Positions 1-34,091 of a stretch of 34,091 nt of DNA are shown piece after piece. The notes beneath the pieces were generated by a model, which was not told the DNA's origin, searched no databases, and saw only the letters and a program-made list of their open reading frames with translations. The number at the start of each line of letters is the position of its first letter. The stretch's first letter is position 1. Source of the DNA: an uncultured bacterium (GTDB taxonomy: Bacteria > Patescibacteriota > Minisyncoccia > Minisyncoccales > Minisyncoccaceae); NCBI GenBank assembly GCA_937870835.1, contig CALMWW010000140.1:1-34091 (forward strand). The letters run 5' to 3'. A program made the translations under genes and the position numbers.

Positions 1-2
1 TG

Positions 3-74
3 AGCCAGAGGCGAGAATCGAACTCGCAGTCTCTTCTTTACGAAAGAATTGCTTTGCCGTTAAGCTACTCTGGC
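3..74 (-). tRNA. tRNA-Thr (anticodon CGU)
   Basis: Read on the minus strand this folds as a full cloverleaf. The 7-bp acceptor stem is GCCAGAG/CTCTGGC, the D arm closes with GCTT/AAGC, and the anticodon loop TTCGTAA carries CGT, which reads the threonine codon ACG. The 5-nt variable loop is AGACT and the T arm is GCGAG-TTCGATT-CTCGC. The anticodon stem has one mismatch at its outer pair. The discriminator base is T and the next two bases are CA, so a full CCA tail is apparently not encoded, although the window ends right there. Confidence 0.93.
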
Positions 75-103
75 CTTTGCTTTTATTTTTTCTAAGTAAA
101 CAC

Positions 104-526
104 TTATTTTGGCGTTAAGGATTCAAATTTAACAGTAATCCAATCTATAATATTTTGAAAAAATTGTAAATTATTTTCTTTGTTATTTTCCTCTTGCGCT
201 GGTTCGTTTTCATTTTTCTTAACTACTACTACTTGTTCCCCTTCTTTTTTATATCCAAACTCTTCTCGCGCCACCCTGTCAAGATATTCTGGAGAGGCTG
301 TTGCTCCTAACTCAAAATTTAATTTTCTCTGTTCTTCAGCTAAAGAATTAAAAGTATTAGTAAGTTGACTTAAATTATCTTTTTTGTGGTGTCTCTGTAT
401 AAAAAGTTGCACATTAGCAAAACCTAAATAAGCAAATAGAAAAACAAAAACGGCCAACCAGAAAAATTTAGTAAATAAATTTTGCTTTTTATTGCTCTTC
501 CTTTTTTTTAATTTTTTTGCTACCAT
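104..526 (-). CDS. Septum formation initiator (FtsB/DivIC-like) protein
   Basis: This 140-aa protein has the layout of the FtsB/DivIC family: a lysine-rich cytoplasmic N-terminus (residues 1-20), one membrane helix (about 22-42), a predicted coiled coil (about 48-75), and the family's terminal motif AREEFGYKKEGEQVVVV near 86-102. FtsB-type proteins link FtsL and FtsQ in the divisome and act outside the membrane at the septum. The tail after residue 105 is Glu/Asn-rich and probably disordered. The gene starts at ATG and lies just after the tRNA-Thr in opposite reading order on the map (both minus strand). FtsB and DivIC cannot be told apart by sequence alone here, so no symbol is given. Confidence 0.85.
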   Translation of the reverse strand: MVAKKLKKRKSNKKQNLFTKFFWLAVFVFLFAYLGFANVQLFIQRHHKKDNLSQLTNTFNSLAEEQRKLNFELGATASPEYLDRVAREEFGYKKEGEQVVVVKKNENEPAQEENNKENNLQFFQNIIDWITVKFESLTPK

Positions 527-614
527 TAATTTATAACCTTAATAATTAATTAATAATTAAGAGCAATTATATTTTTATTATTTATTCTTGCTTTTTAATT
601 TTAGCTTATTAAAT

Positions 615-719
615 ATGGCTAAGTCAAAAAAAATTTTCAGAATTGTTTGGGTGATTATAGTAAGTTTGGTTGCTCTCGCTACTATTTTAGCCTTAGTATT
701 GCCAGCTTTCAACTGGTAA
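615..719 (+). CDS. 34-aa single-pass membrane peptide
   Basis: This short plus-strand ORF starts at ATG 615 and stops with TAA 717-719. It begins with a basic stretch (MAKSKKIFR) followed by about 20 hydrophobic residues and ends in PAFNW. The shape is a classic N-in membrane peptide with a positive-inside start, which is unlikely to arise by chance in AT-rich noncoding DNA. It converges with lepA, whose stop is only 7 nt away. No Shine-Dalgarno sequence is visible. The function is unknown. Small single-helix peptides of this type commonly associate with Sec, division or respiratory complexes, but nothing here assigns it. Confidence 0.55.
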   Translation: MAKSKKIFRIVWVIIVSLVALATILALVLPAFNW

Positions 720-726
720 AAACCAA

Positions 727-2511
727 TTAAGACCCAAATACTTTTAAGAAAACCTCGGGAGGGATATGCACCTCCCCTTTTTCTTTCATTTTTGATTTAC
801 CCTTTTTCTGTTTTTCTAATAATTTCCTTTTGCGAGTATAATCACCTCCATACAAAGGAGCTATTACATCTTTACGGTAAGCGCTCAGGGTTTCCCGACT
901 GACAATTGTTCCTCCGATCTTTCCTTGCAACGGGACTGCAAAAGATTGCCTTGGCAATAAATCTTTTAACTTTTGCACTACTCGCCTTGCTTCCGCTACT
1001 GCTTCTTCTTTTGGCAAAATACGGCTTAAAGCTTCTTCTGGTTTGCCTGCTACTAAAATTTCTAACTTCACTAATTCAGTTTCTCTATATTCTATCTCTT
1101 TATAAGTTAAAGATGCAAATCCCTGAGTAATATTTAAAAGATTTTCATAAAATTTTCCAATAATTTCGCGCAAGGGCATCTCATAAATCAACATATAGCG
1201 GTCGCTGCCAAAAGGATAAGATTCAATATGTTTGCCTTTTAATTCTGATAAATAATCAAATACTCTTCCTAAATAATTGGCATTAATAATAATTTTAACT
1301 TCTGCCCATGGTTCAAAAAACTTTTTATAAGATTGAGACCAATTTAAAGGATTATAAATCATTACCTCTTGCCCTTTAGCATCAATAGCTTTATAAGCCA
1401 CTTGGGGCGCGCCAATAACTATTTCTAATCCAAATTCGCGCCTAAGCCGCTCCATTGTAATTTCAGCATGCAAAGTTCCTAAAAATCCGCATAAAAATCC
1501 TCGCCCAAAAATATAAAAATTTTGCTGTTGATAAAACAAAGCAGAATCATTTAATTTTAATTTTGCTAAAGCTATTTTTAATTGTTCAAATTCACTTTGC
1601 TCCTCGGGATAAACCGACACAAAAATTTTTGGTTCAGGCTCTTTATATCCCGGTAATGGCTCTATTTTAATATCTGGATTATTAATTGTAATTGTATCTC
1701 CGATAATGCCGCTTTTTTCAGTTTCTTTAATTCCAGTAGCAATATAACCAATTTCTCCGGCCTTTAATTCTGCAATTGGTTTCATATCGGGAGTAAAAAT
1801 TCCAATTTCTTTACTTAAGCCATTTATCTTAGAATTGACTAATAATAATTTTTCGTTGCTACTTATTGTTCCCTCCATAATTCGCACATAAGCCACTACA
1901 CCTAAAAATGAATCATAATTTGAATCAAAAATTAAAGCCCGCAATGGTTTATCAATATTAAGAGGCGGTTCTGGAATTTTCTCAATGACTGCCTCTAAAA
2001 GAGTTTCAACATTTTCTCCGGTCTTGGCAGAAATGTATAAAATAGAAGCTGGGTCAATTTGCAAAAATTCAACAATCTCTTTTCTAACATCATCAATCCG
2101 CGCAGCCGGAGAATCAATTTTATTAATAACAGGAATAATAACTAAGCTCTGCTGTTTCGCTAATTCTAGATTAGTAATTGTTTGAGCTTGAATGCCTTTT
2201 GTGGCATCTACTAATAAAATTGCTCCTTCAACCGCAGCTAAACTGCGCGAAACTTCATAATTAAAATCAATATGGCCGGGCGTATCAATTAAGTTTAACA
2301 TTACGGGTTCGCCATATTTATCTTTCCAAAACATTCTTACTGGCGTCATTTTAATCGTAATGCCCTTTTCTCTCTCTATATCCATAGCATCTAAATATTG
2401 CGCTCGCATTTTATTTTTTTGAACTGTTCCTGTAATTTCTAAAAACCGATCCGCTAAAGTGGATTTACCATGGTCAATATGGCTGATAATAACAAAATTT
2501 CTAATTTTCAT
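727..2511 (-). CDS. lepA: Elongation factor 4 (LepA) GTPase
   Basis: This 594-aa translational GTPase has the usual LepA length. The G motifs are all present: SHIDHGKST (10-18), REKGITIK switch I (about 47-54), DTPGH (76-80), NKID (130-133) and SAKTG (161-165). The C-terminal LepA-specific domain follows, ending in a basic KRKLLEKQKKGKSKMKEKG stretch as in the family. LepA binds the ribosome, acts on stalled or mistranslocated complexes and influences initiation and assembly. Its ATG overlaps the murJ stop codon as ATGA, so it is probably translationally coupled to murJ. No Shine-Dalgarno is seen. Confidence 0.97.
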   Translation of the reverse strand: MKIRNFVIISHIDHGKSTLADRFLEITGTVQKNKMRAQYLDAMDIEREKGITIKMTPVRMFWKDKYGEPVMLNLIDTPGHIDFNYEVSRSLAAVEGAILLVDATKGIQAQTITNLELAKQQSLVIIPVINKIDSPAARIDDVRKEIVEFLQIDPASILYISAKTGENVETLLEAVIEKIPEPPLNIDKPLRALIFDSNYDSFLGVVAYVRIMEGTISSNEKLLLVNSKINGLSKEIGIFTPDMKPIAELKAGEIGYIATGIKETEKSGIIGDTITINNPDIKIEPLPGYKEPEPKIFVSVYPEEQSEFEQLKIALAKLKLNDSALFYQQQNFYIFGRGFLCGFLGTLHAEITMERLRREFGLEIVIGAPQVAYKAIDAKGQEVMIYNPLNWSQSYKKFFEPWAEVKIIINANYLGRVFDYLSELKGKHIESYPFGSDRYMLIYEMPLREIIGKFYENLLNITQGFASLTYKEIEYRETELVKLEILVAGKPEEALSRILPKEEAVAEARRVVQKLKDLLPRQSFAVPLQGKIGGTIVSRETLSAYRKDVIAPLYGGDYTRKRKLLEKQKKGKSKMKEKGEVHIPPEVFLKVFGS

Positions 2512-4193
2512 TTATTTCTATTTTTTATTTCTTGAATTAATAAATTTAATTCTGGACATTTTAAGATAAAGGCAAGAAGCAAATATATAATGCCAGCCAT
2601 AACACTTGCTAAAATAAATTGCGCTAAGGCGCCACACCTTAAACATTGTTGTAAAATAAACTGCGCGGTTAATCCTGCCCCTACTGTTGCTAAAAATATT
2701 TTTAAGAAAGAAAACCAAATTTCTTTAATGCCAAAATTTCCTACTTTTTTGAAAAAGAAAATAAAAAGCAAAACAAATTCCAATAGCGCGCAAAGATTAA
2801 AAATTAAAACCAATCCCAAAATTGGCGCATTGGGTAAATTTTGAACATTAAGAATTTGCATTGTTGCTTGAGTAAATAAATTATTAGCATTCAGCCAAGC
2901 AGGCAAATTGATAAATAAATTTTGTCCAAAAAAATTAAAAACAAACTGATGTCCGCCGCCAAACAGGGCTATAAATGGAAGAAATAAAGTAATATTTAAA
3001 ACCATGGCGACAATAGCAATTAAGGTAGGCGTTAAAGTATCTTTAATACTAAAAAATCCTCTCAATAATAACGGCACAAGACATTGGGTGGCTATGCTTA
3101 AAAAATAAATTCCTAAAGCGGCGGCTGTAATTGCTGCTGCCGATTCATCAAATTTTCCAGTTCGGTATATAATCTCTACAATTTGATTTCTTAAAATAAA
3201 AATTAATAATCCAATTGGCAAAGCCACAAATAAAATTTTATTAAAAGTTTGGCGAAAATTATTATAAAATTCGTCTTTCGCATTATTAGCCCAAAATTTG
3301 CTTAATGTTGGAAAAATTGCTGTGGCAAAAGAAACTCCCAAAATTCCAATTGGCAAATAGCTTAAATTGTAAGATAAATTAAAAACAGAAATGGCGCCTG
3401 CTCCGACAATAGCCGCTGCTCCGGTCGCTGCCAAAAAAACCAATTGAGATGAGCAAGAAGCAATAATTCTTGGAACAACTAAGCGAAAAAAATTTTGTAA
3501 ACCTGGGTGTCTCAAAGCAATCACGGGCTTATACTTATAGCCACATTGGATTGCTGCCGGTATTTGAATGGCTAAATGTAAAAAAGCGCCTATTACTACT
3601 CCCAATCCAGGGCCAAAAATTCCAAAATGAGGCGTTAAAAAAACCGTACCCGCGATAATCCCTAAATTATAAAAAATCGGGGCTAAAGAATAAACCACAA
3701 AACGTTGAAAATAATTTAAAATTGTTGAAAAAATAGATGACAATCCAAAAAACAGAATTGCTCCAAAAATTAAACGAGTTAAGGCAATGGCTTCACCTTG
3801 ATAGGCTATGGGAAATGAACCAATTAAAAGCGTAATCAAATCCGGGCTAAAAATGAAAAAAACAATAAAAAATACTGCGTATAAAATAATAAAAAGATTA
3901 AGAATGCTATTGGTAATTTTCCAAGCTTCGGCTTGATTTTTTTTCTGATATTCAGAGAAAATAGGCAGAAAAGAAACTAAAATGCCACCTGCAAAAATAA
4001 TACTATAAATTAAATCCGGTATTTTGAAGGCAGCGTAATAAATATCCAAATCAATACTTGCTCCAAAAGCGCCAGCCAAAAGCCTATCCCGAATTAATCC
4101 CAAAAAACGGCTTAAAAAAATTGCCACCATCATAATAAAAGCAGCGAAACTGACGCTTTTTTGCTCTGAATTAAAAAATTTTTGTATAGACAT
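2508..4193 (-). CDS. murJ: Lipid II flippase MurJ (MviN family)
   Basis: This 561-aa polytopic membrane protein has about 14 hydrophobic segments and the MurJ signature LSRFLGLIRDRLLAGAFGAS near residues 27-46. MurJ flips the peptidoglycan precursor lipid II across the cytoplasmic membrane. A long extra loop lies between helices around residues 410-445, with the typical fold on either side. It is the first gene of a murJ-lepA pair with a 4-nt overlap. Upstream, on the minus strand, TTGAGA and TATAAT are 16 nt apart, with TATAAT only 3 nt before the ATG. That could be a promoter, but the spacing to the start is awkward. Together with murB and the M23 peptidase it indicates that the cell makes peptidoglycan. 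Confidence 0.94.
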   Translation of the reverse strand: MSIQKFFNSEQKSVSFAAFIMMVAIFLSRFLGLIRDRLLAGAFGASIDLDIYYAAFKIPDLIYSIIFAGGILVSFLPIFSEYQKKNQAEAWKITNSILNLFIILYAVFFIVFFIFSPDLITLLIGSFPIAYQGEAIALTRLIFGAILFFGLSSIFSTILNYFQRFVVYSLAPIFYNLGIIAGTVFLTPHFGIFGPGLGVVIGAFLHLAIQIPAAIQCGYKYKPVIALRHPGLQNFFRLVVPRIIASCSSQLVFLAATGAAAIVGAGAISVFNLSYNLSYLPIGILGVSFATAIFPTLSKFWANNAKDEFYNNFRQTFNKILFVALPIGLLIFILRNQIVEIIYRTGKFDESAAAITAAALGIYFLSIATQCLVPLLLRGFFSIKDTLTPTLIAIVAMVLNITLFLPFIALFGGGHQFVFNFFGQNLFINLPAWLNANNLFTQATMQILNVQNLPNAPILGLVLIFNLCALLEFVLLFIFFFKKVGNFGIKEIWFSFLKIFLATVGAGLTAQFILQQCLRCGALAQFILASVMAGIIYLLLAFILKCPELNLLIQEIKNRNK

Positions 4194-4283
4194 ATTATTA
4201 TATTGTTATTTCAATATATCTCAATTTTTACGGTTTGGCAAAAAAAGTTTACTCAATATTCCTAAAAATCCATTCGCAACAAT

Positions 4284-4310
4284 TTGACAAAAACTTATAA
4301 AGATTATAAA
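4284..4310 (+). promoter_or_regulatory. Putative rnpB promoter
   Basis: A perfect -35 hexamer TTGACA (4284-4289) is followed after 15 nt by TATAAA (4305-4310). A second TATAAT (4313-4318) is too close to the RNA 5' end to serve as the -10. The first pair would start transcription near 4317-4321, matching the start of the P1 helix of RNase P RNA. Confidence 0.6.
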
Positions 4311-4320
4311 AATATAATTG

Positions 4321-4712
4321 TCTTTATGGGCCGAGCAGCTACCCTATTAAGCTTTGCAATTTGCAAATTTAATGGGGAGGAAAGTCCGAACTTCTATTCT
4401 TTGCTGTTTCAGCAAGGTCTAAAAAGGTAGTGGGTAACGCCCATCCCCTAAATGCGTGTCCGAAAGGGCTTCTTAGTTTAGGGAGAGATGCGAACAGAGA
4501 CGTCTATTTCTGAAAAGAAATAGAATCCCTTTGGGGATAGTTTTATGGGAAACCATAAAGGTGAAACGGCTAAATTCTTACCCGGAAGCAAGAGCAAACT
4601 CTTTAATGAAAAAATTAAAGAAGAAAAGTAGCTCGCTTGAGACGCCAAGTAATTGACGCCCTAGATAGATAGCTGCTTAAAACAGAATTCGGCTTACGAG
4701 CCCATAAAGACA
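4321..4712 (+). ncRNA. rnpB: RNase P RNA (bacterial type)
   Basis: This is the catalytic RNA of RNase P, which cuts 5' leaders from pre-tRNAs. The ends form an 11-bp P1 helix: TCTTTATGGGC (4321-4331) pairs with GCCCATAAAGA (4700-4710). The universally conserved core GAGGAAAGTCCGAAC lies at about 4377-4391. The 3' conserved ACAGAATTCGGCTTA lies at about 4682-4696. The length of about 390 nt is normal for bacterial RNase P RNA. It is transcribed against the surrounding minus-strand genes and has its own promoter and terminator. Confidence 0.96.
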
Positions 4713-4722
4713 TCTTAAATTC

Positions 4723-4753
4723 AAAACCGCTCTCCAAAGAGCGGTTTTCTTTT
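4723..4753 (+). terminator. Intrinsic terminator after rnpB (bidirectional)
   Basis: AAAACCGCTCT (4723-4733) pairs perfectly with AGAGCGGTTTT (4738-4748) around a CCAA loop, followed by CTTTT. Read on the other strand the hairpin also ends in a T-run, so it can end rnhA transcription from the right as well. Confidence 0.88.
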
Positions 4754-4759
4754 AAAGTT

Positions 4760-5209
4760 TTAATCAAATAAATTCGGTGAATTTTGTTTTTCTTCGCGGT
4801 CTAATGCTTCATTAACCAAGGCATCAGCTTCTTTATTCATTTCCCGAGAAATATGTTTGAATGTCACCAACTTATAATCAATTTTTAAATTCCAAATTTC
4901 TATAAAAAATTCTTGAATGCGCGGTTCAGAAAGTTTATATTCACCATTCATTTGCTTTACCATTAACTCTGAGTCAGCTCTTATTTCTACCTCAGTTTGC
5001 TTAGCTTTATCTTTGCCAATTAAAGCCTTTATTTTCTTTAAGACAAAAATAACAGCTCGATATTCTGCTTCGTTGTTTGTCAAAAATTCTCCCAAAAACT
5101 CGCTATATTTTTTTATGGTTTGGCCTTTTTCGTTTTGAATGACTGCTCCCAAGGCAGCTGGCCCGGGATTTCCCCTTGCCCCCCCGTCAGTATACGCAAT
5201 AATTTTCAT
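4760..5209 (-). CDS. rnhA: Ribonuclease HI
   Basis: This 149-aa protein is a complete RNase H fold. The first catalytic Asp is in AYTDGGARGNPGPA (about 5-18), the Glu in NNEAEY, the second Asp in RADSELMVKQMNGEYK, and the last Asp in NKEADALVNEA near the C-terminus. The enzyme cleaves RNA in RNA:DNA hybrids, removing R-loops and primers. The gene converges with rnpB and shares its terminator. It is preceded by an AT-rich region without a ribosome binding site. The GNPGPAALGAV form is the subtype common in bacteria and archaea that lacks the basic protrusion, so it may be closer to the YpdQ/RnhA-like branch than to E. coli RnhA. Confidence 0.93.
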   Translation of the reverse strand: MKIIAYTDGGARGNPGPAALGAVIQNEKGQTIKKYSEFLGEFLTNNEAEYRAVIFVLKKIKALIGKDKAKQTEVEIRADSELMVKQMNGEYKLSEPRIQEFFIEIWNLKIDYKLVTFKHISREMNKEADALVNEALDREEKQNSPNLFD

Positions 5210-5272
5210 AGAATTAAAAATAATTTAGATTATATTAATATTATATCAAAAAAATTAAATTTTATCTATCTA

Positions 5273-5301
5273 TTGACAATTTTAGAATATTATTATATAT
5301 T
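5273..5301 (+). promoter_or_regulatory. Strong promoter for the 43-aa peptide unit
   Basis: TTGACA (5273-5278) and TATATT (5296-5301) are 17 nt apart, with a further TATAAT directly after (5301-5306). This is one of the closest matches to a housekeeping sigma consensus in the window. It faces the small ORF at 5328. Confidence 0.75.
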
Positions 5302-5327
5302 ATAATCAGCACAGGAGGTGCATATTG

Positions 5328-5459
5328 ATGAGAAAAAATGAGCTTAAAAACCTGCGTTATATAGACGCAGACAAATACATCATTGAATCGCCAAAAGAAA
5401 AAATTGCGCCAATCATTGATGCCGAAAAAGGCATTATTGACGGCGAATATGGGGAGTAG
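5328..5459 (+). CDS. 43-aa peptide of unknown function
   Basis: The ORF starts at ATG 5328, nine nt after a perfect AGGAGG (5313-5318), and ends at TAG 5457. The peptide begins MRKNELKNLRYIDADKYI and ends in a conserved-looking acidic/glycine stretch (DAEKGIIDGEYGE). It has no membrane segment, no cysteine, and a balanced charge. It sits between a near-consensus promoter and a hairpin with eight T, forming a complete monocistronic unit of about 180 nt between rnhA and the recJ-like gene, both on the other strand. No family is recognised. The strength of all three expression signals argues for an abundant small protein rather than a chance ORF. Confidence 0.7.
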   Translation: MRKNELKNLRYIDADKYIIESPKEKIAPIIDAEKGIIDGEYGE

Positions 5460-5493
5460 CTTTAAACTAATAAAGCCAACTCCTCTTTTTTTT
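5453..5493 (+). terminator. Intrinsic terminator after the 43-aa ORF
   Basis: GGAGT (5453-5457) pairs with ACTCC (5479-5483), and GCTTT (5459-5463) pairs with AAAGC (5472-5476), with a small internal bulge. T5486-5493 is an uninterrupted run of eight T. The left arm begins within the last codons of the small ORF. Confidence 0.8.
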
Positions 5494-6706
5494 ATTGCCA
5501 AGAAATTTTACTAAAATATTTTATAAGTTCTTCTTTGAATTTTTCTAAATTTTCATTTGCCACCGTAAATCCAGCCGCTGCGGGATGTCCGCCAAAAGTT
5601 TGAAGCAAATAACTGCAAGACTCCATAGCTTTAACAGCATCGCAACCTTTGGGTACTCGCACTGTTCCTCGGCTATACTCATCGTGCTGTTCATATAAAA
5701 AAACTGGTTTATTATAATAATTAGCTAAACGCGACGCCACTGACCCTAAATATTCTATATTATACTGCGGACTGCCAATAAAAATTATTAAATCAAGGGG
5801 AGAATCTCCTAATTGATATTTTATATTCTCGGTCAATGAAATTATTTCCCTTTGCCGCGTTTCATGCTCTTCAATAAATTGATTCGCCATTATTTTAGCT
5901 TTTTCAAAATTAGATTCAATAAGATATTTGTAAACCAACATTACATGGTCATCCATTAAAGAAGAATTTAAAATTCCATTCATTTTAGAAACTAAATCAC
6001 GCGTAGAATTAAAATTTTGAGGACCTAAAATTTCTACTAATGCCCTAAGAGCAGGACGCTGGCTTTTTTCTATATTGGCTAATCCTTGCAATATAAAATC
6101 TTTATTTTCGTCTTCTTCAATCATCATATCAGAAATTGTAGCTAAAGCAGTTAATTGAAGAAAACTTTCTTTTAATAAAGACGACATCTTATCTCCTAAA
6201 ATTTCCTGTGACAGCTTAAAAGTTAAACCAGTATTACAATATTCTTTAAACGGAAAATTATCTTCAGGTTGCTTTGGGTCAACAATAATATCCGCTTTTG
6301 GCAATTGTCCACCAATGGGAATGTGATGGTCAATTATTATAACATCAAAACCGGATTGCTTTGCTGATTCTATTTCCGCATAATTTGTAATTCCACAATC
6401 TAAGGTAATTAAAAGAGCAGGCTTAAAATTTAAAATTTTTTTGGTTTTAATAAAAATAAGGGCTTTATCATTAAGCCCATAACCTTCATTATGTCTATCT
6501 GGAAAAAATGCTAATACATTAGGATATTCTTTTTTATTATTTTCCGGCAAGACAGAAACTAAATTATCAATCGTTTCTTTCATAAGGGTTGCCGAAGCTA
6601 CTCCATCTAAATCAGAATCTGCAAAAATAATAATTTGCTCGCCTCTTAAAACTGCTTGACAAATTCTTTCTGCTGCCAATTCAATATTTTTTATTTTCAT
6701 TGCCAT
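5492..6706 (-). CDS. recJ: RecJ-like DHH/DHHA1 phosphoesterase
   Basis: This 404-aa protein has the two-domain DHH-DHHA1 core. Motif I is FADSDLDGVAS (28-38), motif II is TLDCGIT (101-107), and the family triad DHH is at 126-128 in IIIDHHIPIG. The DHHA1 part has the RVPKGCDA and TFGGHPAAAGF motifs near residues 345-375, which in RecJ contact single-stranded DNA. These enzymes are metal-dependent exonucleases. It is about 150 residues shorter than E. coli RecJ and lacks the C-terminal OB fold, so it may be a compact RecJ or another nuclease of the superfamily. It starts 2 nt after the pgk stop and is probably cotranscribed with it. Confidence 0.85.
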   Translation of the reverse strand: MAMKIKNIELAAERICQAVLRGEQIIIFADSDLDGVASATLMKETIDNLVSVLPENNKKEYPNVLAFFPDRHNEGYGLNDKALIFIKTKKILNFKPALLITLDCGITNYAEIESAKQSGFDVIIIDHHIPIGGQLPKADIIVDPKQPEDNFPFKEYCNTGLTFKLSQEILGDKMSSLLKESFLQLTALATISDMMIEEDENKDFILQGLANIEKSQRPALRALVEILGPQNFNSTRDLVSKMNGILNSSLMDDHVMLVYKYLIESNFEKAKIMANQFIEEHETRQREIISLTENIKYQLGDSPLDLIIFIGSPQYNIEYLGSVASRLANYYNKPVFLYEQHDEYSRGTVRVPKGCDAVKAMESCSYLLQTFGGHPAAAGFTVANENLEKFKEELIKYFSKISWQ

Positions 6707-6708
6707 AA

Positions 6709-7881
6709 TTAAAAAGTTTTAGCTTGCAATGCTTTTAAGCCAGGCATTTCCTCGCCAGCAATATAATCTAACATTGCTCCGCCGCCAGTAGAGATATAAC
6801 TAAATTTATCATCCATTTTAAGCTGGTGCACAATATCAACTGTGTCTCCTCCTCCTAAAATACTATAAGCCCCGCTGTTTGCCACCGCTTTCATAATTTC
6901 TTGAGTGCCTTTCCTATAATCATCATCTTCATAATAACCCAAGGGCCCATTCCAAATAATAGTTTTTGCTTCTTTTATAATATCTTTGTATTGTTCTATT
7001 GTTTCCGGTCCAATATCAAAAATATCTTCATCTTTCTTCACTGTTCCTACTGCGCCAATGCGTTGATATTCTTCGCTTAAGTTTGACAATCCTATTACTC
7101 CGTCTACCGGCAAATGCAACTTTGGGTTAGTAAGTTGAATTTTATCAACTAATTTTAATAAACAATCTTCTTCTGATGTCCATTTATCTCTAACACAAAT
7201 TCCTTTTACTATTAAAATTGAATTAGCAATCTTACCACCCACTAAAACATTGTCAGCTAATTCTAATAATTTTTCAATTAATTTTGTTTTAGTAGAAACC
7301 TTAATGCCGCCTAAAATAGCCACTAATGGTCGGGCTGGATTATTCATTGCTTTATTTAAGGCTTCTATTTCTTGTTTTAATAAAAAACCGCTGCAAGAAG
7401 GTAAAAATTGAGCCACTCCATAAGTAGACGCATGAGCGCGATGACAAACACCAAACCCGTCTTGGACAAAAATATCTCCTAATGATGCTAATTGAGCGGC
7501 AAAATTTGGGTCGTTAGTTTTTTCTCCGGGTGAAAATCTTAAATTTTCAAGTAATATTATTTCACCATGATTAAATACTTCTAATTTTTTTTCTAAAATA
7601 GGACCAATTGGATCATCAAAAAAATGGACTTCTGTTTGCATTAGTTGAGAAAGTTTTTCTGCGACCGGTCTCAATGACAAACTTAAATCACGTCCTTTGG
7701 GATCACCTAAATGACTAATTAAAATAACGGTTTCGGCGTGCGTATGCAAATATTGAATTGTAGGAATAGTTTTTTTAATACGAAAATCATCAGAAATTTT
7801 TCCTTGGACTATAGGCACATTAAAATCACATCTGACTAAAGCTTTTTTATTACTAAAATCAAAATTGGTTATATTAAGCAT
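6709..7881 (-). CDS. pgk: Phosphoglycerate kinase
   Basis: This 390-aa protein has the normal PGK length. Substrate-binding RCDFNVP is at 17-23, LISHLGDPKGR follows near 53-63, and the hinge/nucleotide region includes GGIKVSTKTKLIEKL, a WNGPLGYYE element and GGGDTV near 347. The enzyme transfers phosphate from 1,3-bisphosphoglycerate to ADP, the first ATP-yielding step of lower glycolysis. GGGDTV is followed by DIVHQ rather than the more usual AAV. It is the first gene of a pgk-recJ pair. The upstream 30 nt are nearly all A/T and no clear promoter can be singled out. Confidence 0.97.
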   Translation of the reverse strand: MLNITNFDFSNKKALVRCDFNVPIVQGKISDDFRIKKTIPTIQYLHTHAETVILISHLGDPKGRDLSLSLRPVAEKLSQLMQTEVHFFDDPIGPILEKKLEVFNHGEIILLENLRFSPGEKTNDPNFAAQLASLGDIFVQDGFGVCHRAHASTYGVAQFLPSCSGFLLKQEIEALNKAMNNPARPLVAILGGIKVSTKTKLIEKLLELADNVLVGGKIANSILIVKGICVRDKWTSEEDCLLKLVDKIQLTNPKLHLPVDGVIGLSNLSEEYQRIGAVGTVKKDEDIFDIGPETIEQYKDIIKEAKTIIWNGPLGYYEDDDYRKGTQEIMKAVANSGAYSILGGGDTVDIVHQLKMDDKFSYISTGGGAMLDYIAGEEMPGLKALQAKTF

Positions 7882-7967
7882 TTATATATTAATATTTAAT
7901 ATTATTAAAATTATATAAAAAGTTTATTATATTTTATCAAAATATTTAAAAAAATAAAAGGATAAAC

Positions 7968-7990
7968 TTAAAAAATCGCTTGGAGCGATT
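7968..7990 (-). terminator. Intrinsic terminator of the VirD4-like operon
   Basis: On the minus strand AATCGCT (from 7990) pairs with AGCGATT (to 7974) around a 3-nt loop and is followed by a T-run (complement of the A-run at about 7970-7975). It lies 120 nt past the stop of the ATPase gene. Confidence 0.7.
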
Positions 7991-8004
7991 AAATATATTT
8001 AGTT

Positions 8005-8070
8005 GAGAACAGGCAAATCCTACAATATAACCCCAAATATCGTAATATCCGTCTATCTTGTAGGCGTCTC
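8005..8070 (-). other. Possible structured RNA in the 3' UTR of the ATPase gene
   Basis: CCTACAA (8019-8025) and TTGTAGG (8058-8064) form a perfect 7-bp long-range stem. Outside them GAGAAC (8005-8010) can pair with GTCTC (8066-8070) with one bulge. The loop is 32 nt. It lies between the ATPase stop and the operon terminator. It may be a 3' UTR element or a small RNA. No known family is recognised. Confidence 0.3.
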
Positions 8071-8109
8071 TTTTAAAAAGAAAAAATTTGAAGCATAAAT
8101 GAGCTTTAA

Positions 8110-9894
8110 TTAAAATTGAATAGTTTCACCAGGATTTATTTTCCCACGCTTAATTGATAAAGAATCTGCTGAATCTGGTTGGGATATAGAACTATTTTTG
8201 AAATTATCTTCAATAGCGCCTTGAGAATTATTTTGAGGAGTATTTTTATTTAATTTTTGTTTTGCCTCTCTTAACGCTTCTTGTAAGCCAGCGTAATCTA
8301 TTTTATTGTTTTTCTTCACCACAGCTTTTTTATTAATATCTTTATCCTCCATATCTTCTTTGAAATAATTGTAAATTTTCTTTTCTGGAGGTACAAAGTT
8401 TTGCGCCGATTTTTCTAAACTAACAAACTCAACATTATCCTTGCTTCCTATTTTTTTTAAGCATGGTTTGCAATAAACCGGTCTCTTGGGGTCTGGCTTA
8501 AAAGGCACTTTAATTTTTCGCCCACAATTATAACATTCAATATCATAAAGTTCTATAGAGGACTCTTTTTCTTTAACGGGAATTGAAAAATTAGTTAAAT
8601 TATTGTTTTCTGTTTGAATAGAACCTGCTATTTCTTGCTCCACTATTTCTCTATTTATGCCATAATTTTCCCGCGAAAAATTAACAATTTGTTCTCTATA
8701 AGACGCATCTATTGGCGTCACGGGCGATAAGGTCTCAGCAGAAAAAGGTCGTGATGTTACCCCATCAATTGCTAACTTTACTAAAATATTTTGTTTTGGC
8801 AAATTCACTAAATCTTGAGCAGTAAATTCGGGTGCAAACTCGCGTTCTAAAAATTCAGCATCATCTGCTCCTACCCGAAATACTAAAAGGGTGCCTACAT
8901 TACCAAAAACCGCATCTCTTACTTTTTCTTCCATTTGAGTAATATATTGATGCGCTAAAATCAACGACAAGCGATATTTTCTCGCTTCGGATAAAATTGT
9001 AGCAAAAGACTCAGTAGAAAAATTTTGAAACTCATCAATATATAAATTAAAATCATTACGAGCCGCTTCGGGAATATCTACTCGCGACATTGCCGCTAAT
9101 TGCAATTTAGTAATTAATAAAGCTCCCAATAAACGAGAAGCCTCCTCTCCAATCCGCCCTTTTGATAAATTAACAATAAAAATTTTCTTCTCGTCCATTA
9201 TTTTACGCATATTAATTGTTGAAGAAGTTTGACCAATAATATTTCTAATTAAGGGCGCAGAGGTGAATTGCCCAATTTTATTTTGAATAGCCGCAGTAGC
9301 TTCAACTTCATAGCGTTGAGTATAGCGGGCAAATTCTTTTGTCCAAAAAGCTTTAACTACTGGGTCTTGTAATCTTTCCACAATATCACCACGCCATTCC
9401 GCATCAGCCAGCATTCTGTTAATGCCCAATAAAGTTGAAGACGGCACTTCTAAAAGGGCTAAAATTGTATTATTTAAAATATATTCCATCCGGGAAGACC
9501 AAACATCTGGCCAAATTTTCTTAAAAACAGCCATCAATCCGCCCGCTACTAAATGGCGATATTCAACATCCACATCTTCCATAATATTAAAAGCAATTGG
9601 ATATTCCATATCGGCTGGATTAAAATAAACCACATCTTTAATTCTTTCTTGGGGAACAAAGTTCAAAAGTTCTTCCGCTGCTTCGCCATGCGGGTCAACA
9701 AATCCTACTCCATTTCCTCGACGGATATCTTGCACTACCATATTTTTCAAAAGCTCAGTCTTACCCATTCCAGTTTTTCCAATAATATAAATATGGCGCC
9801 GTTTGTCGTCTGTTTTAATTCCAAACTTACGCTGTTCGCCACGAAAGGTGGTTTTCCCAAAAAAAGTAATATCTTTATTTTTATCAAATTCCAT
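8110..9894 (-). CDS. VirD4/TraG-like ATPase with C-terminal zinc ribbon
   Basis: This 594-aa protein is a FtsK/HerA-superfamily motor of the type IV coupling protein kind. Walker A is GKTGMGKT (39-46), followed by a VDPHGE motif (67-72). Walker B is NLYIDE (283-288), and HQ at 315-316 fits the sensor Gln. After the motor comes a linker and a zinc ribbon with CxxC pairs at C454/C457 and C475/C478, then a charged tail rich in Lys and Asn. No membrane helix is present, unlike classical VirD4. The neighbouring gene supplies a membrane segment. Such proteins pump DNA or deliver substrate to a channel. No other type IV secretion gene is visible here. Confidence 0.85.
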   Translation of the reverse strand: MEFDKNKDITFFGKTTFRGEQRKFGIKTDDKRRHIYIIGKTGMGKTELLKNMVVQDIRRGNGVGFVDPHGEAAEELLNFVPQERIKDVVYFNPADMEYPIAFNIMEDVDVEYRHLVAGGLMAVFKKIWPDVWSSRMEYILNNTILALLEVPSSTLLGINRMLADAEWRGDIVERLQDPVVKAFWTKEFARYTQRYEVEATAAIQNKIGQFTSAPLIRNIIGQTSSTINMRKIMDEKKIFIVNLSKGRIGEEASRLLGALLITKLQLAAMSRVDIPEAARNDFNLYIDEFQNFSTESFATILSEARKYRLSLILAHQYITQMEEKVRDAVFGNVGTLLVFRVGADDAEFLEREFAPEFTAQDLVNLPKQNILVKLAIDGVTSRPFSAETLSPVTPIDASYREQIVNFSRENYGINREIVEQEIAGSIQTENNNLTNFSIPVKEKESSIELYDIECYNCGRKIKVPFKPDPKRPVYCKPCLKKIGSKDNVEFVSLEKSAQNFVPPEKKIYNYFKEDMEDKDINKKAVVKKNNKIDYAGLQEALREAKQKLNKNTPQNNSQGAIEDNFKNSSISQPDSADSLSIKRGKINPGETIQF

Positions 9895-9918
9895 TTAATT
9901 AAATTTTACAATTTTAAG

Positions 9919-11286
9919 TTATTCTTCTATCGGCAAAGTAGAAGGAGGTGGAGCTTTTTTAATTTCAATCCTTTGCAGAGCTGCCACTGGCGCCACTTCA
10001 AAACCCGGAAAGTGATAGATAGTTGCCAATTCTTCAGTGCTTAAAACAAAAGTAGACCCAGGATAGGGCTCCCTATCTCGATATTTCGCAAACATATTTC
10101 TTTTTTTAACAAATAAACGCGCTTTTGCAAAAATATCCGGAGATTGAATTTTAGTAAGTGTAGGTTTCCAAGGTTTAACGCCGTTTGTATTTTGAGTGCC
10201 AAATTGAGCAGTAAATCCCGGACCAAAAGATTTTATTCCTGAATTAAAATTTTCCCGACGCGCTAAATAAATAAAACGAATATTGCATTCATAACAAGTT
10301 TTCGAAATTTTTCTTTCAATTGCGGTTATGGTTTCTCTTTCTCCCGGGGAAATAAGCATGGCTGGCGGAAAAAGCTCTTGCTTTTGAGTCGAAGCTTTTT
10401 CTTCGGGGGTTCCCACTGGCACAAATATTCCAATAATTTTTAAGACAACCTCCACAAAATAATCTACTGTATTATTTAAAAAATCAACTAAACCAGATTG
10501 TTTTGCGGGTTGTGCTTTAGCGCGTTGCATAATTTTATCAACCTCTTTTTTCCCTCGTTTAACAAAATCATTTTCTTTAACACTGATTGGTTTAGCATTA
10601 ACTTGGAACCAAATATATTCACCTTTGCCAATATGAGTAAATAACTCTAAAAGAGAAGCCATTGGATCAACTTTGTTTTTTTCATCGCGCACTTCCCCAT
10701 TTTCCTCAAAAAAATCTGCATAAGTTCTTAAAGGATAAACATCTGGCTTTAAGGTCATAAAATCACAACCCCACATATCCCAATCTTGGTTAGGAATATC
10801 CTGAGGAACAGTCGCGACATAATCAGGTGCTTCTACTAATTCTATCTCCGGATATTGCGCATATAAAGTAGATTCTAATAATTTACGAAACATAGCCGGC
10901 ACCCGAATATAAAAATGAGGCACGCCCTCTAAACTGACTATTTCAAATGAGGTGGCAGTAATAATCTTTCCTTCAAAAAAAGTAGTTCGCCAATCAGTTG
11001 GGGGGTCATAAGACGCCCAAAAAGCATTAAAAAAATTTTCCATTGCTTTTAAAGGCTTAGTTACGCTTTGAGGTATTTTTACTTCTAAAACCACTCTCTT
11101 AGTCGCTACACCCCAAGATGTCCTCATATATAAAACAAATACCGAATTTAAGATACTCCATAAAATAAAAGGCGCCACCACCCACCAATAAGATAATATA
11201 TTACGAAAAAGCAAAATCTGGGGAGAAAAAGTCTCTCCTATAAAAATAGATTGAATAGATTGTAAAATAACTTGGTCTGGGGTCAT
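9919..11286 (-). CDS. Membrane-anchored protein of unknown function, partner of the VirD4-like ATPase
   Basis: This 455-aa protein has one strong membrane helix near residues 33-53 and then a large soluble part, so most of it is probably cytoplasmic or anchored at the membrane face. Visible features are a WASYDPPTDWR-like stretch near 70-80, a probable second hydrophobic patch near 275-295, and a Pro-rich end. Its stop is 24 nt upstream of the ATPase start, and its own ATG lies 6 nt after the regulator stop. The pairing suggests it is the membrane partner of the ATPase, replacing the missing membrane domain of a VirD4 protein. I do not recognise a named family with certainty. Confidence 0.75.
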   Translation of the reverse strand: MTPDQVILQSIQSIFIGETFSPQILLFRNILSYWWVVAPFILWSILNSVFVLYMRTSWGVATKRVVLEVKIPQSVTKPLKAMENFFNAFWASYDPPTDWRTTFFEGKIITATSFEIVSLEGVPHFYIRVPAMFRKLLESTLYAQYPEIELVEAPDYVATVPQDIPNQDWDMWGCDFMTLKPDVYPLRTYADFFEENGEVRDEKNKVDPMASLLELFTHIGKGEYIWFQVNAKPISVKENDFVKRGKKEVDKIMQRAKAQPAKQSGLVDFLNNTVDYFVEVVLKIIGIFVPVGTPEEKASTQKQELFPPAMLISPGERETITAIERKISKTCYECNIRFIYLARRENFNSGIKSFGPGFTAQFGTQNTNGVKPWKPTLTKIQSPDIFAKARLFVKKRNMFAKYRDREPYPGSTFVLSTEELATIYHFPGFEVAPVAALQRIEIKKAPPPSTLPIEE

Positions 11287-11292
11287 GAGAAT

Positions 11293-12369
11293 TTAAGCTT
11301 CTCTAATTTTATATTTACCCTCTGAATCTTTTTCAAAAAAATTTTTATTCTGCAAACCTAAAAAAATGGTTGAATCTTTAACAATTCTTTGTTTTTTTAC
11401 TTGTTCAATAATTTCATCTTTAGATAATGGATGGTCAGAAGCTTGTAAAACAGAATAAATAATATCTTTCACTCGTCCCGGTTCGTATCCCCATTCTTTT
11501 AGGGCATAGTGGCCACAACCAATTAAAACAAAATTATCATTACGAATTAATTCGTTATGAACCGTTTGGGGATGTAATTTATACTTACGATTTTTTTCGG
11601 TCTGAGCAGATTGATTCATTTTATAAATCATCTCTGTAATTTCCTTAAAATGCATTGGTTTAGCATTACTTTTTAAAACTAAGGCAATTTTATCCCTTAC
11701 TGTTTTTGGATTAACGTCTGGCGAAGACTTCAAGCCAATTTTTTGACCATCTAATGAGGTAATAATATCTTTAGAAAGTTCTAAAATAGAATTAAATAAT
11801 TTCTTATCTATCCCATATTTTTTGCATTCAGCAGTGTATTCTTTTTGAAGTATATTAAATAAATTCTCAAAAGTATCTGATTGATTATTTTCCTTAAGTT
11901 TGGCTACAAAATCAGCGACAATTTTTTTTGCTATATTGCTTAAATTTTTATTTTTTAGGGAATAAAAAGAAAAATAATTCTGCCCTTCTTTTATCTTTTC
12001 AATATCAGAATCTAAATTCAATAAAAATAAAATATAGTTTTTGTCTTTGGGCGAACCTAATTTTTTTAAGAACAAGTCTTCTCTTTTTAATCCACCTTCG
12101 GCTTTTAATTGTTCTTCAAAAAATTTTTTAATGTTTTGATATTCGTTTTTAAAAGGTTGATTTTCTAAACTTTTTTGAGCTCTTTTTAAGCCATCAGCTT
12201 CTATCTGCCTCACTCTTTCTCGGGTAATTTTATAACTTTGTCCAATTGCTTCTAATGTTTCGCCTTCTTCTGTTCTGCCAAGCGAAAAACGCCGAGAAAG
12301 AACTTTCTTGGTCCGGTCCGGCATAGTTTTCAAAATATTTGAAGTAATAGTTTTATAATTAAATTCCAT
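11293..12369 (-). CDS. Sigma-region-4-like HTH regulator with HARE-HTH domain
   Basis: This 358-aa protein starts with a sigma-70 region 4 type helix-turn-helix: residues 15-65, with LEAIGQSYKITRERVRQIEA at 39-58, the part that reads the -35 element in true sigma factors. There is no region 2, so it cannot melt DNA as a sigma factor. The middle is helical. The C-terminal half (about 220-300) resembles the HARE-HTH winged helix found in the RNA polymerase delta subunit: RDKIALVLKSNAKPMHFKEI, then HPQTVHNELIRNDNF. A further winged-helix-like segment follows. It probably binds DNA and/or RNA polymerase. It leads a three-gene operon with a good promoter 20 nt upstream. Confidence 0.8.
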   Translation of the reverse strand: MEFNYKTITSNILKTMPDRTKKVLSRRFSLGRTEEGETLEAIGQSYKITRERVRQIEADGLKRAQKSLENQPFKNEYQNIKKFFEEQLKAEGGLKREDLFLKKLGSPKDKNYILFLLNLDSDIEKIKEGQNYFSFYSLKNKNLSNIAKKIVADFVAKLKENNQSDTFENLFNILQKEYTAECKKYGIDKKLFNSILELSKDIITSLDGQKIGLKSSPDVNPKTVRDKIALVLKSNAKPMHFKEITEMIYKMNQSAQTEKNRKYKLHPQTVHNELIRNDNFVLIGCGHYALKEWGYEPGRVKDIIYSVLQASDHPLSKDEIIEQVKKQRIVKDSTIFLGLQNKNFFEKDSEGKYKIREA

Positions 12370-12389
12370 AAAAGTAATAGAGTTTTATA

Positions 12390-12418
12390 TTAATAAAATT
12401 TTTATATGAATTTGTCAA
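12390..12418 (-). promoter_or_regulatory. Promoter of the regulator-VirD4 operon
   Basis: On the minus strand, TTGACA (12418-12413) and TATTAA (12395-12390) are 17 nt apart. Transcription would start about 14 nt before the ATG of the sigma4-HARE gene. No ribosome binding site follows. Confidence 0.65.
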
Positions 12419-12436
12419 CTATATATTCAAACTTTA

Positions 12437-13369
12437 TTAATGGCTCTTTTGAGTTTTTTCCTGTTTCCATTTGAGCCACTGAACCAATAAAGGACTTGCC
12501 AAAAATACAGAAGAAAAAATTCCAACAATTACCCCCAATCCAATTGTTAAGGTAAAATATTTTAAGCTTTCTTCTCCTTGAAAAAAGTAATAAAGCGGTA
12601 AAATTGCTAATAAAACAGCAATAGAAGTATTGATACAACGGGTAAAAGTCTCATTTAAAGATTTATTAACTACCTCTTCATAAGACATGCTTTTATTTTT
12701 TATAATATTTTCGCGAATTCGGTCAAAAACCACTACCGTATTATTAATGCAATATCCCACAATTGTTAAAAGCGCGGTTACAACTGGAATAGTTAACTCT
12801 ACACCATAAAACTTTCCTAAAACCGATAGGACCCCCAAGGGAATAATAATATCATGAAAAAGCATTAGTGTAGAAGATAAACCATAACCAAAAGAATTAA
12901 TTGGTCGGTTAACATTCAAAAATGCAACGGCAATATACAAGAGCATTGCTACTAATGCAACAATAACTACAATAATGGTTTTGTGTTTTAACTCACTCCC
13001 CACTAAAGGACTAATTGTTTGAACACTTGAATTCTGAGTATCAATTGTATTATTATCCGCTCCCAAGGATTGAAGTATTTTTGAATAGGTTTCTGAAGAA
13101 ATATCATTTTGACTTACTTTAACCACTACTCCTTTATCGCCAATGGGCTGAATTTCCGCACCCTTAAATCCTTCTACGCCCTCTATCGCATTTTTTACCC
13201 AACTCATCTCGGGCCGACTATCGCTATATTGAATAGATATTAAACTTCCTCCCTCAAAATCCATTCCTAATTTTAAGCCAAAAACAATTAAACAAGTAAT
13301 GCTTGCTAAAATAGCTACGAGCGCGATTATAAAATAAATAATTGAATATTTTGTAAATTGAAAATTCAT
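12437..13369 (-). CDS. secF: Protein translocase subunit SecF
   Basis: This 310-aa protein has the SecF layout. It starts with a membrane helix and the LGMDFEGGSLISIQY motif (about 33-47). A periplasmic domain follows, then five helices including LFHDIIIPLGVLSVLG and the VNKSLNETFTRCINTS conserved loop. SecDF uses the proton gradient to pull exported proteins through SecYEG. It lies 10 nt after secD and is clearly in the same operon. The end of the gene is followed by the promoter of the next operon, with no clear hairpin terminator between. Confidence 0.96.
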   Translation of the reverse strand: MNFQFTKYSIIYFIIALVAILASITCLIVFGLKLGMDFEGGSLISIQYSDSRPEMSWVKNAIEGVEGFKGAEIQPIGDKGVVVKVSQNDISSETYSKILQSLGADNNTIDTQNSSVQTISPLVGSELKHKTIIVVIVALVAMLLYIAVAFLNVNRPINSFGYGLSSTLMLFHDIIIPLGVLSVLGKFYGVELTIPVVTALLTIVGYCINNTVVVFDRIRENIIKNKSMSYEEVVNKSLNETFTRCINTSIAVLLAILPLYYFFQGEESLKYFTLTIGLGVIVGIFSSVFLASPLLVQWLKWKQEKTQKSH

Positions 13370-13379
13370 ATATGTATTT

Positions 13380-14843
13380 TTATGACCAAAGCCATTTTAT
13401 TTTTCCAATTATGGTTTTCCCAAAAGTAAGCAATAAAATATGGGTAACTACTACAGCTGAAAATAAACTCAAAAGAATACCCAAAATTAAAGTGAAAGCA
13501 AATCCTTTAATAAAACTTGTCCCCAATAAATAAAGAATGAAAGCTACCACTACTGTGGTAAAATGGCCATCTCTAATAGAGGGCCAAGCGCGGACCATAC
13601 CTTGATGAACGGCGTCTAATAAATCGCGGCCGTTTTTTAATTCTTCGCGCATGCGACTAAAAATTAAAATGTTTGCATCTACCGCAATTCCTAATGATAA
13701 AATAAGGCCGCCAATACCGGCTAAAGTTAAAGTAACTGGAATAATTTTAATAAGACTAAATAATAAAGCTATGTAAAGAATCAAAGCGCAGGAAGCTAAT
13801 AATCCTGGGAAACGATAAAACAAAATTAAAAAGATAGTAATTAAAGCAACGCTCCATATTCCTGCCTTCAAAGCATTGTCTAAAGTAGTAGCCCCTAAGG
13901 TAGGTCCTATTTTTTCTTGGACAATCGGCTTGCCTAATGGAACTGGCAAGGCGCCCTGATTCAAACGGCTTACCAATGTCTGAGCCTCTTTCTCTTCTTT
14001 AATGCCCGTAATCATTGCGTTGCCGCCGCTAATTTTTTCGTTTACGCGGGGCGCATATAAATCTGAAGAATCAATTTTTTCATCGCCATTAGTATCAATA
14101 ATTGAAAGTCCATCTAAATAGATGGCAATTGTTTTACCCTCATTGCGGGCAGTAATCTCTTCAAAAATTTTAGCGCCTTCACTATTAAATTGAAGAGTTA
14201 CAATTGGCTCGCCGGTAGTCTGATTGTGTTCTAAATTAGCTCTTTCTAAATAACGACCTGTTAATTCAGTTGGTTTGTAGGGTGATTCCAACGCTAAAGT
14301 CCAATCTGGAATTTGTTGTTGAATTAATTGATTAAGTTCCTCCGGGGTTTTGCCTTCATTTTTCTTAACTAAATCCTGAATTTCTGCTTGTTTGGCATTA
14401 ATCTTAGCAATTTCATCTTCGCTTCTTTCTTCATAAAATTCTAATAAAGGAGTTTGACCAATCCAAGCAATAGCTTGATCAATGCTTTCTACTCCCGGCA
14501 ATTCTACTGCCAATCTATCAACGCCATAAATTTGAATAACTGGCTCTCCTACACCAAAAGTATTGACTCGTCTTTCTATTAAATCTCTTAAATTATTCAT
14601 CACCTCTCTCTTCTGCGCATCTGAAATTTTGCTTAAATCAGCTTTATATTCTAAATGCACTCCCCCTTTCAAATCTAATCCTAATTTATAATCTGGAGTA
14701 TTCCAATGAGGAAGATTAGTATGAGCTTTGGCGTTAAGCGCATCTATAGCTTGATTATAAGGAACGGGATAAGCAAAAGTCCCGGCAAAAATAGCAAGAA
14801 TAATAATCAGAAAAAAATAGATAAGCGTTTGTTTGGTTGACAT
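13380..14843 (-). CDS. secD: Protein translocase subunit SecD
   Basis: This protein of about 487 aa has the SecD features: an N-terminal helix, GLDLKGGVHLEYKADLS, a large periplasmic region with RRVNTFGVGEPVIQIYG and VELPGV, and the six-helix membrane part with LSLGIAVDANILIFSRMREE and GMVRAWPSIRDGHFTTVVVA. The reading frame is open to a TTG at 14861, six codons upstream. I chose the ATG at 14843 (MSTKQT) because it directly precedes the membrane helix and neither start has a ribosome binding site. It is the first gene of secD-secF and works with secA, which is encoded nearby. Confidence 0.95.
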   Translation of the reverse strand: MSTKQTLIYFFLIIILAIFAGTFAYPVPYNQAIDALNAKAHTNLPHWNTPDYKLGLDLKGGVHLEYKADLSKISDAQKREVMNNLRDLIERRVNTFGVGEPVIQIYGVDRLAVELPGVESIDQAIAWIGQTPLLEFYEERSEDEIAKINAKQAEIQDLVKKNEGKTPEELNQLIQQQIPDWTLALESPYKPTELTGRYLERANLEHNQTTGEPIVTLQFNSEGAKIFEEITARNEGKTIAIYLDGLSIIDTNGDEKIDSSDLYAPRVNEKISGGNAMITGIKEEKEAQTLVSRLNQGALPVPLGKPIVQEKIGPTLGATTLDNALKAGIWSVALITIFLILFYRFPGLLASCALILYIALLFSLIKIIPVTLTLAGIGGLILSLGIAVDANILIFSRMREELKNGRDLLDAVHQGMVRAWPSIRDGHFTTVVVAFILYLLGTSFIKGFAFTLILGILLSLFSAVVVTHILLLTFGKTIIGKIKWLWS

Positions 14844-14921
14844 ATTTAAGAAAGGTATCAATCAATATAAAAAATATATAGATGATATAAATAAAATCCC
14901 TAATAATTTTTACTTTAAGCT

Positions 14922-14950
14922 AATATAAATCAAAAACCGCTATAAGTCAA
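14922..14950 (-). promoter_or_regulatory. Promoter of secD-secF
   Basis: On the minus strand, TTGACT (14950-14945) and TATATT (14927-14922) are 17 nt apart, leaving an untranslated leader of about 70 nt before the ATG at 14843. Confidence 0.65.
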
Positions 14951-14976
14951 TGTTTTATTTTTTTCTAAGATTGTTC

Positions 14977-15474
14977 TTATTGTTTTAATTTTTGAGTATT
15001 TTTCTTATATTTTTCTAAAAGCCAAGAACTAGATTGTATTTTTCCGCCCTTGCCAACGTTAAAAATCGGTTGAATGCCATATTTTTGGCAAACCTCTGTT
15101 TCGGGAGTATTGCCCCTTTTCCTATCTCCACCATTAGCAAAAATATCTGGCTTTAATTTTGCTAATTCTTTACTCACACTCATATCAATTGGATTTGGTT
15201 TGTGCGAAGTTAAAATAACTTTATCTACCCACTTAAAATTCTCAATTAATTCTTTCCGTTCTTTTTGAAGCATAAAAACATAACCCTTCTTCTTTTTTAA
15301 CCAATTATCATTATTCAAAATAACCACTAACTTGTCTCCTAAAGCTTTTGCTTCTTTGAATAAACGAACATGTCCAATATGAACGGGATCAAATCCACCG
15401 CTTACGGCAACAACAATTTCTTTTTTTTGTTTTTTATTATTGTTTTTATTTTTGTTATTTTGAGATCTGACCAT
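14977..15474 (-). CDS. Cytidylyltransferase-like nucleotidyltransferase (RfaE C-domain/TagD type)
   Basis: This 165-aa protein has a nucleotidyltransferase core. After a 20-residue Asn/Lys-rich leader comes SGGFDPVHIGHVRLFKEAK, with the nucleotide-binding HIGH at 32-35. Near the C-terminus KIQSSSWLLEKYK corresponds to the second nucleotide-binding (ISSS-type) motif. Such enzymes join a nucleotide to a phosphorylated sugar, glycerol or cofactor precursor, for example ADP-heptose or CDP-glycerol synthesis. NGGDRKRGNTPE resembles the RfaE branch. No heptose pathway genes are nearby, so the substrate cannot be named. It lies 33 nt downstream of secA. Confidence 0.85.
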   Translation of the reverse strand: MVRSQNNKNKNNNKKQKKEIVVAVSGGFDPVHIGHVRLFKEAKALGDKLVVILNNDNWLKKKKGYVFMLQKERKELIENFKWVDKVILTSHKPNPIDMSVSKELAKLKPDIFANGGDRKRGNTPETEVCQKYGIQPIFNVGKGGKIQSSSWLLEKYKKNTQKLKQ

Positions 15475-15507
15475 ATTTTAGAAATAATTATTTAAATTTA
15501 ATTAAAC

Positions 15508-17985
15508 TTAATTTTTACCGCAACAATTTTTATATTTTTTAGGACGGCCGTCGGGATATTTTGCTCCACATGGACAAGGGTCATTTCGACCAACTTTTTT
15601 GCCAAATTTATTAACTTGATTAGAAACTGTCCGCGTTGAATTTGCTCCTGCGGAATTATTTGCTCCCGTAACAGCAACTGAACTAATTTTCATTATATTG
15701 TTAATCAATAAATTTTCGTAATTATCTAATAATTTATTAAATAAAATTCTTGCTTCCTTTTTGTATTCAACCAATGGGTCTTGCTGCCCATAGGCCCGCA
15801 AATTTACCGCATCGCGTGAAGATTCCATATTTTCTAAATGTTCTGTCCAAAGCATATCTAAAACTCGCAAGGCTAAAATTTTTTCTGCTTGGCGCATTGC
15901 CTCACTCCCCAATTCTTTTTCTTTTGCTTCATAATCTTCTGGTGTAAAACCATAATTAGAGATATTTTTTAAAATTTCTTCTTTCAAAATTCCTTTCTCT
16001 GCATTTTCAATTATATCCAATCTTTTTTTATAAATTACCTCGCGGTGTTTATTTAAAACATCGTCATATTCTAATGTCCTTTTGCGCGCATCAAAATTAG
16101 CGCCCTCTATTTTTGATTGAGCTGACTCAATATTTTTACTAATAAAACTATTTTCAATAGGCATATCTTCCGGCATATTAAATCTTTCCATTAAAGCTTT
16201 AATCCTATCTCCGCCAAAAATTCTAATAACATCATCCTCTAATGAAATAAAAAATTGAGTAGTGCCAGGATCGCCTTGACGGCCGCCTCGACCACGCAAC
16301 TGATTATCAATTCGGCGCGCTTCATGACGCTCTGTGCCAATAATATGCAACCCGCCCAAGCTTTTAACTTTTTCTTTTTCTTCGGAAGTGCTCGGATTGC
16401 CCCCTAAAACAATATCCACTCCTCGGCCAGCCATATTGGTGGCAATTGTAACTGCATTTAAGGCTCCAGCTTGCGCAATAATCGCACCCTCTTCTTCATG
16501 GTGCTTAGCATTTAAAACTTTATGAGGAATACCTTCCCGGCTTAACAAAGCACTCAAATATTCATTTTTATCAATACTCGTTGTTCCTACCAAAATCGGC
16601 TGTCCGGTTGCATGCCTTGTTTTTACTTCTTCTACTACAGCTCTAAACTTGGCAGCTTCAGTTTTGTAAATTCGGTCTGGTAAATCTTTTCTAATAATTG
16701 GCTTATTGGTTGGAATAACAATAGTATCTAAATGATAAACTTTATCAAATTCCTCAGCCGAAGTTTCGGCCGTGCCAGTCATACCCGCTAATTTTTTATA
16801 CATTCTAAAATAGTTTTGAAAAGTAATAGAAGCCAAGGTAATTGATTCGGGCTGTATTCTCACTCCCTCTTTAGCTTCAATAGCTTGGTGTAATCCTCCA
16901 GACCAACGGCGACCGGGCATTAAACGACCCGTAAATGTATCCACAATAATCACTTCTCCATTTTTAACTACATAATCTTTATCTCTCTTAAAAAGTATCT
17001 CCGCTTTTAGAGCTTGCTCTAAATGATGCAAATATTGAATACCGCGTTCATTATAAATATTGCCCACATTTAAAATTTTCTCAATTTTATCAATACCAAT
17101 TTCAGTTAGAACAACGGCTCGCATTTTTTCATCAACTTCATAATCTGTTTCCTTATTAAGACGCGGAATAATTCTTGAAAATTCAGTATACCAATGTGAA
17201 CTTTCTTCGTCAGGAGCAGATATAATTAAGGGTGTTCTTGCTTCATCAATTAAAATAGAATCTACTTCATCAACAATCGCATAATTATAGCCCCGTTGCA
17301 CCCTTTCGCTCAAACTATAAACCATATTATCTCTTAAATAATCAAACCCAAATTCATTATTCGTGCCATAAGTAATATCTGCGGCATAAGCTTCTTGTCG
17401 CGAACAGGGTCTTAAAAAATCTTCTTGAACCTTAAATCCGCCCAAATCATCTCTGGGTTTATCTTCTGTTGCTTGCGCTAATTTATATTGTGGGTCGTAT
17501 AAAAAAGATTGTTCGTGATTTAAACAACCAGTACTTAATCCTAAAGCATAGTAAATCTGCCCCATCCAAACCGCATCTCGACGGCTTAAATAATCATTTA
17601 CTGTCACTAAGTGAGCGCCCTTGCTTTCTAAAGCATTTAAGTACATAGGCAGAGTGGCTGTTAAAGTTTTTCCTTCTCCGGTTTTCATTTCTGCAATTTT
17701 CCCTTGATGCAAAACTATTCCTCCAATTAATTGACAATCAAAATGCCTCTGCTTTAAGGTGCGGTTAGCTGCTTCTCTAACAGCCGCAAACGCTTCTGGT
17801 AAAAGATCATCTAATGTTTCGCCTTGATTAAGTCGCTCTCTAAATTCAAAAGTTTTATTTTTTAATTGTTCATCGGAAAGCTTTTGATACTCACTTTCTA
17901 ATTCATTAATCTCTGTTACTATCGGTTGAATACTTTTAATATATTTTTCATTAGCATTTCCAAAAATTTGAGTCAAAATAGACAT
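15508..17985 (-). CDS. secA: Preprotein translocase ATPase SecA
   Basis: This 825-aa protein is full-length SecA. Walker A MKTGEGKT lies at 100-107, the DEVDSILIDEART Walker B region near 240, and the second motor domain carries TNMAGRGVDIVLGG and QLRGRGGRQGDPG. A preprotein-crosslinking domain and the helical scaffold follow. The very C-terminus is a SEC-C zinc motif with C804, C806, C821 and C822, which in other bacteria binds SecB or ribosomes. SecA pushes preproteins through SecYEG using ATP. A stretch TATAAA lies 5 nt before the ATG, so transcription may start very near the start codon. Confidence 0.98.
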   Translation of the reverse strand: MSILTQIFGNANEKYIKSIQPIVTEINELESEYQKLSDEQLKNKTFEFRERLNQGETLDDLLPEAFAAVREAANRTLKQRHFDCQLIGGIVLHQGKIAEMKTGEGKTLTATLPMYLNALESKGAHLVTVNDYLSRRDAVWMGQIYYALGLSTGCLNHEQSFLYDPQYKLAQATEDKPRDDLGGFKVQEDFLRPCSRQEAYAADITYGTNNEFGFDYLRDNMVYSLSERVQRGYNYAIVDEVDSILIDEARTPLIISAPDEESSHWYTEFSRIIPRLNKETDYEVDEKMRAVVLTEIGIDKIEKILNVGNIYNERGIQYLHHLEQALKAEILFKRDKDYVVKNGEVIIVDTFTGRLMPGRRWSGGLHQAIEAKEGVRIQPESITLASITFQNYFRMYKKLAGMTGTAETSAEEFDKVYHLDTIVIPTNKPIIRKDLPDRIYKTEAAKFRAVVEEVKTRHATGQPILVGTTSIDKNEYLSALLSREGIPHKVLNAKHHEEEGAIIAQAGALNAVTIATNMAGRGVDIVLGGNPSTSEEKEKVKSLGGLHIIGTERHEARRIDNQLRGRGGRQGDPGTTQFFISLEDDVIRIFGGDRIKALMERFNMPEDMPIENSFISKNIESAQSKIEGANFDARKRTLEYDDVLNKHREVIYKKRLDIIENAEKGILKEEILKNISNYGFTPEDYEAKEKELGSEAMRQAEKILALRVLDMLWTEHLENMESSRDAVNLRAYGQQDPLVEYKKEARILFNKLLDNYENLLINNIMKISSVAVTGANNSAGANSTRTVSNQVNKFGKKVGRNDPCPCGAKYPDGRPKKYKNCCGKN

Positions 17986-18007
17986 AGCAATTTATAAAGA
18001 TAAAACA

Positions 18008-18036
18008 AGGCGATAGGAAAATTACCTCTATCGCCT
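18008..18036 (-). terminator. Hairpin between hpf and secA, probable terminator
   Basis: AGGCGATAG (18008-18016) and CTATCGCCT (18028-18036) form a perfect 9-bp stem with an 11-nt loop. On the minus strand it is followed by TGTTTTAT, a modest T-run. It would end hpf transcription before secA. Confidence 0.65.
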
Positions 18037-18085
18037 CGGCTTAATTTTAATTATTATTTTCCTAATTACTTTATCCTAAACAAAG

Positions 18086-18436
18086 CTAAAAATCTGTCAA
18101 GCAATTCTTATTTTTTATTTTCTTTCTCCTGTCTAATTTTTCCTTAAACTTCATTAGCTGAACTTCTAATCCTTCTTTTGCATCTAAAATAGCAGTCTCT
18201 ATTTTTTCTTTTTCTGAATAAGCGCGCAGTAAATTTCCCGTTGGCGTTTCTGTTTGTATTTCGGCGCTATAAATATTACCCTTCTGATGATGAAAAGTAG
18301 TAATACCAATCTCAACATCAATTATTTGAATTGCATTTTTCGGAAAAAATTTCTGAAGATTCTTTAATTTATCCAGAATAAATTTTTCCAATTTAGGATT
18401 AAGGATAAGATTTTTTGTCTTAATTCTTATTTCCAT
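18086..18436 (-). CDS. hpf: Ribosome hibernation promoting factor (HPF/RaiA, short form)
   Basis: This 116-aa protein matches the beta-alpha-beta-beta-beta-alpha fold of the HPF/YfiA family: MEIRIKTKNLILNPKLEKF, then a helix with LDKLKNLQKFFP, VEIGITTFHHQKGNIYSAEI, and the second helix with LDAKEGLEVQLMKFKEKL. The C-terminus is strongly basic (RRKKIKNKN), as needed to bind rRNA. It binds the decoding region of 30S subunits and silences ribosomes in starvation. It is the short form, lacking the dimerising C-terminal domain of long HPF. Upstream is a reasonable promoter. Confidence 0.88.
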   Translation of the reverse strand: MEIRIKTKNLILNPKLEKFILDKLKNLQKFFPKNAIQIIDVEIGITTFHHQKGNIYSAEIQTETPTGNLLRAYSEKEKIETAILDAKEGLEVQLMKFKEKLDRRKKIKNKNCLTDF

Positions 18437-18448
18437 AAATCTAATAAT

Positions 18449-18477
18449 ATATTAACATGACTGTTTATAAAAAACAA
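18449..18477 (-). promoter_or_regulatory. Possible hpf promoter
   Basis: On the minus strand, TTGTTT (18477-18472) and TAATAT (18454-18449) are 17 nt apart. The -35 box sits in the right-hand stem of the preceding terminator. The leader would be only about 6 nt. Confidence 0.4.
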
Positions 18478-18494
18478 CCCTTAGGGGTTGTTTT
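18471..18494 (-). terminator. Terminator after the lysine-rich peptide gene
   Basis: AAAACAACCC (18471-18480) pairs perfectly with GGGTTGTTTT (18485-18494) around TTAG. The A/T ends make it work in either direction. It lies 10 nt past the stop of the lysine-rich ORF. Confidence 0.85.
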
Positions 18495-18504
18495 TATAAG
18501 AAGG

Positions 18505-18600
18505 CTATTTCTTCTTCTTCGCGGTTTTCTTTTTGGCGGCCTTCTTTACTGGTTTCTTTTTTGCGACTTTCTTTTTTGCGACTTTCTTTTTTGCAGGCAT
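18505..18600 (-). CDS. 31-aa lysine/alanine-rich peptide (histone H1-like tail)
   Basis: The ORF starts at ATG 18598-18600 and stops with TAG. It encodes MPAKKKVAKKKVAKKK followed by PVKKAAKKKTAKKKK, with 19 lysines in 31 residues. The repeated VAKKK units are also repeated at the DNA level (GTCGCAAAAAAGAAA twice in tandem). The pattern matches the lysine/alanine-rich tails of bacterial histone H1-like (Hc1/AlgP-type) proteins and would bind nucleic acid non-specifically. It is followed by a strong terminator, which supports a real transcript. As a free peptide it is unusually short. It might coat DNA or rRNA. Confidence 0.7.
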   Translation of the reverse strand: MPAKKKVAKKKVAKKKPVKKAAKKKTAKKKK

Positions 18601-18903
18601 TTTTTTAAAAAAATATTTTAGATTTTCATAATCGACCTTTTTATTTTGAGAAAAATTTTTTTATAAAAAATTTTCTTATTTATACTTTTATTTTCTTATA
18701 TTTAAAATATTTGTCAATATGTTGACAAATTTTTTTTGCAAAATTTATCAAAAATTTTAAATTTTTCAAAAATTTTTTGATAAAAAATAAAAAATAATTT
18801 TGTATTTATAAAAACTTTTGTAAAAAATAAAATTTTATTTTCTTTATAAAATATAAAAACAAGGATCCACCTTGTCTAATTTTATTTTTAGTAAAATAAA
18901 AAG
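18601..18903. other. AT-rich intergenic region with several inverted repeats
   Basis: This 300-bp stretch between the lysine-rich gene and murB has no gene and almost no G or C. A perfect palindrome ATTTGTCAA-TATG-TTGACAAAT (18709-18730) puts a TTGACA hexamer on each strand. A longer imperfect inverted repeat, TTTATCAAAAATTTT (18744-18758) against AAAATTTTTTGATAAA (18769-18784), follows. The right end holds the murB terminator. A promoter for the lysine-rich gene is expected here, but no good -35/-10 pair with normal spacing is clear. Confidence 0.6.
18855..18875 (-). terminator. Terminator after murB
   Basis: On the minus strand, ACAAGG (18875-18870) and CCTTGT (18864-18859) flank a 5-nt loop and are followed by a T-run (complement of the A-run 18855-18859). 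It lies about 30 nt past the murB stop. Confidence 0.7.
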
Positions 18904-19878
18904 TTAAATAAATTTAATTTCCTCTTCTAACTCAATATTAAATTTTTTTCTAACTTCGTTTTTAATTAAATTTATTAATTCTAAAACATCTTTTGAATTA
19001 GCTTTGCCGGTATTAATAATAAAATTAGCATGCTTATCTGATATTTTTGCCCCCCCAATCACTTTTCCTTTTAGTCCGCATTGCTCAATTAAATAACCGG
19101 CTGGTATTGCTCCTCGGTCCACGAAATCATTTAATTCAGGATGCTTCTCTAAATCAATTTCTCCGGTATAATTCTTAAAAATTGAACCAATAGAAAAACC
19201 TGTTGGTATATGGTTTTGACGTCGCGCTAAATTTTCTGCAATTTTATTTTTAATGTCTTCCGGTTTTGATCTTTTAAGTATTATTTTTGCGGATAAAATT
19301 ATTAAATTTTTATTATTCTTAAATATGCTTTTCCGATATTCAAATTCACAATCCTGTTTATTATAAACATTTTCAAAAACAATACCGTTTTTTATTTCTA
19401 AAACATTGATTGTTTCTAAAATGTCTCCAATCGCTATCCCAAATGCGCCTGCATTTCCATTAATTGCGCCGCCAACTGAACCAGGAATTCCAACTGCCCA
19501 CTCTAATCCTGAAAACCCTGCCTCTGCTGATTCATTAACTAAAAAATGCAAAGGCCAATCTGCCTCGGCTTCTACAAAATAATCTTCATTTATTTTTACC
19601 GGCATAAAATCTTTAGGTTGGGGATTATTTTTATAAATTATCACCAAACCATTAAATCCTTGACTATTAATTAAAGTATTGCTGCCACCCCCTAAAATTC
19701 TAAAATCAATATTTAAATCAAGCGCTTTTTGAATTGCTAATTTTAATTCTGTCTCGTTTTCTGCCTTTAAAAAATATCTTGCTTTTCCTCCAATATGAAA
19801 AGTAGAATAATTTTTTAAAACAACATTTTCTTGAAACCGCGGCAAAAACTTTTTAAATTCTTGTTTTATATCTGTCAT
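18904..19878 (-). CDS. murB: UDP-N-acetylenolpyruvoylglucosamine reductase
   Basis: This 324-aa FAD enzyme makes UDP-N-acetylmuramate, a peptidoglycan building block. The FAD-binding parts are TFHIGGKARYF (26-36), ILGGGSNTLI (61-70) and GIPGSVGGAINGNAGAFG (about 129-146). The substrate-binding EYRKSIF and the catalytic serine region GFSIGSIFKN, then AGYLIEQCGLKGKVIGGA, match the family. The spacing and absence of the extra C-terminal domain fit the short type (type II-like). It starts 2 nt after the upstream ligase-like gene and is cotranscribed with it. Confidence 0.96.
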   Translation of the reverse strand: MTDIKQEFKKFLPRFQENVVLKNYSTFHIGGKARYFLKAENETELKLAIQKALDLNIDFRILGGGSNTLINSQGFNGLVIIYKNNPQPKDFMPVKINEDYFVEAEADWPLHFLVNESAEAGFSGLEWAVGIPGSVGGAINGNAGAFGIAIGDILETINVLEIKNGIVFENVYNKQDCEFEYRKSIFKNNKNLIILSAKIILKRSKPEDIKNKIAENLARRQNHIPTGFSIGSIFKNYTGEIDLEKHPELNDFVDRGAIPAGYLIEQCGLKGKVIGGAKISDKHANFIINTGKANSKDVLELINLIKNEVRKKFNIELEEEIKFI

Positions 19879-19880
19879 AT

Positions 19881-21752
19881 TTACTCTTTTAATGTTTTAA
19901 TTTTTTCTTTTAATTCAACTAAATTTGGATTAAGCTCCAAAGCTTTTTCATAATTTATTAAAGCGTTAGTCTTGTCGCCTTGTTTTTCAAAAACCCGACC
20001 TATAGCATAGTAAACATCAAAATTATAAGGAGCTAATTTTTGCGCTTGTTCATAAGCCCTTAAGGCCTCTTTATTTTTATCACTAATTAAAAAACTTGTA
20101 TTTTCATAAATTAAACCAAGACTATGCCAAACATTATAATTTTGAGGGTCACGCGAAGTAGCTATATTTGCTAAAGATTCGCCCTGTGAAGCTAAATCTT
20201 GAATTTCTTTTTTACGACTTTCTGCTTCTTGACTATTAAAAATGTCGCTTGCTTTTAAGATATATAATTGAGAGGCTCCAACATAATAATCACCATCTCC
20301 AAACATAATAGCTGCCCGAACGCTATTTGTTATGGCTTCATCAAATTTTTGTTCGGTATATTCTCTAATGCTTTGTTTATAAAAATGTTCGGCTAAACAT
20401 TGCTTGCCTAAAAAAATAACTCCTCCTAAAAATAATAAAACTGAAAATATTAAACTAATTTGAAGAAAATAATTTCTTTTCTCTAAATCAAAGCAAATTT
20501 CCTCGGACTTATTTAAATTAACCCACGCCCCCAAAACAAAAAAAGAAAAAACTAGGGGCGTAAGCGTCATTTTATACAAACACATTGAAAAAAATAAAAT
20601 AACTCCCAACGGAAAAACTACTTCCATCACATTATTAAAATTTTCCTTAGCTTGCTTTTTTTCACCTCGAGATAACAAAGTTTTCCAAAAAGCAAAACCC
20701 TGAATCATAAAAATAGCCCAAGCTGCTAACAAACACAAAAGCGCTAAAATACCCAATGAGGCGCCCAAGGTTAAAAAAGCAATCGGCCCCTGATTAAAGA
20801 CTAAGGTTGAATCACCTAAATCATTGCCTTTATATAATGAATATTTATATAAATAGGTGGCCGGTCCAGACCCAAAAAAAATGTTTTTAAATGATTCTTG
20901 AAAAGTTTTTTCAGCAATATTTAATCCCGAAATATAAGAAATAGATTGTTCACTGCCTAATTGAAAATCGTAATTAAAAAATTTGGGTGAAAAAAATATT
21001 CCTAAAGAAATCAAAAATATTAATAATGAAAAAATAATTTTTTTATTTTTCCAAAGAAAATTATTTTTTAAACATTCACGCCAAAAAATCAAAAAAGAAG
21101 CCAAAAAAATAACAAACCATGACAATTTAGATTGAATAATAAGAAGAGGGATTAATAACAAAACCAAAGCTGCTCCATTTATAATCTTTTGCCATAATTT
21201 CAAGGGCTGTTCTTGAATTAAAAATATTATTGCGTTCAGCCCCACAAACGCCAAGGCAAAAATTAACGAAAAACTTTCTGCAGATGAAAAAAGCTCAATC
21301 TCAAAATTAAAAATAAGGCTTGCTAAAAAAATTATGGATAGGAAAATGCTCCCAAAAATAAACGATTGAAAAAATTTTAATAAGTCCTTTTTGTCTAAAA
21401 AATTCGCTACTAAAATAGCTATGCCGATATAAGCTGATAACATTAAAAAAGAATCTAAAGTATTAGGCCTGCCCAAAAATCCTTGTAAAAGATTAGGCGT
21501 TAAAAAAAACGAAATGGCGCTCATCATCCAAAATCCAACCAAAAAAATAGCAAGCTGGCTCTTTTTTAAGTAAATTCTTTTCTCTGTAAATATCTGACCC
21601 ATCCAAAGTATTAAACTAATTAAAACAAAAACAACCACCAACAATTTTTGGCTTAAAATATAAGAAACTCCGATGTTGGGAATATAAAAAAAGGGCAACA
21701 AAAAGAAAAAAGCGCCAAAAACCCAACCTGCTATTTTCCTAAAATATGCCAT
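19881..21752 (-). CDS. O-antigen-ligase-like polytopic membrane protein with C-terminal TPR repeats
   Basis: This 623-aa protein has about 10-12 hydrophobic helices in residues 1-460 and a soluble C-terminal part made of TPR units, the clearest being NVWHSLGLIYENT and YNFDVYYAIGRVFEKQGDK with NYEKALELNPNL near the end. A long outward loop (about 265-320) lies between helices, as in O-antigen ligase/polymerase (Wzy/WaaL) proteins. It probably transfers or polymerises a surface glycan, with the TPR part binding partners. The substrate is unknown. A TATAAT box 6 nt before the ATG suggests a leaderless message. Confidence 0.75.
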   Translation of the reverse strand: MAYFRKIAGWVFGAFFFLLPFFYIPNIGVSYILSQKLLVVVFVLISLILWMGQIFTEKRIYLKKSQLAIFLVGFWMMSAISFFLTPNLLQGFLGRPNTLDSFLMLSAYIGIAILVANFLDKKDLLKFFQSFIFGSIFLSIIFLASLIFNFEIELFSSAESFSLIFALAFVGLNAIIFLIQEQPLKLWQKIINGAALVLLLIPLLIIQSKLSWFVIFLASFLIFWRECLKNNFLWKNKKIIFSLLIFLISLGIFFSPKFFNYDFQLGSEQSISYISGLNIAEKTFQESFKNIFFGSGPATYLYKYSLYKGNDLGDSTLVFNQGPIAFLTLGASLGILALLCLLAAWAIFMIQGFAFWKTLLSRGEKKQAKENFNNVMEVVFPLGVILFFSMCLYKMTLTPLVFSFFVLGAWVNLNKSEEICFDLEKRNYFLQISLIFSVLLFLGGVIFLGKQCLAEHFYKQSIREYTEQKFDEAITNSVRAAIMFGDGDYYVGASQLYILKASDIFNSQEAESRKKEIQDLASQGESLANIATSRDPQNYNVWHSLGLIYENTSFLISDKNKEALRAYEQAQKLAPYNFDVYYAIGRVFEKQGDKTNALINYEKALELNPNLVELKEKIKTLKE

Positions 21753-21758
21753 GTTTTG

Positions 21759-21767
21759 ATTATAACA
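21759..21767 (-). promoter_or_regulatory. Extended -10 promoter at the ligase-like gene
   Basis: On the minus strand TGTTATAAT (21767-21759) is an extended -10 element ending exactly 6 nt before the ATG. No good -35 is seen. The transcript would begin at or next to the start codon. Confidence 0.6.
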
Positions 21768-21822
21768 CTTTTTATTTAAAAATCTACTTTTAAATTAAGA
21801 ATTAAAAATTCAAAATAATATA

Positions 21823-22710
21823 TTATAAGGCAAACGACGAAAGAATAAATCTCAAAGGATCTAAACTGTCTCCTTGATATTTAATAGAAAAATGCAAATG
21901 AGGTCCTAAAGAATAACCAGTGTTGCCAGACAATCCAATTATTTCTTTTCGCCTTACCATTTGCCCTTTTTGCACATCAATATAGCCAAGGTGAGCATAT
22001 AAAGAATAAATGCCTAAACCATGATCAATGACAATTGATTTCCCGCAATTGGGCAGGGTTCCCGCAAAAACAACCTTACCGCTATTAGTAGAATAAACTG
22101 GCGTATTAATTGATGCCTTCAAATCCACTCCTAGGTGCTGTAATTGATAATTACCAGACTTGTTGATATTGCCAAACGACCCCACATCATAAGTATTAGA
22201 AACTGGTAAAACAAACGGCTGACTAAAATAAGCTTGAGGCGTTGTTTTGCTAAAAATTTCAGCTAAAATTTGATTTTCTTTATTTACTGAATTATCTACA
22301 ATATTCTTTACCGTATATCCTTTTTGAACAAGGCTACTTGTGGTTGCTAAAGAAGTAACTAAAAAATTCTTTTCTAAAACTAAAATATCTTTTTCAAAAA
22401 TTGGCTTTTTTGAAACATTCACTACTAATTTATAGTTTCCTGGTTTTGTTTTAACTGAAATACCAACTAAGGCTACCTTATTTTTATTTTTTCTATTCTC
22501 AAAAAACTGCAAAGACTTTGAATTAAAATTTCCGCTAACCTCTCCTTCTACATTTTTTACTACTACTGCAAAAGTATCTCCTTGATAAAAAATATTGGTT
22601 GAGAGCCAAACTTCTGGTATTAAAGACAATTCCTCGGCTTGCGCGTCAAACAAAGGTAAAAATATAAATAACGCGCCCATTATTATAATAAAAATATTTT
22701 GATAATTCAT
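21823..22710 (-). CDS. Secreted M23-family metallopeptidase (LytM-like)
   Basis: This 295-aa protein starts with a signal peptide ending near DAQAEE (residues 1-26). A beta-rich N-terminal region follows, then an M23 domain from about 185. The zinc ligands are H and D in LQHLGVDLKA, and H273 in GPHLHFSI, with H271 as the catalytic histidine in the same motif. The SLYAHLG segment is present. Such enzymes cut peptide cross-links in peptidoglycan or act as activators of other hydrolases. All catalytic residues appear intact. It has its own promoter and follows the MFS gene on the minus strand. Confidence 0.92.
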   Translation of the reverse strand: MNYQNIFIIIMGALFIFLPLFDAQAEELSLIPEVWLSTNIFYQGDTFAVVVKNVEGEVSGNFNSKSLQFFENRKNKNKVALVGISVKTKPGNYKLVVNVSKKPIFEKDILVLEKNFLVTSLATTSSLVQKGYTVKNIVDNSVNKENQILAEIFSKTTPQAYFSQPFVLPVSNTYDVGSFGNINKSGNYQLQHLGVDLKASINTPVYSTNSGKVVFAGTLPNCGKSIVIDHGLGIYSLYAHLGYIDVQKGQMVRRKEIIGLSGNTGYSLGPHLHFSIKYQGDSLDPLRFILSSFAL

Positions 22711-22756
22711 AATTATTAAAATTATTTATTATATTAATATGGCCTATTATATTAAC

Positions 22757-22785
22757 ATTATAAATATTTTTCTTAATTAAGACAA
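22757..22785 (-). promoter_or_regulatory. Promoter of the M23 peptidase gene
   Basis: On the minus strand, TTGTCT (22785-22780) and a perfect TATAAT (22762-22757) are 17 nt apart, giving a leader of about 40 nt. Confidence 0.7.
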
Positions 22786-22822
22786 CCTCGTAAGATTATT
22801 ATAGATTTTATTTAGGTTTTAT

Positions 22823-24028
22823 TTAGGTTTTATTTGTTTTCTTATTATTTTTAAGAATAGAATAAAATAATAAAATTGAAATTAAACCAATCCCTGTTCC
22901 GAATAAATAAGTAGCCTTGGGACTAAAACTTACCCATAATTGACCAGCAATATAACCAGCCGGCAAGGCCGCTAATCCAGTAAAAGTATGAAAAGCGCCT
23001 AAGGCTGTTCCCTTTAACTCTTCGGGCGCTAAATCAGCCACCAAAGCCCGCTGCGAACCATCTATCAAGGCAAAAAATATTCCAAAAAGAATAAAAGATA
23101 TTATTGTATAGGTTAAACCATTAAAAAAATATAAACCTAAAGAAAGTAAAGTAAAAATTATATAACCGGCTAAAATAATTGGCTGCCTTCCTTTTTTATC
23201 TGAAATTTCACCAGCTCGAGTAGATAAAAACATATAAACTAAATAAAATAGCGCATAAAGCATAATGACCGCTTGGTTGCTTAATCCTTGACTTTGCGCT
23301 CTTAGCATTAAAAACGAATAATTATAATTTCCTAAAGTAAATATCGTGGCAATTAATATAAAAATTTTTAATTCTTTTGTTAGTTGTGAAAAACCAAACC
23401 GAAGCGATATTTTTTTATTGTTTGAGTTTTTATTTTTTGACTGAACCGGTTCTTGAACAAAAAAAATAATAAGGACGGCGAGAATACCGGGAATAATTGC
23501 TAACTTAAATAAATTAGTAAATCCTAAAATAGGCAACAATAAAACCGCTAAGAGCGCTCCACCTACTGACCCTAGTCCATCCATAGCCCGGTTTAGTCCA
23601 TAAGCTTTGCCTAATGTCGCTTTATTATTTGATTCGGCCACAATGGTATCGCGAGGAGCATCTCTTAATCCTTTTCCAATTCTATCCGCTACTCGCACTG
23701 CTAAAACTGAAAACCAATTACCCGCAAAGGCTAAAAGCGGTTTCATTAAAGCAGATAAGGTATAGCCAAAAAAAACAAATGGTTTTCTTTTTTTGATTTT
23801 ATCAGACCAATATCCTGAAACGACTTTTAATAAAGAAGCGGTTGCTTCCGCTGCTCCTTCAATCACTCCCACTGCCACTGCCGTGCCCCCCAAAACTGTA
23901 GTAATATACAGAGGCAATAATGGAAAAACCATCTGGCTGCTTAAATCAGTAAACAAGCTTACTAATCCTAAAATAATAACATTACGGCTTACGCCTGAAA
24001 ATATTTTTAATTTTTGATTTTGAAACAT
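22823..24028 (-). CDS. MFS transporter
   Basis: This 401-aa protein has about 12 hydrophobic helices and the MFS loop motif between helices 2 and 3 (GYWSDKIKKRKPFVFFGY). A conserved RIGKGLRDAPRDTIVAES loop follows helix 4, and a second-half motif GEISDKKGRQPIILAGY lies between helices 8 and 9. The RDAPRD loop is typical of a bacterial subfamily of uncharacterised, probably drug-efflux-like, MFS proteins. The substrate is unknown. The stop codon lies in a short tandem repeat of TTTTATTTAGG. Its -10 box ends 6 nt before the ATG. Confidence 0.9.
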   Translation of the reverse strand: MFQNQKLKIFSGVSRNVIILGLVSLFTDLSSQMVFPLLPLYITTVLGGTAVAVGVIEGAAEATASLLKVVSGYWSDKIKKRKPFVFFGYTLSALMKPLLAFAGNWFSVLAVRVADRIGKGLRDAPRDTIVAESNNKATLGKAYGLNRAMDGLGSVGGALLAVLLLPILGFTNLFKLAIIPGILAVLIIFFVQEPVQSKNKNSNNKKISLRFGFSQLTKELKIFILIATIFTLGNYNYSFLMLRAQSQGLSNQAVIMLYALFYLVYMFLSTRAGEISDKKGRQPIILAGYIIFTLLSLGLYFFNGLTYTIISFILFGIFFALIDGSQRALVADLAPEELKGTALGAFHTFTGLAALPAGYIAGQLWVSFSPKATYLFGTGIGLISILLFYSILKNNKKTNKT

Positions 24029-24034
24029 AAATCA

Positions 24035-24063
24035 ATCATATCACAAAATAAAAAATCAGCCAA
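24035..24063 (-). promoter_or_regulatory. Promoter of the MFS gene (leaderless)
   Basis: On the minus strand, TTGGCT (24063-24058) and TATGAT (24040-24035) are 17 nt apart, and the -10 box ends 6 nt before the ATG. Transcription would start at about the A of the start codon. Confidence 0.7.
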
Positions 24064-24112
24064 AAATTATTTTTTTGCTTAAATATTTTATATTTTTTAG
24101 AATAAAATTACT

Positions 24113-24146
24113 ATTAAAAAACAGATGCCGCAACGGGCATCTGTTT
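24113..24146 (-). terminator. Terminator after the small heat-shock gene
   Basis: AAACAGATGCC (24119-24129) and GGCATCTGTTT (24136-24146) make a perfect 11-bp stem with a 6-nt loop. On the minus strand it runs into TTTTTT. It lies just past the hsp20 stop. Confidence 0.9.
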
Positions 24147-24153
24147 ACACTTC

Positions 24154-24660
24154 TTAAGACGATACTGGAACTTTTTTCTTTTTCTCCGATGGTTGTTTTT
24201 TCAAAATAATAGTAATAACTCCGTTCTTCGCCTTTGCTTCCACTGAATTGGGGTCAATTTTGGCTGGCAACATAAATTCTCTGGAAAATTCTCCCCATTG
24301 GCGCTCCATACGATAATAATTTTCTCCTTTTTCTTCTTCGCTTTTTTCTTGAGAACCGGAAATCGCCAATGTTTCTTCCGTGACCTCAATATTTACTTTC
24401 TCCGGATCAATCCCCGGAATATCGGCCCGCACTTTAATCTCATTTTCTGTTTCTGAAATATCTACTCGCGGAGCAAAGGTTGCCAAACTCTTAGAATTAT
24501 TACTATCCAATAAACCAAACGGAGACCAAAAACTTTCTTCAAATAATTTATCCATTGCATCCCTTAAGGAAAAAATTGCAGGGAACTCATCGCGAACAGA
24601 GGGAAGATTGTTTTTATTTTCATTTCTTTTGGTGATTTTCATTGGAGTATGGGCGTACAT
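24154..24660 (-). CDS. Small heat-shock protein (Hsp20/alpha-crystallin)
   Basis: This 168-aa chaperone binds unfolding proteins and keeps them from aggregating. The alpha-crystallin domain spans about 55-155: PRVDISETENEIKVRADIPG, then the YRMERQWGEFSREFMLP core and the KNGVITIILKK strand. The C-terminal tail is Lys-rich (PSEKKKKVPVS) with a VPV that matches the IXI/V-type anchoring motif. The first ATG is preceded by GGAG two nt away, which is too close for a good site. Met7 at 24642 is the alternative start. The leader upstream is long and rich in hairpins, which could give temperature control. Confidence 0.93.
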   Translation of the reverse strand: MYAHTPMKITKRNENKNNLPSVRDEFPAIFSLRDAMDKLFEESFWSPFGLLDSNNSKSLATFAPRVDISETENEIKVRADIPGIDPEKVNIEVTEETLAISGSQEKSEEEKGENYYRMERQWGEFSREFMLPAKIDPNSVEAKAKNGVITIILKKQPSEKKKKVPVSS

Positions 24661-24704
24661 TGCTCCACGCTTTGAAAAGAGAAGGCGAAGAGCTTAGTAC
24701 GGCC

Positions 24705-24837
24705 TTAAATTATAATTATTATTATAATTTAACGACCTTTGGGAAAAGGATCAAAAGAACAATTAAAAGATTCTAATTCTTTTGAACCTTTTCCATATAT
24801 TATAACACCGAAAATAAAAAAAGGTGTCATCAAAATA
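24705..24837 (-). promoter_or_regulatory. Structured leader between the ECF sigma gene and hsp20
   Basis: Three inverted repeats lie in this 135-bp region. Arms 24705-24716 and 24721-24732 (TTAAATTATAAT) form a perfect 12-bp palindrome with a 4-nt loop. Arms 24742-24759 and 24777-24794 (GGAAAAGG, TCAAAAGAA) pair 17 of 18 bases. ACACC (24805-24809) pairs with GGTGT (24833-24837). A minus-strand TATAAT starts right after the last stem. This could be a promoter with an operator and a folded 5' leader for hsp20, or partly a 3' end for the sigma gene. Confidence 0.5.
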
Positions 24838-24847
24838 AATTTATTAT

Positions 24848-25438
24848 TCATTTTTTACTTTTCAAAAAATCTGGCTTTTTATAACTCTTTTTGTGTTCCG
24901 AAAACTTTGCTAAATCCGCCAAATACGGTTGTTTGGCTAATTTTTTCCGCGCCCGAGAAAGAACTAATTTAACCGCATTTTCACTTTTCCCAACAATTCT
25001 GGCAATCTCTTTAATAGAAAGGTCTTTTTGATACCTCAATAATAAAATATCTTTTTCGCTTTGAGATAACTGCTGAATTGCCCGCCACAAAGAAACCGCG
25101 GCCTCTTTTTTATTAATTTCTTGAATAATTTCTTGAGGCACCTCCCCCACTGATTCAAGCGGTATTGGTTGCGGTTTACGATAATAATTTACTAAAACAT
25201 TATGAGCTATGGTTAATAAATAAGAATAATAAGAATATGAGCGTAAATGAAAATTTGGCAAACTATGAAAGGCCCTTAAAAAAGTTTCTTGAGTTAAATC
25301 TTCTGCCACCTGAACCTGATGTCCAACTCTGTACCAAAAATAATTAAAAATTTTTTGAAAATATTTTTTATATAATGCCTCATACTCGGCTGGTTCTTGT
25401 TTTGCCTTCTCTATTAAAATAATATCTTCTTGATCCAT
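24848..25438 (-). CDS. ECF-type RNA polymerase sigma factor
   Basis: This 196-aa protein has the two ECF domains. Region 2 (about 15-90) includes YEALYKKYFQKIFNYFWYRV and the DLTQETFLRAF motif of region 2.1-2.4. Region 4 (about 125-180) includes LSQSEKDILLLRYQKDLSIK and the recognition helix GKSENAVKLVLSRARKKL. It directs RNA polymerase to alternative promoters. No anti-sigma gene is adjacent. The gene is followed by hsp20 on the same strand, so a stress role is plausible but unproven. Upstream is a repeat-rich region. TATAAT lies 6 nt before the ATG in a very AT-rich context. Confidence 0.92.
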   Translation of the reverse strand: MDQEDIILIEKAKQEPAEYEALYKKYFQKIFNYFWYRVGHQVQVAEDLTQETFLRAFHSLPNFHLRSYSYYSYLLTIAHNVLVNYYRKPQPIPLESVGEVPQEIIQEINKKEAAVSLWRAIQQLSQSEKDILLLRYQKDLSIKEIARIVGKSENAVKLVLSRARKKLAKQPYLADLAKFSEHKKSYKKPDFLKSKK

Positions 25439-25750
25439 TATTATATTATAAATTTATATTATAGATTATAATTCATCTAATTAACGGCTTAATACCGTAA
25501 CTCTAAATACGCCCCTAAAATACGTTTACGGTTGATTAATTAACTTGTTTGCGACCTTGGCTTGAACTAATTGCTATTCTTGCCATCTTAATATGTATTG
25601 TACAAGAGAAAGCTTGTTTTGAAAAGCGTGATACGCTATTTTGTAGTGTTTTATAACCTCAAAGAGTGCAATATGTTTCTGGCATTATGCAATAATTGAT
25701 TTAAAAACACAATTAAATATATGGTTTTTTTCTTTCCTAACCCATTTATT
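25439..25750. promoter_or_regulatory. Repeat-rich region upstream of the ECF sigma gene
   Basis: This 312-bp gene-free region has three kinds of repeat. First are ACGG/CCGT-type inverted repeats: ACGG 25484-25487, CCGT 25495-25498, and ACCGTAA 25494-25500 against TTACGGT 25526-25532. Second are hairpins ACAAG/CTTGT (25602-25617) and AGCGT/ACGCT (25625-25637), the latter with T-run when read from the ABC operon, so it may end that operon. Third are two conserved blocks (25574-25599 and 25666-25691) that recur upstream of the ABC operon. Confidence 0.6.
25574..25691. repeat. Direct repeat, left copy, two conserved blocks
   Basis: Block 1 (25574-25599) matches 29440-29465 at 23 of 26 positions. 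Block 2 (25666-25691) matches 29486-29511 at all 26. The two blocks are 66 nt apart here and 20 nt apart in the right copy. Block 2 is itself an imperfect inverted repeat (TGCAATATG...CATTATGCA, 7-nt spacer). Confidence 0.85.
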
Positions 25751-27652
25751 TTAATTATTTACAAACTGGCTATTATATAAAGAAGCATAAAAACCATTTT
25801 TAGCAAGCAAATCTTCGTGGTTCCCCTGTTCAACAATATTTCCATCATTCATCACTAAAATTAAATCAGCATTCCGTATCGTTGAAAGCCGATGCGCAAT
25901 TATAAAGCTTGTTCTTCCTTTCATCATTTTATCCGTGGCTGCTTGAATAATATTTTCGGTGCGAGTATCAACCGAGCTTGTCGCTTCATCTAAAATCAAG
26001 ATAGGAGGATTAACTAACATTACCCTCGCAATAGTTAGAAGCTGTTTCTCTCCTTGAGAAATATTATCAGCTTCTTCGTTGATTACCATATTATAACCTT
26101 CTGGCAAGGTACGAATAAAATGGTCAGCATAAACTGCTTGCGCTGCTTTAACCACTTCTTCGTGAGAAACATTATCTTTTCCATAAGCAATATTTTCTTC
26201 AATTGTTCCATTAAAAAGCCAAGTATCTTGTAAAACCATTCCAAATGCTTTTCTTAAATCTGACCGCCTTATCTCTTTAATATCTATCCCATCAATTTTA
26301 ATAACTCCGCTATTAACATCATAAAAACGCATTAAAAGATTGACTATAGTGGTCTTCCCCGCTCCAGTGGGTCCAACAATAGCAACTTTTTGACCAGCTT
26401 TTATGCTTACATTAAAATCTTTAATAACGAATTTTTCCGGAGCATAACCAAAAAAGACATTTACAAAATCTACTGCGCCCTTTACTTTTTTTAATACAAT
26501 AGGGTGATCAGTATCTGGAGTTTCTTCTTCTGCTTCTAAAAATTCAAAAATTCTTTCAGCGGCAGCTATTGCTGATTGAAAAATATTAGCAATGTTCACA
26601 GTTTGAGTAATAGGTCTAGTAAATTGATTCATATACTGAATAAATGCTTGAATACTCCCGATGCTCGTTCGTCCTTGAAGCGCTAACCATCCCCCTAAAA
26701 CCGAAACAACAACAAATCCAGAATTTTCAATAAAATGCATTATCGGATAGAGGAGCCCGGAAAAAAATTGCGATTTCCAAGCGTTTTCATAAAGCTCATT
26801 ATTAATTTTGTGAAAAACAGAGATTGCTTTTTGCTCCCCGTTAAAAGCCTTTACAATTATGTGGCCAGAAAACATTTCCTCAATGTGACCATTAATTTTT
26901 CCTAACGAAATTTGATGATTTAAAAAATATTTCTGTGATTTATTAATTATAAAGCTTACTAAAAAGAAACTAATAGGTAAAATAATTAACGCTACTAATG
27001 TTAATTGCCAATTAATTATAAACATCATTATTAAAATGCCAATAATAGTAGTAACTGCTGTAACAATTTGGGTTAAACTTTGATTAAAATTTTGACTTAT
27101 TGTATCAACATCGTTCGTCACCCGGCTTAAAATATCACCATGTGTTCTTGTATCAAAATAACGCAAAGGCAACCGGTTTATTTTTAAAGAAATGTTCTTC
27201 CGTAAATTAAAAACTACCTTTTGAGTAATTCCAGCTGTAATCCATCCTTGTAAATAGCTAAATAGGGCGCTTATTAAATAAATTCCAATTAATATCTCTA
27301 TTAGATAAATTATCGCCCCAAAATCAATGCTGCTGCTTTGAGCAAGCCCACTGTTTTTTATGACCCCTATGCCTTCAACAATTTTATTGGTAATATCACC
27401 TAATGTTTTTGGAATAAGCACACTAAAAATCGTGCTGATTATAGCAAAAAATAAAACTAAAATAATCAAAAAATGGTATGGTTTTAAATACTTTATAAGT
27501 TTGCGCAAAGTTCCTTTAAAATCTTTTGGTTTTTCTATTGCTCCCCGCGCTCTACCATGCCCATGTCCGCGTCCTTGTCTCCCTCCAAAACCACCTGTTG
27601 ACGGGTTGTTATTGGAAGACATATCGGTTGAGGAAGTGTTTAATTTTGCCAT
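25751..27652 (-). CDS. ABC exporter, half-transporter with consensus catalytic site
   Basis: This 633-aa protein fuses six membrane helices (about 55-350) to an ATPase domain. Walker A is GPTGAGKTT, the Q-loop is MVLQDTW, the signature is ISQGEKQ (SQGE instead of SGGQ), and Walker B ends LDEAT with the catalytic Glu. The N-terminus is a Gly/Arg/His-rich tail (GGFGGRQGRGHGHGR), often seen in this subfamily. It lies 16 nt after the first ABC gene. The two half-transporters form one heterodimeric type IV exporter, probably for drugs or lipids. The pair is probably similar to TM287/TM288. Confidence 0.92.
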   Translation of the reverse strand: MAKLNTSSTDMSSNNNPSTGGFGGRQGRGHGHGRARGAIEKPKDFKGTLRKLIKYLKPYHFLIILVLFFAIISTIFSVLIPKTLGDITNKIVEGIGVIKNSGLAQSSSIDFGAIIYLIEILIGIYLISALFSYLQGWITAGITQKVVFNLRKNISLKINRLPLRYFDTRTHGDILSRVTNDVDTISQNFNQSLTQIVTAVTTIIGILIMMFIINWQLTLVALIILPISFFLVSFIINKSQKYFLNHQISLGKINGHIEEMFSGHIIVKAFNGEQKAISVFHKINNELYENAWKSQFFSGLLYPIMHFIENSGFVVVSVLGGWLALQGRTSIGSIQAFIQYMNQFTRPITQTVNIANIFQSAIAAAERIFEFLEAEEETPDTDHPIVLKKVKGAVDFVNVFFGYAPEKFVIKDFNVSIKAGQKVAIVGPTGAGKTTIVNLLMRFYDVNSGVIKIDGIDIKEIRRSDLRKAFGMVLQDTWLFNGTIEENIAYGKDNVSHEEVVKAAQAVYADHFIRTLPEGYNMVINEEADNISQGEKQLLTIARVMLVNPPILILDEATSSVDTRTENIIQAATDKMMKGRTSFIIAHRLSTIRNADLILVMNDGNIVEQGNHEDLLAKNGFYASLYNSQFVNN

Positions 27653-27668
27653 ATAAATTTAAAAAATC

Positions 27669-29414
27669 TTAATTTAAGTCAGCCGTTAATTCTTCCGGCG
27701 AAAGTTGAAAACTTGCTATTTCTCTATATATTTCACAATTACGAAGCAATTCTTTGTGAGTGCCCTGCCCCACTATTCTCCCTCCATCAATCACAATTAT
27801 TTTATCAGCATCCATTATAGTGCCAATTCTTTGGGTAACAATAAGAACAGTTTTCCCTTTAGCTTCTCGCCGCAACGCCATTCTTAAAGCAGCATCTGTT
27901 TTAAAATCTAAAGCAGAAAAACTATCGTCAAATAAATAAATTTCTGGATTTTTAGCTAGGGCTCTAGCGATGGCTAATCGTTGTTTTTGTCCGCCCGAAA
28001 AATTAGTGCCGGCCTGAGCAACAGAACTATTAAATTTTTGGTCTAATTCTTTTATAAACTCAAGAGCTTGAGCTGTAGCCGCAGCTCTAAAAATTTCTTC
28101 CTGTGTCGCGTGCGGATTTCCATAAGTAATATTTTCTTCAATTGTTCCTGAAAAAAGTATTGCTTTTTGAGAAACATAGCCAATGCGAGCGCGTAAGTCG
28201 TGCTGTTTCATATTGCGAACATCTACATCATCAATTAAAATTTGCCCTTGGGTAACGTCATAAAAACGAGGAATAAGATTAATAATTGTAGATTTTCCGC
28301 TCCCAACACTGCCAATAAAAGCAGTTGTTTGCCCGGGAAGAGCAACAAAAGAGATATTATATAAAACTGGCTCAGCTGCTCCTGGATATACAAAAGTTAC
28401 ATTTTTAAATTCAACTTTTCCACCCTTTTTAGGGACTCTTGCTGGTTTAATCGGATCTTTTATTTGAATATCAGTTTCTAATACTTCAACAATTCTATCC
28501 GCTGAAATAGAAGCTCGCGGAATAGCAATAAAAATAATTGAAATCATTAAAAAAGCAGAAACTGCCTGCATAGAATATTGTAAAAATGCCAACATACTGC
28601 CAACCTGAAGACTGCCTAACTCAATTTGCTTAGCGCTAAACCAAACAATAGCAATCATCATAAAGTTCATAATTAGCATCATGGCTGGCTGAAGCAGCAT
28701 CATCAAACGATTAATAAAAAGATTAAGGTGAGTAAGGTCTTGATTAACTTTATTAAATTTTTGTGCTTCGTAATCTTCTTTATTAAAAGCTCTTATCACT
28801 CTTAAACCGGTTAGCAACTCTCTTGTTATTAAATTTAATTTATCTATTAATTTTTGAAGTTGGCTAAATTTAGGAATAATTATCTTAAAAAGCAAAGCAA
28901 TTATTAAAATTAAGCTAACAACAGCTACGGCCATAATCCAAGTCATTGAAGGAGCTAAATAATAAGCTTTGGTGGTAGAAAGTATGCCCATTAAAAGAGC
29001 CAAAAGCGCTATTCTAAAAAACATCATAAACACCATCTGAATTTGCTGGACATCATTAGTATTGCGAGTAATTAAAGATGCAGTTGAAAATTTATTAAGT
29101 TCAATTAAAGAAAAATTTTCTACTTTGCTGAACAAGGCCTCTCGTAAATTGCGAGCAAATCCAGTGCTAATTTTTGAAGACAAATAACTTACAGCTATTG
29201 CGGCTAAACTACCGCCAATGGCAATTAATATCATAATCAAGCCGTTGCGAAAAATAAGATTAGTATCCTGCTTCATTATCCCTTCATTAATAATTCTGGC
29301 CATATAATCTGGCAATGCCAGAGTAGCTGAAACTTGGCAATATACAAAAATGGCCATCAAAATAAGCGGCCAAACATAGGGCGAAAGATATTTAAGAATT
29401 TTTGTTCCTGACAT
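27669..29414 (-). CDS. ABC exporter, half-transporter with degenerate catalytic site
   Basis: This protein of about 581 aa has six membrane helices (about 15-300) and an ATPase domain. Walker A is GSVGSGKST, the signature is the consensus-like FSGGQKQR, and Walker B reads IYLFDDSFSALD, so the catalytic Glu is replaced by Asp. In heterodimeric exporters such a site binds ATP but hydrolyses poorly. The frame is open to a TTG at 29426. I prefer the ATG at 29414 (MSGTKILKYLSPYV) because it starts the family-typical sequence. It is the first gene of the ABC pair and the upstream region carries the conserved repeat blocks. Confidence 0.92.
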   Translation of the reverse strand: MSGTKILKYLSPYVWPLILMAIFVYCQVSATLALPDYMARIINEGIMKQDTNLIFRNGLIMILIAIGGSLAAIAVSYLSSKISTGFARNLREALFSKVENFSLIELNKFSTASLITRNTNDVQQIQMVFMMFFRIALLALLMGILSTTKAYYLAPSMTWIMAVAVVSLILIIALLFKIIIPKFSQLQKLIDKLNLITRELLTGLRVIRAFNKEDYEAQKFNKVNQDLTHLNLFINRLMMLLQPAMMLIMNFMMIAIVWFSAKQIELGSLQVGSMLAFLQYSMQAVSAFLMISIIFIAIPRASISADRIVEVLETDIQIKDPIKPARVPKKGGKVEFKNVTFVYPGAAEPVLYNISFVALPGQTTAFIGSVGSGKSTIINLIPRFYDVTQGQILIDDVDVRNMKQHDLRARIGYVSQKAILFSGTIEENITYGNPHATQEEIFRAAATAQALEFIKELDQKFNSSVAQAGTNFSGGQKQRLAIARALAKNPEIYLFDDSFSALDFKTDAALRMALRREAKGKTVLIVTQRIGTIMDADKIIVIDGGRIVGQGTHKELLRNCEIYREIASFQLSPEELTADLN

Positions 29415-29439
29415 AAAAGTAACCAATTATTATGACATA

Positions 29440-29511
29440 CTACTCTTGTCGTCTTAATATGTATTTACTTGCTAGACCTTAGAGGGTGCAATATGTTTCT
29501 GGCATTATGCA
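29440..29511. repeat. Direct repeat, right copy, two conserved blocks
   Basis: This is the second copy of the two-block repeat (block 1 29440-29465, block 2 29486-29511). It lies just upstream of the ABC operon. Read on the minus strand, block 2 carries TTGCAC and block 1 carries ATATTAAGA, so the copy may include promoter elements. Confidence 0.85.
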
Positions 29512-29555
29512 TTTGTCTGCTCCACATTGTGAACAGTGCTAGAACGATAATTCAA

Positions 29556-29601
29556 CGGCAAACTAAGCATATTTCCATCCCAGATTTAAGGGATTTTGCC
29601 G
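29556..29601 (-). terminator. Branched hairpin after the P-type ATPase gene
   Basis: CGGCAAA (29556-29562) pairs with TTTGCCG (29595-29601). Nested on the right side ATCCC (29577-29581) pairs with GGGAT (29590-29594). It lies 10 nt past the ATPase stop. It lacks a strong T-run, so it may be a 3' stabiliser rather than a terminator. Confidence 0.4.
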
Positions 29602-29610
29602 AGAAATAAA

Positions 29611-32310
29611 CTATCTTACCACACTACTAATCATTTTTTCTGGTTTATTACAGCAAAAAATCTTCTTCTTGGAAAATTCGATTAATATAATTTCGACTAA
29701 ACTGATGCTAAAAATAATCATCCATTGCGTTAAGCTTAATGGCTGAGTGTTTAATATTTTCTGAAATGGCGGTAAGTAGATTGAGGCTATGAGCAAAAGA
29801 AAGGCTATAAATACCGCTCCCACTAAGTAACGATTTGAAAAGATATCTTTTCTGAAAATTGTTCTTTCAAAGGATCGAACGCTAAATGCAAAGAAAAGAG
29901 AATCAAGGCACATTAAAGCAAATATTATAGTTCGGGCGAGATTTAAGTCATCAGTTAATTCCCAAAGAATAAAGAAAGAGGAAAATGCGGCCATGCCAGT
30001 GATGAAAAATATAGCAGCCATCCACTTCTTTAGGGAATTATTTAATATCGGCTCTTTAGGATTCCTGGGTTTTTCATCCATCACCCCTTTTGTTTCTTGC
30101 TCGGTTGTTAAAGCAATATCCGGTAATCCATCTTCGATAAGGTTTATCCAAAGAATCTGGGCAGGAAGCAACGGGAGCGGCAAACCCATTACCATGCTCG
30201 CCAAGAACAAGAACAATTCTGAAAAATCATCCGCAACTAAATACACAAAGACCTTGCGGATATTTTGAAAAATAACCCTGCCCTGTTCTATTGCCTTCAG
30301 TATCGTCTTGAAGTTATCGTCTATGAGTACCAAATCAGCCACCTCTTTTGCCACGTCAGTTCCTGAGCCGACCACTACTCCAATGTCTGCTGATTTAAGA
30401 GCTGGAGCATCATTTACGCCATCGCCGAGCATAGCCACTACTTCGCCATTTGCCTGGAGTGCGTCGACAATTCGCAATTTATGCTTTGGAGAAACACGAG
30501 CATAAATAGATATTTGCTTTGACCTCTCTCTTAATTCATCATCTGTTATAACTTCCAGTTCTTTCCCTTCGATGATATTTTCTTCTTGTACGTCAATGCC
30601 AATTTCTTCGGCAATAGCTTTGGCGGTAAATTTGTGATCGCCAGTGACAATAACCGTGCGGATGCCTGCTTTTTTAGTAATTAAAATTGATTCTTTAGCA
30701 TCTTTACGAAGTGGATCTTTAAAGGCAATAAAACCAACAAGCGAAAGGTCTTTTACTAATTCTGCAAGGTTTTGGTATTTTATATCAGCTTCATAATTTT
30801 TGTAAGCGCAAGCGAGAACCCGTAACCCCTTTTTTGTAAGCGATTCTACTTTACCGATGAATTTATCTGCTTCAGCCGTACCTAATTTCTTTTTTTCGCC
30901 GTCAACATCTATGTCCACGGAGCGGGCTATAACTACTTCCGGTGCACCTATAACGTAAAGCATATTTTGACTTTCGTTTTTGCGGTGAAAAGTGGCGGCA
31001 AATTTAACATCCGATTCAAAGCTAATTCTGTCCAACACCGGATATTGTTTTTCAAGCTCGTATTTGTTTAATCCAGATTGCATGCCCGCTAAAAGCAAAG
31101 CTTTTTCCGTTGGTCTGCCTCGAACTACCCACTCCTGTAATTCTGCTTCTGGATTTTCAACAAAAGCTTCGTTTGTCAATGTGGCAATTTTTAATATAGA
31201 AATATGAGATTCAACGCCATTGGAATTTTCGCCCTTAGCAAGCCCCTTAATACTATCCCCCATCAATTCTCTGGTGCTCGTCAAAACATGACTTACCTGC
31301 ATTTTGCCTTCAGTAAGAGTTCCAGTTTTGTCTGTACAGATAACAGTTACACTTCCTAGGGTTTCAGTGGCAGCAAGCTTTCTGACAAGACCATTTTGTT
31401 TAAAAATGCGTCTCATCCCCAAAACCAGAATAACAGTAATTGCAGGAAGCAGTCCTTCTGGTATTGCTGAAACCGCCAGGGCTAATGAGGCAACAAAAAC
31501 ATCAGCAAAGCTCTTTTGAGTAAAATATCCTTCGACGAGAATAATAGCGATAATTGATAGAATAAAAATACCGAGCCATTTTGAAAGCGAAACGATTTGC
31601 CGTTGAAGCGGCGTTTTGTCTTCTTTAGTTTCTTTAAGAAGTGAAACGATTTCGCCGATCTGCGTATTAATGCCAGTGGCGACAATAAGAATTATTCCCC
31701 ACCCTTCTTCCACAATCGTGCCCATAAAAGCCATATTTACTCTTTCTGAAAGGGGCGTAGATTCTGGCAAAGTATCTAATGCTTTCTTTTCTATGGCTTG
31801 TGGCTCTCCGGTAAGGCTCGCTTCGTTAATCCTGAGCCCTTTTGATTGAATAATGCGCCCGTCTGCTGGCACCTTGTCTCCCGCCCTGAGTATTACTATG
31901 TCGCCAACAACCAATTCCTCACTGTCAATTTCTTTTTCATGGCCATCGCGTAAGACTTTTGCCATAATCTTCACCATTCTTTTTAAGGCAAGTAACGACT
32001 GGTTGGCCTTATTTTCTTGATAGAAACCTACCGTAGTATTGATTAATAATACAATTACAATGAAGATTGCGTCAGAGTAATTTTCAAGCAAAAACGAAAC
32101 CACAATTGCCACAAACAAAATATACATTAAGGGACTATTAAATTGATTCAAAAACAGCCGTATTTTTGAATACGGTTTTTCTTGGGGAAGAGTGTTATGG
32201 CCGAACTCCTTTAATCTTTGACTGGCTTCTGAATTAGTCAGCCCTTCTTTTCTGCTTTTTGTTTCGAAGAAAATATCTGCGAGTAAAATTGTGTGCCAAT
32301 TTTTCTGCAT
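29611..32310 (-). CDS. P-type cation-transporting ATPase (type II, Ca2+-like)
   Basis: This 899-aa protein is a complete P-type pump. The actuator TGEP is at 167-170, PEGL in helix M4 at 284-287, and the phosphorylated Asp in DKTGTLT is D327. The nucleotide domain follows, then MLGDGVNDAPALKSADIG. Helix M6 has WINLIEDGLPD, similar to the Ca2+ pump motif NLxTDGLPA but with Glu for Thr. No heavy-metal domain precedes it, which fits the SERCA/PMR1-like type II class. The ion is not proven. The gene looks more GC-rich in sampled stretches than its neighbours, suggesting transfer. Its -10 box ends 6 nt before the ATG. Confidence 0.94.
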   Translation of the reverse strand: MQKNWHTILLADIFFETKSRKEGLTNSEASQRLKEFGHNTLPQEKPYSKIRLFLNQFNSPLMYILFVAIVVSFLLENYSDAIFIVIVLLINTTVGFYQENKANQSLLALKRMVKIMAKVLRDGHEKEIDSEELVVGDIVILRAGDKVPADGRIIQSKGLRINEASLTGEPQAIEKKALDTLPESTPLSERVNMAFMGTIVEEGWGIILIVATGINTQIGEIVSLLKETKEDKTPLQRQIVSLSKWLGIFILSIIAIILVEGYFTQKSFADVFVASLALAVSAIPEGLLPAITVILVLGMRRIFKQNGLVRKLAATETLGSVTVICTDKTGTLTEGKMQVSHVLTSTRELMGDSIKGLAKGENSNGVESHISILKIATLTNEAFVENPEAELQEWVVRGRPTEKALLLAGMQSGLNKYELEKQYPVLDRISFESDVKFAATFHRKNESQNMLYVIGAPEVVIARSVDIDVDGEKKKLGTAEADKFIGKVESLTKKGLRVLACAYKNYEADIKYQNLAELVKDLSLVGFIAFKDPLRKDAKESILITKKAGIRTVIVTGDHKFTAKAIAEEIGIDVQEENIIEGKELEVITDDELRERSKQISIYARVSPKHKLRIVDALQANGEVVAMLGDGVNDAPALKSADIGVVVGSGTDVAKEVADLVLIDDNFKTILKAIEQGRVIFQNIRKVFVYLVADDFSELFLFLASMVMGLPLPLLPAQILWINLIEDGLPDIALTTEQETKGVMDEKPRNPKEPILNNSLKKWMAAIFFITGMAAFSSFFILWELTDDLNLARTIIFALMCLDSLFFAFSVRSFERTIFRKDIFSNRYLVGAVFIAFLLLIASIYLPPFQKILNTQPLSLTQWMIIFSISLVEIILIEFSKKKIFCCNKPEKMISSVVR

Positions 32311-32316
32311 ATATCT

Positions 32317-32345
32317 ATTTTATCAGAAAATCGCCTTTATGGCAA
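32317..32345 (-). promoter_or_regulatory. Promoter of the P-type ATPase (leaderless)
   Basis: On the minus strand, TTGCCA (32345-32340) and TAAAAT (32322-32317) are 17 nt apart. The -10 ends 6 nt before the ATG, so the message would begin at the start codon. Confidence 0.7.
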
Positions 32346-32371
32346 TTTTTGTCTGCTCCGGCGGTAGGATT

Positions 32372-32539
32372 CGCCTTTTGGTAATTTTCTACTGAAAATT
32401 CCTCAAGGCCGGGCTCAGGGCCCGTCGGCTCTCCACGTTCGAATCTATAAATATTGGTAGGATTCGCCTTCAAAAACTTTTGCTAAAATTTTTTCAGGCC
32501 CGGGTTTTCGCCAGTCGCGAAAACCCTTCGAATCCTGCC
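32372..32539. repeat. Two imperfect tandem copies of a hairpin-bearing module
   Basis: Each copy of about 85 nt starts with GGTAGGATTCGCCTT (at about 32372 and 32456). An A/T hairpin, a GGCC-GGG segment and TTCGAATC follow. Copy 1 has AATTTTC-TACT-GAAAATT (32383-32400). Copy 2 has the perfect 10-bp hairpin GGGTTTTCGC/GCGAAAACCC (32502-32526). In copy 2 the ends GGTAGGATTCG and CGAATCCTGCC pair over 11 bp with one wobble, enclosing the whole module. The local GC is well above the background. This may be a mobile REP-like element or a structured RNA. Confidence 0.65.
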
Positions 32540-32552
32540 CAATCAACCCAAA

Positions 32553-32599
32553 CCAAATAAAACACCCCCCCCCAGAGGTTCTAGGGGTGTCCTATTTGG
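32553..32599 (-). terminator. Large terminator-like hairpin with a C9 tract
   Basis: CCAAATA (32553-32559) pairs with TATTTGG (32593-32599), and ACACCCC (32562-32568) pairs with GGGGTGT (32584-32590), with a 2-nt internal loop. The plus strand holds a run of nine C. Read on the minus strand it ends in TTTTATTT, so it would end the unit that includes the two genes to the right. Confidence 0.75.
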
Positions 32600-32693
32600 C
32601 TCCCGTGTACGGTCCTGGACTATTTCTAGCCAATAACCGTAAAGGTTAATTAAATTATAATTTTGATATGTCGCACCGGAAACCGGTCAAATA

Positions 32694-33442
32694 TTATTTA
32701 AAAAATAAAGGAAAAAAATACTTTAAAGAAGCATAAACAATATACAAAACTATAAGAACTATAAAATAAACAAATGGCTTGTTTATAGAAAACCATCCTT
32801 CTTTTTTATCTTTTTCATTTATTTCTGCCTTATTTTTATCGCCGTGCTGTTCTATTTTATCTCCATTTATAATTTCTAGTTTTTCTATTCGTGGTAAACT
32901 ATTTAAAAATTCATTTCCTGAAGCATAGGTTCCTTCTCCTTCATCCTGAATTCCCACGTCTAAACCAATAAAATGATTATTGATAAATTTACTATCTTTC
33001 CCCCTATTTAAAATACCTATACTTTTTTTACTTTCTCATAGTGGTTCATTTTTATTTTGCAAATTTGGACCAAAACTTTCTTCTAATGACTTTTCTAAAT
33101 CTTCCAAAGAAATTCCCTTAACAATGTCAAAACTAATAAAATTATCATCAAGATCTATAGTTGCGCGTAATTTCTTATTTTCGCTATCAATTTTATTAAA
33201 TTGATCAAAAATAACTTTTTTTACGATATCTTTATGTTTTTTCCAAGAATAAACAAAACCATTAACATCTTCCACCTTCCAAGTCGGGGAAATGTGAATC
33301 AGTTGAAACTCTGTAAATATCTCCTTATGGTCAGGGTAAAATCTAATTTCTTTTAAATCGTATTTATTAAAAATATCTCTAACAAAAATAAAAATCCATA
33401 AAAATCAAAATTTCCATTAAATTTTCTCTTCAATAAAGCCAT
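32694..33442 (-). pseudogene. Broken gene for a 249-aa membrane-anchored protein (frameshift plus in-frame TGA)
   Basis: The ATG at 33442 lies 3 nt after the stop of the upstream gene. Translation from it reads MALLKRKFNGNFDFYGF and then hits a stop in that frame. One missing T near 33384-33394 (T5-A-T5 on the minus strand) would put it in the frame that continues IFVRDIFNKYDLKEIRFYP and onward. That frame runs to a TGA at 33036-33038 (after NKNEPL) and then stays open, with no frame change, to 32694. The C-terminus has one membrane helix (about the last 28 residues). 749 nt plus one base is exactly 250 codons. The TGA could be a mutated TGG. Function unknown. Confidence 0.75.
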
Positions 33443-33445
33443 AAA

Positions 33446-33991
33446 TTATCTTATATAATCTTCTTTTAGTTTTTTAATAATTTTTTTATAATTACTATCA
33501 TTTCTTGATTTATTAATTTTAGATAAAAATTTTTCCAATCTTTCTATTCCTGCTTCATTCTTAATAATTTCTTCAGTTTTCCCCCAATTTTTTATATATT
33601 TATCTTTGGCTTTGTCGTACTCCTTGCCAGACAAACTAGCTACTTTTTCTACACCAACAACGCTAAGAGCGCAGTGCAATCTAACATATTCATTAAGATA
33701 TAAAGTATTATCATCTAAATACTTGGAAACATCTAAAACAGTGGCGGTCCATTTTTTAAGTCTTTCGTCTTTGGTGCTTTCCTTATCATTCAATATTTCT
33801 ATTCCAAGATCATATGCTTTCTTCATTTTTTTGTATAAATTTTCATATATTTCAAGTTTTTTCTCAAACATTTTTTCTAAATATATAAAACGTTGGCGAC
33901 TATTATTAAGCCACTCGGTTAATAAAATACCTACGATAACGCCGACTGGTCCGGATAAAATGCTGATTATCTGTAATGTTTCTTGATTCAT
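33446..33991 (-). CDS. Membrane-anchored coiled-coil protein of unknown function
   Basis: This 181-aa protein has one membrane helix near residues 8-26 (IISILSGPVGVIVGILL) and then a long charged, helical region with heptad-like spacing (RFIYLEKMFEKKLEIYENL and onward). The topology is a short outside tail, a membrane helix and a cytoplasmic coiled coil. No catalytic motif is seen. It is the first gene of a two-gene unit with the broken gene, whose ATG follows by 3 nt. A small hairpin lies 15 nt upstream of its start. The family is not recognised. The unit resembles accessory modules rather than housekeeping DNA. Confidence 0.7.
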   Translation of the reverse strand: MNQETLQIISILSGPVGVIVGILLTEWLNNSRQRFIYLEKMFEKKLEIYENLYKKMKKAYDLGIEILNDKESTKDERLKKWTATVLDVSKYLDDNTLYLNEYVRLHCALSVVGVEKVASLSGKEYDKAKDKYIKNWGKTEEIIKNEAGIERLEKFLSKINKSRNDSNYKKIIKKLKEDYIR

Positions 33992-34002
33992 TTCAACAAA
34001 TT

Positions 34003-34023
34003 AAAACACCTCAAAAAGAGGTG
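34003..34023 (-). terminator. Hairpin just upstream of the coiled-coil gene
   Basis: CACCTC (34007-34012) pairs with GAGGTG (34018-34023) around five A. On the minus strand TTTT follows. It could be the terminator of a gene outside the window or an attenuator for the gene that starts 15 nt later. Confidence 0.6.
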
Positions 34024-34091
34024 CCTTGGTTATTGAACTATTTATTTTTTGACCGGTAACCGGTCTCTCGATAATTTTCATACTGGCTCCG

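Follow-up and report, generated by a model that had tools for sequence, protein, structure and literature searches.

Forked repeats behind tRNA genes of a Patescibacteria genome carry arms that follow the tRNA they serve

The two neighbouring hairpins near the end of the window are forked repeats that are anchored at tRNA genes and whose closing arms track the sequence of the tRNA they stand behind; we hold this description with high confidence. Here the window is the whole stretch analysed, that is, all 34,091 bases of contig C140 in an 822-kb assembly of 158 contigs (hereafter the own genome, G000). How such repeats arise is a further question. At about even odds, we propose that they are the folded, att-like ends of cassettes that would integrate at the T-loops of tRNA genes and restore the tRNA.

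Both modules are placed on the minus strand. Module 1 (32363-32449) is closed by just 6 Watson-Crick pairs, 32368-32373 with 32440-32445, and contains a hairpin at about 32374-32408 and a GC hairpin at about 32410-32424. Module 2 (32456-32540) is closed by 11 pairs, one of them T-G, between 32456-32466 and 32529-32539; inside lie an A/T hairpin and a perfect 10-bp GC hairpin (32502-32526), in which GGGTTTTCGC pairs with GCGAAAACCC (32502-32511 with 32517-32526). The closing stem and the perfect hairpin of the second copy had both been described in an earlier note made from the sequence alone, and they stand. The same holds for the common 15-nt start, GGTAGGATTCGCCTT, found at 32363-32377 and 32456-32470, and for a GC content above that of the surroundings (0.51 in 32356-32457 versus 0.354 in 32001-33000). 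The note had spoken of two copies of an 85-nt unit: two copies are indeed present, but their period is 93 nt and the first begins 9 nt earlier than described. On either strand, both modules out-fold 200 of 200 dinucleotide shuffles, with z-scores for the two strands of -6.05 and -5.62 for module 2 and -3.39 and -3.71 for module 1. A terminator-like hairpin (32553-32599, from the fold of 32553-32700) separates them from the cargo described below.

The outer arm of module 1 reveals its origin. Positions 32355-32373 are the reverse complement of the 3' end of tRNA-Asn(gtt), a 19-nt exact copy from C56 onward on the minus strand. This explains why the closing stem had been likened to a tRNA acceptor that forms no tRNA fold: the sequence likeness is real, and ARAGORN calls no tRNA at the modules. 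The closing stem is made of two inverted copies of tRNA T-loop, T-stem and partly acceptor sequence. The inner arm of window module 1 matches its tRNA over 6 nt only. A search with GGTAGGATTCG pointed to the end of contig C86, where a tRNA-Asn gene lies; the last 34 nt of the window (34058-34091) are identical to that contig end, beside tRNA-Asn, from which we infer that the two contigs join. If the join is right, tRNA-Asn is followed by a segment of about 1.7 kb that has the modules at its far end, and about 1.5 kb of it is cargo placed between the gene and the modules. The opposite end of the window is of a similar kind: the contig starts at the 3' end of a tRNA-Thr(cgt) gene (2-74). Several contig ends of the assembly fall at tRNA tails or modules, which the repetitive nature of the units probably explains.

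The hairpins have many relatives. With a covariance model built from 14 modules (R1), window modules 1 and 2 score E-values of 1.3e-11 and 7.1e-8, and the own genome holds 15 matches at E≤1, 13 of them at or below 1.1e-6. Ten of these 13 stand behind a tRNA gene on the same contig, serving Thr-tgt, Ser-tga (2), Ser-gct, Glu-ttc, Leu-caa, Gln-ttg, Lys-ctt (2) and Arg-tcg; two are the window's, and the last, at a contig start, has a Gln-type tail. Of 247 genomes of the order, 4 have modules at E 1e-4 according to a second model, R2 (trained on 23 modules, among them own-genome copies and one of G001): 13 in the own genome, 14 in G001 of the same genus, 16 in G503 of the same family and another genus, and 2 weak ones in G384. 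The 13 strong matches of either model in the own genome are different sets, since R2 does not recover window module 2 and picks up another copy, at the start of contig C55. Each tandem copy counts as one throughout.

Linkage to tRNA genes could be assessed most fully in G001, where 658,370 bases with 41 tRNA genes were covered, nearly the whole of a genome that is 81% complete. Nineteen of its 20 matches (E≤1) have a tRNA gene 11-196 bp upstream on the expected strand, the only strand on which tRNAs were sought; the 200-bp stretches behind all 41 tRNAs make up about 1% of the genome. The twentieth match, at C2:122486, carries the tail CGAATCCTACCACCGGAG of a tRNA-Asn lying 12,554 bp upstream. 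For G503, 15 of the 16 matches were fetched: 14 stand behind a tRNA called by ARAGORN and one behind a broken tRNA-like stretch. At about 820-980 of locus L217 (G503 C5), a module is preceded by a sequence that resembles tRNA-Arg, has an insert in its anticodon region and is not called by ARAGORN; it may be a pseudogene or carry an intron.

Other carriers among the matches listed are three Clostridia/Clostridiales, three further Patescibacteria and one other bacterial genome. A model search of these seven genomes gave 15 matches, six of them beyond the seeds; four of the six stand behind tRNAs (Ser-gct, Arg-acg, Ser-cga and Glu-ctc) and two close to contig ends, in stretches where no tRNA is called. 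The seeds from other genomes were drawn from at least 28 pattern matches that do not overlap tRNAs (two of them, L020 and L133, being one place), and were chosen partly for a nearby tRNA, so that their link to tRNAs is not independent. Independent tests of linkage are thus the model matches in the own genome, G001 and G503, together with the extra matches in the seven other genomes. Altogether, modules stand behind tRNA genes and in a single orientation.

That the window merely holds two unrelated hairpins, a local accident, has a negligible probability. The interiors of the two copies do mostly differ, as an accident would have it. Against this, 12 of the 13 strong copies in the own genome are tied to a tRNA gene (the window's two through the inferred contig join), and the closing stem covaries, as detailed next. 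The earlier note had reserved the accidental reading for the case that neither further copies nor covariation turned up; both did, and its dispersed, structured repeat is borne out.

Read in tRNA sense, which is the minus strand in the window, a module consists of an inverted copy of the T-arm, two hairpins and a direct copy of the same tRNA's 3' end from C56. Both copies change with the tRNA. Behind tRNA-Glu the tail is CGATTCCC and the inner arm GGGAATCG; behind Leu, CAAGTCCC and GGGACTTG; behind Lys, CGAGCCC and GGGCTCG; behind Pro, AATTCCC and GGGAATT; and behind Ser, CGAATCTCC and GGAGATTCG. We quantified this on 52 hand-listed modules, a list that omits L205 847-984 and L253 and adds window module 2, the second L203 module and a further L202 module. 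Four were dropped (one whose contig has no tRNA, two that are second units at a distance above 600 bp and one behind a tRNA not called by ARAGORN), leaving 48. The outer arm matches its own tRNA tail over a mean of 13.1 nt, compared with 4.6 for shuffled tails (maximum of 500 shuffles, 5.7), and the inner arm matches its own tRNA over 8.7 nt, compared with 3.9 (maximum, 4.65). Counted by exact prefix, outer arms reach at least 17 nt in only 21 of the 48 modules, 7-12 nt in 18 and less than 7 nt in 7.

Covariation points the same way. In a 51-row alignment, 88.8% of the closing-stem cells are paired and 89 cells are changed on both sides, versus 74.6% and 23.7 in shuffles and at most 59.4% and 33 in slid versions; two of five covariation measures, pairs with a double change and further pair types, are not clearly above shuffles (42 and 365 of 500). 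As this alignment was fitted to the structure, the alignment-free test on 48 modules is the cleaner one. Some inner arms, in L202, L218, L220 and at E. coli tyrT (L242), read GGA(C/T)GAGAAG, which is not the exact complement; in the first three loci this would replace two pairs by tandem G-A mismatches.

Such behaviour is hard to reconcile with the REP-like or MITE-like element that the earlier note had suggested. As REP/REPIN or MITE-like elements, moved by a Y1 (RAYT/IS200-like) transposase, the modules would share the many short, palindromic, extragenic copies of that group. In the usual sense of the term the label is not supported: the copies are not scattered extragenic palindromes but lie behind tRNA genes in one orientation, and insertion at such sites with target-following arms is not REP behaviour. 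Moreover, the Y1 family PF01797 matches in one of eight genomes (one match, in G001); the own genome (95% complete) and G503 (89%), two of the three carrier genomes, gave no match. We consider this explanation very improbable.

We also asked of the sequences in which form the fork is folded. Across 37 modules compared at identities of 0.70-0.97, changes at paired fork positions are 416 compensatory, 64 G-U, 62 A-C and 197 other; the same script applied to 71 tRNAs as a control gives 235, 90, 36 and 127, and a direct count in tRNA stems gives 36 G-U versus 1 A-C. At a looser identity cut of 0.60-0.97 the figures are 668, 143, 194 and 629 for modules and 1,097, 492, 318 and 1,266 for tRNAs, while a run with 41 modules yielded 496, 82, 89 and 242. 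In all of these counts the fork change events are not independent of each other. In tRNA sense, the inner seven pairs of the closing stem comprise 330 Watson-Crick, 2 G-U, 6 A-C and 6 other cells, and the four outer pairs 110, 10, 31 and 42. At the outer pairs G-U is commoner on the strand opposite the tRNA (31 versus 10), which could come from composition or from an RNA. Since fork changes are mostly compensatory and show no G-U excess, they suggest folded DNA rather than RNA, and the fork and closing-stem counts together give no sign of selection on an RNA of the tRNA sense.

These counts bear on a rival that we judge unlikely: that the modules are structured RNAs, RtT-like and made from tRNA operons, which an RNA function would maintain while local duplication and gene conversion raise their number. 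In its favour is the E. coli tyrT/tyrV array (L242; annotated RttR and tpr), where a locus with an annotated small RNA has the same layout. There, tyrV is followed by three tandem units, and a related unit separates tyrT from tyrV, each with an inverted arm beginning GGGGAAGG and a direct tail AATCCTTCCCCCACCACCA; both unit types have a 10-bp closing stem in tRNA sense and several hairpins inside. In 3.5 kb, R1 ranks the three RtT units first, albeit at E 0.05-0.12 only, and the hairpins and loops of the forks look conserved by eye within the own genome, G001 and G503. On the other side stand the lack of a G-U excess over A-C in fork stems (64:62, or 143:194 at the looser cut) compared with tRNAs (90:36, or 492:318), the hairpin, often terminator-like, that usually parts the tRNA from the module, and the cargo found between them in some units, which this rival does not lead one to expect.

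The modules share their layout with the E. coli tyrT/RtT repeats. Both have tandem units behind a tRNA gene, each starting with an inverted and ending with a direct copy of its 3' end; in E. coli, strains differ in how many units they have, and there are sites precisely free of units. The E. coli unit was matched in 4,680 of 5,426 E. coli genomes, at 1-9 places each. Among the matches listed, some genomes have an exact unit-free tRNA-Tyr junction (166 of 166 bases in one piece) and others have one or three annotated RtT units at that junction. Such a junction shows where the unit ends; by itself it does not tell excision from homologous deletion. In a phage collection the unit appears in 1 of 50,697 records, a 515-kb Salmonella sequence annotated with RtT RNA. 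Unlike the window's relatives, which serve many tRNA types with arms tracking each, usually have hairpins before the module and can carry cargo, E. coli units were seen at tRNA-Tyr only and are annotated as RNA. No RtT match reaches the Rfam gathering score in the window. In the part of the open-access literature that our search covered, nothing describes tRNA-anchored folded repeats or reads RtT in that way.

The anatomy of whole units speaks to their turnover. In tRNA sense, a unit runs from the tRNA 3' end at C56 through a spacer, the inverted arm and the two hairpins to the next copy from C56 onward, and mostly measures about 150 bp. The spacer is usually 33-60 bp long, and 25 of the 32 spacers of 15-70 bp contain a hairpin stem of at least 9 bp, often terminator-like. 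Among the 20 full copies (outer copy of at least 17 nt), the flank behind the tRNA differs from that behind the module in 13 (fewer than 18 of 25 positions alike), which suggests that tRNA end and flank both arrived with the unit. In the other seven the flanks are alike, as expected of tandem units, and this also fits tandem duplication. Forks 0.87-0.92 identical recur at different tRNAs in different genomes: window module 2 resembles the G001 Ser-tga fork at 0.92, the G503 Thr fork that of G001 Val at 0.92, and the G503 Leu fork that of G001 Gln at 0.91. The Ser-tga/Ser-gct tandem pair carries 2 + 1 units in the own genome and, in G001, 1 of another type + 0.

The same data weigh on a reading without mobility, to which we assign a low probability. 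Slipped replication would duplicate the tRNA 3' end with its flank, template switching would perfect the inverted arm, and the forks would be by-products. The seven copies with alike flanks and the tandem units at the own-genome Ser-tga and Lys-ctt genes agree with it; furthermore, template switching can perfect palindromes, and this would likewise yield strict Watson-Crick pairing. It is at odds with the 13 copies whose flanks differ and with similar forks at different tRNAs and in different genera. Besides, a mere by-product would not be expected to retain its forked shape in several phyla, where the majority of predicted folds, though not every one, have two clear hairpins.

In the cassette reading that we favour, each module would be the far end of a small integrating cassette whose recombination point in the tRNA gene is C56 of the T-loop. 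The cassette would bring along a substitute for the tRNA 3' end, in most cases joined to a strong hairpin or terminator and at times to cargo, and the displaced old tRNA end would be left beside the cassette's own folded end. This folded end could offer the recombination site as the double-stranded stem of one DNA strand, as integron attC or CTXphi attP does. A site carried in this form would explain why both arms track the tRNA. After a jump, the arms may be re-matched by template-switch repair of the palindrome. In favour of this reading are the link to tRNA genes, the arms that follow each tRNA, the 13 copies with differing flanks, the recurrence of similar forks at different tRNAs, the cargo, the compensatory fork changes and the unit-free tRNA-Tyr site of some E. 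coli strains. Against it count that no candidate recombinase tracks the modules, that no viral contig with the fork motif yielded a module, the seven copies with alike flanks, the short exact matches of many outer arms, the G-U counts at the outer closing-stem pairs and the short inner match of window module 1.

Known systems share parts of this design. Integron attC sites have conserved inverted ends and a variable folded interior, each cassette being followed by its site in an array behind a fixed anchor. Modules resemble them in their ends, interior and anchored arrays, and in cassettes that each come with a folded site (at L135, two units, the second with cargo). They differ in that the anchor is a tRNA T-loop, not attI, and that the arms, read directly, are GGATTCG/CGAATCC and tRNA-matched variants without the integron R-box consensus, GTTRRRY/RYYYAAC. 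In CTXphi attP(+), two inverted target copies about 80-90 nt apart close a forked hairpin, much as in the modules, whose target is the tRNA T-arm instead of dif and most copies of which have no phage genes seen beside them. tRNA-targeting genomic islands likewise leave a direct 3'-end repeat (here the outer matches of at least 17 nt), an intact tRNA and cargo in between; unlike such islands, units are mostly short and the far end is structured, with an inner arm that also tracks the tRNA. Among the cargo proteins searched in the window and L135 no integrase was found, and the G001 Asn island carries a serine recombinase. Two Rfam families, sX4 and ncS011, were set aside as sub-threshold matches at one Clostridiales locus, that of sX4 lying largely on the tRNA itself. 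Six matches of the fork motif in viral contigs were likewise discarded: none is a module by the model, and by eye they look like coding sequence. A pattern scan of 16 viral contigs left five matches off called tRNAs, by eye four coding-like and one (L147) tRNA-end-like.

Neither tyrosine recombinases nor Y1 transposases nor reverse transcriptases track the modules across genomes. Of 21 family genomes, 17 have a member of the tyrosine recombinase family PF00589; none was found in G001, with its 14 modules and 81% completeness. The own genome has two PF00589 proteins over the cut-off and a partial match. Both proteins fall below the cut-off of the integron integrase model TIGR02249, the better candidate (on C30) reaching 223 bits against a cut-off of 265; it passes the cut-off of NF040815, a broad model for "site-specific tyrosine recombinase/integron integrase". 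In G503, the PF00589 protein is 79% identical to the Xer-like protein of C151. An integron-like system with a dedicated tyrosine recombinase was therefore rejected as the whole answer, PF00589 not tracking the modules. A reverse transcriptase mechanism, suggested by a gene in the G001 island described below, was dropped as well: the own genome has no match, and 11 of 18 module-free family genomes have one. The recombinase of the proposed cassettes perhaps acts in trans or was lost. On C30 (L179, 1-883), the end of the tyrosine recombinase gene (minus strand, 270 aa) comes 16 bp after the 3' part of a tRNA, by eye Arg(cct), and ORFs that by eye resemble a type III restriction-modification pair follow; it is a tRNA-linked island without a module.

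More tentatively, and with less than even confidence, we suggest that the repeats form a separate class of tRNA-anchored cassettes in Patescibacteria, Clostridia and probably E. coli (the RtT arrays), which would insert at C56 of many tRNA genes via a folded single-stranded DNA site, with arms copied from or re-matched to the target. If so, repeats that currently bear a small-RNA annotation would be traces of a recombination machinery not yet recognised. The repeated tRNA 3' ends behind E. coli tyrT and the hairpins behind tRNA genes in other phyla would then have a joint explanation, and a precise prediction would follow, namely that recombination takes place at C56 and proceeds via a folded strand with arms that match the tRNA. 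The modules would also mark sites of cargo uptake in small genomes such as those of Patescibacteria.

Most units have no cargo; it was seen between tRNA and module at the window, in G001 and at L135, whose second unit holds 1.6 kb including a CHAP-domain protein and an HTH_3 protein. The G001 Asn island (L284 2829-14923, G001 C2) has 12.5 kb of cargo between tRNA-Asn and the module. Its genes include a reverse transcriptase with a trypsin-like domain (a match to the PADLOC type XI RT-protease model), a serine recombinase, a ParB/methylase, a LexA/S24 protein, a match to the PADLOC "E2" model and others; a tyrosine recombinase is absent. In the window, the cargo comprises on the minus strand an ORF of 181 aa (33446-33991), with a hydrophobic start by eye and no confident Pfam, PADLOC or PHROG family, and a reading frame at 32694-33275, interrupted by an in-frame TGA into pieces at 33036-33275 and 32694-32957 and also without a confident family. 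Recoding is less likely here than gene decay, as the long ATPase ORF next to it is read without interruption under table 11.

The distal end of the window's cargo resembles that of the G001 island. The stretches before the module align with 132 of 209 bases identical overall and 71 of 100 in the best block (32591-32690, minus strand), at a score of 42 where the best of 500 shuffles reaches -2. No Rfam family matches this block at the gathering score. In both Asn segments the module is preceded by a conserved block, TTAACC-TTACGGTTATTG...GACCGTACACGGGAGCCAAA (32591-32690 in the window, within 2582-2800 in L284), which could be a small RNA or a DNA site.
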